DNA from: Rhizobium sp. WSM4643
GTDB taxonomy: Bacteria > Pseudomonadota > Alphaproteobacteria > Rhizobiales > Rhizobiaceae
Assembly (NCBI RefSeq): GCF_025152745.1
Contig: NZ_CP104040.1
Span: 744,001-808,000, forward strand
Length of the DNA stretch: 64,000 bases
Direction of reading: 5' to 3'
Under the pieces are notes generated by a model. That model ran no database searches and had not been told where the DNA came from. It worked only from the letters and a program-made list of their open reading frames with translations. Positions 1 through 64,000 of the stretch are shown piece after piece; the first letter of the stretch is position 1, and the number at the start of each line of letters is the position of its first letter. The translations under genes were made by a program, and so were the position numbers.

Positions 1-808
1 CTTCGGCGGCCTCGCCACACCCTATCTGGTGCTGCTGTTGATTGCCGCCGCCGGCGGCGCGCTTCTCGCTGTCATGCTCGCCGCACTCGGGCTGCGCAGC
101 CTCTGGATGACGGGGGCCGAAGGCGGGCTGGCGGCGCTGGCGGCGCTGATCTATGCCGCCTTTCCGCTCGGCCTCGGCGCCTATGCCGCCGAGCGCTACA
201 TGACGCTGCCTGATATCTATGACGTTTCCACCGATCCGGTCTCCGCACCCGACTGGCTGTCGCAGCCCTATTTCAACCAGATCTGGCTGCAGCGCAGGGT
301 TGAGGTGACGCCGGAGGATCGCGAAAAGCAGCTCGCCGCCTATCCCGAACTGACCGGCCGGCGCTATGAGGGCGCGCTCGACCGCGTGCTTGAAGCGGTG
401 CGCAAGGTCGCCAAGATGAGCGGCATGACCATCACCAGGAGCAGTGGCGACACCGAGCCCGGCCGCGATCCCGAGGACAGACCGGTCAAGCCGCCGGAGG
501 CGAGCGACGATGCCGTGGCCGATGCGCCCGATATCATCCCCGTGCCGACGCCGCGCCCTTATGACGACGATGTCGCCAAACTGATCCGCGGCGTCAACGG
601 CGTGACGCTGCAGGGCACCACGCGCACGCTGATCCTCGGCCTGCGCTTCGATTTCATCATTCGGCTGCGCGAAGAGGCCGAAACCACCTTCGTCGACATC
701 CGCGTCGCCTCCCGCTACGGCCAACACGACCTCGGCTTCAGCGCCGAAATCGCCGGCGATTATCTGAAGGCGCTGGATGCTGAGCTGCTGGGAATTGCGG
801 GTGGGTGA
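1..808 (+). CDS. DUF1499 domain membrane protein (5' end outside window)
   Basis: The frame is open from the first base, so the gene starts upstream; a GTG at 29 is only an internal possibility. The N-terminal 55 visible residues are hydrophobic with two likely membrane segments. The C-terminal half has the DUF1499 pattern, with a DIYDVSTD segment near residue 60 and a conserved strand-rich end (FVDIRVASRYG). A Pro/Asp-rich linker at about residues 150-190 separates the two parts. DUF1499 proteins are common in rhizobia and have no settled function. The family call is confident; the role is unknown. Confidence 0.8.
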   Translation, partial: FGGLATPYLVLLLIAAAGGALLAVMLAALGLRSLWMTGAEGGLAALAALIYAAFPLGLGAYAAERYMTLPDIYDVSTDPVSAPDWLSQPYFNQIWLQRRVEVTPEDREKQLAAYPELTGRRYEGALDRVLEAVRKVAKMSGMTITRSSGDTEPGRDPEDRPVKPPEASDDAVADAPDIIPVPTPRPYDDDVAKLIRGVNGVTLQGTTRTLILGLRFDFIIRLREEAETTFVDIRVASRYGQHDLGFSAEIAGDYLKALDAELLGIAGG

Positions 809-1688
809 GCCGCGGTGGCGCAAAGCGCCAGCAATCGATCCGGCGAATCGATTGCAGTTGCGAACGCCCTGAGCCCAAGCGAAGGGCCGGGATAGGGTGC
901 GGCAAACTCAACGCCTTGGACCGCAGCGTCTCGATTCCCTCTTCTCCCCAGCGGGGGTCCGAAGGACGGGTCGAGACCCGCGGCTCGACCCCGGTCAGTG
1001 CCCGTAGGGCGGATGAGGGGGCCGCCGAAGCCGGTCTTTCCAACAACACCATGTGAGTTCCACAACGCTCGCGTCGTCTCAGCCGCCGAATAGATTATTA
1101 CGAGAGGGGTGTGCCGTGTAGCCCCCTCATCCGCCTGCCGGCACCTTCTCCCCGAGGGGAGAAGAGATTTGCGGCGACCTCTCGATTCCCTCTTCTCCCC
1201 AGCGGGGAGAAGGTGCCCGTAGGGCGGATGGGGGGGCCGGCGAAGCCGGTCTTTCCTTACAACGTTCATGCGGGATTCTACCACGCTCGCGTCGGCATGG
1301 CGGGATAGTTAAAATGAGAAGGCGTGCCGTGTGGCCCCCTCATCCGACCCTTCGGGCCACCTTCTCCCCGCTGGGGAGAAGAGGACATGCCGCGCCCTCA
1401 CTCCACCACCAACAACCCGTATGCTGCACCATCGCCGCGTGAGCCCCCCTCTGCCCTGCCGGGCATCTCCCCCACAGGTGGGGAGATCACTAGTGGCTTG
1501 AACTTCCTGCCCATCTACCGTTTCGCCGTGCTGGACGTTTATTGTTTGGGGAAGCCCGTGCGCCCAGCCAATCTCCCCACCTGTGGGGGAGATGCCCGGC
1601 AGGGCAGAGGGGGGCTGGCACGGCACGCCTGCAGAGGTTAGGGAGGGTCACTTTGTGCCCCCACAAGGCGACTTCACCGCAGCCACAC
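809..1688. repeat. Cluster of rhizobial intergenic mosaic palindromes
   Basis: This 880-base gap holds no credible gene. It has several copies of a mosaic element built from CCCCTCATCC, a G+C-rich stem (CTTCTCCCC / GGGGAGAAG) and a tail (GCCGGTCTTTCC). Copies lie at about 944-1050, 1111-1262 and 1336-1390. A separate long inverted repeat has arms at 1444-1487 and 1571-1614. The same element recurs near 21650, 31040-31350 and 47080-47310. It resembles the RIME-type elements known from rhizobia. The open frames here are repeat artefacts. Confidence 0.85.
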
Positions 1689-3413
1689 TCACTCCTCCAC
1701 CACCAACCACCCCGTATACCGCACCACCAACCCCGTCAGCCGCCCGCCGATCTCCACGTGGAAGTGGAAGCGCCCATCGCGCTCCTCCTCATAGGTATCG
1801 CCACCCGGCGCCAGAAACATCGGCAGCGGAATGCCGCAGAACCGCCAGCCGCGCACCACGAGCCGCAGCTTTTCCCCATCCGGCACCGGCGCCATCAGCA
1901 CCCGGAACGGCCCGAAGACCTCGGCGAGCAGATGCCGGTCGCGGCCCTTTGCCTGGACCTGCCAGCTGCGGAAGACCGTGCCGCCGAAATCCCGCGTCCA
2001 GATCTCCTTGTCGCCATCGGTCACGAAACGCACCGTCACCGGCACATCCTCACCCGCCGGGGGAAAGCCGATCACCCCAGCGACGATCCTCGCCAGCAGC
2101 CCGTCGCCGCGCTCGATCCGCGCCCGGCCGGAGGCGACGCGGGCGCCGCCGGCATGCAGGGCGGCGAGGGCGGGCGGCAGCCGCTCCCAGGCGCTGCCGA
2201 GGATCCTCTGGTAGAGCGGCTGGCGTGCCTCCTCGTTTTCCATCGTGATGCCGGATGTGATCGAAAACCGCTGGAAGGCCGCTTCGAAATCCGCAAGCTG
2301 CAATTCGCCGGCCGCCGGCCGCGCCCCATTCTCCGGCCGCATGCCGGTCAGCAGCCGGCGCACCAGCGCCTCCACGCCGATCACGGGGATGAACGGCCCG
2401 TCATCACCTTCGGCAATCAGATGCCAACCGGACGTCAGCCGCTTTCCGGCGTGATCGACGCCGCCGACGCGGACGAACATGCCGCCGCGATGGTCGCCGA
2501 TCGCGAAAGCGTGGCTGGCGCGCTGCAGCAGCCGCGCGAACGGCAGCAGCGACGGCAGCAGCCGGAGGCGGACGAGCCTTGCCGAGAAGCTGAGCAAGCG
2601 TTGCAGCGGCTGCGGCTCGGTTCCGACGCCGGTGAAGGTGGATTTCAGATCGGCAAAACGGGCCGGCAGCAGCTTGAGATCCGGCGCATCCACCAGCAGG
2701 AATTTCCGGCTGCGCAGCGGCTTGACCCCCGGCGGCGCCACCGTCACCCGCATCGCATCGATCAGCCCGCGCCCGCCGGCCAGCTGCCCATCGCGCAGCA
2801 CCGTGATCTTCTTGCCGGCATAGCTTGATATCGCCCTGACGACATTGAGCCCGATCTTGACATGCGCCGACGGGGCAATGCCCGCCCCGACACTGTCGAT
2901 CCGGGAGAAATGCGGCGCCATCGCCTCGAGCGCCGCAAAGGAAAGCGCAGGCAGGCTGCTCAGCCCTGAGAGGGCGAAGGTGCCCTTGGCCTTGGCTGCC
3001 GCATCGAGCGCACCGATGCCGGCGACGAAGCCGGTGCTGTCGGCGATATCGGCATAATCGATGCCGAGATCGATGCAGGCTTCGATCACCTTATAGGCAT
3101 GCTTGCCGAAGCTCTGGAACGGCCCCGAGGCATCGACGACGAGATCAGGCCGCATCCGCGTCAGCTGTTCTGTGAGATCGCCGTCACGATCGAAGGCTAC
3201 CGCCTGTACCATCGCACCGAGATTGTTGCTTCCCAGGCCCTCGGCGCCATCTTTCGGCGTCCGGAGATCGGCAACGAAATCGTCGGCCTTTTCAAGCGAG
3301 CGCCCGGCAACCAGCAGCCTCAGCCGCGGTTCGTCGCCCAGCAGCCGGGCCAGCCGCCCGCCGAACGTGCCGTAGCCGCCGATGATGAGCAGGCAAAATC
3401 TCTCGCCGCTCAT
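1689..3413 (-). CDS. Saccharopine-dehydrogenase-like protein with C-terminal DUF4166
   Basis: The protein has 574 residues. The N-terminus has a Rossmann nucleotide-binding start (LLIIGGYGTFGGRLARLL) followed by a trans-acting saccharopine dehydrogenase-like fold, about residues 1-370. The last 190 residues fit DUF4166, including the WxRDFGG-like segment. The ATG at 3413 was chosen because it overlaps the stop of the upstream DCC gene as ATGA; a frame extension to 3455 would run into that gene. The pair is probably translationally coupled. The substrate is unknown, and no dehydrogenase specificity can be read from the sequence. Confidence 0.8.
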   Translation of the reverse strand: MSGERFCLLIIGGYGTFGGRLARLLGDEPRLRLLVAGRSLEKADDFVADLRTPKDGAEGLGSNNLGAMVQAVAFDRDGDLTEQLTRMRPDLVVDASGPFQSFGKHAYKVIEACIDLGIDYADIADSTGFVAGIGALDAAAKAKGTFALSGLSSLPALSFAALEAMAPHFSRIDSVGAGIAPSAHVKIGLNVVRAISSYAGKKITVLRDGQLAGGRGLIDAMRVTVAPPGVKPLRSRKFLLVDAPDLKLLPARFADLKSTFTGVGTEPQPLQRLLSFSARLVRLRLLPSLLPFARLLQRASHAFAIGDHRGGMFVRVGGVDHAGKRLTSGWHLIAEGDDGPFIPVIGVEALVRRLLTGMRPENGARPAAGELQLADFEAAFQRFSITSGITMENEEARQPLYQRILGSAWERLPPALAALHAGGARVASGRARIERGDGLLARIVAGVIGFPPAGEDVPVTVRFVTDGDKEIWTRDFGGTVFRSWQVQAKGRDRHLLAEVFGPFRVLMAPVPDGEKLRLVVRGWRFCGIPLPMFLAPGGDTYEEERDGRFHFHVEIGGRLTGLVVRYTGWLVVEE

Positions 3414-3877
3414 GCGATGAACCGGCTGCGCTGCTGCGGCGTCGGCACCATGCAACTTTGCCGGCCGGCAATCTTCAGCCGGTTGCGGGCAATGAATTCA
3501 TAGAGCGCATCGGCCGGCCGCCGCGGCAGCAGCCGGAAGATCTTGACCAGCGAGAAGGGAAAGCCGAGCCCCGCCACCATGCGGATCGAGCCGTCGGACT
3601 TGAAGAAGGCGCGGCCGTTTTCGATGAGGATATTGGTCTCGTAGTCGCGCGCATGCAGCCCGTAATGCCGGTAGAGTGCGGCGCCGAGCGGCGTCTGCGC
3701 CGCGAGGAAACGGTATCGCTGTTGCTTGTCATGTTTCAACGCGAACTTCACCCAGCCGGAGCAGAACACGCATTCGCCATCGAAGATGATCAACGGCCGG
3801 TCATCGGCAAAATCAGGCACATCAGGATCTTCGCGATAGCTGTATTCGGCGCGCCCCATGCTCATTTCTCCCCTCAT
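3410..3877 (-). CDS. DCC-family thiol-disulfide oxidoreductase-like protein (DUF393)
   Basis: The protein has 155 residues. The family motif D-G-E-C-V-F-C lies near residue 34 in a thioredoxin-like context (LIIFDGECVFCSGWVKFAL), and a second region RYRFLAAQTPLG follows. The start may be 3877 or one of the ATGs at 3862-3868. It overlaps the next gene by four bases and probably forms a two-gene operon with it. DCC proteins are predicted redox proteins; the partner is unknown. Confidence 0.82.
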   Translation of the reverse strand: MRGEMSMGRAEYSYREDPDVPDFADDRPLIIFDGECVFCSGWVKFALKHDKQQRYRFLAAQTPLGAALYRHYGLHARDYETNILIENGRAFFKSDGSIRMVAGLGFPFSLVKIFRLLPRRPADALYEFIARNRLKIAGRQSCMVPTPQQRSRFIA

Positions 3878-3882
3878 CTCCC

Positions 3883-4791
3883 TTACGCCGGCCGGTAGCT
3901 GGCGGCAAGCGAAGGCGGCCCATCCGCTGCAATCATACCGCGCTCAATCAGATCCTCGATATGGGCGAGAACGGAAAGCGCGGCTGCCCCATGCAGCTTC
4001 GGATCGGTATCGCGATAGATCGCCTTCACCATCTCGGCGATGCCACGATCGCCCGCCCGGATGCGCGCCAGCACCGCCTGCTCGCGCTTCAGCCGATGCG
4101 CCTTCAGCGCCCGCAGGAAACTTGCGGGCTGCGTCACCGGCCCGCCATGGCCGGGCAGCAACAGGCGGTCCTCACGCTTGATCAGCCGGTCGAGCGAGGC
4201 CATGTAATCCGCCATCGAACCATCCGGCGGCGCGACGATCGAGGTCGACCAGGCCATGACGTGATCGCCGGAGAAGAGGAGGTCGCGGCCCTCAAGCGCG
4301 AAGGCGGCATGATTGGCCGTGTGCCCCGGCGTCAGCACCGCGCTCAGCGACCAGCCATCGCCCGCAATCGTCTCGCCATCGCCGATCGCAATGTCGGGCA
4401 CGAAGGATAGATCCGAGCTTTCGGAAAAGGGATTGATCTCGCCGTCCCTGAGCGGCCGCGCCGGCCGGTGCGGCCCTTGCCCCACCGTCATCGCCCCCGT
4501 TGCCGCCTGCAGCCGACTGGAAAGCGGCGAGTGGTCGCGATGCGTGTGGCTGACGACGATATGCGTCACCGCGCGGCCGGCAAGGGCGGCCATCAGCGCC
4601 TGAAAATGCGCTTCATCCTCCGGGCCGGGATCGATGACGGCGACCGAGGAAGAGCCGACGATATAGCTGTTGGTGCCGAAAAAGGTGAAAGGCCCAGGAT
4701 TCTCAGCCGTGATCCGCTCGACACCTGAAACAACCGGCACGGCCTGCCCATAGGCCGGCTCGAAAGCGAGGTCGAAAGCGGGACTGTCCAT
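3883..4791 (-). CDS. MBL-fold metallo-hydrolase
   Basis: About 302 residues. The metallo-beta-lactamase metal-binding motif HTHRDHS is present, followed by a further His (LTPGHTANHA) and Asp (LLFSGDHVMAW), and a C-terminal HxxGHGG element. A C-terminal winged-helix-like segment (LSVLAHIEDLIERGMI) resembles the LACTB2/RNase Z-like subgroup. The ATG at 4791 is preferred over a TTG at 4824. It lies six bases upstream of the DCC gene in the same direction. Hydrolase activity is likely; the substrate is unknown. Confidence 0.85.
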   Translation of the reverse strand: MDSPAFDLAFEPAYGQAVPVVSGVERITAENPGPFTFFGTNSYIVGSSSVAVIDPGPEDEAHFQALMAALAGRAVTHIVVSHTHRDHSPLSSRLQAATGAMTVGQGPHRPARPLRDGEINPFSESSDLSFVPDIAIGDGETIAGDGWSLSAVLTPGHTANHAAFALEGRDLLFSGDHVMAWSTSIVAPPDGSMADYMASLDRLIKREDRLLLPGHGGPVTQPASFLRALKAHRLKREQAVLARIRAGDRGIAEMVKAIYRDTDPKLHGAAALSVLAHIEDLIERGMIAADGPPSLAASYRPA

Positions 4792-4952
4792 GAAGGAATG
4801 ATCTCGGGCCGATGACGTCGCCAATTTCTAGCACGACGGCGGCCGCTCGGCGCATATAAATCTGCGCCGGGTTAAACTTAGTCATTGTGACAGGCGAAGA
4901 GCTTTGCTAATCAGGCGTCGATTTGAGCAGGCGGTTTCCGCTCAAGCTCTGG

Positions 4953-5026
4953 TGGGGCGTCGCCAAGCGGTAAGGCAACGGTTTTTGGTACCGTCATCCC
5001 TGGTTCGAATCCAGGCGCCCCAGCCA
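4953..5026 (+). tRNA. tRNA-Gln (anticodon TTG)
   Basis: The 74-base cloverleaf has acceptor TGGGGCG (4953) pairing with CGCCCCA (5016-5022). The anticodon loop contains TTTGG with anticodon TTG, the T-loop is GGTTCGAATCC, and CCA is encoded at 5024-5026. It borders the defence island, but no second copy of its 3' end was found that would mark an attachment site. Confidence 0.95.
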
Positions 5027-5157
5027 CGATTTTATTAAGTTTGAACTGGCGTTTTCGCCTCCTCATACCGTCACAGTCTGACGAATCGCATTCCCATTTT
5101 CTCAGCATGATCGCGAATGCGGATTCCGCTGCCGTTGCTGAGATTGGCAATCTGGGA

Positions 5158-5684
5158 TCACTCCTCGCCAAAAAAGTCCTCGTCCAGCCGCTTGAACTCG
5201 ACGGTGCGATAGCCCCGCACTCCAACGCCGTGCTCGATCATGAGATCGGCCAGTTCTTGGCCATCGATGAGGATGACGCGCTGGGGATGCTTGACGTAGT
5301 CACGAGCCGGCTGACTGAAGATGGAGGTGGTGACGAAGACGCCCTTGGTGGCGCCGCGGCCGACGAGACTTCCGACGAAGCCCTTGACGTCTGGGCGTCC
5401 GACAGGGTTGCCGGGTGCATAGCGCTTGGCCTGGACATAGATGCGGTCGAGGCCGAGGCGATCCTCGTGGCAATGCCATCGACGCCGCCGTCACTGGAGC
5501 GGCCGAGCCGTGCGGCGGCGTCCTTGTGGCTGCCGCCATAACCCATGGCAACCAGCAAATCGACTATCAGTTGTTCGAAGAAGGCCGGACTGTTGGCGAG
5601 GATGCGCTGAAGTAGTTCGTCGTCTAGCAGCCTGCAGTACCGCGTGGGCTCAATCCACAAGCCTTTGGAGCCAAGGGTACCCAT
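5158..5684 (-). pseudogene. mrr: mrr-like restriction endonuclease, 5'-truncated and frameshifted
   Basis: The first frame (from 5684) carries the Mrr core start LLQRILANSPAFFEQLIVDL and SDGGVDG. Near 5470 the frame changes by one base. The other frame continues with EDRLGLDRIYVQAKRY (the catalytic QAKRY segment), the GVFVTTSIFS segment and a natural stop at 5158. The usual N-terminal winged-helix domain is absent: residues before about 5624 look unrelated. Mrr cleaves methylated foreign DNA; this copy should be inactive. It overlaps the 3' end of ptuB, suggesting that the island junction cut the gene. Confidence 0.82.
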
Positions 5685-6468
5685 TGTCCCGGCGCTTTTT
5701 CACATGATTGTACATTTCTCCACTAAAATCTGACCCAGGAGAAATCAATCTCTTGATGGCCGCCAGGGCAGAAGTGAACTTCTTCTTTCGTTTTGGCGTA
5801 CCATCCATTTCGTCATACCTATCTTTTGCGTCAGATATCTTCTGATCAAGATTTCTGATCTGGGTAAGGCGTAATTTCTTCAAGTCATCTTGGTGAAGAT
5901 GATAGAACTTGATGGATATCCCAACGCGCTCTTGTTCATGAGCATCGCCTGTTGCAGCAACAGGATGCCCTGATTCTAGTGAGCAGCCGAGCAACTTCCA
6001 ATCGTCTGGCTCACAGGGATCAAGAAGCATGGGTTCTTCATTATCGATGTCATCAGTTTCAAGGTAGGCGCGAACAGTTTCATCGCGCAACGGAAAATGA
6101 TCCGCCTTCCCACCCTCGGTTCCGCCAATCACATCGCTGCGGCTACTGTTACAGAAGGTGCATATGTACCTGAAATTTTTATAATCAAACGCTAGCCATC
6201 TGTAGCCGGATGGACTTTTCAAAGCCTCTGCTACCCGGTTCTTCGGGCGAAAGTGATCAACCGCATTGTCAGATCGCACGGCTGGCGCCTCACAAATCCA
6301 ACACCTCTTGTCAGTTAACTTCCCCAAGTTTCCTTTAAGATCAGTCCAGACTTTAGACAGATCATCAGGTTTCAAGTTGTCGTCTTCCATCTTTTTCTTG
6401 GCGGCGGCCGCTTTATTCATCCAGCCTTCGGGAAGCTCAATTCTCTCCTGATCAATCCACCGCATCAA
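5650..6468 (-). CDS. ptuB: HNH endonuclease, PtuB-like (Septu defence)
   Basis: The protein has 272 residues. It has an HNH/zinc layout: C56-x2-C59, then D71-H72-F-R-P-K, then C103-x2-C106 (YICTFCNSSR). This matches the HNH partner in Septu systems. The start overlaps the ptuA stop by four bases (ATGA), so the two are coupled. In Septu, PtuB is thought to be the nuclease effector and PtuA the ATPase. The base composition is visibly lower in G+C than the flanking core genes, consistent with transfer. An HNH protein paired with an OLD-like ATPase in another defence type is the main alternative. Confidence 0.82.
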   Translation of the reverse strand: MMRWIDQERIELPEGWMNKAAAAKKKMEDDNLKPDDLSKVWTDLKGNLGKLTDKRCWICEAPAVRSDNAVDHFRPKNRVAEALKSPSGYRWLAFDYKNFRYICTFCNSSRSDVIGGTEGGKADHFPLRDETVRAYLETDDIDNEEPMLLDPCEPDDWKLLGCSLESGHPVAATGDAHEQERVGISIKFYHLHQDDLKKLRLTQIRNLDQKISDAKDRYDEMDGTPKRKKKFTSALAAIKRLISPGSDFSGEMYNHVKKRRDNGYPWLQRLVD

Positions 6469-8156
6469 TCACTCTCTTCGTCATCGTCATTGAGCAGCTG
6501 TGCAACCGCTTCGTTCGCAATCTGCTCACGCTCCTCTCGGCCCAGTCGAGTGACACCATTCAAAATATCTTCCGTCTCGCGCGCTTCGAAAATCTTGTGA
6601 AGCAATTCACTTCTTAACCTTAGATATCGCTTATACTCATCATCCGGATGATCAAACCTGAAACCTAGCCTTCCAAGATCTCGGTTGACCTTGGTCAGTT
6701 CTTGCTCCTCATCTTCCGTAAGCTTATCCCTACTGCCAAGCTCACGTTGCTTCTCAAGCAGGGCCTGCGTATCCCGATCCAACGTAGATGCTATGCCGAA
6801 CATGTCGCTCGTTATGATCGATGCGTAGCCCATCCCTTTCGGGCTCTCCTCTGGGAAGACTGACTCGATCCGACGCTGATTTTCGCTTTCCTGCACGACC
6901 AGTATCTGGACCTGTTCGCGCTGCAGTTCCGCAATCGCCATTGGGTTATGCGTCGTCAGCACCACATGGCTGCTGAAGGAACCTGGCTCTCCTTCAGTTT
7001 CGGAAATAAAATCTTCGATGTATCTGAGATAGTCGACGCTCCAACGCGGATTCAAATGCGTGTCCGGCTCATCCAACAGGAACAGGCTTTCTTCACCAGC
7101 CGTGAAGCGCATAAGTCCCAGAACGGTTAGAAGCTGGCGCTCCCCTTCGCTCAACTCGGCGAACGTGATGGGCGCCTCGTTTTTCTTCACTCGCACATTT
7201 ATTCGGATCTCATCGATAAGTTGAGAAACATGCGTGCTCTCAAGATCGCGGAAGAACTCAGCGGGCGTTTGTTCGCCGACCAACTTCCGCAGTGCATCCA
7301 AGTCTTTGATCAGATGGTACTTGAACTCCAATTGCTTGGGCTTGCCCCACTGAGAAACGATTTCAGCGCGCTTGATATCGATTGGGCACAGCGAGATCTT
7401 CATAAGTCGATCAAGGAAACCCTGTACCACACCCTTCGCGTTCCAGAAGCGGCTATCTCCCTCTCTCGAGTTCCAGGGCGGCTGCCGCAGGACAAACAGG
7501 ACGGAGTCCAACCCCGTCTCGGGGTCCAGATTGAGCTGCTCCGCTAAGAAGCTCCGAACCACCGGGCTTTCAACTATTAGAAAGGCCAGCAGGACGAATT
7601 GGCTGTGTTCAGGCAACGCAAAAAACAGCCGCTTGAGACCAGGATTCTCTCCCGATCTGAGCTGTTTATCCAATCTGCTCAAATAAGGAGCATAGACATT
7701 CTTCAGTCGGCTGCTTTCACCCGAATAGTAGCTGAAGACGAAACGCGGTAGATTCCTGTCGTCCTTCAAGAGTTCCGAGACGCGGAGGAGCCGCCTGCTG
7801 ACGATTTCATCTACCGCGGACGAAGCGGTCAGTTGCTCTACTTCTATCTTCAAAGCTTCCGAACGGTCCGGATCATTTTCGAGATAGATCTTGCGAGCGT
7901 TGGGGCCATTGCCGATTTCATAGGAGAGCTCAAAGGCAAAATCGATCTGGGGCCGCGACGGTTTTTTAGGACTGATGAGTTCCCGAAAAATGATGGAAAG
8001 CGCCTCCAGAACGTTCGATTTTCCCGTACCGTTCCAACCGATAACGACCGTGACCCACTGCTTTTCGTCGAAGTCGATGCAGACATCCTTCAGGTTTTTG
8101 TAAGCGTGCGTCGGGCTGCTTTTGGCGCTCCCAATCTTGAATTTATCAAGCCTCAT
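6465..8156 (-). CDS. ptuA: AAA/ABC-type ATPase, PtuA-like (Septu defence)
   Basis: The protein has 563 residues. Walker A is GWNGTGKSN (about 40-48), the signature is ELSEGERQLL (about 330), Walker B is SLFLLDEPDTHLNP (about 355) and the H-loop is VVLTTHN (about 400). This is an SMC/OLD-like ATPase with a long inserted central region. It begins six bases after hsdS and overlaps ptuB by four, so it appears to be cotranscribed with the type I restriction genes. The pairing with an HNH protein supports Septu; without it the call would be a generic AAA_15/21 ATPase. Confidence 0.82.
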   Translation of the reverse strand: MRLDKFKIGSAKSSPTHAYKNLKDVCIDFDEKQWVTVVIGWNGTGKSNVLEALSIIFRELISPKKPSRPQIDFAFELSYEIGNGPNARKIYLENDPDRSEALKIEVEQLTASSAVDEIVSRRLLRVSELLKDDRNLPRFVFSYYSGESSRLKNVYAPYLSRLDKQLRSGENPGLKRLFFALPEHSQFVLLAFLIVESPVVRSFLAEQLNLDPETGLDSVLFVLRQPPWNSREGDSRFWNAKGVVQGFLDRLMKISLCPIDIKRAEIVSQWGKPKQLEFKYHLIKDLDALRKLVGEQTPAEFFRDLESTHVSQLIDEIRINVRVKKNEAPITFAELSEGERQLLTVLGLMRFTAGEESLFLLDEPDTHLNPRWSVDYLRYIEDFISETEGEPGSFSSHVVLTTHNPMAIAELQREQVQILVVQESENQRRIESVFPEESPKGMGYASIITSDMFGIASTLDRDTQALLEKQRELGSRDKLTEDEEQELTKVNRDLGRLGFRFDHPDDEYKRYLRLRSELLHKIFEARETEDILNGVTRLGREEREQIANEAVAQLLNDDDEESD

Positions 8157-8162
8157 CTAGAT

Positions 8163-9779
8163 CTACTTTCGCAACCTCACCCTGTCGCCCTGCTTTGCCC
8201 CAGATGCAGGGTCTACCACCTCTTCGATTTCAACTTTCTCTTGCCTCTCCAAATCCAACAGCTGTCTGTAGAGCTTTTCAACATCTTCGGTGGAAGATCC
8301 GTTCCGTACACCACAACGCGCGAAGAGCTCTTGGGCACTGAGCCAGTCTTTCGCTTGGACAAGCGTTTCCAGGATCGAGCGTGCCATTTTGGGAACCTTT
8401 CCTTTTCTTGCGGGAGCCGTCCTCTTGGATTCAGCCGGCTGGCTTATTCGGATTTGCTTGATTTTCTCCAACAATGAGCTGGCGGGCTCGTCGTTTTCGT
8501 CCTGGGGGACCAGTTCGCCGCCAAAGGCCTTGGCGAGGATCGCCTCGTCCAGCCGACCCACCAGTTCCAGCGCCCGCTTCGCTTGCCCCGCCAGCCGGTC
8601 GATTTTGGCGAAGGCGGATTCGATGCGGCGGACGATTTCGTGTTGTTCTTCGACGGTTGATGGGATGGAAAGCTGGATCGTCGCTAGATCCTTCTGCGAA
8701 ATCTTCCATATTCCAGCAGTTGTCTTAGCGACGAGTTCGATCTGAGATCGGACTTGCGGCGCATTCCACAGACTTGTCAGCCACAAAGGCAAGGCATTCG
8801 CGTAATCTACTCGGATACGGAATGCCGTATCCGGGAAGATAGTGGGGCGAACCACTGTCGGAACAAGTGATGCGATTCCTACCAGCGATCTCGTTCCATT
8901 CCCACGACTGACAAGAATATCTCCAGTCTCCAACAAGAAACGGCGCGCCTTGTCATCGTCCACCGGAATGTAACGGACATCGTCGAGACGAACTTCGCGC
9001 TCTCTTAAGGCGCTTAGTCTCAAGGCGGGAAACCCCGGTGGGGTGTCGGACCCCCTAACTGAAAGGCCATTTCTGACAGGTACGGAGAGTAGCTCTTCCA
9101 GTTTGCCGATCCGTGGCTCAGTGGCTTTCACCCGTGCCCGCCACTCCCGCGTCAGCTCCCCGCTGAACGCCTTGCTGAGTACGGCCTGCTTGTAGCGAGA
9201 GACGAGGGTTTCAATGCGGGCGAGTTCGATGCGGGCGCGGGTGGATTTCGCGTTCAGCGCATCCAGCTTGGCCACGATGCGCTTTTGCTCGGCCAAGGGT
9301 GGGAGCGGCAGAGGAATTTCCCCGAGGGTCTTGGACGACAGATGTTTAACAGTTACGGAAGACGTGTGTTTGTTGATGAGACCTAGGTAGCCAGGGAGCA
9401 CATGGTACAGGAACCTCTCGTCGTAAAAGCCCCGCTTTATCGATAGTTTACAGACACGCTGATTCAGTAGCGCCTTTGGGCCCTTCCAAAAATTGCGATT
9501 GAAGTCGCCATCCATTCCGACAAGCAAATCGCCGGGAAAGATCCAATAGCCGTCAACAATCTCCCCCTCATAGAATGTCGAGGTTTCACCATCCAGAACG
9601 TTGCGAATTCTGATAACGGGTTGCCCCCGGTCGGCTGAAAAGCCGGACGACGGCCACGGATAACCATTGAGAATGTCGACAACTTCGGCCAACGGTACTC
9701 GTTGCCATGATTTGGCCGTCTGGAGAATAGGATCGAGAGATTGATCTACGAGATCCGCAATTGCCTCTCCGAAGCTCAT
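8163..9779 (-). CDS. hsdS: Type I restriction-modification specificity subunit HsdS
   Basis: The protein has 538 residues. Two target-recognition halves are visible, each ending in a conserved helix: PLPPLAEQKRIVAKLDAL and SIPSTVEEQHEIVRRIESAF. The spacer segments resemble each other (YKQAVLSKAFSGEL and LDEAILAKAFGGEL). After the second there is an unusual extension of about 100 residues, Lys/Arg-rich then winged-helix-like (ILETLVQAKDWLSAQELF). The ATG at 9779 was chosen because it overlaps the hsdM stop as ATGA. HsdS sets the DNA sequence methylated and cut by the complex. Confidence 0.92.
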   Translation of the reverse strand: MSFGEAIADLVDQSLDPILQTAKSWQRVPLAEVVDILNGYPWPSSGFSADRGQPVIRIRNVLDGETSTFYEGEIVDGYWIFPGDLLVGMDGDFNRNFWKGPKALLNQRVCKLSIKRGFYDERFLYHVLPGYLGLINKHTSSVTVKHLSSKTLGEIPLPLPPLAEQKRIVAKLDALNAKSTRARIELARIETLVSRYKQAVLSKAFSGELTREWRARVKATEPRIGKLEELLSVPVRNGLSVRGSDTPPGFPALRLSALREREVRLDDVRYIPVDDDKARRFLLETGDILVSRGNGTRSLVGIASLVPTVVRPTIFPDTAFRIRVDYANALPLWLTSLWNAPQVRSQIELVAKTTAGIWKISQKDLATIQLSIPSTVEEQHEIVRRIESAFAKIDRLAGQAKRALELVGRLDEAILAKAFGGELVPQDENDEPASSLLEKIKQIRISQPAESKRTAPARKGKVPKMARSILETLVQAKDWLSAQELFARCGVRNGSSTEDVEKLYRQLLDLERQEKVEIEEVVDPASGAKQGDRVRLRK

Positions 9780-11311
9780 TCGGCCGCCTCCGGCGGTTCG
9801 CCGCCGAGTTCCTCCATCAGCGCCTCGATTTCCAGCGTCGCGGCCTGCAGATGGTCGAGGATCGCGGCGGCGATGTCGTCGGGTTCGGTCAGGCCTTCTT
9901 CCGCCTCTTCCTCCGCCTCGCGCAGCCAAGCGATGTCGAGATTGTCGCCGCGTTTGGCGATGTCCTCGCGTTTGAACTTGCGCCAGCGACCGGCCTCGCC
10001 TTCGTCCGGGCCGCGCTCCGCACCATGCGGGCTCGAGCCGAAGGCCTTTTCGAAGCCTTCGAAATGGGCTTCCGTCAGCGGCGTCGTCTTGCCGAACTTC
10101 GGCATCTGGGCGCGCAGGTCATAGATCCAGACGGCCTTGGTGTTGCCGCTCTCGGTCTTGCCGCGTGTGAGCAAGATGACATTGGTCTTCACCCCCTGCG
10201 CATAAAAGATGCCGGTCGGCAGACGCAGGATGGTGTGCAGGTCGCACCAGTCCATCATCATCAGGCGAAGCTGCTTGCCGCGCCCATCTTCGAACAGCAC
10301 GTTGTCCGGCACGACGATCGCGGCGCGGCCACCAGGCTGAAGCGCGCGGATGCAGTGTTCGACAAAGGGAAGCTGGTAGGAGGAGACAGTGGCGGTGACG
10401 GAGAGATCGTCCCGCGTTGGTGCACCGCCTGCCGGGCCGAAGGGCGGGTTGGTGAGGATGAGATTGGCGCGGCCGAGGCCCTTGCCCTTGTCGGAGAGTG
10501 TGTCGCCCAGATCGACATGGTCGCTGTCGATGTCGTGCAGATAGAGGTTCATCAGCAGCAAGCGCAGCGTGCCCGGCACGTTTTCCATGCCGTGGAAGGC
10601 CTGGCGCTTCTGGAATTCCTGTTCCTTTTCGGCGAGATCGAAGTAGTTGTCGGTGCGGGCGCGCATATAACGGTCGGCGGCGATGAGGAAGCCGCCAGTG
10701 CCTGCGGCGGGATCCTGGATCACCTCGCCGGGCTGCGGCTGCATCAGCCGCACCAGTAGCTCGATCAGCACCCGGGGCGTAAAATATTGGCCGGCGCCGC
10801 GCTTGGTTTCTTCCGCATTCTTCTGCAGCAAGCCTTCGTAGAGGTCGCCGAACTGGTCGCGATCTTCGGAGAACCAGTCGAGTTCGTCGATGGCGGTGAC
10901 CAGCGTTGTCAGGTTCTGCGGCTCGCGGATGAAGGTAGAAGCGTTGTCGAAGATCTCCTGCACCATCTCCGGCAGCGGCCGGGCATCGGCATAGCGCTTC
11001 CGCTCTTCGGACCCCGCATTGTCGCCGGGTGGCAGAACGAGCGCGTCCTCCTTGCCGAGGCGGGTGCTGGTTGCGCCCAGGGTTACCAGCGTCTTGCGGT
11101 AATGATCCAGCTTGGCGAGGCCGTTGGCGGCCACCAGATCCGCCCAACGCATCGTCTTCGGCAGGCTGGCGGTTTCGCGGTTGCGCTCGGCCATCATCTT
11201 CAGAAACAGCAGATAGGTCAGCTCGGTCACATATTGCTGGTAGGTGATGCCGTCCTTCCTGAGTACAGTGCAGAGACGCCAGAGTTTCTGGACGATGGCA
11301 TTGGCATTCAT
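9776..11311 (-). CDS. hsdM: Type I restriction-modification N6-adenine methyltransferase HsdM
   Basis: The protein has 511 residues. It has an HsdM N-terminal helical domain (KLWRLCTVLRKDGITYQQYVTEL), then the SAM-binding motif DPAAGTGGFLI and the catalytic NPPFG motif (about residue 290). An acidic C-terminal tail rich in Glu is present. It is 64 bases downstream of hsdR and overlaps hsdS. It forms the M2S methylase that protects host DNA. All key motifs are intact. Confidence 0.95.
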   Translation of the reverse strand: MNANAIVQKLWRLCTVLRKDGITYQQYVTELTYLLFLKMMAERNRETASLPKTMRWADLVAANGLAKLDHYRKTLVTLGATSTRLGKEDALVLPPGDNAGSEERKRYADARPLPEMVQEIFDNASTFIREPQNLTTLVTAIDELDWFSEDRDQFGDLYEGLLQKNAEETKRGAGQYFTPRVLIELLVRLMQPQPGEVIQDPAAGTGGFLIAADRYMRARTDNYFDLAEKEQEFQKRQAFHGMENVPGTLRLLLMNLYLHDIDSDHVDLGDTLSDKGKGLGRANLILTNPPFGPAGGAPTRDDLSVTATVSSYQLPFVEHCIRALQPGGRAAIVVPDNVLFEDGRGKQLRLMMMDWCDLHTILRLPTGIFYAQGVKTNVILLTRGKTESGNTKAVWIYDLRAQMPKFGKTTPLTEAHFEGFEKAFGSSPHGAERGPDEGEAGRWRKFKREDIAKRGDNLDIAWLREAEEEAEEGLTEPDDIAAAILDHLQAATLEIEALMEELGGEPPEAAE

Positions 11312-11376
11312 GGCTGTATTCTTTTCTGATCGCGGATCGGTGATGCGTTTGTAGCGGTGGTGGGGCTCTGGTCAAC

Positions 11377-14300
11377 TCAGGCGGCGGACGATCCCCAAAT
11401 TGCTTCGTTGAAGGAGTGCAGGACATCGTCCAGTTCGCCGTCGAACTCTTGGGAGATGCGCTTGAACCCGCCCTTGTCGGCAAAGACGCCTTGATCGAGC
11501 AGGGTCGGATCGGCCACCGGCTTGTCTTTCAGCGCTCGGCCGATGCGGCGCAGCCATTCCTTCTGCTTCTGAGTCCAGGGGCGTGACTGTTCGATCTCCA
11601 AGATCGCGTCTTCCACCCGCTTCGCATAGGGAACCAGCGGATCGCCAAGCGCTGCCTGGCGAACAAAGCCGATAATATGGGCCGCGATATCGGCATTACG
11701 AGCCTTGCCATAAGCCGCGCGCAGCATGGCTTCGGAATAGTTCCTCTCGTCCATCAGGCCGGCCAGTTCCGACAGCTCCTTGCGCGTCAGATCGCGCGGG
11801 CGCTGTGTAACGGCAATCAACGCTGGGACCTGGTTCATGTTCTCGCGCACGAAACGTTCGAAGCCGGTGATGTAATCCTCCGGCGTGGTGTTTTTGCCGA
11901 AGATTTCCTCGATGCGCAGCAGCTCATCCTCATGGGTGGAGATCACCACGCCGTCACTTCCGTCGCCAGTGTGCGCCGGACGGCGCTCCAGAAGTTCGAG
12001 CACGCGCGGATGGGCTTTCAGCCAGTCCTGCAACTCGGGGCCGGAGCGGGTGGCAAGTCGCTGCACCGCCATTTCCGGCGTCTCGCCCGTATGACGCTCA
12101 AAACTTTCGCGGGTTTCGGCATCCATACGTTTTGCCATTGCGCGCATGCGGACAATCACCTGGCCGGCGACCCAGCTCTTGTCCTCGTCCGTTTCCGCCG
12201 TGTCTAGATCGGTGACAAGCTGGCCGAGCGAGACATCCGGCTTGATGACGACTGGGCGCATATCCGTCATCTCCTGCAGCTCGGCATAAAGATCGACGGC
12301 ATCGAAGATGCGGAAATACTCCTTGCCGATCTCCGGACAGAGCCGCGTGGCGCGGCCGATCATCTGGTCGTAGAGGATACGGCTCTTGACCCTGCGGACG
12401 AAGACGAGATTGCAGATTGAGGGCACGTCGATACCCGTCGTCAGCAGGTCGACGGTGACGACATATTTTGGGTAGGGGTCGTTCTTGAACTTCAGGATCA
12501 GGTCGTCGGGCTTGTCGACATTGCCGGTGATCTTCGTCACCATGTTGTGGGGAACAGCATCCTTGCCGTGTTCCTCTTGCAGTTCCTCGATCAGCAGGCG
12601 GACGATATCATCGGCATGGGCATCGCGGGCGGCGAAGATCAGCGTCTTGCCTGGCTTGCCAGGCGGGATCTCGGTTGCGATCGCCCGGCAGACGATGCGG
12701 TTGAAGGACTCCGAATAGACCCGCTTGTTAAAATCGGCGAGATCGTAGTCGAGCGGAACGTCATCCGGCAGTTCGAAAAGATCGATCTGGCCCGTCTTCC
12801 GATCGATAATCTCGACCTCCTCGCCACCATCGAAATGAATGCCGGCCTCTGACAGTGCCGTGGTGATGCGTTTCGGCGGCAGATGATCGTTTAGGTAACC
12901 TTCAACGACCGCGTGGCGATAGCCATAGTGGAAGACCGGATGGCCGAAAATCTCGCGGGTGTGGAGTGCGGGCGTCGCGGTGAGCGCCACTCTCACGGCG
13001 TCGAAATAGTCGAGGATCTGGCGATAGGCCGACTGGTAGTCATCCAGATTGCGGAAGCCGATCTCACTTTCGCGCAGCTCCGCATCGAGTGTATAGCCGC
13101 GATGGGCTTCGTCGACGATGATGCAGTCGAAGGTGCCAGGCGTCGGACGCTTGGCAGGGTCCGGTTCGTTGAGGATGCGGGCGATCAGCGACTGGACGGT
13201 CGCGACCTGTACCTGATCTTCGTCCTCCGGAACCTTCTTCTCTAGCCCTGCGACCTTGTAGATCTGGGCGAAGTTCAGCATGCCTTCGATCTCGGTCGTT
13301 TCCAGCGCGTCGTTCGTTTGTTTGCCAAGGGCTTTGCGGTCGACGAGGAAGAGGATGCGGCGGAACCGCTTGTGCTTCAGCAGGCGGTACATTAGCGCGA
13401 TACTAGTACGCGTTTTGCCGGTGCCGGTCGCCATCGAGACGAGTATCTCGCGCTGGCCCGCGACGATTGCATCCTCGACCGCAGCGATCGCCTCTTCCTG
13501 ATAGGGGCGCATCTTGCCCTTGCCGAAGCTTTCCTCGGCCAAGCCTTGGGCGGCTGCATCGAGATCGGTCTCCAGAATGTCGGGCAGATCCTTTGGCGAA
13601 AACCAAGCCGTGAGCGGCCTCGGATGGTTTGTGTCACGGCGCAGGTCGCAGAACCAAATGCCGGACTTGGTCTGCCACTGGCGGACGAAAGGGCGGCCAT
13701 TGGTGGCGAAGACGAAGGGCACGCGGAAAGGATCCGCCAGCCCATGTTTCCAGGGTCCGTCTGGATGTTGGTGCTCCGGCGGCAGTTCGATAGTTCGGGC
13801 ATAACGTTCTGCCTGGTGCAGTGTTGACGGCACATCCACGCTCTCGCGCTTTGCCTCAATGACACCGACGCAGGTAAGCCCGATGAAAAGGGCATAATCG
13901 ACTCGTCCGCCCTCTGACGGCCATTCGGCAATTGCGAGGTTCCGCCCTTCCTCCGGCCGCGCGCCCTTCTGATGGACGAGTGTGCCGCTATCGGCCTCCC
14001 AACCGGCATCGACAAGCTGCACGTCGATGAGGCGGCGGGTTTGTCTTTCATCGAGTTCTAGGCGGCTGGCGGCCTGCAGGCCGGCCTGCTTGAACTCTAA
14101 TTGCAGCTGTTGCGGCTGCGCCTCCGCCTGTTTCTGCAGTTCCTCTAGATTCCGAGCGATATCGGCCTGGTTCGATTCGAGCTCAAGGGCTGTTTTCGCC
14201 CAGACAGGACTTTCTTCGGCCCTCTGACGGGCGAGTTCCTCGGCGGCGGCTCGTGCCCTGGCCAGTTCGTCGCCTGAGGCGTGCGCTGCGGCGAGCTTTG

Positions 14301-14787
14301 CCTCGGCTTCCTGTACCTGGCGCCGGAGGGCATCGAGTTCAGACTGGGTGGCCTGATCCACTTCCTGCGGCGATCTGGGCGGCACGAACGGGCCTGGCTT
14401 GAAATTCGGGTCGCGGCCATAGGTCCGCCGATACCAGATACCGAGCGCGCGGCAGAATTTTAGAGCGGAGAGCGCCTCAGCGGATGAGCCGCCAAAGTCG
14501 TGGTTCGCTTTGTTGCCTGCCTTGCGCACCGCATGAAAGATATCGGCCACCTCGCGCGGCAGTACTTGCTGAGTTGCGAGGCGACGAAGAAGGTCATGCG
14601 TCGTTTCGCGGCTGGAGGTGTCATAAACGCCAGACAGAGCCGCGATTTCCTTGACCATATATTCGCCGAACTGACGGCTCTTGATCAGCGAGGTGTTTGC
14701 GTCTTCCGAAAAGAAACGCTCGGCCAGTACACCGAGACGGTGGAGCTCGTTGCTAATCTCCCGCAGATGATCAAAATTAGCCGACAA
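11377..14787 (-). CDS. hsdR: Type I restriction endonuclease motor subunit HsdR
   Basis: The protein has 1136 residues. It has an N-terminal DUF4145-like domain, a coiled-coil stretch at about 145-235, and a PD-(D/E)xK nuclease (DYALFIGLTCVGVIEAKRE, about 300). The SF2 helicase motifs follow: I (MATGTGKTRT), II (DEAHRG) and III (LTATPA). The C-terminus resembles EcoEI-type R subunits. The start is a TTG at 14787 with a weak upstream GGTAGAG; no earlier start is credible. It is the first gene of the island operon. Confidence 0.93.
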   Translation of the reverse strand: MSANFDHLREISNELHRLGVLAERFFSEDANTSLIKSRQFGEYMVKEIAALSGVYDTSSRETTHDLLRRLATQQVLPREVADIFHAVRKAGNKANHDFGGSSAEALSALKFCRALGIWYRRTYGRDPNFKPGPFVPPRSPQEVDQATQSELDALRRQVQEAEAKLAAAHASGDELARARAAAEELARQRAEESPVWAKTALELESNQADIARNLEELQKQAEAQPQQLQLEFKQAGLQAASRLELDERQTRRLIDVQLVDAGWEADSGTLVHQKGARPEEGRNLAIAEWPSEGGRVDYALFIGLTCVGVIEAKRESVDVPSTLHQAERYARTIELPPEHQHPDGPWKHGLADPFRVPFVFATNGRPFVRQWQTKSGIWFCDLRRDTNHPRPLTAWFSPKDLPDILETDLDAAAQGLAEESFGKGKMRPYQEEAIAAVEDAIVAGQREILVSMATGTGKTRTSIALMYRLLKHKRFRRILFLVDRKALGKQTNDALETTEIEGMLNFAQIYKVAGLEKKVPEDEDQVQVATVQSLIARILNEPDPAKRPTPGTFDCIIVDEAHRGYTLDAELRESEIGFRNLDDYQSAYRQILDYFDAVRVALTATPALHTREIFGHPVFHYGYRHAVVEGYLNDHLPPKRITTALSEAGIHFDGGEEVEIIDRKTGQIDLFELPDDVPLDYDLADFNKRVYSESFNRIVCRAIATEIPPGKPGKTLIFAARDAHADDIVRLLIEELQEEHGKDAVPHNMVTKITGNVDKPDDLILKFKNDPYPKYVVTVDLLTTGIDVPSICNLVFVRRVKSRILYDQMIGRATRLCPEIGKEYFRIFDAVDLYAELQEMTDMRPVVIKPDVSLGQLVTDLDTAETDEDKSWVAGQVIVRMRAMAKRMDAETRESFERHTGETPEMAVQRLATRSGPELQDWLKAHPRVLELLERRPAHTGDGSDGVVISTHEDELLRIEEIFGKNTTPEDYITGFERFVRENMNQVPALIAVTQRPRDLTRKELSELAGLMDERNYSEAMLRAAYGKARNADIAAHIIGFVRQAALGDPLVPYAKRVEDAILEIEQSRPWTQKQKEWLRRIGRALKDKPVADPTLLDQGVFADKGGFKRISQEFDGELDDVLHSFNEAIWGSSAA

Positions 14788-14950
14788 CTACTCTACCCAA
14801 TGCCCTGATCCCCGCCTGGCATAGACATGCCACACGTTTTGAGTGCGGGCAAACAGCTCCTACAAATTGATGAGCGGAAATTATTTCTGATACATTAAAA
14901 GTACTGGGAGCTGAGAACGAAAATAAATTCAACGAGAAACGGTCTTGTGC

Positions 14951-15730
14951 CTATCCGCGCTCCTCAAGCAGCCGAACACCAGTCAACTCGGCAAGCCTCC
15001 CCACCAGCGCATCCTGAAACCCAACATCGCTAACCTCCGCCGCCGCCTCCCGCTGCTGACGATGGTACCAATAACCACCGCTCACCTTCGCAGCTTCGTC
15101 CTCACTCGTCGCAAGCCACGTCTGCGTGAGATGCCCCATTTCGAGGTTGTCGGGCGCGCCGGCGCCGCCCATCTTGGTCGGCACCCAGCCGGGGTCCACC
15201 GCATTGCTGAAAACATCCGGCCAATGGCGGGCGACGGCGGCGGCGAGGGTGGCGATGTAGAGCTTGCTTTCCGAATAGGCCTGGCTTGCATTCCACGGCC
15301 GCTTCTTCCAGTCGATATCGCCAAGGGCGCTGCTGCCGCTGCGGTGCATGCCGCTGGTGAGATAGATGAGGCGATCGGGGCGGGTGATCCATGCGGTGAG
15401 CAGATAGGGGGCAAGCACATTCACCGCCAGCGTCTTGGCGTGACCTTCCGGCGTTTCGCCCCGGCTTCTTTCGAGGTAGATGCCGGCATTGTGGATGACG
15501 GCGTCCATGCGGCCGATGGTGTTGACCTGAAGGGCGATCGATCGCGTTTCAACGGCGCTGGCGAGATCGCCGATGACGATGCCGAGTGCTGCAGCCGAAA
15601 TTTCGGAGATATCGGAGGCGCGCTCGCTGGAGCGGGCATGCAGCACGACCTCATGGCCCTCCTTCATCAGGGTGCGAACGGCGGCAAGGCCGAGGCCATC
15701 GGTGGAACCGGTGATGAAGATGCGGCTCAT
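14951..15730 (-). CDS. SDR family oxidoreductase, copy 1
   Basis: The protein has 259 residues. The NAD(P)-binding motif is TGSTDGLG at the N-terminus and the catalytic motif is YSESK (about 158); NAG occurs near 85. It is closely related to the gene at 17121-17900, with same-length proteins differing at scattered residues only. The direct duplication flanks the fic gene. The substrate is unknown. Homology ends a few bases outside each coding region. Confidence 0.88.
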   Translation of the reverse strand: MSRIFITGSTDGLGLAAVRTLMKEGHEVVLHARSSERASDISEISAAALGIVIGDLASAVETRSIALQVNTIGRMDAVIHNAGIYLERSRGETPEGHAKTLAVNVLAPYLLTAWITRPDRLIYLTSGMHRSGSSALGDIDWKKRPWNASQAYSESKLYIATLAAAVARHWPDVFSNAVDPGWVPTKMGGAGAPDNLEMGHLTQTWLATSEDEAAKVSGGYWYHRQQREAAAEVSDVGFQDALVGRLAELTGVRLLEERG

Positions 15731-15866
15731 GGGGGCTCCTTTCGCGGTCGCGTGGCGCGTTTGCCCATCCTCGTTGCCAGCTTTGGTGCGAGCTCATTGA
15801 CTCTCAAAGAATAGCGATTTCAGACCTCAAGCCAGGTTGACTGTCACGAATCAAACTCAAAACTGC

Positions 15867-15900
15867 TTGTCTATCAATATCTGCATTTTTTGATAGACAA
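15867..15900. promoter_or_regulatory. 10-bp perfect inverted repeat upstream of fic
   Basis: TTGTCTATCA at 15867-15876 is answered by TGATAGACAA at 15891-15900 with a 14-base AT-rich spacer. It sits 72 bases before the fic start, in the gap between fic and the divergent SDR gene. It lacks the U-tract of a terminator, so an operator or promoter-overlapping site is the better reading. Confidence 0.55.
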
Positions 15901-15972
15901 ACGCCATTGAGTTGATCATGGTGCAGACAAGGCTATTTGCCTTGCAAATTTCGCGAAATCTGGAAGTCAAAT

Positions 15973-17106
15973 ATGGTCCAACATCCTCTCGACCTATCAG
16001 ATGCTGTAGAATACCACTACGATCAGTTTCCTCCAGAGAGGATTGATGCCAACCAGCTTATAATGCCGATCGCCTCGGCATCAGCCGCGCTTGCCCGTTA
16101 TGATCAGATGCTGAAAGGCATGCACAATAGTGAAATCCTGCTTGCGCCATTGCGCAATCAGGAAGCTGTCGTCTCGTCCCGAATGGAAGGAACCGTAAGC
16201 ACTCTAGACGAAGTCCTGCGGTATGAGGCAGATCAGGAGGAAAGCGGTAACGAGCCGCAAGGCCATTATCGGAATGAAGCGATCGAAGTCTTCCTCTATA
16301 GCCGAGCCCTGACCGCGGCGCAGCGCAGCATCGAGCAAGGCGCGCCCCTTTCAAGCTTCCTTATCAAGAGCGCTCACAAGGTTCTGCTCGGCTTTGGTCG
16401 AGGTGCACATCTTTCTCCCGGTGAGTTCAAGATCGAACAAAATTACCTGGCCGACCGCATGCGCCGCAAAGTGCATTTTGTCCCGATGCGCCCGGAGCAG
16501 CTTAATGATGGGATGGAGCGACTTTTCTCGTTCGTCGAGGATAGGAATTGGCAGATACTGATCAAGACGGCCGTCGCCCACCTTGAGTTTGAGGCATTGC
16601 ATCCTTTTAAGGACGGCAATGGCCGAATCGGGCGAATGCTCATCACCCTAATGCTATGGAAATATGGAGCAATATCCGCTCCTCACTTCTATATCAGCAG
16701 CTATTTCGAAGATCGACGCGACGAATATATTGACGGGATGCGCGAGGTTTCGAAATCAGGTGCGTGGACCGAGTGGATTGTGTTCTTTCTAGAGGCGCTT
16801 GAAACCCAGGCGAATAAGAACCTTGCGACCGCAGAACGGATTCGTGATCTTTACGACGAGCTCAAGCGGGAATTTCCGCAGATCCTCACGTCTCAATGGA
16901 GCACCTCGGCGCTCGACTTTTTGTTCTCGCGTCCCGTGTTCCGGAACAATGTATTTACAAGCAAATCGGGGATTCCGGAAGCAACTGCACACCGGTTCAC
17001 GCGCATCCTGGTCGAGAAGGAGCTGGTTAAGACATTGGAGCCCTCCGCAGGCAGGCGTCCGGCTCTATACAGCTTTGAGCCGCTGCTGCGAATTGTTCGC
17101 GAATAG
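15973..17106 (+). CDS. Fic family protein (AMP-transferase), class II with autoinhibitory motif
   Basis: The protein has 377 residues from the ATG at 15973, which has GGAAG eight bases upstream; a TTG at 15937 is an alternative. There is a Fic N-terminal helical region with the inhibitory motif SSRMEG (S/T-x3-E-G), then the catalytic HPFKDGNGRIGR, then a C-terminal winged-helix segment. The N-terminal position of the inhibitory helix marks class II Fic. Fic enzymes usually AMPylate target proteins. No separate antitoxin lies beside it, which fits self-inhibition. It lies between two SDR copies. Confidence 0.9.
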   Translation: MVQHPLDLSDAVEYHYDQFPPERIDANQLIMPIASASAALARYDQMLKGMHNSEILLAPLRNQEAVVSSRMEGTVSTLDEVLRYEADQEESGNEPQGHYRNEAIEVFLYSRALTAAQRSIEQGAPLSSFLIKSAHKVLLGFGRGAHLSPGEFKIEQNYLADRMRRKVHFVPMRPEQLNDGMERLFSFVEDRNWQILIKTAVAHLEFEALHPFKDGNGRIGRMLITLMLWKYGAISAPHFYISSYFEDRRDEYIDGMREVSKSGAWTEWIVFFLEALETQANKNLATAERIRDLYDELKREFPQILTSQWSTSALDFLFSRPVFRNNVFTSKSGIPEATAHRFTRILVEKELVKTLEPSAGRRPALYSFEPLLRIVRE

Positions 17107-17120
17107 GCGCCGGCTGCGCC

Positions 17121-17900
17121 TCACCCGCGCTCTTCAAACAACCGAACCCCAGTCAACCCAGCAAGCTTCTCCACCAGCGCATCCTGAAACCCGGGATCGC
17201 TAACCTCCGCCGCCGCCTCCCGCCGCTGCCGATGATACCAATAACCACCACTGACCTTCGCAGCTCCCTCCTCGCTCGTCGCAAGCCATGTCTGCGTAAG
17301 GTGCCCCATTTCAAGATCATCGGGCGCGCCGGCGCCGCCCATCTTTGTCGGCACCCAGCCGGGATCCACCGCGTTGCTCAGCACATCCGGCCAATGGCGG
17401 GCGACAGAAGCTGCGAGGGTGGCGATATAGAGCTTGCTTTCCGAATAGGCCTGGGTGGCGTTCCACGGCCGCTTCTTCCAGTCGATATCGCCAAGGGCGC
17501 TGCTGCCGCCGCGGTGCATGCCGCTGGTGAGATAGATCAGGCGATCGGGGCGCGTGATCCAGCCGGTGAGCAGATAGGGGGCAAGCACATTGACCGCCAG
17601 CGTCTTGGCGTGACCATCAGGCGTTTCGCCCCGGCTGCGCTCGAGGTAGATGCCGGCATTGTGGATGACGGCGTCCATGCGGCCGATGGTATTGACCTGA
17701 AGGGCGATCGACCGCGTTTCGACGGCGCTGGCGAGATCGCCGATGACGACGCCGAGTGCCGCAGCCGAAATTTCGGAGATATCGGAGGCGCGCTCGCTGG
17801 AGCGCGCATGCAGCACGACCTCGTGGCCTTCCTTCATCAGGGTGCGGGCGGCGGCAAGCCCGAGGCCATCGGTGGAACCGGTGATGAAAATGCGGCTCAT
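17121..17900 (-). CDS. SDR family oxidoreductase, copy 2
   Basis: The protein has 259 residues and the same motifs as the first copy (TGSTDGLG, YSESK). It ends 14 bases after the convergent fic stop. Its DNA differs from copy 1 by scattered substitutions, suggesting divergence before or since duplication rather than a very recent copy. Either copy could be the resident one. Confidence 0.88.
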   Translation of the reverse strand: MSRIFITGSTDGLGLAAARTLMKEGHEVVLHARSSERASDISEISAAALGVVIGDLASAVETRSIALQVNTIGRMDAVIHNAGIYLERSRGETPDGHAKTLAVNVLAPYLLTGWITRPDRLIYLTSGMHRGGSSALGDIDWKKRPWNATQAYSESKLYIATLAASVARHWPDVLSNAVDPGWVPTKMGGAGAPDDLEMGHLTQTWLATSEEGAAKVSGGYWYHRQRREAAAEVSDPGFQDALVEKLAGLTGVRLFEERG

Positions 17901-18004
17901 GGGGTTTCCTTTCGCGGTGGCGTGGAGGCGTCAGTCAATCAGTTCAATGCGGGAGTTGGGGTGTGGGTTCCTGGGGTTGGTCGATATGTAGGCGGTTCGG
18001 ACCG

Positions 18005-18310
18005 ATCTAAGACCCCTCCCCAACCCCTCCCCACAAGGGGGAGGGGCTAGCCCAGCATCACCGCTTTGCCCGAGATCATCTCGTCGTTTGCCGATCTGGA
18101 GTTTTGGGGAGATGCGGTGCGGCAGGTTAAGCCCCTCCCCCTTGTGGGGAGGGGTTTGGGCGGGGTCTTTGCCCAGCGAGCGGGGGGTCCGAAGGACGGG
18201 TGCCGGCAGGTGGACGAGGGCTTTTTAGGCGGAGATTTCAGCGCTTTGACTCGAAGCTCATGCAGCACTCATCGGCAACGGCATGGGTCCTCGGGTCAAG
18301 CCCGAGGATG
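18005..18310. repeat. Intergenic palindromic repeats
   Basis: A large inverted pair is present: CAACCCCTCCCCACAAGGGG near 18017-18042, answered by CCCCCTTGTGGGGAGGGGTT near 18136-18156. The same unit recurs at 27001-27032 and at both sides of the second IS4 copy. A second module (GGTCCGAAGGACGGG, about 18184) matches the insert seen in the mosaic elements at 955 and 31275. No gene is credible in this gap. Confidence 0.8.
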
Positions 18311-18378
18311 ACGGAGAGTGGGGAGAGGCGACCGGCAAGAGGCTGGACGTCGGGCGTCGTTTCCCGTTTCCCTCAACC

Positions 18379-19641
18379 TTATAAAGTCAACCTCGCTGTC
18401 TCGGCTCGGTCTGTTATCACGCCGGCGATCGCGTCGATCGATCCTCGATCGGGCGATACCTCTGCCAGCTCATCGGCGACCTTGCCGGTCAATGTCAGCA
18501 CCTTGTCGCAAAGCTCGTTCACGCGGCGGCGCAACAGCGGAGTGCCGATGCCGGCTTCTTCCGCAAAGGCCTTCCAGCCCTCGGCATCCATTTCGGCCAG
18601 TGTGGCGCGCTGGCCGATTCTCATCGCCAGCCTTGGCGACAGGTCCGGATAGATCACGGTGGAGAGGAGGTCATAGAGTTTTGCCAGCCGCGGGCCTTGG
18701 CTATCGTAGAGGATGGAGAAGTTCTTGCCGTGGGCATCGGCATTTCCGGCGATCAGGTTGAAGATGGCCGCGTCCAGCAGCTTCAGCACGTCGACAGCCG
18801 GCCTTGCCGAAATCCGCCGTATGAGATCGAAGCCATCCTTGAAGGTCGGCCCGCCTTCGCTCGCATATTTCGTTTCCGGCGGCACGCTGAGTGCCTGGCA
18901 GAAATCTTCCTGGTGGATGCGATGAACCAGTCCGCCGGCGCCGCGCACGCGGTCATATCGTTCGACCAGAAGGAACGGGCGTCCCTGCACATATCTCGGT
19001 TCGGCGGCTGCGACATCGAGCCCGCTGGCGGCCGCAAGCCTCATCACGAAAGCTTCGTTCTCGGTCGTCGCCTTGAAGCCGGCTATCGGCGGCTTCAGAA
19101 TATGGGTTGTGGCCTGACCGGGCAGGGGAAGCTCGATCCGGCCATCGACCAGAATAACCGGCAGTTTGGACTGCGCGCCGGCAAGCGACAGTCTGAGGCC
19201 TTCCTCACCGGCCAGCAGAGGCCGCACGGGTAGCGCCTCCAGCACGGCAACGATGCCTGCTTCGTCCAGGGGCACGGGCTGGCGATCTGCAATCGACCCA
19301 GTCTCGGTCGGTGCCTCACCTTCGGCAAGCAGTTGCAGCGCACCGGCGACATCGCCGCCCAGGTGATCGAGAAGCGCAAAGTCATTGTCGGGAGACACGC
19401 CCAAGGCCCGTGCTGCGGCCAGGCGCTGGCTTTCCTCGGGCAGCAGGCCGCCGAAAAACGGTCGGCATTCCTGGCGGGTAAATCGCTCCAGTCGTTTCGG
19501 CAGAGACGCCGAGAGCGGCAGCGTTTTGTCATCGTCCAGCCAGGCTCGCGCATAGACAAAGCCGATATCGCCGTGTCTGTCCTGCGTGAATTGACCGACA
19601 ATGCGGCCGCCCCACCAGACGTTGAGAAGCCTTGATGTCAT
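18379..19641 (-). CDS. hipA: HipA family serine/threonine kinase toxin
   Basis: The protein has 420 residues. It has an N-subdomain couple_hipA region (FGGLLPEES) and an ATP-binding loop AGAQSKLPVI. A later segment (FLLVERYDR) precedes the catalytic IAGNADAHGKNFS. It overlaps the hipB stop by four bases (ATGA). HipA kinases phosphorylate aminoacyl-tRNA synthetases and slow growth. Length and motifs look intact. Confidence 0.9.
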   Translation of the reverse strand: MTSRLLNVWWGGRIVGQFTQDRHGDIGFVYARAWLDDDKTLPLSASLPKRLERFTRQECRPFFGGLLPEESQRLAAARALGVSPDNDFALLDHLGGDVAGALQLLAEGEAPTETGSIADRQPVPLDEAGIVAVLEALPVRPLLAGEEGLRLSLAGAQSKLPVILVDGRIELPLPGQATTHILKPPIAGFKATTENEAFVMRLAAASGLDVAAAEPRYVQGRPFLLVERYDRVRGAGGLVHRIHQEDFCQALSVPPETKYASEGGPTFKDGFDLIRRISARPAVDVLKLLDAAIFNLIAGNADAHGKNFSILYDSQGPRLAKLYDLLSTVIYPDLSPRLAMRIGQRATLAEMDAEGWKAFAEEAGIGTPLLRRRVNELCDKVLTLTGKVADELAEVSPDRGSIDAIAGVITDRAETARLTL

Positions 19642-19868
19642 CGCCTGCGCTCGCCGGGAGCCAGAATGTCGAGGGAGCAGCCAAGCGTTTGCAGAACCTG
19701 CAGGACTTTGCCGATCTGCGCCGTGGGCTTGCCGGCTTCGAGGTCGACGATAAAGCGAAGCCCGACACCGGCAACGCCGGCAAGCTCGTCCTGCCGCAGG
19801 TTTTGCTCCTTGCGGGTGCTTCGAACCAGGGCGCCGATGTCGGCTGGACTCTGTACGTGTTTTGGCAT
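19638..19868 (-). CDS. hipB: HipB-like helix-turn-helix antitoxin
   Basis: The protein has 76 residues: an XRE-type HTH (RKEQNLRQDELAGVAGVGLRFIVDLE) and a short C-terminal tail. It is coupled to hipA by ATGA overlap. Three palindromic sites lie just upstream, as expected for an autorepressor that binds with HipA. Confidence 0.88.
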   Translation of the reverse strand: MPKHVQSPADIGALVRSTRKEQNLRQDELAGVAGVGLRFIVDLEAGKPTAQIGKVLQVLQTLGCSLDILAPGERRR

Positions 19869-19872
19869 GTGG

Positions 19873-19988
19873 TTTTCCCGATCGGGAAAATATAGCCGAT
19901 GTGGAGCAGGTGTCCAGGGAAATTTACCGATCGGGATATTTTGGAGATATGGGAGGGGTTAAGGGTATGGAATTTCCCGTTCGGTAAA
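19873..19988. promoter_or_regulatory. Three HipB-type operators
   Basis: TTTTCCCGATCGGGAAAA (19873-19890) is a perfect palindrome beginning five bases before the hipB start codon. Related sites are TTTACCGATCGGGATA (about 19923-19938) and TTTCCCGTTCGGTAAA (19973-19988). Spacing is close to 50 bases. They should be hipBA autoregulatory operators. Confidence 0.8.
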
Positions 19989-20094
19989 GTAGCTGGTGGC
20001 TCGTGGGGCGTGCGTGGGTCCTCGGGCTTGACTCCCTGCAGTCCGGTTCGAGCCGACGGCTGCCCCTCACCCTAACCCTCTCCCCGTTCTGACG

Positions 20095-21581
20095 CTAGGG
20101 CATATACATAAGTCGGTGCGACGGATTGACTCGGTTTGCGGGGGTCGGATTCCTTTACTGCGGGCCGTATGATTGTTTTGGCGACGTTTTGATTTGGGAG
20201 CGTCGCCGATGGATGTAGGGCATGATTTTTCGTTGGGCCGGTTTGGAGATCGTCGTCTCGATAAAGGGGGGCGGTGCTGCTCCGTCGCATTGTGCTGCGC
20301 GAGACGGTTTGCCTTCGCCAGTTGGCCGAGGGCAACCATTCGCAGGAGATCCGGTTCGGGCGTTTTCTCAACAACAGTGCGGTGAGCGTGGAAGAGATCA
20401 TTGCCGGCTGGAGCCAGGAGACCCGGTCTGCGGTTGAGGGTCGCCACGTGCTGGCGCTGCAGGACACCAGCGAGATCAAGTTTGCGACGACGCCGGACAG
20501 CCGGCGGGAATTGGGCAAGATCAAAAAAGGCAATTGCTTTGGCCTTTTGCTGCATCCGATGCTGGCGCTCGATGCCGACACCGGCAGCTGCCTTGGCCTG
20601 GTGGGCGGCCGGGTCTGGACGCGGGGTAGCGAAGAGCTTACGCCGCATGCCGAGCGGCCGTTGAACGAAAAGGAATCGCGGCGCTGGGTGGAGACGGCAG
20701 AGGCGGCCAAACTGGTGCTTTCGCGTGCGGCCCGGGTCACGGCGATCGCCGACCGGGAGGGTGACTTCTTCATCATGTGGGCGCGCCTGCCCGATCGGCG
20801 CTTCGATCTTTTGTCGCGCGTCATGCATGACCATGCGCTCATCGACGGTTCCAAACTGCGCCGCGCGGTCGAAACGGTGGCGTTTTGCGATACTCAGACG
20901 ATTGATCTGCGCGAGCGCGCCGACCGTCCGGCGCGGCAGGCGACGGTGTGCCTGCGCTTCGGCGAAGCGACGATCCGGCGGCCGCAAAACCTGCGCGAGG
21001 CCTACCTGCCCGATGGCGTCAGGCTGAGCTGGGTCGAGATCGTTGAACCGGCCGCCCCCGACGGTGTCGAGCCCTTGCACTGGCTGCTCCTGACCACCCA
21101 TTGGCTCAGCAGCCCGGCCGATGCCTGGCAGATCGTCGCCTGGTACAAGCAGCGCTGGATGATCGAGCAGTTCTTTCGGGTGATGAAGAACCAAGGCTTC
21201 AAGATCGAGGACAGCCAGTTGCATCTGGCGGCACGGCTGGAAAAGCTCGTCGCCATCGCCGCCAAGGCCGCAGCAATCGTCCTCCAGCTCGTCCAAGCCC
21301 GCAGCGGCGGCGATCACCAGCCGGCAAGCCTGACCTTCACGGCAGCCGAGATCGATACCCTCGCCGCCCTCGAAAGCCGTTTCAAGGGCACAACCAAGCT
21401 GCAGTCCAATCCCCACTCTAAGGCCTCGCTGGCTTGGGCCGCCTGGATCATCGCCAAGCTCGGCGGCTGGAACGGCTACGCCTCGGCCAAGCCGCCGGGC
21501 CCAATCACCTTCTTCAACGGCCTCAAATACTTTCGAGCCGTCGCCGATGGATGGGCTTTGCGAGATATGTATATGCCCTAG
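20095..21581 (+). mobile_element. IS4-family insertion sequence, copy 1
   Basis: The element is 1487 bp with ends CTAGGGCATATACATA and its inverse. A 10-base target duplication CGTTCTGACG is present at 20085-20094 and 21582-21591. Removing the element restores a stem-loop (CCCTCTCCCC-GTTCTGAC-GGGGAGAGGG), so it landed in the loop of an intergenic palindrome. It is one base shorter than the second copy. Confidence 0.93.
20209..21581 (+). pseudogene. IS4-family transposase, frameshifted
   Basis: The reading frame from the ATG at 20209 (MDVGHDF) is broken at a G tract of six (20266-20271), where the other copy has seven. Downstream the frame is open from a GTG at 20274 to the TAG that forms the last three bases of the element. 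The DDE-type core is present (DTSEIKF, YKQRWMIEQFFRVMKNQG with the YREK-like signature). The 435-residue product lacks the N-terminus. Slippage on the G tract could restore some full protein. Confidence 0.8.
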
Positions 21582-21639
21582 CGTTCTGACGGGGAGAGGG
21601 GACGTGCCCTGCGAGAGGTGGGCGAGGTACGGAGAGGTC

Positions 21640-21715
21640 GCGGCATATCCCCTTCTCCCCGCGAGCGGGGAGAAGGTGGCGGCAGCCGGATGAGGGGCTG
21701 GTCTCGCCGTCCACC
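21640..21715. repeat. Intergenic mosaic palindrome
   Basis: CCCCTTCTCCCCGCGAGCGGGGAGAAGG forms a stem and is followed by a CCGGATGAGGGGC tail. It is the same family as the elements at 944-1390, lying between IS copy 1 and the TetR gene. Confidence 0.75.
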
Positions 21716-21719
21716 CCCA

Positions 21720-22325
21720 TCACCTCCGCCGCTCCGCGCCCGCCGCGATCGTCTGCACCAGCTCGTCCACCTCCCGCGCCAGCCGCTCCAGCGGCAGGCC
21801 GACGAAGCGGCCTTCGAGGCTGATGCTGACGACGCCGTGCACGGCGCCGAACAGGGTGCGGGCGCGGATGGCGCGGTCTTGCGCGGGCATGTCGGGCTGC
21901 AGTTCGGCCAGCGGTTCGGCGATCACATCCATCAGGAAGAGGTGTTCGTCGAGGTGCCATTGCGGCGTCGGGCTCGATTCCGGCGGGAAGTGCTCGAACA
22001 GCGCCTTCCAGAGGTTCCGGTGCTCGACGGCGAAGGCGAGGTAGCCCTGCGCCAGGTTGCGCAGCCGGTCGGTCGGCGGCCGATCCTTGGTCTCGGGCAG
22101 GGTGAGCCTCGCCTCCAGCGCCTTCAGCGTCGCGGAGTTGACGTGGATGACGAGCTCGGCGAGGTCTGAAAAGACCGTGTAGAGGCCGCCGAGCGCGCAG
22201 CCGGCATCCTGGGTGATGTCGCGGGCCCTGAGATTATCAAGCCCGTCCTTGGCGATCCGCTCGCGCGCCGCCTCGATCAGTCGGGCCTTCAGGTCTTCGC
22301 GTTTTTCTTCTCGCCTGCCGGCCAT
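21720..22325 (-). CDS. TetR/AcrR family repressor
   Basis: The protein has 201 residues. It has an N-terminal TetR HTH (ARERIAKDGLDNLRARDITQDAGCALGGLYTVFSD) and a WHG-type C-terminal domain. It is divergent from pspA, with three operator palindromes between them, so it very probably represses both itself and the pspA-yiaA pair. The ligand is unknown. Confidence 0.9.
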   Translation of the reverse strand: MAGRREEKREDLKARLIEAARERIAKDGLDNLRARDITQDAGCALGGLYTVFSDLAELVIHVNSATLKALEARLTLPETKDRPPTDRLRNLAQGYLAFAVEHRNLWKALFEHFPPESSPTPQWHLDEHLFLMDVIAEPLAELQPDMPAQDRAIRARTLFGAVHGVVSISLEGRFVGLPLERLAREVDELVQTIAAGAERRR

Positions 22326-22346
22326 TAACCATTCCCCTTCGATTTT

Positions 22347-22418
22347 TGAACGTCGTTCAAAATTTATCTTGAACGACGTTCATGATTCTGCCATAACAGC
22401 TCTCGTGAACAACGTTCA
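22347..22418. promoter_or_regulatory. Three TGAACGnCGTTCA operators
   Basis: TGAACGTCGTTCA (22347-22359), TGAACGACGTTCA (22370-22382) and TGAACAACGTTCA (22406-22418) are near-perfect 13-base palindromes in the TetR/pspA divergent gap. Starts are 23 and 36 bases apart. They are the likely binding sites of the adjacent TetR protein. Confidence 0.85.
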
Positions 22419-22435
22419 TAAACCGGAGGAAGGAA

Positions 22436-23122
22436 ATGTTCAAACTGATTTCCATTTTGTTGCGGGGCAGGGCGCATGATGCCGAGCAGGCTTTCGCCGA
22501 TCATCACGCCGTGCCGCTGCTTGCCCAGCAGATCCGCGATGCCGCCCAATCGATCCAGTCGGCGCGCCGCAGTGTCGCGGTCGCCATCGCCCAGAACGAG
22601 CAGGAGAAGGGGCAGCACGGGGCGATCGTTGCCCGCATCGCCGATCTCGAGATCCGCGCCTCTGCGGCGCTGACCAAGGGCAATGAGGGCCTGGCCCGCG
22701 AGGCGGCCGAGGCGATCGCCTATCTCGAAGCCGAGCGCGATGCGTCGGAGAAGGCGCAGAGCCAGTTCACCCAAGCGATCGACAAGCTGAAGGGCATCGT
22801 CCGCGCTTCGCAGGCAAGGCTGCAGGAGCTGCAGCGCGGCGAGCGGCTGGCGCGCGCCACGCAGGAGGCGCAGAAGCTTGACGTGGTTGTTGCCGGCCCG
22901 GGCCTGGCGACGCTCGACGATGCCGAGGAGACCCTAGAGCGCCTTCGCCTGCGCCAGAGCCAGAATGAGCTGACGGCCGCCGCGCTGAAGGACATGGAAG
23001 GCGCCATCCGCCCGGCCGGCATCATCGAAAAGCTTGCCAATGCCGGCTTCGGCGCGCCGCTGCGCTCCTCTGCCGATGATGTGCTGGCGCGGCTGAAGAG
23101 CCGCATCACGCCTGCTGCCTGA
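22436..23122 (+). CDS. pspA: PspA/IM30 family envelope-stress protein
   Basis: The protein has 228 residues, starting MFKLISILLRGRAHDAEQ after GGAGGAAGG. It is almost entirely coiled coil up to about residue 190, as in PspA/Vipp1. These peripheral proteins stabilise the inner membrane under stress. Unusually, it is next to a TetR regulator rather than pspBC/pspF. A YiaA-like membrane protein follows 49 bases later. Confidence 0.85.
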   Translation: MFKLISILLRGRAHDAEQAFADHHAVPLLAQQIRDAAQSIQSARRSVAVAIAQNEQEKGQHGAIVARIADLEIRASAALTKGNEGLAREAAEAIAYLEAERDASEKAQSQFTQAIDKLKGIVRASQARLQELQRGERLARATQEAQKLDVVVAGPGLATLDDAEETLERLRLRQSQNELTAAALKDMEGAIRPAGIIEKLANAGFGAPLRSSADDVLARLKSRITPAA

Positions 23123-23171
23123 AACCGCATCCATCCAAGCATTCATCCATCGAACCATAGGGACAAAGACA

Positions 23172-23453
23172 ATGAACGACAGTTTCCAGAAACATTCCGC
23201 CAGCTGGGTCAGCTTCTCCTACATCTCCTTCGGCTCGGCCGCCTTCATGCTGGCGCTCGGCCTCTACATGATGCCGCTCGATCTCTGGGGCAAAGGCTAT
23301 CTCGCCATGGGCATTCTGATGCTGGTGCAGACCACGGTGAACATCACCAAGACGCTGCGCGACAATGCCGAATCCGAAAAGCTGATCCGCAAGGTCGAGG
23401 ATGCCCGCACCGAAAAGCTGCTCGTCAAGTTCAATCGTAGCGATGAAGATTGA
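23172..23453 (+). CDS. YiaA/YiaB-type two-helix inner-membrane protein
   Basis: The protein has 93 residues: two hydrophobic helices (about 12-34 and 40-58), then a charged C-terminal tail. The pattern fits the YiaAB two-helix family. It is downstream of pspA in the same direction, suggesting a joint membrane-stress function. Confidence 0.8.
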   Translation: MNDSFQKHSASWVSFSYISFGSAAFMLALGLYMMPLDLWGKGYLAMGILMLVQTTVNITKTLRDNAESEKLIRKVEDARTEKLLVKFNRSDED

Positions 23454-23547
23454 CCTTCCTTAACCACAGCGCAGAGTTGTTGACGCATTCAACTTTTGCG
23501 TAACGACTCTGTGGCCTTCTCGTGTCAGCCGAAAGAGGAACGAGCCC

Positions 23548-26500
23548 GTGCAACACAATCTGATGACCTCAAGGAAATTCGCGCCGCTGTTCTGGACCCA
23601 GTTCCTCACGGCCTTCAACGACAATTTCCTCAAGAACACCCTGGTGTTCCTCATTCTCTTCAAGATGTCGGCCAGCGAGGGGGCCGCCCTGGTGACGCTT
23701 GCCGGCGTCATCCTGATCGTTCCGTTCCTGCTGCTCTCCGCACTCGGCGGTGAACTCGCCGACAAGCATGACAAGGCAAAGATCGCCGAACTGCTGAAAC
23801 GCTGCGAGATCGCGGTCGCCGCGCTCGCGGTCATCGGTCTCGCCTTCTCCTCCATTTTTGTGCTGATGGCGGCGCTGTTCGGCTTCGGCGTCGTCTCGGC
23901 GCTGTTCGGGCCGATCAAATACGGCATCCTGCCCGATCATCTCGAACGCCGCGACCTGCCGAAGGCCAATGCCTGGATCGAGGGCGGCACCTTCATTGCC
24001 ATCCTTGCCGGCACGATCATCGCCGCCTTCGCCTTTTCCGGCGGCGACAACGTGCTGATCTTCGGCACGATGATGATGGGGCTTTCGGTGCTCTGCTGGC
24101 TGGCCAGCCGGATGATCCCGCCCACCGGCTCCAAGGCTCCGGATCTTCAGATCGACCGCAATGTCATCCGCTCCAGCTACACCCTCGTCATGGAAATCCG
24201 CCAGGACAAGCGCCTGTGGCGTTCGGCGCTGATGAATTGCTGGTTCTGGCTGGTCGGCGCCTTCGTCCTCTCCATCCTGCCGACCATGGTCACCGAGTTG
24301 CTCGGCGGCTCCGAGATCGTCGTGCCGGCCTATCTCACCGTCTTTGCAATCGCCGTCGCCGTCGGTTCGGCAATTGCCGCCTGGATGTCCTCCGGCCGCA
24401 TCGTGCTGCTGCCGGCCCCGGTCGGCACGGCGCTGCTCGGCCTCTTCAGCCTCGATCTCGCCTGGAACCTCTGGGGCCTGCAATCCACAAGCCATGCAAC
24501 GACGATCGCCGGCTTCTTCGCCGGCCAGCATACCATCCGCGTCGCCATCGATCTCGCCGGCATGGCAATCTCCGGCGCCTTCGTCGCCGTTCCCACCTTC
24601 GCCGCCCTGCAGACCTGGGCGCATGAGGACCGCCGCGCCCGCGTCATCGGCGCCGCCAATGTGCTCTCGGCCCTGTTCATCACCGTCGGCCTCGGCCTCG
24701 TCGCCGCCGTCCAGGCGATGGGCGCTTCCATCCCTCAGATCCTGATCGGCCTCGGCATCATCAATTTCGCCGTTGCCTGGATGATGCTGAAGACGCTGCC
24801 GACCAATCCCTTCCGCGATTTCATCTCGATCCTGTTCCGCGCCTTCATGCGCCTCGAAGTCGAGGGTCTGGAGAATATCAAGAAGGCCGGCCGCGCGCCG
24901 ATCATTGCGCTCAACCATGTCAGCCTGCTCGATGGTGCGCTGGCGCTTGCCATCACCGAGGAAGAGCCGACCTTTGCCGTCGATTACAAGATCGCCCAGG
25001 CCTGGTGGGTGCGGCCCTTCCTGAAGATGTGCAAATTCCTGCCGCTCGACCCGACCAAGCCGATGGCGACGCGTTCGCTGATCAAGGTGGTGCAGGATGG
25101 CAACCCGATCGGCATCTTCCCCGAGGGCCGCCTGACGGTGACCGGCACGCTGATGAAGGTCTATGATGGTGCCGCCATGGTCGCCGACAAAACAGGCTCG
25201 ATGGTCGTGCCGGTGAAGATCGACGGGCTGGAGAAGAGCTATCTCTCCTATCTCGACAACGGCAAGATCCGCCGCCGGCTGTTCCCCAAGGTCAAGGTCA
25301 CCATTCTCGAGCCGGTGAAGCTCGACGTGCCGCCGGAGCTGAAAGGCCGCAAACGCCGCACGGCGGCGGGTGCAGCCCTCTACCAGGTGATGTCGAACCT
25401 CTTGTTCCGGACCGCCGATACCTCGTCGACCGTGCTCGATCGCGTTATCCGGGCCGGCCATGAATTCGGCATGAAAAAACTTGCCGTCGAGGATCCGGTC
25501 ACCGGCCGGCTGACCTATGGCAAGCTCCTGACCGGTGCTGCCGTGCTCGGCGCAAAATTCCGCACGATGTTCCCGGAAACCAACCTCGGCGTCATGCTGC
25601 CGAATGCCAATGGCGCCGCCGCCACTCTTTTGGGCGTGATGACCGCGGGCAAGGTGCCGGCGATGCTGAACTTCACCGCGGGTGCCGCCAATATCCTCTC
25701 CGCCTGCAAGGCCGCCGAAGTCAAACATGTGCTGACCTCGCGCGCCTTCGTCACCCAGGCCAAACTTGGCCCCGTGATCGCCGAGATGGAAAAGCAGGTG
25801 ACGATCGTCTGGCTCGATGATCTCCGGGCCGAAATCTCACTCAAGGCCAAGATCCTCGGGTTTCTGAGAAAAGCGCGGCCGCTGGTCAAGCGCCGGCCGG
25901 ATGATCCCGCCGTCATCCTCTTCACCTCGGGCTCCGAAGGCACGCCGAAGGGCGTGGTGCTCAGCCACCGCAACATCCTGTCGAATGCCGCCCAGGCCGC
26001 TGCCCGCATCGATTTCCACAGCGGCGACAAGGTGTTCAACATCCTGCCGGTGTTCCATTCCTTCGGGCTGACGGCCGGCACCGTGCTGCCGCTGATCTCG
26101 GGCGTGCCGGTCTATTTCTATCCGTCGCCGCTGCATTACCGCATCGTGCCGGAGCTGATCTATGTCTCCAACGCCACGATCATCTTCGGCACCGATACCT
26201 TCCTCAATGGTTATGCGAGGACGGCCCATCCCTACGACTTCCGCTCGATCCGCTATATCTTCTCCGGCGCCGAGCCGGTGAAGGCCGCGACCCGCCAGAC
26301 CTATATGGAAAAATTCGGCCTGCGCATCCTCGAAGGCTACGGCGTCACCGAGACGGCACCGGTGATTTCGATCAACACGCCGATGTACAACAAGTCCGGC
26401 ACCGTCGGCAAAATCCTGCCGGGCATGGAATGGAAGCTCGAACCGGTGCCCGGCATCGAAGAGGGCGGCCGGCTGCATGTGCGCGGCGCCAATGTCATGG

Positions 26501-26943
26501 CCGGCTACCTCCGCGCCGAAAAGCCGGGCGTGCTCGAGCCGCTCGCCGACGGCTGGCACGATACCGGCGACATCGTCACCATCGACGAGGACGGTTTCGT
26601 CAAGATCCGCGGCCGCGCCAAACGCTTCGCCAAGATCGGCGGCGAAATGATCTCGCTCGCCGCCGTCGAAACGCTCGCCGCCGAACTCTGGCCGGGCGCC
26701 CTCTCGGTCGTCTCCTCGCTGCCCGACGCCAAGAAGGGCGAACGGCTGGTGCTGCTCACCGACGCCCCCACCGCCACCCGCGCCGAATTCCTCGCCTTCG
26801 CCAAATCCAAGGGCGCCATGGACATGATGGTGCCGGCCGAGGTCAATATCGGCAAGGTGCCGGTGCTGGGTTCCGGCAAGGTCGATTTCGTCGCGGCGCG
26901 CAAGCTGGCGGAAAGTGCGGTGCAGGCGGGGGAGGCGGCGTAG
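23548..26943 (+). CDS. aas: Fused LplT-Aas: MFS lysophospholipid flippase, acyltransferase and acyl-ACP synthetase
   Basis: The protein has 1131 residues from a GTG start with GAAAGAGGA upstream. Residues 1 to about 415 form a 12-helix MFS domain (LplT-like). About 430-620 is a PlsC-type acyltransferase with NHVSLLDGA (HX4D) and FPEGR. About 650-1125 is an AMP-forming synthetase with FTSGSEGTPKGVVLSH, GYGVTETAP and a C-terminal GDIV/GRAKRFAKIGGE. The combination imports lysophosphatidylethanolamine and reacylates it at the inner membrane. The fusion is known in many proteobacteria. Confidence 0.92.
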   Translation: MQHNLMTSRKFAPLFWTQFLTAFNDNFLKNTLVFLILFKMSASEGAALVTLAGVILIVPFLLLSALGGELADKHDKAKIAELLKRCEIAVAALAVIGLAFSSIFVLMAALFGFGVVSALFGPIKYGILPDHLERRDLPKANAWIEGGTFIAILAGTIIAAFAFSGGDNVLIFGTMMMGLSVLCWLASRMIPPTGSKAPDLQIDRNVIRSSYTLVMEIRQDKRLWRSALMNCWFWLVGAFVLSILPTMVTELLGGSEIVVPAYLTVFAIAVAVGSAIAAWMSSGRIVLLPAPVGTALLGLFSLDLAWNLWGLQSTSHATTIAGFFAGQHTIRVAIDLAGMAISGAFVAVPTFAALQTWAHEDRRARVIGAANVLSALFITVGLGLVAAVQAMGASIPQILIGLGIINFAVAWMMLKTLPTNPFRDFISILFRAFMRLEVEGLENIKKAGRAPIIALNHVSLLDGALALAITEEEPTFAVDYKIAQAWWVRPFLKMCKFLPLDPTKPMATRSLIKVVQDGNPIGIFPEGRLTVTGTLMKVYDGAAMVADKTGSMVVPVKIDGLEKSYLSYLDNGKIRRRLFPKVKVTILEPVKLDVPPELKGRKRRTAAGAALYQVMSNLLFRTADTSSTVLDRVIRAGHEFGMKKLAVEDPVTGRLTYGKLLTGAAVLGAKFRTMFPETNLGVMLPNANGAAATLLGVMTAGKVPAMLNFTAGAANILSACKAAEVKHVLTSRAFVTQAKLGPVIAEMEKQVTIVWLDDLRAEISLKAKILGFLRKARPLVKRRPDDPAVILFTSGSEGTPKGVVLSHRNILSNAAQAAARIDFHSGDKVFNILPVFHSFGLTAGTVLPLISGVPVYFYPSPLHYRIVPELIYVSNATIIFGTDTFLNGYARTAHPYDFRSIRYIFSGAEPVKAATRQTYMEKFGLRILEGYGVTETAPVISINTPMYNKSGTVGKILPGMEWKLEPVPGIEEGGRLHVRGANVMAGYLRAEKPGVLEPLADGWHDTGDIVTIDEDGFVKIRGRAKRFAKIGGEMISLAAVETLAAELWPGALSVVSSLPDAKKGERLVLLTDAPTATRAEFLAFAKSKGAMDMMVPAEVNIGKVPVLGSGKVDFVAARKLAESAVQAGEAA

Positions 26944-27154
26944 GCGTCGTGTGGCAGGCCGTCAGGCGCAAACCGGAATTGTTGCCGGCGCATTGCAAGA
27001 CCCCTCCCCAACCCCTCCCCACAAGGGGGAGGGGCCAAGCCGTGGTCCCGGCGGCGACCAAAGGAGAGGTCCTGCCGGCTGTTACCGTTAGTTTGGTACG
27101 ATGCGGGGTCACGTGAAGCAGTGCGGCACGTTAGCCCCTCCCCCTTGTGGGGAG
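26944..27154. repeat. Palindromic repeat unit, left part interrupted by IS4
   Basis: CCCCTCCCCAACCCCTCCCC and its complement (27001-27032 and 27134-27154) repeat the unit at 18010-18160. The right arm is split by IS copy 2 and resumes at 28643. No gene is seen. Confidence 0.75.
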
Positions 27155-28528
27155 CTAGGGCATATACATATCTCGCAAAGCCCATCCATCGGCGACGGCT
27201 CGAAAGTATTTGAGGCCGTTGAAGAAGGTGATTGGGCCCGGCGGCTTGGCCGAGGCGTAGCCGTTCCAGCCGCCGAGCTTGGCGATGATCCAGGCGGCCC
27301 AAGCCAGCGAGGCCTTAGAGTGGGGATTGGACTGCAGCTTGGTTGTGCCCTTGAAACGGCTTTCGAGGGCGGCGAGGGTATCGATCTCGGCTGCCGTGAA
27401 GGTCAGGCTTGCCGGCTGGTGATCGCCGCCGCTGCGGGCTTGGACGAGCTGGAGGACGATTGCTGCGGCCTTGGCGGCGATGGCGACGAGCTTTTCCAGC
27501 CGTGCCGCCAGATGCAACTGGCTGTCCTCGATCTTGAAGCCTTGGTTCTTCATCACCCGAAAGAACTGCTCGATCATCCAGCGCTGCTTGTACCAGGCGA
27601 CGATCTGCCAGGCATCGGCCGGGCTGCTGAGCCAATGGGTGGTCAGGAGCAGCCAGTGCAAGGGCTCGACACCGTCGGGGGCGGCCGGTTCAACGATCTC
27701 GACCCAGCTCAGCCTGACGCCATCGGGCAGGCCGGCCTCGCGCAGGTTTTGCGGCCGCCGGATCGTCGCTTCGCCGAAGCGCAGGCACACCGTCGCCTGC
27801 CGCGCCGGACGGTCGGCGCGCTCGCGCAGATCAATCGTCTGAGTATCGCAAAACGCCACCGTTTCGACCGCGCGGCGCAGTTTGGAACCGTCGATGAGCG
27901 CATGGTCATGCATGACGCGCGACAAAAGATCGAAGCGCCGATCGGGCAGGCGCGCCCACATGATGAAGAAGTCACCCTCCCGGTCGGCGATCGCCGTGAC
28001 CCGGGCCGCACGCGAAAGCACCAGTTTGGCCGCCTCTGCCGTCTCCACCCAGCGCCGCGATTCCTTTTCGTTCAACGGCCGCTCGGCATGCGGCGTAAGC
28101 TCTTCGCTACCCCGCGTCCAGACCCGGCCGCCCACCAGGCCAAGGCAGCTGCCGGTGTCGGCATCGAGCGCCAGCATCGGATGCAGCAAAAGGCCAAAGC
28201 AATTGCCTTTTTTGATCTTGCCCAATTCCCGCCGGCTGTCCGGCGTCGTCGCAAACTTGATCTCGCTGGTGTCCTGCAGCGCCAGCACGTGGCGACCCTC
28301 AACCGCAGACCGGGTCTCCTGGCTCCAGCCGGCAATGATCTCTTCCACGCTCACCGCACTGTTGTTGAGAAAACGCCCGAACCGGATCTCCTGCGAATGG
28401 TTGCCCTCGGCCAACTGGCGAAGGCAAACCGTCTCGCGCAGCACAATGCGACGGAGCAGCACCGCCCCCCCTTTATCGAGACGACGATCTCCAAACCGGC
28501 CCAACGAAAAATCATGCCCTACATCCAT
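27155..28528 (-). CDS. IS4-family transposase, intact
   Basis: About 457 residues from the ATG at 28528 (MDVGHDF); an upstream TTG at 28564 would give 469. It has a seven-G tract (C7 at 28465-28471 on the plus strand) that keeps the N-terminus in frame, unlike copy 1. The transposase motifs DTSEIKF, ADREGDF and YKQRWMIEQFF are present. The stop TAG is the terminal CTA of the element on the plus strand. Confidence 0.9.
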   Translation of the reverse strand: MDVGHDFSLGRFGDRRLDKGGAVLLRRIVLRETVCLRQLAEGNHSQEIRFGRFLNNSAVSVEEIIAGWSQETRSAVEGRHVLALQDTSEIKFATTPDSRRELGKIKKGNCFGLLLHPMLALDADTGSCLGLVGGRVWTRGSEELTPHAERPLNEKESRRWVETAEAAKLVLSRAARVTAIADREGDFFIMWARLPDRRFDLLSRVMHDHALIDGSKLRRAVETVAFCDTQTIDLRERADRPARQATVCLRFGEATIRRPQNLREAGLPDGVRLSWVEIVEPAAPDGVEPLHWLLLTTHWLSSPADAWQIVAWYKQRWMIEQFFRVMKNQGFKIEDSQLHLAARLEKLVAIAAKAAAIVLQLVQARSGGDHQPASLTFTAAEIDTLAALESRFKGTTKLQSNPHSKASLAWAAWIIAKLGGWNGYASAKPPGPITFFNGLKYFRAVADGWALRDMYMP

Positions 28529-28642
28529 CGGCGACGCTCCCAAATCAAAACGTCGCCAAAACAATCATACGGCCCGCAGTAAAGGAATCCGACCCCCGCA
28601 AACCGAGTCAATCCGTCGCACCGACTTATGTATATGCCCTAG
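27155..28642 (-). mobile_element. IS4-family insertion sequence, copy 2
   Basis: The element is 1488 bp, opposite in orientation to copy 1 and almost identical. Ends are CTAGGGCATATACATA type. The flanking 11-base duplication is CTTGTGGGGAG (27144-27154 and 28643-28653), inside a REP-like palindrome. With copy 1 it brackets tetR, pspA, yiaA and aas. Confidence 0.93.
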
Positions 28643-28703
28643 CTTGTGGGGAGGGGTTGGGGAGGGGTCTTGAGACGGGCGCCGGCGCGGTGATCCCCGC
28701 AGG

Positions 28704-28790
28704 ATCGACACGCAAACCCTGTCAAAATTCGGCTTCGACAACTGGCTGCGCGTCTTTGCGCTGACCTGGAAGAACAGCCCGTCGTCGTGA
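28704..28790 (+). pseudogene. Possible 3' remnant of an unidentified gene
   Basis: An open stretch ending KFGFDNWLRVFALTWK then a stop looks like a protein C-terminus, but no upstream part exists before the IS element. It was not identified. It is offered only as a likely scar. Confidence 0.25.
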
Positions 28791-28868
28791 AGCCAGGACG
28801 ATTTCGTCGCGCCGCTGGTCGTCTTGAAATTGCGCTCGGCGCGGATTTCGAGAGATTATCGGCCACGC

Positions 28869-29177
28869 TCAGCGGCTCGATACACGCACTGCGCCGGCAG
28901 CTCGGAGACTGCGCTGGACGGCGGCGACCTGGCGGGATGCGATATCCACCGAGACCTCGATCTCGCCTTCGAGTGGCCCATCGCGACGGGCGCCATCGTC
29001 ATGAGAGGCATCCCCGCCTGATGGCGCCGAACCGGCACTGTTCCGGTCGCTTGCCGACTGGATAAAGATGTCGGGCCTCGAAATCCCATGCTGCTGAACC
29101 AGATGTTCGACCGCCAGATCGGCGGCTTCGCGTGTTTCGAACCTGGCTCGGATCGTGGTCGTGCTGTCGTCCGCCAT
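28869..29177 (-). CDS. Conserved-looking hypothetical protein, 102 aa
   Basis: It starts at the ATG at 29177 with AGGAGGCA immediately upstream, which excludes the longer frame to 29546. The layout looks like a small ferredoxin-like fold: TTTIRARFETREAADLAVEHLV, a loop, then EVSVDIASRQVAAVQRSLRAAGA. It is divergent from dinB. The function is not recognised. Confidence 0.65.
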   Translation of the reverse strand: MADDSTTTIRARFETREAADLAVEHLVQQHGISRPDIFIQSASDRNSAGSAPSGGDASHDDGARRDGPLEGEIEVSVDIASRQVAAVQRSLRAAGAVRVSSR

Positions 29178-29356
29178 TGGCTGCCTCCTGATATCGATGT
29201 CCACACGATGAGAACGCCTTGGGCGGCTGGTAGTTTCGACGGCGGTCCCGGCCGCCGATTGGAATCGTTGATATCGCATTCCAAGCCTGCTATGTTCTGT
29301 TTTTGTTTCGGCGCGCAATTTCAGAGGCCGATCCCATCGCGATCGCTGAAACCGCC

Positions 29357-30445
29357 ATGAACGAGACAAGCTCACCCCCCATCCGGAAAATCGTCCATGT
29401 CGACATGGATGCTTTTTATGCGTCGGTCGAGCAGCGCGATAATGCGGACTTGCGCGGCAAACCGATTGCCGTCGGCGGGTCGGCCGCCCGGGGTGTGGTG
29501 GCGGCGGCGAGCTATGAGGCCCGCAAATTCGGTGTTCACTCGGCAATGCCGTCTGTGACTGCCAAGCGCAGATGTCCTGACCTGATCTTCGTGCCGCCGC
29601 GCTTTGCCGTCTACAAGGCGGTGTCGCAGCAGATCCGTGAGATCTTTGCCGAATACACGCCGATGATCGAGCCGCTGTCGCTCGACGAGGCCTATCTCGA
29701 TGTGACGCAAAATCTGAAGGGCATGACGATCGCCACCGAGGTGGCTCTGGAGATCCGCGCCAAGATCAAGCAGGTCACCGGCCTCAACGCGTCGGCCGGG
29801 ATTTCCTACAACAAGTTCCTTGCCAAGATGGCAAGCGACCTCAACAAGCCGAACGGCCAGGCTGTGATCACGCCGAAGAACGGGCCGGCTTTCGTCGAGC
29901 AGCTTCCCGTCCGGAAATTCCATGGCGTCGGACCGGCAACCACTGAGAAGATGCATCAACTCGGGATCGACACAGGCGCCGATCTCAAGGAGAAGACACT
30001 CGAGTTCCTCGTCGAGCATTTCGGCAAGTCGGGGCCCTATTTTTACGGCATCGCCCGCGGCATCGACGAGCGCCAGGTCAAGCCTGACCGGGTGCGCAAA
30101 TCCGTCGGCGCGGAAGATACCTTCTCAGAGGACCTCCACGCCTTGGAGCCTGCTCGCGAAGGGCTCCAGCCGCTGATCGAAAAGGTGTGGGCTTACTGCG
30201 AGGCCAACGGGATCGCCGCCAAGACAGTGACGCTCAAGGTGAAATATGCCGACTTCAGCCAGATCACGCGCAGCAAGACGGTTCTGGCACCCCTGCCGGC
30301 AATCGCCGACCTCGAGGATCTGGTCAACCTGCTTCTCGCGCCGATCTTTCCGCCGCGAAAGGGCATACGGCTGCTCGGCGTCACCCTCTCTTCGCTGGAA
30401 GGACGTGCACCGGCCGCGGAACCGCAACTGCGGTTGACGTTCTAG
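29357..30445 (+). CDS. dinB: DNA polymerase IV (Y family)
   Basis: The protein has 362 residues. Palm motifs are HVDMDAFYASVEQ and SLDEAYLD; the finger and helix-hairpin-helix region (KFHGVGPATTEKMHQLGI) and the little-finger domain follow. The ATG at 29357 was chosen since the family starts just before HVDMDAFY. It is a translesion polymerase. No LexA box was identified upstream by eye. Confidence 0.94.
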   Translation: MNETSSPPIRKIVHVDMDAFYASVEQRDNADLRGKPIAVGGSAARGVVAAASYEARKFGVHSAMPSVTAKRRCPDLIFVPPRFAVYKAVSQQIREIFAEYTPMIEPLSLDEAYLDVTQNLKGMTIATEVALEIRAKIKQVTGLNASAGISYNKFLAKMASDLNKPNGQAVITPKNGPAFVEQLPVRKFHGVGPATTEKMHQLGIDTGADLKEKTLEFLVEHFGKSGPYFYGIARGIDERQVKPDRVRKSVGAEDTFSEDLHALEPAREGLQPLIEKVWAYCEANGIAAKTVTLKVKYADFSQITRSKTVLAPLPAIADLEDLVNLLLAPIFPPRKGIRLLGVTLSSLEGRAPAAEPQLRLTF

Positions 30446-30522
30446 ACCGCCAGCATCGGCTGGGCGGAAGCGGCGTCACGCCGCCCGCTGACATCCTGGG
30501 CTTTGCTCGCGCTCTCCTCGCA

Positions 30523-30858
30523 TCAATGCGCCTGGCGTCTTTGATATCGGTCGCCAACGTGACGCGCCGGCCTGGGCGGATGCGCGGCGGGCTTGGCCTT
30601 CCAGGGGGCCAGCACCGTTGGCATGCCGGCTTCGAGGCAGGCTGCGACAAAAGCCTCCCGCGCGACCATGCTCGGTATGATGCCGTTGAGGGCGCCGCGA
30701 CACGTCTTCACCGCCCGATCATGGCGCTCTCCATGACGCAGCGGCCACTCGTTTTCGAGAAAATCCAGGGCGTCGTAGACGCTTGTGAAGGCGCGCTCCA
30801 AACCGCACTGCAACCGGAGCCTCACCGGCCGAACCCATGGGACATCGTTCAGCGGCAT
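30523..30858 (-). CDS. DUF982 domain protein
   Basis: The protein has 111 residues. The pattern is DVPWVRPVRLRLQCGLERAFTSVYDALDFLENEWP, then an AVKTCRGAL helix and AREAFVAACLEAG, as in DUF982. This family is strongly expanded in rhizobia and has no known function. It is convergent with dinB. Confidence 0.82.
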   Translation of the reverse strand: MPLNDVPWVRPVRLRLQCGLERAFTSVYDALDFLENEWPLRHGERHDRAVKTCRGALNGIIPSMVAREAFVAACLEAGMPTVLAPWKAKPAAHPPRPARHVGDRYQRRQAH

Positions 30859-30889
30859 TTTTTCCTCCTTTCACGCCACCAATGATCCT

Positions 30890-31431
30890 GATCGAAATGA
30901 TATTGTGGGCGACAGCGGACCGTTCAAGAGCCTAGGACCAGCCCAATTTTTGATCGGCGCGATGACGCAACCTTGCGTCTCCGGCTGCCGCAGGCGCCCG
31001 GTGCCCATGAGAGGCTGTGTGAACCGAGCGATTGCCGCAAATCTCTTCTCCCCTCGGGGAGAAGGTGCCGGCAGGCGGATGAGGGGGGCCACACGGCACA
31101 CCCCTCTCGTAACAACCTATCCGGCGACTGAGACGACGCGGGCGGTATGGAACTCACATGCTGTTGTTGGAAAGACCGGCGTCGCCGGCCCCCCCCCGCC
31201 CTACGGGCACCTTCTCCCCGAGGGGAGAAGAGGGAATCGAGAGGTTGCGGCATATCCCCTTCGCCCCGCGAGCGGGGGTCCGGAGGACGGGGCGAGACAC
31301 GTGGCTCGACCCTGGCAAAGGTGGCGCCAGCCGGATGAGGGGCGGCTCCAAGCGCGAATTTGTCGACTTCGTCAGCAGCATAACAGGCGGCACCCGGGCC
31401 GCCTGTCTTCGCCTCTTCGACAAACCGTCCG
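30890..31431. repeat. Mosaic palindromes with nested insert
   Basis: Copies lie at about 31040-31115 and 31150-31345. The second contains the extra block GGTCCGGAGGACGGGGCGAG (from about 31276), which interrupts the GCGGG/GGAGAAGGT junction just as at about 958-1000. No credible gene is present. Confidence 0.8.
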
Positions 31432-31839
31432 TTACTTCTGTTCGGGCGCCAGAAACTCTGCGCAATAGGACGGGCCGTTGACGCCGGGGATGTCGGCGAC
31501 GGTGCGGATGTCGCGGATCGTGTAATCGGAGTTGGTGGTGATTTCGGCCTGGCAGCGCAGATAGGCGGTGCGGGCCGACGCGATTTGCTTGCCGCGCTTG
31601 CCATCGGCGCCTTCGGCATATTTCGCCGGAATGCGCACGGTCTTGTAGCCGCCCCGCCAGGTATAGATTGTGCTCGATCCTTGCTCGCTGTCGCTGATCG
31701 GCGGCCCGTAGGCGGCAAAGAAGACGCCGGCCGATTTGCCCACCCAGCGGGCTTCGATCGGGTTGCCGGCGGAAGGAATGGTCGTGCATCCGGCGAGCGC
31801 AATGGCAAGCCCGGCCGCGGTCATCATGCGGAAATTCAT
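31432..31839 (-). CDS. Putative lipoprotein
   Basis: The protein has 135 residues from the ATG at 31839 (SD-like AGGGA upstream). A lipobox lies at LAGC near residue 17 (MNFRMMTAAGLAIALAGCTT). The mature part has GPPISDSEQGSSTIYTW and two further Cys (YLRCQAE, SYCAEF). It is probably outer-membrane anchored. The function is unknown. Confidence 0.8.
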   Translation of the reverse strand: MNFRMMTAAGLAIALAGCTTIPSAGNPIEARWVGKSAGVFFAAYGPPISDSEQGSSTIYTWRGGYKTVRIPAKYAEGADGKRGKQIASARTAYLRCQAEITTNSDYTIRDIRTVADIPGVNGPSYCAEFLAPEQK

Positions 31840-32100
31840 CGTGTCGTCCCTGATCTCAAGCGCATTGGCTGGCAAGCCGCCGTCGCAGCGGTTTCGCCTG
31901 TCCCGTCTGCCCTTTAGCGCGGAACCCGGCAAAAGAAAATTGCCCCTTTGAGACTTAAGTTCGATTTGCGGCAGGTGTGTCTTTTTGCTGCAGCCGCTCA
32001 TCCGTAAACCCGTCGCAACCCCGTCAAAAATTCCGCCGGCTTTTTGGAATTTGGTGCTTGTGCAACCAGATAGGCTGTTCTATAGAAGCGCCGCTGGTCA

Positions 32101-32177
32101 CGGAGTGTAGCGCAGTCTGGTAGCGCACCACGTTCGGGACGTGGGGGTCGAGTGTTCGAATCACTCCACTCCGACCA
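32101..32177 (+). tRNA. tRNA-Pro (anticodon CGG)
   Basis: The 77-base cloverleaf has acceptor CGGAGTG pairing with CACTCCG (32167-32173), anticodon loop TTCGGGA with CGG, T-loop GTTCGAATC, and encoded CCA at 32175-32177. Confidence 0.95.
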
Positions 32178-32183
32178 GTCTGA

Positions 32184-32206
32184 AGCCCCGCTCCGGCGGG
32201 GTTTTT
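32184..32206 (+). terminator. Rho-independent terminator after tRNA-Pro
   Basis: AGCCCCGCTCCGGCGGGGTTTTT is a G+C stem followed by a T run, seven bases beyond the tRNA. Confidence 0.85.
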
Positions 32207-32635
32207 CGATTCTGCTGATCTCAGCCAAAAATTCCCCAGGATTTCATCGTGAGGCGCAGAACCAGCGTGGGGCATCATCGCCAAACCCTGCCGCGTCCCT
32301 GGCCGTCCTCGCGCCTTGCGCGCTATGGATCAAAAAGAAGCCCCGCCGAAACGGGGCAAATTGGGAACGGACGGACCGCATAGGAAGGAAGGGTTGGCGT
32401 ACGGCCCCGTCACAAGAGGGGGCACCTGTGCGATCCTTGTGGCCAAACGACGGATAGTCGGAAGAGTTCCTGTGCGATTCCGCACCAATCGGTCGATAGA
32501 TCGCCGGTCGCATCAGTCGTTCCGCCGCTTCGTCACAAGCCGTGAAAAGCCCCGCGCCTGAAGGATTGCAGTCGGCACCTTGTTTCATTCGAATAAGAGC
32601 ACATTTCGATGGAGTAAGCGTCGTCAGGAAAACAA
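32207..32635 (-). other. Gap with a minus-strand terminator; possible small RNA
   Basis: No gene is credible on either strand. A stem GCCCCG-CCGAAA-CGGGGC at 32340-32357 has CAAAAAGAA on its left, giving a terminator for minus-strand transcription. Nothing coding lies upstream of it on that strand, so it may end a non-coding RNA beginning around 32500-32640. This is inference only. Confidence 0.3.
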
Positions 32636-32800
32636 ATGGCTTACGAGCCGGATATGGCCATCGTCTTCGATAGCGTGACAAAGGCGGTGATCGTCAGTTT
32701 CCGCGGCGTCACGGTCTATCTGCCAGGTCCCTATGCCGACCGAAAGGCGGCCGTCCTGACCGCCGAAGCGCATTGCCGCCGACTTGGCTGGCGAGATTGA
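32636..32800 (+). CDS. Small hypothetical protein, 54 aa
   Basis: ATG at 32636 with AGGAAA upstream and TGA at 32798-32800. It starts MAYEPDMAIVFDSVTKAVIV and ends HCRRLGWRD. Codon third positions are G+C rich, as in real genes. The function is unknown. Confidence 0.5.
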   Translation: MAYEPDMAIVFDSVTKAVIVSFRGVTVYLPGPYADRKAAVLTAEAHCRRLGWRD

Positions 32801-33092
32801 TTGCGGCTTTTAGCAACGATCCGTAAAAGGCAGATATTTATTTTGTGAATCGCTCGTCCTTTCGCAATGAGCGCGCATGCCGAGGCAAAATGTGCTAGGG
32901 TCCTTGGCCGGTATCGAAAGACCGCTACCGGTTTATCGCCGCTGATCATCAACAATTTCAGCGGCTTATGTGCGGTTTTGTCATAAACGCACACTTCCCG
33001 GGGACCTATGGCCAAACCAACGGCCGTCCCGTAGTTTTTCACCAACTCACAGGCGTTTGGTTTTGACATCCAAGCTCCCATGCGGAGCCGCT

Positions 33093-33818
33093 ATGACTCA
33101 CATTGACCAATCGACTGTCGAAAATACCCTGCTGAAAATGTTGAGCCCGGACCGCTTCGAACGCCTCTCGGAAGGGATGGAGCGCGTCGACCTGCCATTA
33201 CGGCATGCTCTTGTCGATCACGACGTGCCGACCACGCATGTCTGCTTCTTGGAAAGAGGCCTGGCATCCATGGTTGTCAGCAGCATCGACGAAGAAGTGG
33301 TGGAAATTGGCCACATCGGGCGCGAAGGCGTATCCGGCATGCACGTCGTCCTGGCAGTAGAGACCACCCCCACGCGCACCTTCATGCAAGTCGCAGGGTC
33401 GGGAATTATGGTGCCGATGGAGACGTTTCAGCGCGCGCTCGCCGATGATCCCGAGATGAAGGATTTCTTCCTTCGCTATGTTCACACAACCGTGCTGCAG
33501 CTTGCCCATTCGGCGCTCGCGAACGCCCGCTACAATATGCATGAACGGCTGGCTCGGTGGATCCTGATGTGCCACGACCGCCTTGAAGGCAACAACCTGG
33601 CTATTACCCATGAATTTCTGGCATTGATGCTCGGCGTCCGGCGTTCCGGCGTCACCAATGAACTACACGTCCTTGAGGGCGTCCACGCCATCCGATCGAC
33701 CCGCGGAAACGTGCGAATATTGGATAGGGAAAAATTGATCGAAATTGCCGGTGGCTGCTATGGAGTGCCGGAGCGCGAATACGAAAAGGTGCTGGGTCTT
33801 CCGCTCCGCGCCAGGTAG
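33093..33818 (+). CDS. Crp/Fnr family transcription regulator
   Basis: The protein has 241 residues from the ATG at 33093. A cyclic-nucleotide-binding-like beta domain (EVVEIGHIGREGVSGMHV) is followed by a helix and a C-terminal winged HTH (FLALMLGVRRSGVTNELHVLE). It has no Cys cluster, so it is not an FNR oxygen sensor. It is a rhizobial expansion family. Confidence 0.85.
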   Translation: MTHIDQSTVENTLLKMLSPDRFERLSEGMERVDLPLRHALVDHDVPTTHVCFLERGLASMVVSSIDEEVVEIGHIGREGVSGMHVVLAVETTPTRTFMQVAGSGIMVPMETFQRALADDPEMKDFFLRYVHTTVLQLAHSALANARYNMHERLARWILMCHDRLEGNNLAITHEFLALMLGVRRSGVTNELHVLEGVHAIRSTRGNVRILDREKLIEIAGGCYGVPEREYEKVLGLPLRAR

Positions 33819-33819
33819 A

Positions 33820-34059
33820 TCAGTCCATTCGCTTAACCGCTTCCGAAAAGGGCAACACGAGCAGGATATCGCCTGCTTCATTTCTGATCTCGATGCTTCT
33901 TGACGTAATGTCATATCCGAGCAGCACGGCACTGCTCATCAATGCGCGAGCATCACGCACCGCTTCCATGCGAGCAGCGTCCAGACCGGGAAGCTCGGTT
34001 CCTTCCCAGTCTTCGAGCGACCCGGCTTCCGACAGGATATTGAAGTAGAAGCGTGGCAT
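33820..34059 (-). CDS. DUF6894-type small protein
   Basis: The protein has 79 residues starting MPRFYFN, the standard start of the family, with an ELPGLDAARMEAVRDARALM helix. It is convergent with the Crp-like gene, two bases apart. The function is unknown. Confidence 0.7.
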   Translation of the reverse strand: MPRFYFNILSEAGSLEDWEGTELPGLDAARMEAVRDARALMSSAVLLGYDITSRSIEIRNEAGDILLVLPFSEAVKRMD

Positions 34060-34280
34060 TCGAAATCCTTCAAAGCCCGGCAGGATAAGTCGCTTATTTT
34101 GCCGTTCAGCAGGTTTCAAATCAACAGTATCGGGCATGCTTTCGTCATCGATGCCGATGCCCTTACGGCCACTGTGCGCAACCGCACTGATAGTTGGCAG
34201 CGAGGAGCCAATGGCTTAAATTTTTTAGCGCGAGCTTGAACTCAAGATGAACCCGGAGCGGCAAGGCGTAGGAGGATGAT

Positions 34281-34529
34281 ATGATCGATTTCAATCTCTC
34301 GCTCCGGACGAAAGACGTGAACGTGCTTACGGAGGCTATTCGGACCTGGTACCGGCATAATCATGTCACGCCGACGGAACGAGCAACGCAATTGCTCTGC
34401 AGCGCGGCTGCCGATCTTTATAGCCAAGGGCACAGGACGCCGGAGGAACTGGCTACGCTGCTGATCACCAGGTTTGACAGCCCCTATTCGGTGCAGGTCA
34501 ACGCAGCGACGTCCACTGCTCATCACTAA
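34281..34529 (+). CDS. Small hypothetical protein, 82 aa
   Basis: Preceded by GGAGGATGAT. Sequence pattern: LTEAIRTWYRHNHVTPTERATQLLCSAA. It appears distantly similar in layout to the 78-residue protein at 34691, so the two may be old paralogs. Not identified. Confidence 0.6.
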   Translation: MIDFNLSLRTKDVNVLTEAIRTWYRHNHVTPTERATQLLCSAAADLYSQGHRTPEELATLLITRFDSPYSVQVNAATSTAHH

Positions 34530-34635
34530 AGCATGTCGCGCAAAAGTGTGCAGCGGTTTTGCGACAACGACATGCGTAAAAACAAAGACCTAAAGCGCGA
34601 CAAGCGAATCTGAAAGATCGCGACGCGCTTTAGCG
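34527..34635. repeat. Widespread rhizobial intergenic element
   Basis: The segment has GCATGTCGCGCAAAAGTGTG and CAGCGGTTTTGCGACAACGA followed by TAAAGCG and GCGCTTTAG. This arrangement is familiar from many Rhizobiales gaps. It separates the two small genes. Confidence 0.6.
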
Positions 34636-34690
34636 ATCGGTTTCATCCCTTGGCGGACCGTAGGCGCTCTCGGATTTTGGAGGCATCGAA

Positions 34691-34927
34691 ATGCTTCAGT
34701 CCCTCATTACCTTGTCCGATCAAGAGATCGAACTCGTCATCACTGCGGTTCGGCAGTGGTGTACAAAGAACCACTGTGAGATCGATAGCAACGAAGGCCG
34801 CCGCGCCCTGACCCTTGCCATCGATCTCGTCCAGAACTCCGCCCGGGATAGGCTCCTTCAGAACTTGACGGATCGCCTTGGCCCCCGGTCCGGTCAGATG
34901 GACGCGGAAACCTTCGGCGCTAGCTGA
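34691..34927 (+). CDS. Small hypothetical protein, 78 aa
   Basis: TTGGAGGCATCGAA precedes the ATG. It has an amphipathic helical pattern (LSDQEIELVITAVRQWCTKNHCEI). It may be a divergent copy of the protein at 34281. Not identified. Confidence 0.6.
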   Translation: MLQSLITLSDQEIELVITAVRQWCTKNHCEIDSNEGRRALTLAIDLVQNSARDRLLQNLTDRLGPRSGQMDAETFGAS

Positions 34928-35103
34928 CCAGCAATGAGTGCCTCCATCTGGGGTCAGGACTCACCAATCAGAGCCGGAAGATGACGGCCGCAGCTATGGG
35001 AAGACGTTGCCGCTAGAGCGGTTCATCGCTTCTCGGAATCGCTAGATTCTCGAATCAGCAAATATGTGATTCCTGATGGGTACTGGAAAGGAGGCCAGTA
35101 TCC

Positions 35104-35463
35104 ATGACACGACCATATTCCAATGATCTTCGTGAAAGAGTTGTCGCTGCAGTTGCGGCCGGTCAGAGCTGCCGGGTGGTGGCGGATCGGTTCGATATAG
35201 CTGTTTCCTCTGTGGTGAAGTGGTCGCAGCGTTATCGAACGACGGGCAGCGTTACGCCTGGGAAGATGGGCGGCCATCGCCGGCGGGTGCTGGAGCCGCA
35301 TCGTGCCTTCATCATCGAGCGGATTGAGAAGACCTCGCATCTGACGCTGCATCGTCTGAAGGACGAACTGGCGGCGCACGGCGTGACAGTCTCCCACAAC
35401 GCCATCTGGCAGTTCATGCGTCGCGAAGGCTTCAGCTTTAAAAAAAACACTATTCGCCCTTGA
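35104..35463 (+). CDS. IS630 transposase ORF1 (DNA-binding part)
   Basis: The protein has 119 residues. A helix-turn-helix half (YSNDLRERVVAAVAAGQSCRVVADRF) is followed by a second HTH. It ends soon after an A8 tract (35450-35457) at which a shift of one base joins it to ORF2. Confidence 0.9.
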   Translation: MTRPYSNDLRERVVAAVAAGQSCRVVADRFDIAVSSVVKWSQRYRTTGSVTPGKMGGHRRRVLEPHRAFIIERIEKTSHLTLHRLKDELAAHGVTVSHNAIWQFMRREGFSFKKNTIRP

Positions 35464-35536
35464 GCAAGGCCGTGCCGATATCGCCCGGCACCGCAGGCGC
35501 TGGAAAGCCTGGCAAAGCCGTTTCGACCCGAGTCGT

Positions 35537-36052
35537 TTGGTCTTTATCGACGAAACTTGGATCAGAACCAACATGACGCCGTTGCGGGGCTGGGGGCCAA
35601 AGGGCAAAAGGCTGCACGGCTTTGCCCCGCATGGCCGCTGGCGAACGCTGACCTTCCTCGGCGCGCTCCGCTGCGATCGGCTAACCGCGCCCTGCGTCTT
35701 CGACGGCCCGATCAACGGCGAGTGCTTCCGCGCCTATGTGAGCCAGCAACTGATTCCTACCCTCAAATCCGGCGACATTGTCATCGCCGACAATCTCGGT
35801 TCTCACAAATCCAAAGCAATCCGGGATGCCATCAAGGCGGTCGGGGCAAGGCTGTGGTTCCTGCCGAAATACTCGCCCGACCTCAATCCGATCGAACAGA
35901 CATTCGCCAAAATCAAGCATTGGATGCGCGAAGCTCAAAAGCGAACCAGCGAGGATACATGGCGCCATCTCGGGCACCTCGTCGAAACCATCAAACCAGA
36001 CGAATGCGAAAACTACTTCCGCAATGCAGGATACGCTTCAGTCAAAACATGA
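35537..36052 (+). CDS. IS630 transposase ORF2 (DDE catalytic part)
   Basis: Catalytic residues are in FIDETW, DNLGSHKS and LNPIEQ, and YSPDLNP is diagnostic for IS630. The open frame begins at the A8 tract (KTLFALEQGR) but the only local start is a TTG at 35537. It is therefore probably made as a frameshift fusion with ORF1. Confidence 0.9.
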   Translation: MVFIDETWIRTNMTPLRGWGPKGKRLHGFAPHGRWRTLTFLGALRCDRLTAPCVFDGPINGECFRAYVSQQLIPTLKSGDIVIADNLGSHKSKAIRDAIKAVGARLWFLPKYSPDLNPIEQTFAKIKHWMREAQKRTSEDTWRHLGHLVETIKPDECENYFRNAGYASVKT

Positions 36053-36216
36053 ACCGCTCTAATAGCCGTCGTTGGCGCCTCGCGGACGTTATAACCATTG
36101 CTGGACCTGTCGTATTCGTCCCCCGTGGATGGAACTGCTTTCATTGTCGGGCGTTTTTGCCAGTTAGATCGGGTACTGCCGGCATTCCGCCGGCACTGCC
36201 GAATGGGAGAAAAATC

Positions 36217-36588
36217 ATGAGAACGATATTGATTGCGATAGGCGCGTTAACTGCTTTAGCCGGATCCGCTTTTGCGGCCGAGCCTGCCAAGATGGTGGAC
36301 ACGAAAATGGGCAAGGTCCTGGCGACTGAAAAAGGCATGGTCCTTTACACCTTCGACAAAGATACAAACGGCAAATCCAACTGCGATAAGGATTGCCTGA
36401 AGAAGTGGCCGGCTTTCCACGCCGGAGCCAAGGCCAAGGCAGAAGGCGAATGGACTCTGGTCAAAGCTGCGGATGGCAAAGAGATGTGGGCCTACGAGGG
36501 CAAGCCGCTCTACACCTATGTCGAGGATAAGAAAGCCGGTGAAGCCAAGGGCGACGGCGTTGGGGGAGTTTGGCACGTGGCCAAATAG
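36217..36588 (+). CDS. Secreted COG4315-type repeat protein
   Basis: The protein has 123 residues with a signal peptide cleaved after about residue 20 (GSAFA|AEP). Two repeats are visible: GMVLYTFDKDTNGKSNCDKDC-KKWP and GKPLYTYVEDKKAGEAKGDG. This is the periplasmic lipoprotein_15-like family without a lipobox. The role is unknown. Confidence 0.8.
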   Translation: MRTILIAIGALTALAGSAFAAEPAKMVDTKMGKVLATEKGMVLYTFDKDTNGKSNCDKDCLKKWPAFHAGAKAKAEGEWTLVKAADGKEMWAYEGKPLYTYVEDKKAGEAKGDGVGGVWHVAK

Positions 36589-36788
36589 CTGAATCGGGGA
36601 CCGCTTGAACGGGCGGTCGCCGGATCGCCTTGAACCGCAAGACCGAGAAGCCGCGGGCCGATGGAACTTGCGGCGCTGTGCTGCGATCTCAGCCGCCGAC
36701 TGTGATCTCACCATCCGCAACACGTTTGACAAATATCTTCAAACCGTCATGCCTGAGTTTATTCCAACCGCCGTCGGAAATCTTCGGA

Positions 36789-37238
36789 TCATTCCGACCG
36801 GAACGCGGCGGGAAGATCGACAGAGACATCAAGCGGCTGGAAATGCCGCAGGTTTTCCGTAATGACAGTGAGGTCATAGGCGCGCGCGGTCGCCGCGATG
36901 ATGAGATCGCCGAGGCCGGGATGACGGCCCTGGCGCTCGGCGTCATCTTCCAGGGCGCCGACGATGCGCGCGACAACGGTATCCATCGGCAATATCCGAT
37001 CGCCGAAACTGTCGGTGATGGAGTCCAGCCATGCCGAAAGGCGCTTTGCCCGCTCGATTCCGCCGCGACGGTGAAGGCTCCGCATTCCCTTCTCGATCTC
37101 CGCGACTGATAGAGCCGACAGAAAGAGAGCATCGGCGTCGCCTTGATCACGAAACCATGCCCGCACCGGATCGGACGGCGCCACCTTGCCCGGCGCGAAC
37201 TTCGAAATGATGTTGGTGTCGAGAAGATAGGCGGTCAC
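36789..37238 (-). CDS. vapC: PIN-domain ribonuclease toxin, VapC-like
   Basis: The protein has 149 residues. The PIN acidic residues are in LLDTNIIS (D7), SALSVAEIEKG (E), and GLGDLIIAATA (D). It is coupled to the antitoxin by a four-base overlap at 37235-37238. VapC toxins cleave tRNA or rRNA. Confidence 0.9.
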   Translation of the reverse strand: MTAYLLDTNIISKFAPGKVAPSDPVRAWFRDQGDADALFLSALSVAEIEKGMRSLHRRGGIERAKRLSAWLDSITDSFGDRILPMDTVVARIVGALEDDAERQGRHPGLGDLIIAATARAYDLTVITENLRHFQPLDVSVDLPAAFRSE

Positions 37239-37486
37239 AGATCGATATCCCGCATTTTCGATCGGTTCCGCTCCAGCTCGACCTCGCCGGGAAACGTCAG
37301 CAGAAAATCCCCGAAATTCGGCCGTGGCTTCCTCAAAGCCCTTTTCGCCGCCTCGGCCGCTTCGACCGAAACAAGCACGGCAGCGGGCTTTCCGTGCCGC
37401 GTGATTGTCACGAACTCTCCGCTTGCCGCTTCATCCACCAGACCGGCGAAACCCGCCTTTGCTTCTGCCACGCTGATTGTCGACAT
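37235..37486 (-). CDS. Phd/YefM-type antitoxin
   Basis: The protein has 83 residues from the ATG at 37486 with GGGAGAC upstream. Motif: ISVAEAKAGFAGLVDEAASGEFVTITRHGKPAAVLV. It binds its own promoter in this family; a palindrome lies 20 bases upstream. Confidence 0.88.
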   Translation of the reverse strand: MSTISVAEAKAGFAGLVDEAASGEFVTITRHGKPAAVLVSVEAAEAAKRALRKPRPNFGDFLLTFPGEVELERNRSKMRDIDL

Positions 37487-37505
37487 TAAAGTCTCCCATC
37501 TTAAA

Positions 37506-37521
37506 TGACCATATATGGTCA
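37506..37521. promoter_or_regulatory. Antitoxin operator palindrome
   Basis: TGACCATATATGGTCA is a perfect 16-base palindrome in the promoter region of the toxin-antitoxin pair. Confidence 0.75.
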
Positions 37522-37819
37522 AAATAGACATTGGCGTCGACGAAATCAAGAGGAGGATTTTCCAAGGGTGCTCGCCCTCTCACGTTCTAAAGATAGCCGG
37601 AATCGTTTGACGATGGCACTAAAGCGACGACGAGAGAGGGCGTTTGAAACGGTTGAGTGAGCATCGTGAAGGGATATTGCGTGCAAAGGCCAGACCCTCG
37701 GATCTCATATAACGACTTGCAAAAAAGAAAGCTATCGCTGACGTTGTGGCGACGATTTAGGTTCGCCCGGAACCGGCAATGGTACATCCATAAGGTGAAT
37801 TACCGATTCCGGTAGGGCA

Positions 37820-38986
37820 ATGAACGCCAGCGGAGGACTAATGCTGACCGACCTTCCACTACGGGCAATAGACGAGATTAACGCTACTCTCGCCATCATT
37901 GGATATGATGAGGCATGGGTTCTAGTTGAACAGCGCGATGACCCGATAACCCGGATTGGTCAAAGCCTTTTTAAGATGGCGCGAAATCTTCTCGATCAAA
38001 TGATTAGCGACATGCAGCTTTCCGCGAAGATTCACGTCTGTTTGGTGATGGACAAGGGAAGAGATTTCCAAGCCTGTGCCATACGTCTAGGCGAAGATGA
38101 GTATTGCATAATGATTTGGCTTGCTGCGGCAATCAGGACGTCGGCAAGTATATCTCGGATTCTGAGTACGTCAGTCTCTGCAGAGTTTTTTTCTGCAGAT
38201 TTCCCCGTCTCCAAAAATCAGCTTACCTCGCCAATGGGTGACACGTTCGAGGCTTACGCCGCTCTTTCGCTACTTCCCATATTAGATCTAGGCACGAAGT
38301 TAAACGAGTTTCGTAACCAGCTAGATTCTACTGCGCTTGAATGGCTCGTCCTGCATGAGCTTGGTCACATCGTAAACGGCCACCTTGCGCTGGGAAAGAC
38401 TGTAAATGGTGTAACGTATATTCTCGAATATGATCTCGAGGCTGACCGCAACGAAAACATTACCCATCAAGCGCTCGAGATGGACGCCGACTGCTTTGCG
38501 AACCTATTCTGCGTGCAGGGCGCATTAACACGACGTCTTTCAATTGACCAAATCGATACTGGGGATGAAGGCAAACGGGTTGAAAAACGACTTCAGAGTT
38601 ATGTATTCGCCGTCTTAGCAATCATACGCGGGTTCGATCACGCACCTTTTGAGATCGAAACTTTGTTCGATTCAGATCACCCTCCCGGTGGCGTTCGAAT
38701 GGGCTACTTGCTGGCCCAAATGCTTGTGATGGAGAAGGAGGGTAAGATAGATTTTGGTGGCGTCAACGTAAAGGAGGCTACTGGCAAAACGGCGGTGAGC
38801 CTGGAGCGAGCTATTTCTGAAGCTACAGGCATCGATGGAAATGGCGGAAATTTGTTGGCGGCATTTGCGATAGGTGATTCATTCTTGGCGCCAGTTCTGT
38901 CACGATGGGCGAAGGTTTATCCTGAATTGAACGCTGCTAAGATCAGCCCCTTCAAACTCGCCCCACCACAATACGAGCCGGCTTGA
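37820..38986 (+). CDS. Orphan zinc metallopeptidase-like protein
   Basis: The protein has 388 residues. The zinc motif is LHELGHIVNGH (HExxH, about 175), followed about 40 residues later by EMDADCFAN, which supplies the third ligand of gluzincins. The ATG at 37820 has no clear SD; a second ATG at 37841 is possible. A+T content is higher than the neighbours. It has no obvious partner. It resembles ImmA/M48-type proteins only in the motif; the family is not recognised. Confidence 0.7.
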   Translation: MNASGGLMLTDLPLRAIDEINATLAIIGYDEAWVLVEQRDDPITRIGQSLFKMARNLLDQMISDMQLSAKIHVCLVMDKGRDFQACAIRLGEDEYCIMIWLAAAIRTSASISRILSTSVSAEFFSADFPVSKNQLTSPMGDTFEAYAALSLLPILDLGTKLNEFRNQLDSTALEWLVLHELGHIVNGHLALGKTVNGVTYILEYDLEADRNENITHQALEMDADCFANLFCVQGALTRRLSIDQIDTGDEGKRVEKRLQSYVFAVLAIIRGFDHAPFEIETLFDSDHPPGGVRMGYLLAQMLVMEKEGKIDFGGVNVKEATGKTAVSLERAISEATGIDGNGGNLLAAFAIGDSFLAPVLSRWAKVYPELNAAKISPFKLAPPQYEPA

Positions 38987-39094
38987 CTGCCGAAACTAGA
39001 ACGCATCACAATATTATTGCCGGGTTGCCTTTTAACCGGAACGAGTCCCGAAGTGATTCGTTAAGTCGCGTGTCCAGCGTGAGGGGGCTGCATC

Positions 39095-39334
39095 ATGAGC
39101 AAGCGACGAAGCTTCAAGCCGGTGAAAATCACCATCAATGGGAAGACCAGAACCGTCTACAATGTCGTTCAGGCGGGGAACACCTTGCTGAATGACTGGC
39201 CCGAGCAGACGCCGGCGGCCAAGGTGGCCGAGCGGCTTGTGCTTGATGTGTTCAATGATGCGGCCGGGCCGGAGCAGGTGCGCCGCGCATTCATTACCGC
39301 GGCCAAGGCGAGCGACATCAAGTTCAGCTCCTGA
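39095..39334 (+). CDS. DUF982-like small protein
   Basis: The protein has 79 residues. Pattern VVQAGNTLLNDWPEQTPAAKVAERLVLDVFNDAAGPEQVRRAFITAAKAS fits a short DUF982-like protein. It is convergent with the phage-like minus-strand genes. The function is unknown. Confidence 0.6.
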   Translation: MSKRRSFKPVKITINGKTRTVYNVVQAGNTLLNDWPEQTPAAKVAERLVLDVFNDAAGPEQVRRAFITAAKASDIKFSS

Positions 39335-39361
39335 TCCGTGGTGTTTGGCAAAAGCCCTGGC

Positions 39362-39586
39362 TCACTTCCATGATACCTGCTCCTGGTTTCGCAGATCCCG
39401 GGTTTTGAACTGCGTCTCCATCCAGACGGTCGAGATGATCGCGGCGAGGAAGCCGAAGGCGAGGCAGGCGATGGCCTGGGTCCGCCACGAGACGAAGGTG
39501 ACCGGCGTCGGGGTGGTGGGCTTTTCAGCGCATTCGTCGGGCGGGCAGGCGCAGCCGGAAAAGGCCTTGATCAGGCAATCGCTCAT
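39362..39586 (-). CDS. Small membrane protein, phage-like block
   Basis: The protein has 74 residues with a single hydrophobic helix (AIACLAFGFLAAIISTVWM) and N-terminal Cys. It overlaps the upstream gene by four bases (39583-39586). Confidence 0.6.
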   Translation of the reverse strand: MSDCLIKAFSGCACPPDECAEKPTTPTPVTFVSWRTQAIACLAFGFLAAIISTVWMETQFKTRDLRNQEQVSWK

Positions 39587-39819
39587 GCTGCGCCGCTTTT
39601 CACCGTGTCGATGGCGGCGAGGATCTTCTGGTGAAGCGGGCAGCCGCGATCGTCGCTGCCATCGAAAAAGCGTTCGGCCTCCACCAGCGCCGTCAGCAGA
39701 TCGGGTGCCCCGGCGGTGACGCGGCCCTTGGCGCGGGTCTTTTTGTTTGCTCCGGCCAGTGGGGCCGCAGGAAGGGAAGGGCTCTCGGTTGAAGCAGGTG
39801 TAAGCTTGGCAGCGGGCAT
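39583..39819 (-). CDS. Small hypothetical protein, 78 aa, phage-like block
   Basis: It starts at the ATG at 39819 (MPAAKLTPASTE). The C-terminal half LLTALVEAERFFDGSDDRGCPLHQKILAAID looks folded. It is coupled to the downstream membrane protein. Confidence 0.55.
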   Translation of the reverse strand: MPAAKLTPASTESPSLPAAPLAGANKKTRAKGRVTAGAPDLLTALVEAERFFDGSDDRGCPLHQKILAAIDTVKSGAA

Positions 39820-39830
39820 CTCCGTTCCCC

Positions 39831-40094
39831 TCAGGCGTAGAATTGATCGTTGTTGGCGATGCCCATGATCTCGCGGGCGTAGCGGTAATGCTCCTCGACG
39901 GAAGCCGCCGCCCCGCGCAGCCAGGACGGGCCGCGGATTAAATGTTCGGGACGGCGGAGGAACGCAAAGCCGAGCGCGCCCATGCGCTGGGCCTCGATTG
40001 CCATATAGGCGCGGCAGTCGCCGATCGTCTGTGCGCCATTCCAGCGGGCATCCCGCCTGCTTTCCTCGGTCTCGATATTGCGGATGTGCTGCAT
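39831..40094 (-). CDS. Small hypothetical protein, 87 aa, phage-like block
   Basis: The protein has 87 residues with GAQTIGDCRAYMAIEAQRMGALGFAF. It is the first gene of the minus-strand run; the GGTAT-N5-ATACC sites lie just upstream, consistent with repressor control. Confidence 0.55.
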   Translation of the reverse strand: MQHIRNIETEESRRDARWNGAQTIGDCRAYMAIEAQRMGALGFAFLRRPEHLIRGPSWLRGAAASVEEHYRYAREIMGIANNDQFYA

Positions 40095-40133
40095 TGCCTG
40101 TCCTCTCGCCCATTTGATCGGCTTGAGGAGAAA

Positions 40134-40185
40134 GGTATATATAATACCCTATCACGTCAATGATGAGAGGTATAAAAAATACCTC
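40134..40185. promoter_or_regulatory. Phage-type operators GGTAT-N5-ATACC (pair)
   Basis: GGTATATATAATACC (40134-40148) and GAGGTATAAAAAATACCTC (40167-40185) are perfect inverted repeats with five-base spacers. The same pattern occurs at the repressor promoter (43133-43149). They probably bind the S24-type repressor at 42427. Confidence 0.7.
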
Positions 40186-40574
40186 AGTGATTGACGAGGT
40201 ACGAATCGTAGGTTTATGTCTGGGGCCAGTGATTGGGCGACCGGGTGCAACTCCCGAGCTGACGAAGCCCAGCGGCGCGGGAAGCGAAAGTCCTTAAGTG
40301 CGCTGTCAGAAAATCAGGACGAGGGCGAAGCGAATGGCCCCTCTGGCACGTGTCCCATCCCGGCTCCGGCCTTCAGGACTTGGCCAATGCTCTCCCGGCT
40401 TCATGGGCTTTGCTCATGGGGTAGGGGGAAGCTTTGGCCGGAACCCTCCCTCACCAGCCTTCAGGAACCTTCTCCTCCCAAGCCTAGAGCGGTTCATCGC
40501 TTCTCGGAATCGCTAGATTCTCGAATCAGCAAATATGTGATTCCTGATGGGTACTGGAAAGGAGGCCAGTATCC

Positions 40575-40934
40575 ATGACACGACCATATTCCAATGATCT
40601 TCGTGAAAGAGTTGTCGCTGCAGTTGCGGCCGGTCAGAGCTGCCGGGTGGTGGCGGATCGGTTCGATATAGCTGTTTCCTCTGTGGTGAAGTGGTCGCAG
40701 CGTTATCGAACGACGGGCAGCGTTACGCCTGGGAAGATGGGCGGCCATCGCCGGCGGGTGCTGGAGCCGCATCGTGCCTTCATCATCGAGCGGATTGAGA
40801 AGACCTCGCATCTGACGCTGCATCGTCTGAAGGACGAACTGGCGGCGCACGGCGTGACAGTCTCCCACAACGCCATCTGGCAGTTCATGCGTCGCGAAGG
40901 CTTCAGCTTTAAAAAAAACACTATTCGCCCTTGA
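40575..40934 (+). CDS. IS630 transposase ORF1, copy B
   Basis: The 119-residue product is identical to the copy A protein, with the A8 tract at 40911-40918. Confidence 0.9.
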   Translation: MTRPYSNDLRERVVAAVAAGQSCRVVADRFDIAVSSVVKWSQRYRTTGSVTPGKMGGHRRRVLEPHRAFIIERIEKTSHLTLHRLKDELAAHGVTVSHNAIWQFMRREGFSFKKNTIRP

Positions 40935-41007
40935 GCAAGGCCGTGCCGATATCGCCCGGCACCGCAGGCGCTGGAAAGCCTGGCAAAGCCGTTTCGACCC
41001 GAGTCGT

Positions 41008-41523
41008 TTGGTCTTTATCGACGAAACTTGGATCAGAACCAACATGACGCCGTTGCGGGGCTGGGGGCCAAAGGGCAAAAGGCTGCACGGCTTTGCCCCG
41101 CATGGCCGCTGGCGAACGCTGACCTTCCTCGGCGCGCTCCGCTGCGATCGGCTAACCGCGCCCTGCGTCTTCGACGGCCCGATCAACGGCGAGTGCTTCC
41201 GCGCCTATGTGAGCCAGCAACTGATTCCTACCCTCAAATCCGGCGACATTGTCATCGCCGACAATCTCGGTTCTCACAAATCCAAAGCAATCCGGGATGC
41301 CATCAAGGCGGTCGGGGCAAGGCTGTGGTTCCTGCCGAAATACTCGCCCGACCTCAATCCGATCGAACAGACATTCGCCAAAATCAAGCATTGGATGCGC
41401 GAAGCTCAAAAGCGAACCAGCGAGGATACATGGCGCCATCTCGGGCACCTCGTCGAAACCATCAAACCAGACGAATGCGAAAACTACTTCCGCAATGCAG
41501 GATACGCTTCAGTCAAAACATGA
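41008..41523 (+). CDS. IS630 transposase ORF2, copy B
   Basis: Identical to the copy A product, with DDE residues intact and a frame offset of one base from ORF1. It is probably expressed by slippage. Confidence 0.9.
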   Translation: MVFIDETWIRTNMTPLRGWGPKGKRLHGFAPHGRWRTLTFLGALRCDRLTAPCVFDGPINGECFRAYVSQQLIPTLKSGDIVIADNLGSHKSKAIRDAIKAVGARLWFLPKYSPDLNPIEQTFAKIKHWMREAQKRTSEDTWRHLGHLVETIKPDECENYFRNAGYASVKT

Positions 41524-41592
41524 ACCGCTCTAAGAGAGAGGAGTGAGAACTGAAGCTGGAGTATGAAGCTAAGAGAAAAAAGGAGGTCGGCC

Positions 41593-41703
41593 ATGCGCAA
41601 CGAAATCGAAATCACCGACGAAGTGATCGAGGCGGGTCTGGATGCCATCCGGCAAGGTTCAGAGCGAAATCCTAAAGACCATAGATCTCCCGCGCGGCGC
41701 TGA
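41593..41703 (+). CDS. Short ORF with strong SD, possibly a truncated gene
   Basis: AAAAAAGGAGGT precedes an ATG by a short gap. The 36 residues start MRNEIEITDEVIEAGLDAIR. It may be the start of a phage gene cut off downstream, or a real small protein. It overlaps the antisense membrane ORF at its end. Confidence 0.4.
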   Translation: MRNEIEITDEVIEAGLDAIRQGSERNPKDHRSPARR

Positions 41704-41776
41704 ACGCCAGGAGAAACACCGCAAAGGTCACGATATAGAACCAGATTCTGCCGGTGCGCGATGTCGGTTTTAGCAT
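41672..41776 (-). CDS. Putative 34-aa membrane protein
   Basis: ATG at 41776 with AAAGGG upstream. The sequence has one hydrophobic helix (IWFYIVTFAVFLLAFSAA). The function is unknown; too short for confident calling. Confidence 0.45.
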   Translation of the reverse strand: MLKPTSRTGRIWFYIVTFAVFLLAFSAAREIYGL

Positions 41777-41843
41777 CTTTTACCCTTTGTACGACGTTTG
41801 AATCATCGAGATATTCTTTAACGGACGACCTGACGTCGCGACG

Positions 41844-42311
41844 TTATTGGCAATCGCTTGCCCTCAGGTCGAAACTCGACTGCCCATCCTTGAAGGCGTA
41901 GTTGTAGACGGCGAGTTCGGCCTCGCCCGAATCAAGCTTCGGCTTCCAGAAAGAGCACACGGATGGGGCAATGCCTGATTTCATAACCGCTCCATCCGTT
42001 AAAGGGAGGGAATCGCTCAGACGGTAAAAATATCGGACCGTCTTCCCCTCGACAGAGATGCGCTCAAGAGTGGTAATGGCGTCTATCTTCTGCGGCAGAT
42101 TAGCGTTCGCCTCGTCATTCTGGATTCTGGGAATGACGATCAGTTTGGTGACTTGGCTTGAGCTGGCAAGAAACAGAACAACAATGATCGTTCTCGCATT
42201 CGGAAATCGCTTGGCCGCCAGATGGCCGACAGCCGCGCCGATCGCTCCGAATATCCCCCCAACCAAGCCGTAAACAACCGGCGCCGGCCATGTTCCCATA
42301 AAAGCAAGCAT
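41844..42311 (-). CDS. Hypothetical membrane protein, 155 aa
   Basis: ATG at 42311 directly after GGAGGGGAA. Two N-terminal membrane helices (VVYGLVGGIFGAIGAAVGHL, ARTIIVVLFLASSSQ) are followed by a soluble domain. Unidentified. Confidence 0.65.
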   Translation of the reverse strand: MLAFMGTWPAPVVYGLVGGIFGAIGAAVGHLAAKRFPNARTIIVVLFLASSSQVTKLIVIPRIQNDEANANLPQKIDAITTLERISVEGKTVRYFYRLSDSLPLTDGAVMKSGIAPSVCSFWKPKLDSGEAELAVYNYAFKDGQSSFDLRASDCQ

Positions 42312-42426
42312 TTCCCCTCCAATGTTATCTTCTGCTGATCTGCCCGGCAGCTTGGTGATGTGCGCACACGGGTGCCGGTAGTACACACAAAACGGTGAGA
42401 TCGTCGAGCGCGCCCGGCATGGAACC

Positions 42427-43074
42427 TCACATCTCGATGATCGACCGGCGGACGCGGCCGACGATGGTGACGGCGCCCTGGAATTCCGGTGGCGGCACGT
42501 CTTCGTAGGAAGCGGGCTGGAAGGGCGGGTCGTCATTCGGGCGATAGCGCTTGTAGGTTGCGGCCCCCGTCTCGTCGGCGACGACATAAAGCGCATTCGG
42601 CGCCAGGCGCTTGTCGCGCAGATTGACGAAAATGATCGAGCCCGGCGGCGAGATCTTGTTCATCGAATTGCCCTCGACCTCGAGCGCGATCCATTCGCCA
42701 TCGGGCAGATCGAGGGCGGCGACCGTCGGGAATTCCGAAAAATCGGTGATCGGCGCCTGCTCGCTCAGCTGGCCGGCGCTGACCCAGGAGATTTTTGGGA
42801 CATCGGCGACTGAGGCCGGCAGCTCATCAGGATCGAGCGCGTTGCCGGTTCCGAACTGCAGCCAGTTGAGATTGACCTTGAAAGCGCGGGCGTACTTCTT
42901 CGCATCGGCAATGCCGAAGCCGTTGCGGCCGGATTCATGCGCCTTGTAGACATTGGCATTCCAGCCGAACCGATCGACGATCGCCTTCGGCCCGGCAAAG
43001 CCGGCATTCTTCCTGGCCATGACCAGCCGCTTTGCGCGTTCTTCGCGCTCAAATTGTTCCTGATCTTTCAACAT
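42427..43074 (-). CDS. XRE-S24 phage repressor (LexA/CI-like)
   Basis: The protein has 215 residues from the ATG at 43074 (MLKDQEQF). An N-terminal HTH (DRFGWNANVYKAHESGRNGFG) is followed by an S24 self-cleavage domain with Ser in EGNSMNKISPPGSI and Lys in ATYKRYRP. This type of repressor keeps phage early genes off until DNA damage. Related operators lie at its own promoter and at 40134-40185. Confidence 0.9.
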   Translation of the reverse strand: MLKDQEQFEREERAKRLVMARKNAGFAGPKAIVDRFGWNANVYKAHESGRNGFGIADAKKYARAFKVNLNWLQFGTGNALDPDELPASVADVPKISWVSAGQLSEQAPITDFSEFPTVAALDLPDGEWIALEVEGNSMNKISPPGSIIFVNLRDKRLAPNALYVVADETGAATYKRYRPNDDPPFQPASYEDVPPPEFQGAVTIVGRVRRSIIEM

Positions 43075-43132
43075 GATATAAAAAATACCCCAAATTAAGG
43101 TACATGTCATGCCCTAATGTGCTTGACATTAC

Positions 43133-43149
43133 GGGTATTAATTGTACCC
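43133..43149. promoter_or_regulatory. Repressor operator near phage early promoter
   Basis: GGGTATTAATTGTACCC, an inverted repeat with a five-base spacer and one mismatch, matches the pair at 40134-40185. It lies between the repressor and the rightward early genes. Confidence 0.65.
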
Positions 43150-43157
43150 TAATCGCC

Positions 43158-43250
43158 ATGACAAACACCGACATCATCAGCGACCACATAGCTTTTCTGG
43201 CTTTACCGGCCTGCGCGCCGCGTCCCGCGGCTGGGGAGACGGCGCCATGA
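43158..43250 (+). CDS. Short ORF, first rightward early frame
   Basis: The 30 residues start MTNTDIISDHIAFL. It begins nine bases after the operator. This may be a leader peptide or a decayed gene; the frame content is weak. Confidence 0.3.
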   Translation: MTNTDIISDHIAFLALPACAPRPAAGETAP

Positions 43251-43280
43251 GGTTCACCATTTCCTCGGAAGAGCGGCTCC

Positions 43281-43436
43281 ATGGACGTCATGCCGACCGG
43301 CGTCGTCATCCGCCGGCCGCAAGGCCCAAGGGGAGGGCGGATGTCGGTAATATCAGTTCGCAACGAGGACATCCCCTTCCTCGCCAAGGCCCTGCAGCAG
43401 GTGCTGAACGCCAACCGGGAGGTTGATTCGCTATGA
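43281..43436 (+). CDS. Small phage-like protein, 51 aa
   Basis: ATG at 43281 with GGAAGAG upstream and a stop overlapping the next ATG by four bases. Residues SVISVRNEDIPFLAKALQQVLNANREVDSL look helical. Unidentified. Confidence 0.5.
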   Translation: MDVMPTGVVIRRPQGPRGGRMSVISVRNEDIPFLAKALQQVLNANREVDSL

Positions 43437-43645
43437 GCATCTCCACCTCCGCCCGCGAGATCCTGCGACCGAGCGGCCGCTACACCGGCTGCCCGACCTG
43501 CGCAAAGGCGCTGTCGATCGCCGAAGTGATCGAGCGCCACTGCGAGAACTGCGGCCGGCCGACGCGCCCGGAAGAGATGCGGGAGACGATGATTTCGCAG
43601 GGCGTTCTGCCGATCCCCAACCCCGATAGCCCAGCCCCTCCCTGA
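43433..43645 (+). CDS. Small zinc-ribbon-like phage protein
   Basis: The protein has 70 residues with two CxxC pairs, CPTC (20-23) and CENC (about 37-40), consistent with a zinc ribbon. The start overlaps the previous stop as ATGA. Confidence 0.6.
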   Translation: MSISTSAREILRPSGRYTGCPTCAKALSIAEVIERHCENCGRPTRPEEMRETMISQGVLPIPNPDSPAPP

Positions 43646-43919
43646 CGGCTATCGGCCGCTGGCGTCGTTGCCCTCCCTCGGCGACGCCAGCATCCTCGGG
43701 CGCGACTGTGTCGTGCCCATCGGGCGCGGCGATGCCGTGCCCACCGGCGCGACGATGTCGTGTCCGACCCAGGCGGCGGCCTGGCAGACGACCGGAGCCT
43801 TTGCTCGCGCAAGAGCCGGCTCCGGTCGTCATCGATGAATTTGAATCAAGCACGGGACGAGCCACCCGCTCCGGCGGGAACGGCGAGCTGCGTTCGAAAT
43901 CTGAAAGAAGGATCAAGCG
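43646..43919. other. Gap in the phage early region
   Basis: No credible gene was found. The stretch has short repeated GGCGCGAC / CATCGGGCGCGG segments (about 43690-43760) that may be local duplications. Confidence 0.3.
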
Positions 43920-44198
43920 ATGAGCATCCAGGCCGAGGCCGCGCCAGCGCAGCAAACCAATCACATGAACGCGCTGGAACTCTTCCGCACCGGCCGAGAC
44001 TACATCGAAATATCAGCCATCCTCGGGTGGCCGGTGCCCTCGGTGGAAACCGAGATCCACTGGCTGCGAAGCGCTGAGAAGGGCGACACCGCCCAGCAGG
44101 ACCATGCCTGTGGCGAGACCAGGCGGCTTCCTCACCGCACCGCCAGGCCCGGCGCCCCGGTCAATTTTGCCGGTGGGCGGCGGAGGCTGCGGGCTTGA
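43920..44198 (+). CDS. Small HTH-like protein, phage early block
   Basis: The protein has 92 residues. Segment ALELFRTGRDYIEISAILGWPVPSVETEIHWL resembles a homeodomain-like HTH. Its low-complexity C-terminus is less convincing. It may regulate or help replication; unidentified. Confidence 0.5.
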   Translation: MSIQAEAAPAQQTNHMNALELFRTGRDYIEISAILGWPVPSVETEIHWLRSAEKGDTAQQDHACGETRRLPHRTARPGAPVNFAGGRRRLRA

Positions 44199-44230
44199 AG
44201 AGGCCATCTCAACCCGGAAAGGCACATCGC

Positions 44231-44596
44231 ATGGCTAAGGACACAGTGAGCGAGGAGATCATGGAGATCCTCCGCCCGGTGCTGGGCGAGGAACTGGCGG
44301 CGGCGATCATCGAGCATCGCAAGCGCACGCTGAAGAAGCCGCTGACGGTCTATGCCGCGCGGATGCAGGCCAGGGAATATCTGATGACCGGCGATCCGGT
44401 CGGCGCCGCCGAGATGCAGATATTCCGCGGCTGGCAGGCGATCAAATGCGACTGGTACCTCAAGGAGAAGGCGAGGGAAGCCGGGTCGATCAACAGCAGC
44501 ACGAGAAGGACAGCAGTGGATGCCGCACGAGATTTCCCCTCTGGTGAAGATCATTTCGGGGATGCTTTCTGGCTTCCCGGCATCCGCCGGCACTGA
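44231..44596 (+). CDS. Phage-like hypothetical protein
   Basis: The protein has 121 residues from the ATG at 44231. Pattern EEIMEILRPVLGEELAAAIIEHRKRTLKKPLTVYAARMQAREYL. It overlaps the next gene by 77 bases, so its last 25 residues may not be constrained. Confidence 0.5.
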   Translation: MAKDTVSEEIMEILRPVLGEELAAAIIEHRKRTLKKPLTVYAARMQAREYLMTGDPVGAAEMQIFRGWQAIKCDWYLKEKAREAGSINSSTRRTAVDAARDFPSGEDHFGDAFWLPGIRRH

Positions 44597-44960
44597 TCCC
44601 GACATGCAGATCCGCGCCTATCTCGTCGCCGTCGAGGGCCTGCCGGCAGAGGCGGTCTGGCGGGCCGCCAAACGCTTCATCTCCGGAAAGGTCAGGGACC
44701 ATAACCGCGCCTTCGCCCCGAGCTCGGCAAGCTTTGCCGAAGAGTGCCGCCATCAGCAGGCGGCGATCGAGGCCGAGCGCCGGCCGCGCCTGGAAGCAGA
44801 GCCCGAGGTGCCGCGGCCGAAAGTGCCGGCCTACAAGATGCAGCTGCTGCGCGATGCAGCCAATGGCAGCCGCAACGCCAAGCGGGAGCTCGCCCGCATG
44901 TTTCCCGACAACCCGATCATCGCCCGCGCCGCACGCGATGCACAGGAGGCAGCCAAGTGA
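44520..44960 (+). CDS. Phage-like hypothetical protein, 146 aa
   Basis: ATG at 44520 after GAAGGA. Segment LVAVEGLPAEAVWRAAKRFISGKV is typical of small phage replication or helicase-loader-type proteins, but no specific family was recognised. The stop overlaps the next start. Confidence 0.55.
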   Translation: MPHEISPLVKIISGMLSGFPASAGTDPDMQIRAYLVAVEGLPAEAVWRAAKRFISGKVRDHNRAFAPSSASFAEECRHQQAAIEAERRPRLEAEPEVPRPKVPAYKMQLLRDAANGSRNAKRELARMFPDNPIIARAARDAQEAAK

Positions 44961-45256
44961 CCATCACCTTTTGGACGGAAGACAAGATCGTCAGGGCGGA
45001 AAAGCTCTGGAAGGAAGGGCTGTCGGCGAGAGAAATCGCCAACCTGTTCGGCTCGAAGAAGAACACCGTCATCAACATGGCGCATCGAAACCGCGACAGG
45101 TTCCCCTCGAGGCAAGACACCTGGCATCCGCAGCCGAAGCCGGGCCCGCCCATCCAGCCGATCCGCCACCCCGACCGCGTCACGCGGGTGACCCTGTCCG
45201 GCGCGCATGTGACGATGCCGCGCGTGCCGTCCATCGATGGGCCAGCGGAGCCATGA
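44957..45256 (+). CDS. GcrA-like DNA-binding protein
   Basis: The protein has 99 residues starting GTG at 44957. The N-terminus FWTEDKIVRAEKLWKEGLSAREIANLFG matches the GcrA homeodomain-like start. In Caulobacter, GcrA controls cell-cycle genes; phages often carry small relatives. It is coupled to both neighbours. Confidence 0.65.
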   Translation: MTITFWTEDKIVRAEKLWKEGLSAREIANLFGSKKNTVINMAHRNRDRFPSRQDTWHPQPKPGPPIQPIRHPDRVTRVTLSGAHVTMPRVPSIDGPAEP

Positions 45257-45450
45257 GCCACGTCACCCCACGCGAAACCGAAGTGATCCGCTGGATGGCG
45301 TCGGGCAAGACCGCCGCCGAGATCGGCACCATTCTCGGCATCTCGCCGATCACCGTGAACACCCACATCGCCAACGCCAAGATGAAGCTCGGCGTCTTCA
45401 AGGAAACGGCGCTGGTCGCCGCGGCACTCAGAAACGGCATCATTCGATAG
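45253..45450 (+). CDS. LuxR-type HTH protein, 65 aa
   Basis: This is a stand-alone LuxR/GerE HTH: SHVTPRETEVIRWMASGKTAAEIGTILGISPITVNTHIANAKMKL. It has no sensor domain. It starts as ATGA on the GcrA-like stop. It is probably the regulator of late genes that are no longer present. Confidence 0.8.
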   Translation: MSHVTPRETEVIRWMASGKTAAEIGTILGISPITVNTHIANAKMKLGVFKETALVAAALRNGIIR

Positions 45451-45463
45451 AAGGACGATCAGC

Positions 45464-46057
45464 ATGGGCGGCAAAGCCACCAAGGTGAAGACAGGACGGG
45501 TTAACAAGGGCGCCGGCCGGCCGCGCAAGGAAAATGTCGAGCGTTTTCCCGGCGGCAAGATCAAGCCCTTCGAAACCGAGAAGGACAATATCAGCGTGGC
45601 GATCTCAGCCCGCCGCCGCATCCACGGCTTCGGCCGGACGGTTGATGACGAGACGGTCAGGAGCCCCTTTGCCGGCTACACCCTCGGCCGCATGTTCCTC
45701 GACGGCCTGATCACCGCCGAACAGCGCCAAGCCGGCGACGACTATGCCGAGGCGATCGCCCGCTACCACAAGACGACAGGCATCCCGGCCCCGAGCCCGA
45801 GGGCGCAATCGCTGTTCTCAGTCAAAGTCCACGAAGGCGAGCAGACCGAAACCTTCGCCGACCGCGCCCGCAAGGCCAGCAACCGGATGATGGCGCTGCA
45901 GGGTATCCTGCTGCGCTGCCCCGACGGCCCGCAGGTGCGCAGCATGGTCTATAACGTCACGGTGATGGACTACGCCCATCTGCGCCAGATGCCGCCGCAG
46001 CAGCTGTTGTGGCTGCGCAGGGGGTTGACGGCTTTGCGGGGGGCGAGGAGTGGGTGA
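45464..46057 (+). CDS. Phage-like protein at the end of the early block
   Basis: The protein has 197 residues. A Lys-rich start is followed by AGRPRKENVERFPGGKIK and FAGYTLGRMFLDGLITAEQRQAGDDYAEAIARYHK. It is unidentified and might be terminase-associated. No terminase, capsid or integrase follows, so the prophage is incomplete. Confidence 0.5.
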   Translation: MGGKATKVKTGRVNKGAGRPRKENVERFPGGKIKPFETEKDNISVAISARRRIHGFGRTVDDETVRSPFAGYTLGRMFLDGLITAEQRQAGDDYAEAIARYHKTTGIPAPSPRAQSLFSVKVHEGEQTETFADRARKASNRMMALQGILLRCPDGPQVRSMVYNVTVMDYAHLRQMPPQQLLWLRRGLTALRGARSG

Positions 46058-46241
46058 TGCAGTGGTTCACCCCCTGTCTTGAGCCGTCGGATTTGCGGCT
46101 ACGACTGTGTCCGGCGGTGTTCCAAGCTGAGCCACAAACGGACATTGCTTCCATCGTAGAACGTTGTTAGGCATACTCAATTTTAGTGTCCGCAAGCCCT
46201 TCGAGAATTCCAATCATGTCCTCGACAACCGACGAGCACGT

Positions 46242-46934
46242 ATGAATTTTGCCGCTGTTATATTGGGTGTGCTCCTCATTTGCGCATTGCTGTTCTTAGC
46301 AGCTATCGCAATTCTGTTTCTGGGGCTGCGACGCATGTGGCGACGGACGAGACCTGATCAGCGCTTCCTGAGAACTCTCATTATAGCTTTGGGTCTGGCG
46401 GCTATCGCATTGCCCTATGTTGCGATCAAAATTGGCGAGCGAAGGTCCGTTCTCGCTCGCGTTCCCGAACCACTCGAAGTGGCAGAGATCGAATACCGCC
46501 TGGAGGAATCTTGGGGCGTCGGTTTCATGCCCGGGGACAACGAAACCGGTTTCGTCGTCTATCGGCTGACCGATGACAGCGCAGACTGGGCGCGGAAACA
46601 GGGCAGCCAACTGGGCAACATGCTGGAGGGAGCAAAAGGAGCGTGGCGTGAAACACCGGTCGACGACAGTGGCGACGAAACAGCGATAGGCCGTTGGCAC
46701 ACCTACGACCGTGATCTGGATATGATGGCGGTAGAGCGTCCCAAGCACCACCCTGCGACGATATTTGAATACCTGGAAAAGTACGGCTTCACGATCTCAA
46801 TTGCTCAAGGGCGGGATCACGAAGCCAACCAGTCGATACAGTCAAGTGGATCGTTTTACTCCTACGGACAAGGCGGCAGTGTCACGATCATTGATCCGGG
46901 CCGGGGTAAGGTTTATTTCGCCTATGCCGGATGA
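46242..46934 (+). CDS. Hypothetical membrane protein, 230 aa
   Basis: ATG at 46242. Two N-terminal helices (VLLICALLFLAAIAILFL, FLRTLIIALGLAAIALPYVA) and a soluble C-terminal domain. Unidentified. Confidence 0.6.
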   Translation: MNFAAVILGVLLICALLFLAAIAILFLGLRRMWRRTRPDQRFLRTLIIALGLAAIALPYVAIKIGERRSVLARVPEPLEVAEIEYRLEESWGVGFMPGDNETGFVVYRLTDDSADWARKQGSQLGNMLEGAKGAWRETPVDDSGDETAIGRWHTYDRDLDMMAVERPKHHPATIFEYLEKYGFTISIAQGRDHEANQSIQSSGSFYSYGQGGSVTIIDPGRGKVYFAYAG

Positions 46935-47408
46935 GCATCCATGACCATTCGCCATCGCTGCTGTTGCCGCAGAGCCCACCCGCAGCCTCCGTCGTCCTCG
47001 AACTTGACCCGAGGCCTCCATCAACAGCGGCCTGTAGACACGGGCGGGAGCGCGGCGAGGGGCATGCTGCGACGTTTCGATTCCCTCTTCTCCCCAGCGG
47101 GGAGAAGGTGCCCGTAGGGCGGATGAGGGGGCCGGCGAAGCCGGTCTTTCCAACAACGTCCACGCGGGCTCAGCCGCTGCGGCATTGTCTCGACCGTGTT
47201 CAGGGCGATGGGGCACGGCGTTGCAGGACTGGTTTCACGAGAGGGTGTACCGGGTGGCCCCCTCATCCGCCTGCCGGCACCTTCTCCCCGAGGGGAGAAG
47301 AGACTTGCGGCAGCCTCTCCGTTCCCATCGGCCTCAGGACGGTAAAGCCACTGGCTCGACCCCGGTAAGGCTAGTGTGAGGGGCAGCCGTTGCGCGAACC
47401 GGACAACG
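46935..47408. repeat. Mosaic palindromes
   Basis: Elements lie at about 47085-47155 and 47258-47312, same family as 1111-1262. The block CTCGACCCCGGTAAGG (about 47355) matches the nested insert tail. No gene in the gap. Confidence 0.75.
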
Positions 47409-49076
47409 ATGGCTCAAGGCACGTCGGACGGACCCTTTTCGTTGCCGCTCCATCAGAGTATTTTGCTCCCAAACTGTCTCAACTTGGCGCTGGAGAGTGC
47501 AGTGTTTGCGGACGGCGGGCGCACGTTTCTGCTCTTTTTGGCCGTCGCATCGTGTCAGCTGACCTTCGCGCCACGATTGGGTGCGGCAGAGGACACCGTG
47601 ACGATCGACAGCGGAATGCTGAAGGGTGAGAGGTCGGGCACGGTCGTCAGCTTCAAAGGCATACCCTATGCGGCGCCGCCGGTTGGCGATCTGAGATGGC
47701 GTAATCCGAGGCCAGTGGAGACGTGGAGCGGTATCAAGGATGCCCGCGATTTCGGGCCGTCCTGCATGCAGGCCGACGACCTGCCGAAGTCAGAGGATTG
47801 TCTGACCCTCAATGTCTGGACACCCGTCAAGCGTCCCCGGACGCCGCTGCCGGTGATGGTTTGGATTTACGGTGGCGCTCTTGCCCAGGGAAACACCCCT
47901 CAATATCCCGGTGGTCAGCTAGCCGCCCAGAGAGTTGTGTTCGTCAGCATGAACTACCGCATGGGCCGGCTGGGTTACTTTGCCCATCCTGCCCTGATGA
48001 AGGAATCCGCTGACGAGCCCGTCGGCAACTATGGCTACATGGACCAGCTTGCAGCCTTGAAATGGGTCCAGCGAAATATCGAAGCCTTCGGCGGCGATCC
48101 GAAGAAAGTGACGATATTCGGAGAGTCGGCCGGTGGCGGCTCGGTGATGGCGCATATGATATCGCCGTTGTCACGGGGGCTTTTCCGCGGCGCCATCCTA
48201 CAGTCACCTGACCTCCCGACCGCGCGTGCTGAGAGCACGCCCTTGTCAACATTGAAAGAAGCCGAGAAAACCGCATTGGACTATGCCGCTTCCCTGGGAA
48301 TCGATGGAAGCGATGCCGAGGCTCTGACGGCCCTTCGGGCGCTGCCTGCGGAAAAGCTGACCGAAGGTGCATCGGCACAAGAGGTGCTGGCGGGGATGTC
48401 GACGGGCAAGCCCGTCATCGGCATATCAGGCGCGATGATTGACGGACGGTTTTTGCTCGAAACGCCGGAAGCGGCTTTTGCGGCCGGCCGTCAGGCGCAG
48501 GTTCCGGTCATCGTCGGGGCAAATGATCGGGATATCGGTATCGGTGAGGCCGCGATGAAAGACGATCTCTTCGCGCTGTTCGGGAAGCATGCCACCGAAG
48601 CCCGCACCCTCTACGATCCCTCCGGCCAACAGACCCTCGCTGAGCTGACGCAGCAGGTTCTGGCTGACAAAACGCTTGTTGAACCGTCTCGCCACCTCGC
48701 TGACGAGATGATCCGCGCCGGTCAGCCGACGTGGTGGTATCGTTTCTCCTATGTCGCCGAGGCTCTCCGCAACGATCCGGCATGGAAAGGCACTCCGCAC
48801 GGCTTCGAAATTCCGTTTACGTTCGACATTCCAGACGCACTGGTGAAAGACAAGGTGACGCCTGCCGACTGGGCGATGGCCACATTGGCGAGTGCTTATT
48901 GGGTCGAATTTGCAACGAGCGGTGACCCCAATGGAGGCTCACGGCCAAAATGGCCTCACCACGACCCCTTCGTCCACAGGGTCATCGACTTCACCAATCA
49001 AGGCGTGACGTTCGGAGCCGATCCGCTGAAGCCACGGCTCGACCTCTGGCAAAGCTATTGGGAGGAGAAGGAGTGA
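47409..49076 (+). CDS. Type B carboxylesterase family protein
   Basis: About 555 residues. Nucleophile elbow GESAGG at about residue 250; likely catalytic His in GTPHGFEIPF. The oxyanion region is WIYGGA rather than the usual HGGG. The acid residue is in the GANDRDIGIGE region. Start uncertain: the ATG at 47409 or 47376. A hydrophobic segment (FLLFLAVASCQL) at about 40-55 is a likely signal for secretion. Confidence 0.82.
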   Translation: MAQGTSDGPFSLPLHQSILLPNCLNLALESAVFADGGRTFLLFLAVASCQLTFAPRLGAAEDTVTIDSGMLKGERSGTVVSFKGIPYAAPPVGDLRWRNPRPVETWSGIKDARDFGPSCMQADDLPKSEDCLTLNVWTPVKRPRTPLPVMVWIYGGALAQGNTPQYPGGQLAAQRVVFVSMNYRMGRLGYFAHPALMKESADEPVGNYGYMDQLAALKWVQRNIEAFGGDPKKVTIFGESAGGGSVMAHMISPLSRGLFRGAILQSPDLPTARAESTPLSTLKEAEKTALDYAASLGIDGSDAEALTALRALPAEKLTEGASAQEVLAGMSTGKPVIGISGAMIDGRFLLETPEAAFAAGRQAQVPVIVGANDRDIGIGEAAMKDDLFALFGKHATEARTLYDPSGQQTLAELTQQVLADKTLVEPSRHLADEMIRAGQPTWWYRFSYVAEALRNDPAWKGTPHGFEIPFTFDIPDALVKDKVTPADWAMATLASAYWVEFATSGDPNGGSRPKWPHHDPFVHRVIDFTNQGVTFGADPLKPRLDLWQSYWEEKE

Positions 49077-49233
49077 CGGGGTCGGTGCCTGTCGCTTAGC
49101 CCCATGTCAGGGTTCCGAAAGAGACGGCCACGTGTCCAGATCCGGTCGGAGCGCAACACCATTGTTGATTGCCCAAGTACTGAAATGCTCCTTGGCGGCA
49201 GGTCTGCGTTGAATACCCCAACGCTGTGGCGTT

Positions 49234-49737
49234 TCATCCAAGGGCGGTGATGGCTGGATGGGTTTGCCGATCGTAAAGCGCCAATTCCTCGGCGGTTGGC
49301 GGCTCGAACAGCGTCCACCATCGAAGCAGGTCCGCCCGCGAGATGTCGAACGTGGCGGCTGGAAGCTCGGCGTTTCGTCGGGAGACCCGGTCCCAAAGCG
49401 CATCGAAAGGAACGTCGAGGAAGCAGAGGACGACGCGGGCACCGGCTGCGCGAGCTTCCTCCCGGCAGGTGTCGCGTTCTTCCCGCGACCACACGCCCCA
49501 ATCCACGACAACGTTACACTGGAGCCTGATGGCACGCAAAGCGATCTGCCATTGCAGGCTCTCGACTCTGCCTCGGCACGGACCAGTTTCGGCTTCCGGA
49601 GTGGAGATGCCGGGGTAAAGCTTGTGCATCCAGTCGTCGCCGGTCAGACGGAGGGCAGATGCTTCATGTTCGATGATCTTGGCAAGCGACGTCTTCCCCG
49701 AACCGGGAAGACCGCAAGTGAGGTAGAGCGTGGGCAT
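49234..49737 (-). CDS. AAA_33-type P-loop kinase
   Basis: The protein has 167 residues from the ATG at 49737. Walker A is CGLPGSGKTSLAK near residue 10; DDWMHKL follows. A small ATP-binding kinase of the zeta/chloramphenicol-phosphotransferase-like group. The substrate is unknown. Confidence 0.75.
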   Translation of the reverse strand: MPTLYLTCGLPGSGKTSLAKIIEHEASALRLTGDDWMHKLYPGISTPEAETGPCRGRVESLQWQIALRAIRLQCNVVVDWGVWSREERDTCREEARAAGARVVLCFLDVPFDALWDRVSRRNAELPAATFDISRADLLRWWTLFEPPTAEELALYDRQTHPAITALG

Positions 49738-50129
49738 TGGAAAATCTCTGATTTTGGCTTGGCAAGGGGAAGCGGGCCCCGCGGTGTCGTGCGGGACTGT
49801 GCTTCGCTCAAGGCCGCAAGGCGCGGCCAATCAGAGGTGTGTTGCCATGGTCTATCTTCTAGGACTGCTCTGCTCGGGGGTCAAGACGGAGCACATGGGT
49901 GGCGGACATTCGGGAGTACGGTCGTGACCTGACCCGGAGGGGCTTTCCGAACAACCGCGTTGGGCGGCCGGCAGCATGACGGAGCCGTCATTGCGTGAGG
50001 CTGCACCACCGGCCGCGTCCACATCCGTCATGGCCAACGCGATCTCAACCAGGATCGCCCTGGGCCGCGGCTGAAATTTGTTTCTTGCCCTCTGTCTCCC
50101 TGCTATCATGGACGTCGGGAGACAGCGCC
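49738..50129. other. Gap with no gene seen
   Basis: Frames here are short or low-quality. The region probably carries the promoters of the divergent kinase and cyclase genes. Confidence 0.4.
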
Positions 50130-51902
50130 ATGAGCGAGAACCGAAAGCTGGCTGCGATCCTGGCCGCGGACGTGGTCGGGTACAGCCGCCTTGCAGGCGC
50201 CGACGAGGACCTCACCCTGGCGAGGTTGCGCACACTGCGCAGCGATCTCATCGATCCGACGATCGCCGTGCACCATGGCCGCGTGGTGAAGCGCACCGGC
50301 GATGGTGCGCTGGTCGAGTTCCGCAGCGTGGTGGACGCCGTGCGCTGCGCCATCGAGGTGCAGAACGGCATGGTGGAGCGCAATCACGGCGTCCCGCAGG
50401 ACCGTCGCATCGAGTTCCGGATCGGTATCCATTTGGGCGATGTCGTCGAGGAAAGCGACGGCGATCTGATGGGCGACGGCGTCAACATCGCTTCGCGATT
50501 GGAGGGCGTCGCCGCGGCGGGCGCCATCTGCCTGTCCGAGGATGCCTATCGCCAGGTCAAGGCGAGGCTCGACCTCTCGGTCAGCGATCTCGGCAGCACG
50601 CAGCTCAAGAACATCGCCGAGCCGATCCGGATCTATTCGCTGCAAGTCGGCAGCGCAGCGACCAAGTCAGCCGCGGCCTCGGAAACCGCAACGAGCCAAC
50701 CGGCGACGGCAGCGCCGCCGAAGCTGTCGATCGCCGTCCTGCCCTTCGCCAACATGAGCGGTGACGCCGAACAGGACTACTTCGCCGACGGCATCTCGGA
50801 AGACATCATCACGGCGCTATCGAAGCTGTCGCAGCTCTTCGTCATCGCTCGCAATTCGTCGTTCACTTTCAAGGGCAAGAACGTCCAAGTGCAGGAGGTG
50901 GGCACGAAACTCGGCGTGCGGCATGTCCTCGAGGGCAGCGTACGCAAGTCGGGAAACAGGGTACGCATCACCGCGCAGCTCATCGACGCGACCACCGGCG
51001 GGCATCTATGGGCGGAGCGGTTCGATCGCGACCTCACCGACATATTCGCGGTTCAGGACGATGTCACCCAGCAGATCGTCGATGCGCTGGCGGTCAACCT
51101 GACAGAGGGCGACCGGCAAAGACTTGCGCCGGGGCAGACCCGGCACCCCGAGGCATATGACTGCTTCCTGCGCGGCCGGGAGCTGTGGCACCGGCTGACG
51201 AGGCAAACGAACAGCGACGCCCGCGACCTTTTGCAACGTGCCATCGAACTGGACCCGAACTTCGCCTCGGCGCACGCCTTCCTCGCCCTTACCCATGGGC
51301 TCGACTACCTGAACCGGTGGAGCGCGTTGCCGCAGCGCTCGGTCGAGCAAGCCGAAGCGGCGGCGACGCTGGCGGTAGCGCGGGATGATAGCGATCCCGT
51401 GGCGCACTGGGCGCTCGGTATGGTCAAGCTCTACTCGCGACAGCACGATGAAGCCATCAGCGAGGTCGAGCGTGCGATCGTCCTCAATCCGAACTTCGCC
51501 GAAGGGCAGGTCAGCCTCGGCGAGGCACTCATCTATTCAGGCAGACCTGAGGAGGCACTCGCCTATTTCGATCGGGCGAGGGTCCTGAACCCGTATTTTC
51601 CGGATATCGTTCTTCACTTTCAGGCCTTGGCCTTGTTTCAATTGCGAAGGTACGAAGAGGCCGTCCAACTATTGCTGCAGCGCGTCAGCCGCAACCCCGT
51701 CACCGATGTCTCGCGCGCGCTTCTGGCCGCCTGTTACGGGCACCTCGGCCGTTTCGAAGAGGCTCGCGCGACGTGGCAAGAGGTGATGCGCGTCAATCCC
51801 GACTACTCCCTGGAATACCGTCGCAAAGTCCTGCCCTTCAAGAACCCCGCCGATTTCGAGCTCGTCGTGGAGGGGCTACGCAAGGCCGGTGTCGTACAAT
51901 GA
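50130..51902 (+). CDS. Class III adenylate cyclase fused to TolB-like/TPR region
   Basis: The protein has 590 residues from the ATG at 50130 (GGGAGA upstream). Catalytic start AADVVGYSRL (metal Asp14), TGDGALVEF (Asp58), GVNIASRLE. Then a linker, a TolB-like domain (LPFANMSGDAEQDYFADG) and TPR repeats from about 370. This layout is common in rhizobial cyclases. It is convergent with the bufferin operon. Confidence 0.9.
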   Translation: MSENRKLAAILAADVVGYSRLAGADEDLTLARLRTLRSDLIDPTIAVHHGRVVKRTGDGALVEFRSVVDAVRCAIEVQNGMVERNHGVPQDRRIEFRIGIHLGDVVEESDGDLMGDGVNIASRLEGVAAAGAICLSEDAYRQVKARLDLSVSDLGSTQLKNIAEPIRIYSLQVGSAATKSAAASETATSQPATAAPPKLSIAVLPFANMSGDAEQDYFADGISEDIITALSKLSQLFVIARNSSFTFKGKNVQVQEVGTKLGVRHVLEGSVRKSGNRVRITAQLIDATTGGHLWAERFDRDLTDIFAVQDDVTQQIVDALAVNLTEGDRQRLAPGQTRHPEAYDCFLRGRELWHRLTRQTNSDARDLLQRAIELDPNFASAHAFLALTHGLDYLNRWSALPQRSVEQAEAAATLAVARDDSDPVAHWALGMVKLYSRQHDEAISEVERAIVLNPNFAEGQVSLGEALIYSGRPEEALAYFDRARVLNPYFPDIVLHFQALALFQLRRYEEAVQLLLQRVSRNPVTDVSRALLAACYGHLGRFEEARATWQEVMRVNPDYSLEYRRKVLPFKNPADFELVVEGLRKAGVVQ

Positions 51903-51995
51903 CGGTGGTCGGCAACGACGACGGCCTCCAGCGTGATCGCCGGCAAGATCTGCTTTCAGGAAGCTGCGAAGCCATCCTCTGCCGCAAGAGCTAGA

Positions 51996-52514
51996 TCAGG
52001 CAGGCCGGCGGCCAAACCAATGTGCAAGCCAATGGTCGATCGACAGTTTTCCCGGCCCCCATGCCATGAGCGACAGCGCCATCGCAGCCCAGGTAATGTG
52101 GATCGGCCATCCGTCCGGCACCGTGAGCTCGACGATCAACGTCATGAACAGCAGGCCGGTTGCCGCAAACCGGGTAGCGAAGCCCAGAACCAGCAAGATC
52201 GGAAAGGTGATCTCGGCAGCGCCGGACAGGAAGGCCATGGTTACCGGCGCCGGATAGGCATAGGGACCGCCCGGCAGATGGAGCATGAATTCGTCGGTGA
52301 ACAATGTGACCGCCGTATCGTTCAATTGCAGGAAGCCATCCCACTTCAGAATGCCCGACTTCCAAAAGGGCACGGCCAGAGCGATGCGCACAACCGCCTG
52401 AACGACGCTCGGCTGCGCAAAGGCCCGAACCAGTCTCTGTGCCGTCTCTACAAGTGTGACGATCGGCTGAAGCCTGGCTCTGATCGAAGTCTGTTGGGTC
52501 GTCGATATCATCAT
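51996..52514 (-). CDS. bufD: DoxX-family membrane protein, bufferin cluster (BufD-like)
   Basis: The protein has 172 residues with four hydrophobic helices; FWKSGILKWDGF is the DoxX hallmark. It overlaps bufC by four bases (ATGA), so it is the last gene of the operon. DoxX partners accompany bufferin genes in several proteobacteria. The specific role is not settled. Confidence 0.8.
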   Translation of the reverse strand: MMISTTQQTSIRARLQPIVTLVETAQRLVRAFAQPSVVQAVVRIALAVPFWKSGILKWDGFLQLNDTAVTLFTDEFMLHLPGGPYAYPAPVTMAFLSGAAEITFPILLVLGFATRFAATGLLFMTLIVELTVPDGWPIHITWAAMALSLMAWGPGKLSIDHWLAHWFGRRPA

Positions 52515-53311
52515 GCGTCTCCGAGAGTGATGCCGCAAAATACCCCCGCTTCGATCATGCCAGCCACGCTGGCCGCGATGTCGAACGACGGACAAGCGTC
52601 GATGGCCTTGGCTGCGGCGACACCAAGCGGTTCGCCGGCAATGAGGGAAATCAGGAACGCTGCGCCGCCCAAAGGAAGGTAACGAACCGCCACCTCCATA
52701 TCCGGCCGCGTTATAAGCGCATCTTCCGGGTCGACCACTTCGATCCGGATTATGGAGCCGTCACCGCGATTGGCGGCAAAGATCGTCAGCGCCGGATAGT
52801 CCGACCGAACGATCCTTGTTGCCGGATGCGCTGCAAAGACCAAATCACCGAGACGATCCGGCGGAACGGAAGCAAGAGCATCAGCGGCAAGGGGCTCGAC
52901 ATCCGTTGCGTGGTAGGCGTCCAGCCAAGCCCGTTCGATCCGGGCGACATCGGGAAGCCAGGGCAAGGACCGGGCATATTCGTACTGTTCGATGAACGCG
53001 GGAAAATCCCGGCCATATTCGAAGAGAAGCGGCGATGTCGGTGGCGTGGCGCGCACGTGAAAGCGCGCCATGGCGCGGAAAAACTCCGCCCCCGTCAGGC
53101 GTTGCACCGCCGGGAAAATCCCGGCGAGGGCATCGATCAGACTGACGGTGACGTTGTTGCGGTAGACGTTGTAGCGTTTGATCGCTCCCTTGCCGTTCGG
53201 CCCGACAACGCCGTCGGGCGTCCCAGCGTCCGGGTTGGTCAGGGCCGGCGCAAAATCCGCCGCATAAGTCAGGGGCTCTATGCGGCGAGATGGGGGATCA
53301 AGCCGCAACAT
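52511..53311 (-). CDS. bufC: DUF2063 protein, bufferin partner (BufC/HvfC-like)
   Basis: The protein has 266 residues from the ATG at 53311, which overlaps bufB by 14 bases. Pattern [37 protein letters not shown] is the DUF2063 signature. The family is thought to bring the precursor to the MNIO enzyme. Confidence 0.85.
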
Positions 53312-54224
53312 GACTTTGATCCTGCAACGCGATGGAACCATGGAGATCCATGATCGCCTGCGCTGCGAGGGCCTCGCCACGCAGTATCGGCCAATCGGGT
53401 ATGTTGCTGTCCCACTCGATGAGCGTTGGGATGGGGCCACTACGGCCAATGACGATCTCGTAAAGCTTCCAGACGGCATCGGCGACCGGCCCGTCATGGC
53501 TATCGATCAGCAGCAGCTCGTCCTCGTCGTCAGTCTGCTCGGCGTGGCCTGCGAGATGGATCTCACCAACCGCAGCAATGGGAAAATCGGACAGGTAGTC
53601 GAGCGCTGAAAAACCGTGATTGGTGGCGGAGACGAATACATTGTTGACGTCGAGCAGAAGACCGCAGCCGGTGCGCCGGACGATGGCGCCGATGAACTCG
53701 GTCTCGCTCATCGTCGATTGGCGGAACGTCACATAGGTGGATGGATTCTCCAGAAGGATCGGGCGTCTGATGGTCTCCTGGACTTCCTCGATATGCTCGC
53801 AAACCCGCGCCAGGCTTTCTCGTGTGTAGGGAAGGGGCAGGAGGTCGTTGAGGAAGGTCGTCCGATGCGTCGACCAGGCTAGGTGCTCGGACACCAGAGC
53901 TGGTTCGTAGCGTTCGACGAGAGAGCGGAAACGTTCAAGATGGGCCCGGTCGAGCGGCTGAGGTCCGCCGATCGACATGCACACGCCGTGGAGCGACACC
54001 GGATTGTCACGGCGGATCTGTTCGAGAATACGATGCGGCGGCCCGCCGGCCCCCATATAATTCTCGGCATGGACTTCGAAGAACCCGCGATGAGGCCCCT
54101 CCGCGGCTATGGCGGCAAAATGCTCGTGCTTGAAGCTCGTCCCCGCGAGCCCCTCGATCGGATGGCGGGGAAAGCGGAGAGCAGTTGCCGCAGACGCGGT
54201 CGTTGAAATTCGATCGGTGGTCAT
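53298..54224 (-). CDS. bufB: MNIO enzyme (DUF692), bufferin maturation BufB
   Basis: The protein has 308 residues from the ATG at 54224 (GGAGAG upstream). Metal-ligand motifs of the family are present in order: [63 protein letters not shown] and LIEWDSNIP. MNIOs are multinuclear iron oxidases that convert Cys residues of RiPP precursors. All likely ligands look intact. Confidence 0.9.
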
Positions 54225-54269
54225 GGCGTCTCTCCGCCCCCTCATTGTCATCGCTGTCGCGTGTAGAAA

Positions 54270-54575
54270 TTACATTGCCTTCAGCGTGCCGTGCTTGCCG
54301 TTCGGCAGGACGATGGAGGTGCAGGTGCCGCCCCGTACGAACTTCCAGGAATCGCCCTGGAAGTCGACTGTCGAGGTCCCCTGGCAGGACGTGCCGGCGC
54401 CGGCTGCACAATCATTCTGGCCCTTCAGGGCAACGCCGAAGCATTTTTCCTTGTGAGCGGCGGTTGCAGCGGCGCCCTCAGCTTTGGTGAGCGGTGCGGC
54501 GCCGGCCATCGAAGCAAGGGCGGTGGTGACAGCGCCGGCGAGGACGACGGAGTTGATGGTGGATTTGATGGACAT
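54270..54575 (-). CDS. bufA: Bufferin precursor BufA (DUF2282)
   Basis: The protein has 101 residues from the ATG at 54575. A signal peptide (cleavage near residue 26, MAGA|APL) is followed by the core with four Cys: C45 (KEKCFGV), C56 (QNDC), C64 (GTSC), C85 (GGTC). These are the four positions conserved in bufferins. It precedes bufB by 45 bases. Known bufferins are exported, carry modified cysteines and bind copper. Confidence 0.9.
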
Positions 54576-54624
54576 TGCGGTCTCCCGATGATGGATGGAC
54601 GCTCTCGTTGAGCGCATATTCAGG

Positions 54625-54650
54625 TTCGCAATCTCCCCGACATTCGTTAC
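54625..54650 (-). promoter_or_regulatory. SigF-type ECF promoter upstream of bufA
   Basis: On the minus strand, GTAACG (complement of 54645-54650) is followed after exactly 16 bases by CGAA (complement of 54625-54628). That matches the Caulobacter SigF pattern GTAACC-N16-CGAA but for one base. It sits about 50 bases before the bufA start. Confidence 0.7.
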
Positions 54651-54866
54651 ACCAGTCGCTATCACGAGTTCGTGAAAACTGGTCATGTCACCGGAAACCG
54701 GCACGGCCGCGGCGAGGCCTGCAATTGCTTCTCGCACGCCTGCCGGCGCCCGAAACTCTTCACGTCTGGAGACCCTCCGCTGCAAGCACATGCAGCGCAA
54801 CAAGCAGGCAACTGGGTGCTCCGCGGCAAGGCTCGGGATCGACCTGTAGCCGTCGGCACTGCGCGC

Positions 54867-55280
54867 TCAGCCAGCCATTAGCCTCCCCCAGTTCCGATAC
54901 AGGATGTAACCCGCGACCGCGAAGATCAGCGCTGCGAACAGGCGGTTGAGAATGTTCTTGTAGGCGCTGAGCCGGGTGGCGAGCAGCATGCCGAGTACGC
55001 CGCCGCCGATGCCGCCGCCGATGAATTCGGCGGCAAGCCACCAGTCCACCAAGCCCGAACTGGCATAGTTCAAGGACGTCGCCAGTCCGAACGCACCGAC
55101 GGAGAGGAGCGATGTGCCGATCGCGTTGATCATCGGCATGCCCGTTGCCAGCATGAGGCCGGGAACGATCAAAAAGCCCCCGCCGATGCCGAAGAAGCCG
55201 GAGGCAGCGCCGGCGGCGAGTGCCACGGCGGCGGTGGCAAGGCACATCCTGAGGTCGACCGGACGGCACTCTACCGTCAC
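54867..55280 (-). pseudogene. TauE/SafE permease, C-terminal half only
   Basis: The protein has 137 residues instead of the usual 240-270. It carries the second-half signature ASGFFGIGGGFLIVPGLM and four helices; the first half is missing. Upstream sequence does not extend it. Same strand as bufA, 290 bases before it. Probably a truncated remnant, though a half-size protein is possible. Confidence 0.7.
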
Positions 55281-55649
55281 CGCCTTCCTGGGCTTCCCTT
55301 ACCGGCCAGGTTTATTCGATGATTTGGCAAAAACGCTGGACCCTGAATAAGCAAGAGGGCTTTGTGGCAAGGACTGCGGGCGCGTTCGCGGAGAATGCCA
55401 TGCCTGAATGCGTGGGGAAATATGTCAGGGAAGGACATGTCCAGACAGAGACCCATTGGATGAAGGCGGAACTCATCCCAAACCGCTTGGCTGAAATCTA
55501 ACGACCGCTTCTGGCGCAGAGTTGCCTGCCATCAAATCGAAAGTCTACCCGACAACGTGCGAGTGGCACACCGCTTCGTTGCACTTCATTCTAGCTTTGC
55601 ATCAGAGTCATCTGAGTACATGATGAGGCCGTCAAGATAGGGGCGATTC
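55281..55649. other. Gap with no gene seen
   Basis: A 60-codon plus-strand frame (55319-55501) lacks family features. It may be a scar of a lost gene. Confidence 0.3.
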
Positions 55650-56201
55650 ATGAAGTGCATCTCTGAACTTTTGATGGGATTGGCGGGAGCGACCTTGGTC
55701 GTTATTAGCGCAGTTCAACCGGCGGAAGCTAACAGTGACAATGGCGAAGACCCATCTTGTGAAATCGTCAACTTTGCATACGCGGCAACCATGAACGCTA
55801 CCCGGTCGAGCGTGACGGCTTATGCCGAGCAGGACGATGGATCTTTAGTGTCTATTGCCGATTTGCGAACCCAGTTAGGTACGAATTATCTGAAAGATGC
55901 AACGCGAAAGCAATGGATCCGTTACCCACAGACAAAGTGGGTTCCAGCGGACCGATTTGGTCCAAAAATAACTGACTGTGTATTTAGGGGTGATGAAAGT
56001 AACCTGGATCTCGCAGCAAAGCACTATTCAGCTATCCGTCATGAGGCACCGCATGTCTCTAAAGTGGATTTTTGGATTACGCATGACGATGGACGAATTG
56101 TAAAAATGCGAATTGGGCCGTGGGGGGTCAAGCTTAAGTCCGGACTAGGAGTAATTGAAATCCGGAAGTTCGATGATGAGGCATTGACCCCTCCGCTTTG
56201 A
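55650..56201 (+). CDS. Secreted hypothetical protein, 183 aa
   Basis: A signal peptide (LLMGLAGATLVVISAVQPAEA, cleaved near residue 27) and a mature domain with Cys pair (PSCEIVNF, ITDCVFRG). Lower G+C than flanks. Unidentified. Confidence 0.6.
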   Translation: MKCISELLMGLAGATLVVISAVQPAEANSDNGEDPSCEIVNFAYAATMNATRSSVTAYAEQDDGSLVSIADLRTQLGTNYLKDATRKQWIRYPQTKWVPADRFGPKITDCVFRGDESNLDLAAKHYSAIRHEAPHVSKVDFWITHDDGRIVKMRIGPWGVKLKSGLGVIEIRKFDDEALTPPL

Positions 56202-56470
56202 TCCGCAGCCGCAACAGACTTGCGCTTCCATTCGAACGGTATGTCCGATGCTTTTGTCGAAATCCTGAACCGGGATTACATGCGCATATCCGCATATCAG
56301 TTCCATAGGACGCCGAAACAGCGCTCCAATCGCGCCGACGCCCAGTTTCCGTGAAAACCTTAAACCGCTGCGCCGGCACGTCTGAACGTAAGCGGTGTTT
56401 AGACCGCACCTTTCGGATCAGTGCGTGATTGCTTAAAGTTGCGCCGCGATGATTGGGCGAGCGTCGATGA
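56202..56470. other. Gap with no gene seen
   Basis: Short frames only. Nothing identifiable. Confidence 0.3.
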
Positions 56471-57130
56471 ATGAGAGCGGCGAAATTTCAGACATGGGGA
56501 AATGATTTGAACGAGACTCAACAACTGTGGGAATGGCGCGAGAAGACCGCAAATCTCTACTACGAGGTACGTTCTAGCCCGGACGTGGTTGCTGCTTGGG
56601 GGCTTTGGTGCGACACCCGTTCGACTCTGTTTCGCGACCATCCTCAGTCGCCAATTGAATCGGCGGACCGCAAGACGTTCGAAGGGCCGACGACATTTTC
56701 TTATGATCCCTCGTTTCGCTTGACGGTACAGCTTGTCCCGGTAACGCCGGAACGGATAACCGTCGCAACAGGAGTAGATGGTGACCTGTCGATGCATGCG
56801 TTCTCTCGTACAACGGGGCTGGAGGCCAGATTGGGTGGCGAATTAACCCTTTACTGGATTGAGGGGTACGGCGGTGGCGTGTTCCTGCCGTTTGTCGACG
56901 CGACCTCAGGGACGGAGACGTATGGTGGTGGCCGATATCTCATCGACACCATCAAGGGAGCGGATCTCGGAGTTGTCCGTTCAGATGGCGCACTGGTGCT
57001 AGATTTCAATTTCTCTTATTTTCCTTCGTGCGCCTATTCTTCCCGCTATGTCTGTCCGTTAGCGCCATCGGGCAATCGACTGAAAGGCGCAGTGAGAGCC
57101 GGAGAACGGCTAGCTGTCTGGAAGCGATAA
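56471..57130 (+). CDS. DUF1684 domain protein
   Basis: The protein has 219 residues. The family end is plain: LVLDFNFSYFPSCAYSSRYVCPLAPSGNRLKGAVRAGERL, with GGGRYLID before it. The start may be a TTG at 56507 instead. Predicted small soluble protein without known function. Confidence 0.82.
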   Translation: MRAAKFQTWGNDLNETQQLWEWREKTANLYYEVRSSPDVVAAWGLWCDTRSTLFRDHPQSPIESADRKTFEGPTTFSYDPSFRLTVQLVPVTPERITVATGVDGDLSMHAFSRTTGLEARLGGELTLYWIEGYGGGVFLPFVDATSGTETYGGGRYLIDTIKGADLGVVRSDGALVLDFNFSYFPSCAYSSRYVCPLAPSGNRLKGAVRAGERLAVWKR

Positions 57131-57494
57131 GCGCAGGGGTCAGAAGCCTGAAACTTCGTAGCCGGGCATTTAGAAGTCGTGCCTGCTCCTCCCTGTCGTT
57201 AGCGCTGTTTGCCTGCTGAGCCCTGCCTTTCCCAGCGACAGCTTGAACTTGATTGAGCTGGGATTTGCCGTGAGATCGCGGACTCCGCCCGCGTTAATCG
57301 TGAGCGCTGTTTTCTTCGCACATTGACCAAGCGCAGTAGGCTGTTCAGAAAACTACCGCTGCGACATCGATGGCAACAATGCGCCAAGAGCAGTCGCACA
57401 GCGAGAGTCCCATCAGCGGCCACGATGCCCGTTGCGGACAACTCCTAACGCGACTATCCAGATGATCTCCTTTGAGGTGACGGGGGTCGTTTGA
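57131..57494. other. Gap with no gene seen
   Basis: Frames here are short and without pattern. Confidence 0.3.
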
Positions 57495-57977
57495 ATGGAC
57501 AGTCAGGATTCGGCGGTCACAAAACTGGATGCCTGCCGCCACATATTCCTTGCCAAACTCGGGACCGGGCCTTCGCTCGACCTTCGTATTTTTGTTGTGG
57601 AAGCCCGCGTCCAAGATGAACTTGTTTCGGTTAGGCCCGGTGACAGAGACTTGGAAGCGATTTTTGCGGAGGCGCACCCTATCATGACAAAGGAGGGATA
57701 CGATGCCTTTACAATCATTTTTGAGAGTTACGTTTGCTTTTCGGTTAGGAACGAGACTTACGCAATTCCCGAAGATGATGAGGATTATTCGCGCCGCTTA
57801 CGTACGCACGAACAATCCACTTTTTTGGATTTTGTGTCGAAGGGCACTTGGGCGTCGTCGGACCATCCGGGACCATTCGTGCATTATGCAGTGATTTGCG
57901 AGGATCATGTAATTGATGTTGCGTGCAATTCCGCGCCGATAATCGAGCATCGAATTGTGACAGCCGATGATATGTAA
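57495..57977 (+). CDS. Hypothetical protein, 160 aa
   Basis: It starts MDSQDSAVTKLDACRHIFL and has acidic stretches (IPEDDEDYSRR). It looks like a small cytoplasmic protein of accessory type. Not identified. Confidence 0.55.
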   Translation: MDSQDSAVTKLDACRHIFLAKLGTGPSLDLRIFVVEARVQDELVSVRPGDRDLEAIFAEAHPIMTKEGYDAFTIIFESYVCFSVRNETYAIPEDDEDYSRRLRTHEQSTFLDFVSKGTWASSDHPGPFVHYAVICEDHVIDVACNSAPIIEHRIVTADDM

Positions 57978-58063
57978 GCTCGTATTGAGAAAGGTAAACG
58001 ATGGCCTCCCACCCAAGGCGAACCTCACCATCCTAGAGGTCCGCAACGGGCCGGAAGCAGACT

Positions 58064-58400
58064 TCAGTCGCTTGTTCGTCTTGCAAAATTCCACGGCATA
58101 AGCTCATTCACCCGACTCTGTTTGTCGCCATTGACAATGGAGGTGAGTGTGGCGGTCAGATACGCAAATGGATCGACGCCATTGACCTTACAAGTTTCGA
58201 TGAGCGAGGCGATGGTCGCTTCGTTCTCCGCCCTGCGTCGTGTCCGGCGAAGAGAGCATTCTTGCGTGGCCGGATGGTTCTCTCGACGGTATTGTTGTCG
58301 ATCCCGATGCGTCCGTCGGTCAGGACGATACAAAGGCCGTCCGTAAGCGCCGTCCCGCTCACACCGTGACCAAGGTGCTTTTGCGGTGTCAAGGACTGAA
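58064..58400 (-). pseudogene. IS66 transposase (TnpC) C-terminal remnant, frameshifted
   Basis: LTDGRIGIDNNTVERTIRP and KNALFAGHDAG in one frame continue as IASLIETCKVNGVDPFAYLTATLTSIVNG in another, then a stop. This is the C-terminal part of IS66 TnpC. No terminal repeats or other IS66 genes are present. Confidence 0.85.
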
Positions 58401-58441
58401 TCCATGACGGGGACGGTAACTAAGAGCCAGCAGTGGACTTT

Positions 58442-58963
58442 TTACCTGCTGCCATCCCCGAAAAAATGTGCCCTTTTAAGGAGATATCCGATTGGTCGCT
58501 GACTTTCCGGCCTGTGCTGACCAGGGGGGTCACGCTCAAAGACCTGCTTCGGCGTGTGCAGCCACGGTAGCCGCTCTCTGAGACGGTTAGTAATTGGGTT
58601 GTTAGTGATTTCTATTTCAAGCCCGCTGAATCGCACTCCGGGGAAGTGCTCGCCTACCCTGTGAGGGTCAACCTCAAAGATGGTCTTCGGATTTTTTTCG
58701 CTCGAGTAGAACGTACCTTTCCTCGGCATGTCTGCGATAAGCGCCTCACCGTACAAGCGTGTTGCACCACCGGCACCGATCAGACTGTTGGTCACGCGTG
58801 CATAGTGAACTTCCATCACCGTGGATGCTTGAAACGGTCTACCGTCTACTTCTAGCGATGCGATTGCACGGTATCGTACTTTCACCTTCTCGCCGGACTG
58901 GCATCCAGCCAAAGGTAAAGCTGTCAGCGATGCGAGAAGACTTCGCCGCGTTATAGCTTTCAA
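58442..58963 (-). CDS. Putative lipoprotein
   Basis: About 173 residues if it starts at the TTG at 58963. Lipobox LPLAGC (ITRRSLLASLTALPLAGCQSG). An in-frame GTG at 59155, overlapping the next gene's stop, would add 64 unconvincing residues. It lies next to the IS66 scar. Unknown function. Confidence 0.55.
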   Translation of the reverse strand: MKAITRRSLLASLTALPLAGCQSGEKVKVRYRAIASLEVDGRPFQASTVMEVHYARVTNSLIGAGGATRLYGEALIADMPRKGTFYSSEKNPKTIFEVDPHRVGEHFPGVRFSGLEIEITNNPITNRLRERLPWLHTPKQVFERDPPGQHRPESQRPIGYLLKRAHFFGDGSR

Positions 58964-59151
58964 AGGATGCCCAGCTCGGCTGATTATTCCAGCGAGCCCA
59001 CATTCGGTCAACTCACATGGTCCGCCCCGCTCGCCGAGCGTCGGGAAGGCCAGCAGCCCCCACTCGGCCACGGCAACACGAGGCAGGTTAACTTCGACGC
59101 GACCTTCATTCGCGTCGACGCCAATGCCCCCACTGAGGATGATTACAGCCT

Positions 59152-59385
59152 TCACGAGGCTGAGAATTTCACCATGACACCGCGCTGGCGAAAGTAGGCC
59201 TGCATTCGCTTCCTGCCGGAACGGTTATTCTGCACGAGCCGAGCCGGGTCGAATACGGCCTCTTTTAAACCCGCCCGCGTCAACGCCGCCTTGAGGGTCG
59301 CGATATGCACGTCGATTTCCGCATTGTCCGCCTGCAGCGACTCATAAATGCGGTTTGTTGCATCTGCTACGGTCGGTTCGCTCAC
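59152..59385 (-). CDS. Small hypothetical protein, 77 aa
   Basis: Pattern ADNAEIDVHIATLKAALTRAGLKEAVFDPARLVQNNRSGRKRMQAYFRQRGVMV. It is basic and helical. Upstream ATTGCACTCC has no clear function. Unidentified. Confidence 0.6.
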   Translation of the reverse strand: MSEPTVADATNRIYESLQADNAEIDVHIATLKAALTRAGLKEAVFDPARLVQNNRSGRKRMQAYFRQRGVMVKFSAS

Positions 59386-59529
59386 GATTGCACTCCTGTT
59401 TTCGTCTGGTTGGCCTGACCCTATTGGGGTGAAAACCGTTCACGTCAATGGGTGACGATGGATTGGAACAAAGCGTTCTCGAGGTAGAGTGTCTTCTCAC
59501 CAGATCGAAGGCCATGATAAGCAGCGCCC

Positions 59530-60057
59530 ATGGGAATCAAGAACTATCTGATCGAAGGCGGTTCCGGCACTGGGAAAACGTCTGTCGCTACCGAACTGGA
59601 GCGGCGGGGCTACCATGTCGTCCATGGTGACCGGGTCTTGGCCTATGTCGGCGACCCCGAGACGGGCCAGGCGCTCGCAGGACCACCCGCAGGCGCGGAC
59701 CGCATCGTTTGGGGATACGCCCACTGGATCTGGCCTGTCGACAAGGTCCGCGCTATTGCTGCCGACACCAGCCATCCTGCCACCTTCTTCTGTGGCGGCT
59801 CGCGCAATTTCCACAAATTCCTGGACCTTTTCGACAAGGTTTTCGTGCTCGATATAGACGTTGAGACCTTGAACCGACGATTGGATGGGCGGCCGAATGA
59901 GCCGGGCTTCGAGCCGGCCGAGCGGGCGCTGGTGCTCCGCTACCATCATACCCGGGAATATCTTCCCATCGGCATCAATATCGACACGACGGGTACGGTC
60001 CCAAGTGTCGTCGACGCTATCCTCGCTCAAACTCACCTGACGCCCCGAAAGTATTGA
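59530..60057 (+). CDS. P-loop nucleotide kinase-like protein
   Basis: The protein has 175 residues. Walker A is EGGSGTGKTSVATEL; DGRPNEPG and RREYLP-like segments follow. Substrate not recognised. It resembles the AAA_18/33 small kinases. Confidence 0.75.
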   Translation: MGIKNYLIEGGSGTGKTSVATELERRGYHVVHGDRVLAYVGDPETGQALAGPPAGADRIVWGYAHWIWPVDKVRAIAADTSHPATFFCGGSRNFHKFLDLFDKVFVLDIDVETLNRRLDGRPNEPGFEPAERALVLRYHHTREYLPIGINIDTTGTVPSVVDAILAQTHLTPRKY

Positions 60058-60177
60058 GTGTGGGATGGAAAGCGGCGGCGAGTGGGACATGCTAGACACT
60101 TGAGCCATTTGCAACGACAATCCCTATCTTCCGGAAGGCAGGAATCCCGTCACCTTTCAGGCCCCACCCTTGACGTC

Positions 60178-60222
60178 TTTAGGTCAATTGTCCTAAAGAG
60201 TTTCGTAGGGCATTTGTCCTAC
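60178..60222. promoter_or_regulatory. Two TetR operators
   Basis: TTTAGGTCAATTGTCCTAAA (60178-60197) and GTAGGGCATTTGTCCTAC (60205-60222) share TAGGnCA-n2-TGTCCTA. They lie before the TetR gene at 60255 and are its likely autorepression sites. Confidence 0.8.
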
Positions 60223-60254
60223 TCGCTGGGCAATGGCAATGGAGAACCGGGCAC

Positions 60255-60863
60255 TTGGGGGCAGCGACCACACGACTGCAGATTGTTGAGGCTGCAGACA
60301 AGCTATTTTATGAGCGGGGATTCGAGGCGACGTCCTTCGCCGACATTGCGGCAGTCGTCGGACTTTCGCGAGGCAATTTCTACTATCACTTCAAGACGAA
60401 AGACGAGATTCTCGATGCGGTGATCGCCCATCGTCTTTCAAAGACCAAGGCGATGCTAGATGCGTGGGAGGCTGGGGCTGAAGCTCCCAGCGAACGGATC
60501 AGAAGCTTCATCTATATGTTCATCATGAACCAGACAAAGATCATGGCCTTTGGCTGCCCGGTCGGCACGCTTTGCAACGAACTCGCCAAACACGACCACA
60601 CTGCCAAGGACGAGGCGACCAAGCTTTTCACTCTGTTTCGCAATTGGCTTTCGCGCCAGTTCGCCGCACTTGGCCGTGAGACCGATGCCGACGCGCTTGC
60701 CATGCACATCCTGATGCGAAGCCAGGGCGTCGCCGCACTTGCGACCGCCTTCCGCGACGAAGCCTTCATCCGCCGTGAAGTCGACGATATGTGCCTATGG
60801 TTGGCAATGCAGCGACCCAATCTATCCGATCATCCCGAATCCGTTTCCATCCAGAATTCCTGA
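60255..60863 (+). CDS. TetR family regulator
   Basis: The protein has 202 residues; start TTG at 60255, since nearby ATGs are out of frame. HTH: ADKLFYERGFEATSFADIAAVVGLSRGNFYYHFKTKDEIL. A YciI-like gene follows closely, so the two are probably cotranscribed. Confidence 0.88.
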   Translation: MGAATTRLQIVEAADKLFYERGFEATSFADIAAVVGLSRGNFYYHFKTKDEILDAVIAHRLSKTKAMLDAWEAGAEAPSERIRSFIYMFIMNQTKIMAFGCPVGTLCNELAKHDHTAKDEATKLFTLFRNWLSRQFAALGRETDADALAMHILMRSQGVAALATAFRDEAFIRREVDDMCLWLAMQRPNLSDHPESVSIQNS

Positions 60864-60874
60864 AGGGCCTCTGT

Positions 60875-61162
60875 ATGTTCGTCGTTACACTTAAATTCTC
60901 CGCCAACAAGGCCCGAGCCTCCGCCCTTATGGAAGGGCATAATGCCTGGATCAAACAGGGCTTTGACGATGGTATCTTCCTCCTTACCGGAAGCCTTCAG
61001 CAAAGTGCGGGCGGAGCGGTTCTCGCCCACAATACATCCCGCGCCGATCTCGAAATACGCCTCCAGCAAGATCCTTTCGTTGTGGGGGGTGTCGTAAGCG
61101 CAGACATTCTTGAAATTGCACCGGGCCGAACCGACGACCGCTTGGCCTTTCTCAGGGCATGA
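60875..61162 (+). CDS. YciI-like protein
   Basis: The protein has 95 residues from the ATG at 60875. Pattern FVVTLKFSANKARASALMEGHNAWIKQGFDDGIFLLTGSLQ and DPFVVGGVVSADILEIAP fit the YciI ferredoxin-like fold. It is downstream of the TetR gene. Confidence 0.82.
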   Translation: MFVVTLKFSANKARASALMEGHNAWIKQGFDDGIFLLTGSLQQSAGGAVLAHNTSRADLEIRLQQDPFVVGGVVSADILEIAPGRTDDRLAFLRA

Positions 61163-61167
61163 GAAAA

Positions 61168-61405
61168 TGAGCGCGACGATCTTCGGCCCGGATGGGCAGC
61201 CGCGTTGCCGCTGGTGCGCAGCCGCTCCGGAGTTCATGCCTTACACGACACCGAGTGGGGCTTTCCGGTAGATGATGATCACCGTTTATTTGAGAAGCTT
61301 TGCCTCGAAGGCTTCCAGTCAGATTTGAGCTGGCGCACTATCCTGTCCAAGCGCGAGAATTTTCGGGCTGCCTTTCTCGGTTTCGACTTTGACCGCACCA
61401 GCTAG
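61168..61405 (+). pseudogene. tag: DNA-3-methyladenine glycosylase I (tag), broken
   Basis: The N-terminus PRCRWCAAAPEF is followed by a one-base frame change near 61240-61250. The other frame continues HDTEWGFPVDDDHRLFEKLCLEGFQSDLSWRTILSKRENFRAAF and stops at FDRTS, where normal Tag has another 120 residues. It retains Cys/Trp elements but is truncated and frameshifted, so inactive. Confidence 0.85.
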
Positions 61406-61564
61406 GCCCTTCCCATATGTCGCGTTCGACCGATCTTGCGATTTGGTATGGATCAACAGCTGCCGGAGGTGATGATCAACGCAGGCAGCTCCCATTCAGA
61501 CAACCATACGGATCGGAACACCACGCCCGATGGAGTCAAGAGACCCCAACGCCGGCACCCGTCG

Positions 61565-62260
61565 TCATGCTTTCACCGCCGAGAAGAACAGGAACCCCGG
61601 CTTGGTCGTCAGGCTCTGATAGGCCTGCGGGAAAAGCGTGCGGGCGCGCGGATCGGGCTGGGGCTCGCTGACGATATCGATCTGGAATCCGGCCGACTTC
61701 AGCGCATCGAACATGGCATGCAGCGGCCGATGCCAGAAGCGCATGGCGATATGTTTTCCGGCGCGCTGCCAGGTCTCATCGAAGCTGTAGGTCTCGAAAT
61801 AATTGTCGCGGCCGGTCGAGGCGTGATCCATGAAGGGATGGTGGGTGGAAAAAACCAGGCGTCCGCCTTCGGGCAGCAGCCGGTGGAATTCCGAAAGCGG
61901 CCTCGACCAGTCGGGCAGGTAATGCATGACAAGCGAGGCAAGGATCAGATCGAAAGCCTTGTCCGCAAATGGCAATGCTTCGTTGAGATCGGCCGATAGC
62001 AGCCGCGCCCGCCCTTCCAGCCGACGTTGCGCGATCTCAAGCATGCCCGCACTGGCGTCGATCCCGGTCACGACAACGCCGCGCTCGAGAAGCGCTGCGG
62101 CATGCGCCCCGCCGCCGCATCCCGCATCGAGCACGGAAAGCCCGGCGACGTCGCCAACCAGCGCGAGAATGGCCGGCCGCTCGTAATAGGCATTCCAGGC
62201 ATTGACCTCGTTATCGGCATCATAAGCCGCGGCGAAGGCATCATAATCATTCTCGGCCAC
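61565..62260 (-). CDS. SAM-dependent methyltransferase
   Basis: The protein has 231 residues from a GTG at 62260 (GGGAAAG upstream). Motif I is VLDAGCGGG; DASAGML and LILASLVMHYL follow, a class I Methyltransf_11 layout. The substrate is unknown. Confidence 0.88.
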   Translation of the reverse strand: MAENDYDAFAAAYDADNEVNAWNAYYERPAILALVGDVAGLSVLDAGCGGGAHAAALLERGVVVTGIDASAGMLEIAQRRLEGRARLLSADLNEALPFADKAFDLILASLVMHYLPDWSRPLSEFHRLLPEGGRLVFSTHHPFMDHASTGRDNYFETYSFDETWQRAGKHIAMRFWHRPLHAMFDALKSAGFQIDIVSEPQPDPRARTLFPQAYQSLTTKPGFLFFSAVKA

Positions 62261-62584
62261 GATATCTTTCCCTTTGCGAAGACTGTTCGAGGATGCCTGT
62301 GCGTCGGCTGATGGGACCAGCGACAGCGGTTTTGCTGTTTCCCTCACCGATGAACGAGATCGCGTGCTTTCATTTCATCCTCAGTCAAACGAGGCGAAAG
62401 GCTTGTATTCGAAGTACGAGCAACCTGCCGGGCAATCGACACGGGGTGGTTGTGCTTGGCAAATGTCGGGACAACTCAAATAGGGCAGCTTCCTCATCGA
62501 CCAGTGTTGCCGAAGTGATCGGGATGGTGACAGCGATCGAGGGGACACTGTGCGCGATCCTGGCTGGAGTTACTGTCGCTTAGA
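62261..62584. other. Gap with no gene seen
   Basis: A plus-strand frame here (62293-62583) has no family pattern. Probably promoter for the methyltransferase plus scar sequence. Confidence 0.3.
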
Positions 62585-63139
62585 TCACACATCCCAGTCG
62601 TTGTGATCTGTGAGAGCTTTGCGCGCCGCAATGGCGCCGTCATAACGCTGATGGGCCTTGAAGTCGCCGAAGACGCCGTCAACGATGCAGTTGCGAAGTA
62701 GGGTTGTGTCTTTGCTGTTATACAAAAGAGGGTTCTTTGCCAGAGCCATGCCAATAAGCGTCCGTTCCATCCATTCAATCAATGGCTTGTCGGTTTTGTA
62801 TGCCTTGCTGAGCATTCCGCCCCCTGTAATCAGCGGGAAAAGCAACATCTGAGGCTTCCAGCCTTGCGGAGCTTCGGAGATCACGCCGCGGTAATGCTTC
62901 AATTTATGTTCAGTGAAGATCTCGCCTTGAAAGCCCGCGACTGCATTTGTTTTGCCGACGTACCAAGGCCTAAGCTTGCCCGCCCTGCTCATGATGAAAA
63001 CGTAGCAACCAATTGCGTTTCTCAGCATACCACCGGCATCGTCATTGTACTCGCTTACCTCCTGCCAGAATTCTCTCCGCCATAACTCGTTTTCATTTGA
63101 AAGTCCGACATTGAACGGGCCATAAGACCAAAACTGCAA
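62585..63139 (-). CDS. GIY-YIG-like hypothetical protein
   Basis: The protein has 184 residues. Core segment GCYVFIMSRAGKLRPWYVGKTN resembles the GIY-YIG nuclease start, with KLKHY and an ILL-like end. Catalytic completeness was not established. It may be a stand-alone endonuclease-like protein of mobile or defence origin. Confidence 0.6.
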   Translation of the reverse strand: MQFWSYGPFNVGLSNENELWRREFWQEVSEYNDDAGGMLRNAIGCYVFIMSRAGKLRPWYVGKTNAVAGFQGEIFTEHKLKHYRGVISEAPQGWKPQMLLFPLITGGGMLSKAYKTDKPLIEWMERTLIGMALAKNPLLYNSKDTTLLRNCIVDGVFGDFKAHQRYDGAIAARKALTDHNDWDV

Positions 63140-63176
63140 ATTAGAATCCCCCGGTTAGCGTAGGCGATTACTACTC

Positions 63177-63562
63177 CTAATTGATCTTTTGCCAAGCCCC
63201 GTGGCTGTGGACAAGGTTATAGTGAACGGTTCCAGACGCATAAGGATGCTCGAGACGAGCGCCCGGCCATAAAACAGTGATGTCGTTCACGGATTGTGCA
63301 GCAGTCTGGTAACTGATTTCATCGTTGGTCGGGGTTTTAACAGTGGTGGGCACTGAGCCCATTGCTGAAGCCAAGGGTCATCCGGCACGGCACGCAGTGG
63401 GTCGCTGTCGTCATCGAAGGCGCGCTGGTTGTCGTTCGATCGCGGGAAGGGAGGCGTCCACTGCATGCCGCAGGAGAGCTGGTAGCGCGGTATTCTTACG
63501 CGTTCTTTGCCGGGATCATACCAATCCGTAAGAATGCCGCCCCGTCCGCCCGACCGCCGCAC
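63177..63562 (-). pseudogene. Possible frameshifted gene
   Basis: One frame reads DWYDPGKERVRIPRYQLSC to about 63370; another resumes SAMGSVPTTVKTPTNDEISYQTAAQSVND to a stop at 63177. They could be one gene with a single shift. Family not recognised. Confidence 0.3.
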
Positions 63563-63651
63563 TTTACCAAAATGTATAGTCCCAGCGAGGTCCCCGTGAG
63601 GTTTGGAGCGCAGCTTGGCGCCATCATTGCCAAATCGAGGTCAGCTCTCTC

Positions 63652-64000
63652 ATGAACATGCGCGCCGCACCTGCCGCCCTTATGCCGGCCCTTCATCCGG
63701 TCAGCCTGCGGGTGAACACCTACCTGATCAATCTCGATCGTGCGCCCTTGCGCAGGTTCCGAATGGAACGCCTGCTGGCAAGCTTCGGCCTTGCCTTCGA
63801 GCGCGTCGCGGCGGTCGATGGGGCAGGGCTGAGCCTGCCGCATCCAGGCTTCGACGAAGCAGCCTATCTCAGCCGGCACGGCCGCCGGCCGAACCCTTTC
63901 GAGATCGGCTGTTATCTGAGCCACGTCGAATGCGCCAAGCGGTTCCTCGGCAGCCATGCCGAGTTCGCCCTCATTCTGGAAGACGATCTCGATTTTGATG
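63652..64000 (+). CDS. Glycosyltransferase family 25 protein (partial at window end)
   Basis: It runs off the end of the window after 116 residues. Motifs: TYLINLDRAPLRRFRMERL, EIGCYLSHVECAKRF, and the LILEDDLDF acidic motif. LPS-type galactosyltransferase family. The end is not seen. Confidence 0.85.
   Translation, partial: MNMRAAPAALMPALHPVSLRVNTYLINLDRAPLRRFRMERLLASFGLAFERVAAVDGAGLSLPHPGFDEAAYLSRHGRRPNPFEIGCYLSHVECAKRFLGSHAEFALILEDDLDFD

Follow-up and report, generated by a model that had tools for sequence, protein, structure and literature searches.

The window, that is, the whole 64,000-nucleotide stretch of Rhizobium sp. WSM4643 DNA analysed here, carries on its minus strand four genes, bufA, bufB, bufC and bufD, which follow one another in this order from 54575 to 51996 (Table 1). 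A gap of 45 nt separates bufA from bufB, and the remaining genes overlap, by 14 nt at bufB/bufC and by 4 nt at bufC/bufD. Each product scores above the curated cut-off of a Pfam profile, namely DUF2282 for BufA (PF10048, 2.6e-22), MbnB_TglH_ChrH for BufB (PF05114, 3.4e-105), DUF2063 for BufC (PF09836, 3.3e-24, 85.4 bits) and DoxX for BufD (PF07681, 7.6e-15, 55.8 bits). Gene coordinates and profiles thus agree with the original prediction of a complete operon, in order, with overlaps at the bufB-bufC and bufC-bufD junctions. BufB also passes the NCBIfam bufferin-maturase model NF050167 (381.9 bits; cut-off 310). The profile searches, together with the comparison with relatives described below, bear out the bufferin-type reading, and on sequence grounds this is a complete, ordinary Buf1 cluster. 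Membership of Buf2 was considered for BufA and rejected, as the BufA2 model NF050166 gives 21.8 bits against a cut-off of 60 and the protein has four cysteines, not six or twelve; the oxazolin (Hvf) family was likewise rejected, the NCBIfam models for HvfB, HvfC and HvfX each remaining below their cut-offs. Among RNA families, only two tRNAs reach the gathering score in the window.

Table 1. Features of the bufferin operon and of its candidate regulatory locus
Feature	Coordinates	Strand	Description	Basis
-35 element	54645..54650	-	GTAACG, ECF16/SigF-type promoter	sequence and conservation
-10 element	54625..54628	-	CGAA, 16 nt after the -35 element	sequence and conservation
bufA	54270..54575	-	101 aa, Buf1/DUF2282 bufferin precursor, likely Sec signal peptide	signal peptide by eye
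bufB	53298..54224	-	308 aa, MNIO enzyme (MbnB_TglH_ChrH, bufferin maturase)	
bufC	52511..53311	-	266 aa, DUF2063 partner protein (PME type 1)	
bufD	51996..52514	-	172 aa, DoxX family membrane protein	
sigF-nrsF-nrsF	C3:454-456 kb (L030 7980-6447)	-	candidate regulatory locus	gene order

Residues of the precursor and its maturase

BufA has four cysteines, at positions 45, 56, 64 and 85, exactly the diagnostic set that had been claimed for it. Its N-terminus, judged by eye, resembles a Sec signal, with a positive start, a hydrophobic stretch and AGA-A. In the Buf1 proteins described so far, the two central cysteines are reported to be modified and the outer two to form a disulphide (PMC12452194).

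BufB matches solved MNIO proteins, including 3BWW (6.7e-39), the DUF692 protein 8HCI and MbnB chains; for BufC, the comparison with solved structures gave no match at 0.01. According to PMC13419390, 3BWW is a close relative of HvfB, whose activity is abolished by loss of N175, D242 or H244, near the third iron site. These three residues appear to correspond to N195 (in the LDVNN stretch), D241 and H243 of BufB, a correspondence read off the alignment of BufB with 3BWW, HvfB itself lying outside that alignment. Each of the three is kept in 97% or more of 81 sequences (that of the window included), and the same holds for H52, E54, N55, H79, E113, H114, E159 and N160, as well as for D192, H223, H227 and E270. 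The alignment is therefore consistent with the statement that BufB keeps the MNIO ligands, and the conserved residues probably include the iron ligands, as expected from the family.

The promoter upstream of bufA

The SigF-type promoter GTAACG-N16-CGAA of the original prediction was found as stated (54650-54625), preceded by T and 75 nt ahead of the bufA ATG. The Caulobacter SigF promoter is given as GTAACC-N16-CGAA (PMC3511200) and the ECF16 consensus as (T/C)GTAAC-N17-CGAA, i.e., GTAACN-N16-CGAA (PMC8315932), the form that lies ahead of this operon. In the whole 6.4 Mb genome, however, GTAACS-N16-CGAA has 20 matches against 20 for the reversed pattern. As the pattern is no commoner than its control, the match at bufA taken alone is weak evidence, at chance level, and a fortuitous match, with the operon transcribed from something else, had to be considered.

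What makes this explanation highly improbable is the behaviour of the site among relatives. The best 80 of 574 BufB-related loci yielded 79 with bufA and upstream sequence, 78 of them distinct; locus L038 has no upstream sequence and hence falls outside the 79. The motif is present in 69 of the 78 distinct regions, 68-88 nt ahead of the start codon and with diverged spacers, which measure 16 nt in 61 cases and 15 nt in eight. On the same 78 regions, the reversed pattern gave no match and shuffled sequences 0.17 on average. The nine regions without the exact motif count against our main reading; seven of them have the motif with one mismatch, 67-81 nt ahead of the start, whereas L100 and L101 have neither form.

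A second line of evidence comes from NrsF, the membrane anti-sigma whose genes, with those of the sigma factor, have been described in Buf1 clusters (PMC12452194). Plain presence and absence in 297 family genomes (68 with bufA and NrsF, 88 with bufA only, 39 with NrsF only and 102 with neither) shows a modest link (p 0.005). The link is probably weakened by the many bufA genes of another kind, which lack the motif; the motif itself was therefore tested against NrsF. We sampled 70 of the 156 genomes with bufA, scoring one bufA per genome; 30 came from the set of upstream regions above and 40 were added, 20 chosen without and 20 with NrsF. Motif and NrsF occur together in 38 genomes, NrsF alone in five, the motif alone in none and neither in 27, so that the motif is found in 38 of 43 NrsF-bearing genomes and in 0 of the 27 in which no NrsF was found (Fisher p 1.1e-14, uncorrected for relatedness, related genomes not being independent). 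Some NrsF genes may be missed by this survey, which scored at most 10 candidates per genome and counted sub-cut-off matches as lacking (four of the 297 genomes, one of these among the 70). The five NrsF-bearing genomes without the motif at the scored bufA also count against the main reading, and two of them carry a one-mismatch form. Motif-like sites with one mismatch were seen in six of the 20 added NrsF-lacking genomes; in five of these they lie at 213-276 nt, and in G164 alone the distance is the usual one. Since the place of the motif is conserved across relatives and the motif co-occurs with NrsF, we regard the bufA promoter as genuine, and the chance match was dropped.

The same genome holds another DUF2282-MNIO-DUF2063 set at C1:652-654 kb, and after it comes a membrane-type protein of 157 aa, DoxX-like by eye. 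No ECF16 motif was found in the 250 nt upstream of this second buf1 operon, where the best site has two mismatches, a further point counted against the main reading.

Candidate sigma factors and a possibly divided cluster

Four NrsF genes lie at three places in the genome, at C1:2.58 Mb, at 455 kb on C3 (two in tandem) and at 507 kb on C3, each with an adjoining ECF sigma gene, which makes three sigF loci from among which the cognate of bufABCD has to be predicted. C3 is a 549-kb repABC replicon; like C2 and C4, it has a RepA gene at its start, and the window lies on C1, which has no RepA above the cut-off. No sigma gene was found beside bufABCD in the window. For the matching sigma factor, sought elsewhere in the genome, a candidate was found in the sigF-nrsF-nrsF trio of C3, 51 kb from the second sigF-nrsF copy of that replicon. 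Both C3 sigF genes are themselves preceded by GTAACG-N16-CGAA, ending 14 nt ahead of the ATG.

The C3-borne sigF with its two nrsF genes is most likely the regulator of bufABCD, because three close relatives have orthologues of the trio ahead of bufABCD and on its strand. These relatives are Rhizobium tropici SARCC-755, R. calliandrae CCGE524 and Rhizobium sp. BK376 (L035-L037), in which the order is sigF, nrsFa, nrsFb, bufA; sigF and bufA are 3-6 kb apart, and the interval also holds other genes or remnants. In the genome of the window the trio lies on C3. The C3 genes are 87-88% (sigF), 76-78% (nrsFa) and 78-80% (nrsFb) identical to those in the buf clusters of these relatives (G298, G299 and G300), the bufA of the window is 82-86% identical to theirs, and the bufABCD region shares 76-78% DNA identity and the same promoter with them. 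The two tandem NrsF genes that follow the C3 sigF differ from each other (46-48% identity), and this pair is also kept in the three relatives' clusters.

The DNA similarity of the window to the relatives' buf loci begins close to the promoter or at it (54616-54675), and none to those loci was found further upstream; the C3 locus, for its part, corresponds to the left part of the R. calliandrae cluster, an apparent chemotaxis-protein remnant included. Read most simply, these comparisons suggest one ancestral cluster whose parts came to lie on the chromosome and on C3. Just upstream of the point where the similarity stops lies a TauE/SafE fragment (54867-55280, minus strand, 137 aa) that covers profile positions 127-236 of 237, the C-terminal half; no similar DNA was found in the 2.5 kb upstream in L034. 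In a relative (L036 1762-2334), the apparent chemotaxis-receptor remnant lies between nrsFb and bufA; on C3 it follows nrsFb (L030 5999-6439).

Separation of this kind is not confined to the present genome. Among the matches listed, no more than 6 kb separates bufA from NrsF in 57 of 66 family genomes (of 68 with both), the genome of the window being one of the nine with a greater distance, and NrsF is found within flanks of up to 3 kb in 28 of the best 80 of 574 BufB-related loci. As unlinked layouts occur in other loci too, control in trans would not be unique to this genome.

Bufferin operons driven by ECF16 sigma factors are already known, Caulobacter SigF and Sinorhizobium RpoE7 being reported to drive equivalents (PMC3511200, PMC8224329, PMC6180224). 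The operon is like Caulobacter crescentus CC3254-CC3257, with which it shares all four domains, their order and the type of promoter; but there a single SigF, whose gene adjoins the operon, serves the regulon, while here no adjoining sigma was found and three sigF loci exist. It is also like Sinorhizobium meliloti SMb20530-SMb20527, a four-gene DUF692/DUF2063 operon of a rhizobium, which RpoE7, of the RpoE7-EcfR7 system, is described as driving from an ECF16 promoter, GTAACAT...GCGAATG (PMC6180224); unlike here, that operon runs divergent from its sigma gene. The C3 sigma is only ~42% identical to the sigma of genome L152, whose bufA promoter is almost that of S. meliloti. The layout of the regulators, with the sigma on another replicon, is thus the only unusual part of an otherwise known system, and no such split layout is reported in the open-licence PMC literature searched, which is not proof of its being unpublished.

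The regulator classes used here were defined by pairwise identities and gene order. The sigma/NrsF pair on C1 adjoins genes for a secreted, methionine-rich protein of MXKDX type, for a cytochrome b561 and for a molybdopterin oxidoreductase (MsrP-like genes), the MXKDX label being given, like those of the chemotaxis remnant above and of a CSSC protein below, by eye or after the Brucella paper, with no profile hit in support. This layout resembles that of Brucella BcrS-AbcS/bcrXQP, of the same promoter class, where under HOCl the ECF16 sigma BcrS is reported to drive MsrQP together with a methionine-rich peptide (PMC8315932); the direct BcrS target described there is bcrXQP, not a bufferin. It could be argued, then, that the operon, though real, answers mainly to the chromosomal ECF16 sigma encoded at C1:2.58 Mb and that copper is less its inducer than hypochlorite or oxidised methionine. 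Besides the Brucella precedent, such an argument can draw on Caulobacter SigF, described as driving both bufferins and MsrPQ, and on R. leguminosarum Vaf-46 (L034), the nearest named relative (97% BufB), which has bufABCD and the motif and whose draft genome yielded a single NrsF, of the C1 type, that is, the class beside the methionine-rich protein; this last point counts against the main reading. On the other side, the sigma class present in the buf clusters of the three close relatives is that of C3. The letter after the -10 element points the same way, with CGAAT in 17 of 19 motif hits of C1-class loci and CGAAC in this bufA and both C3 sigF promoters, although the contrast is weak because bufA promoters at large vary there (C 28, T 21, G 15, A 5). 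On balance, we consider control mainly from C1 unlikely and retain the C3 sigF as the probable regulator.

Copper and the proposed mechanism

Our main reading, to which we assign a probability of roughly 0.88 for the whole explanation, is a complete Buf1 operon transcribed from one ECF16 (SigF-type) promoter and probably responsive to copper, with the C3 sigF as its likely sigma factor. By analogy with Caulobacter, envelope stress, most likely excess copper, would release the ECF16 sigma from NrsF, and the released sigma would read the promoter at 54650-54625. As in other Buf1 proteins, BufB with BufC would convert Cys56 and Cys64 of BufA to thiooxazoles, and Cys45 and Cys85 would form a disulphide. 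The peptide is predicted to be exported by Sec and to bind copper outside the cytoplasm, and BufD (DoxX) may have some supporting role.

Both the copper response and the cysteine modification are extrapolated from Caulobacter and other bufferins. In Caulobacter, SigF is described as controlling two DUF2282-DUF692-DUF2063 operons, one of them with DoxX, and a YedY gene (PMC3511200); its bufferin operons are listed as copper-induced and the sigF mutant as copper-sensitive (PMC8224329). For the S. meliloti equivalent, the accessible part of PMC6180224 reports reporter tests with no response to H2O2, cadmium or chromate and does not name copper among them. Related clusters in other bacteria are reported to respond to gold, silver, chromate or cadmium, and the related gig cluster of Cupriavidus metallidurans to have no effect on copper resistance, which is counted against the main reading; the buffered metal might accordingly be not copper but another soft metal or metals (silver, gold), or the peptide might serve mainly against oxidative stress. 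We hold this to be somewhat more doubtful than control from C1, and loss of Caulobacter SigF, as described, harms growth on copper, unlike on chromate and cadmium. Copper binding is the predicted function of BufA; copper may not be the only or the main inducer, since a further ECF16 sigma is encoded in the genome, one whose class is associated with methionine-rich and MsrP-like genes.

A more far-reaching proposal, to which we give slightly less than even odds, is that an ancestral sigF-nrsF-nrsF-bufABCD cluster was split so that the operon came to be chromosomal, its promoter intact, and a plasmid-borne stress sensor acts in trans on a copper RiPP. In this proposal, what in Caulobacter is a single SigF regulon (bufferins plus methionine sulphoxide repair) is here shared out between two ECF16 subclasses, of which one serves copper and the other hypochlorite. 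Beyond a reading by eye, the comparison supports the bufferin promoter in Hyphomicrobiales as an ECF16 promoter. This genome has both ECF16 classes and two buf operons that differ in the presence of the motif, and so offers a clean natural case for asking which of the sigma factors is devoted to copper buffering and which to methionine repair.

On C3, an ECF16-type motif at 461815-461790 ends 52 nt ahead of the ATG of a minus-strand gene (L030 13738-13037) whose product, judged by eye, appears to be secreted and contains a CSSC stretch, a possible further member of the regulon.
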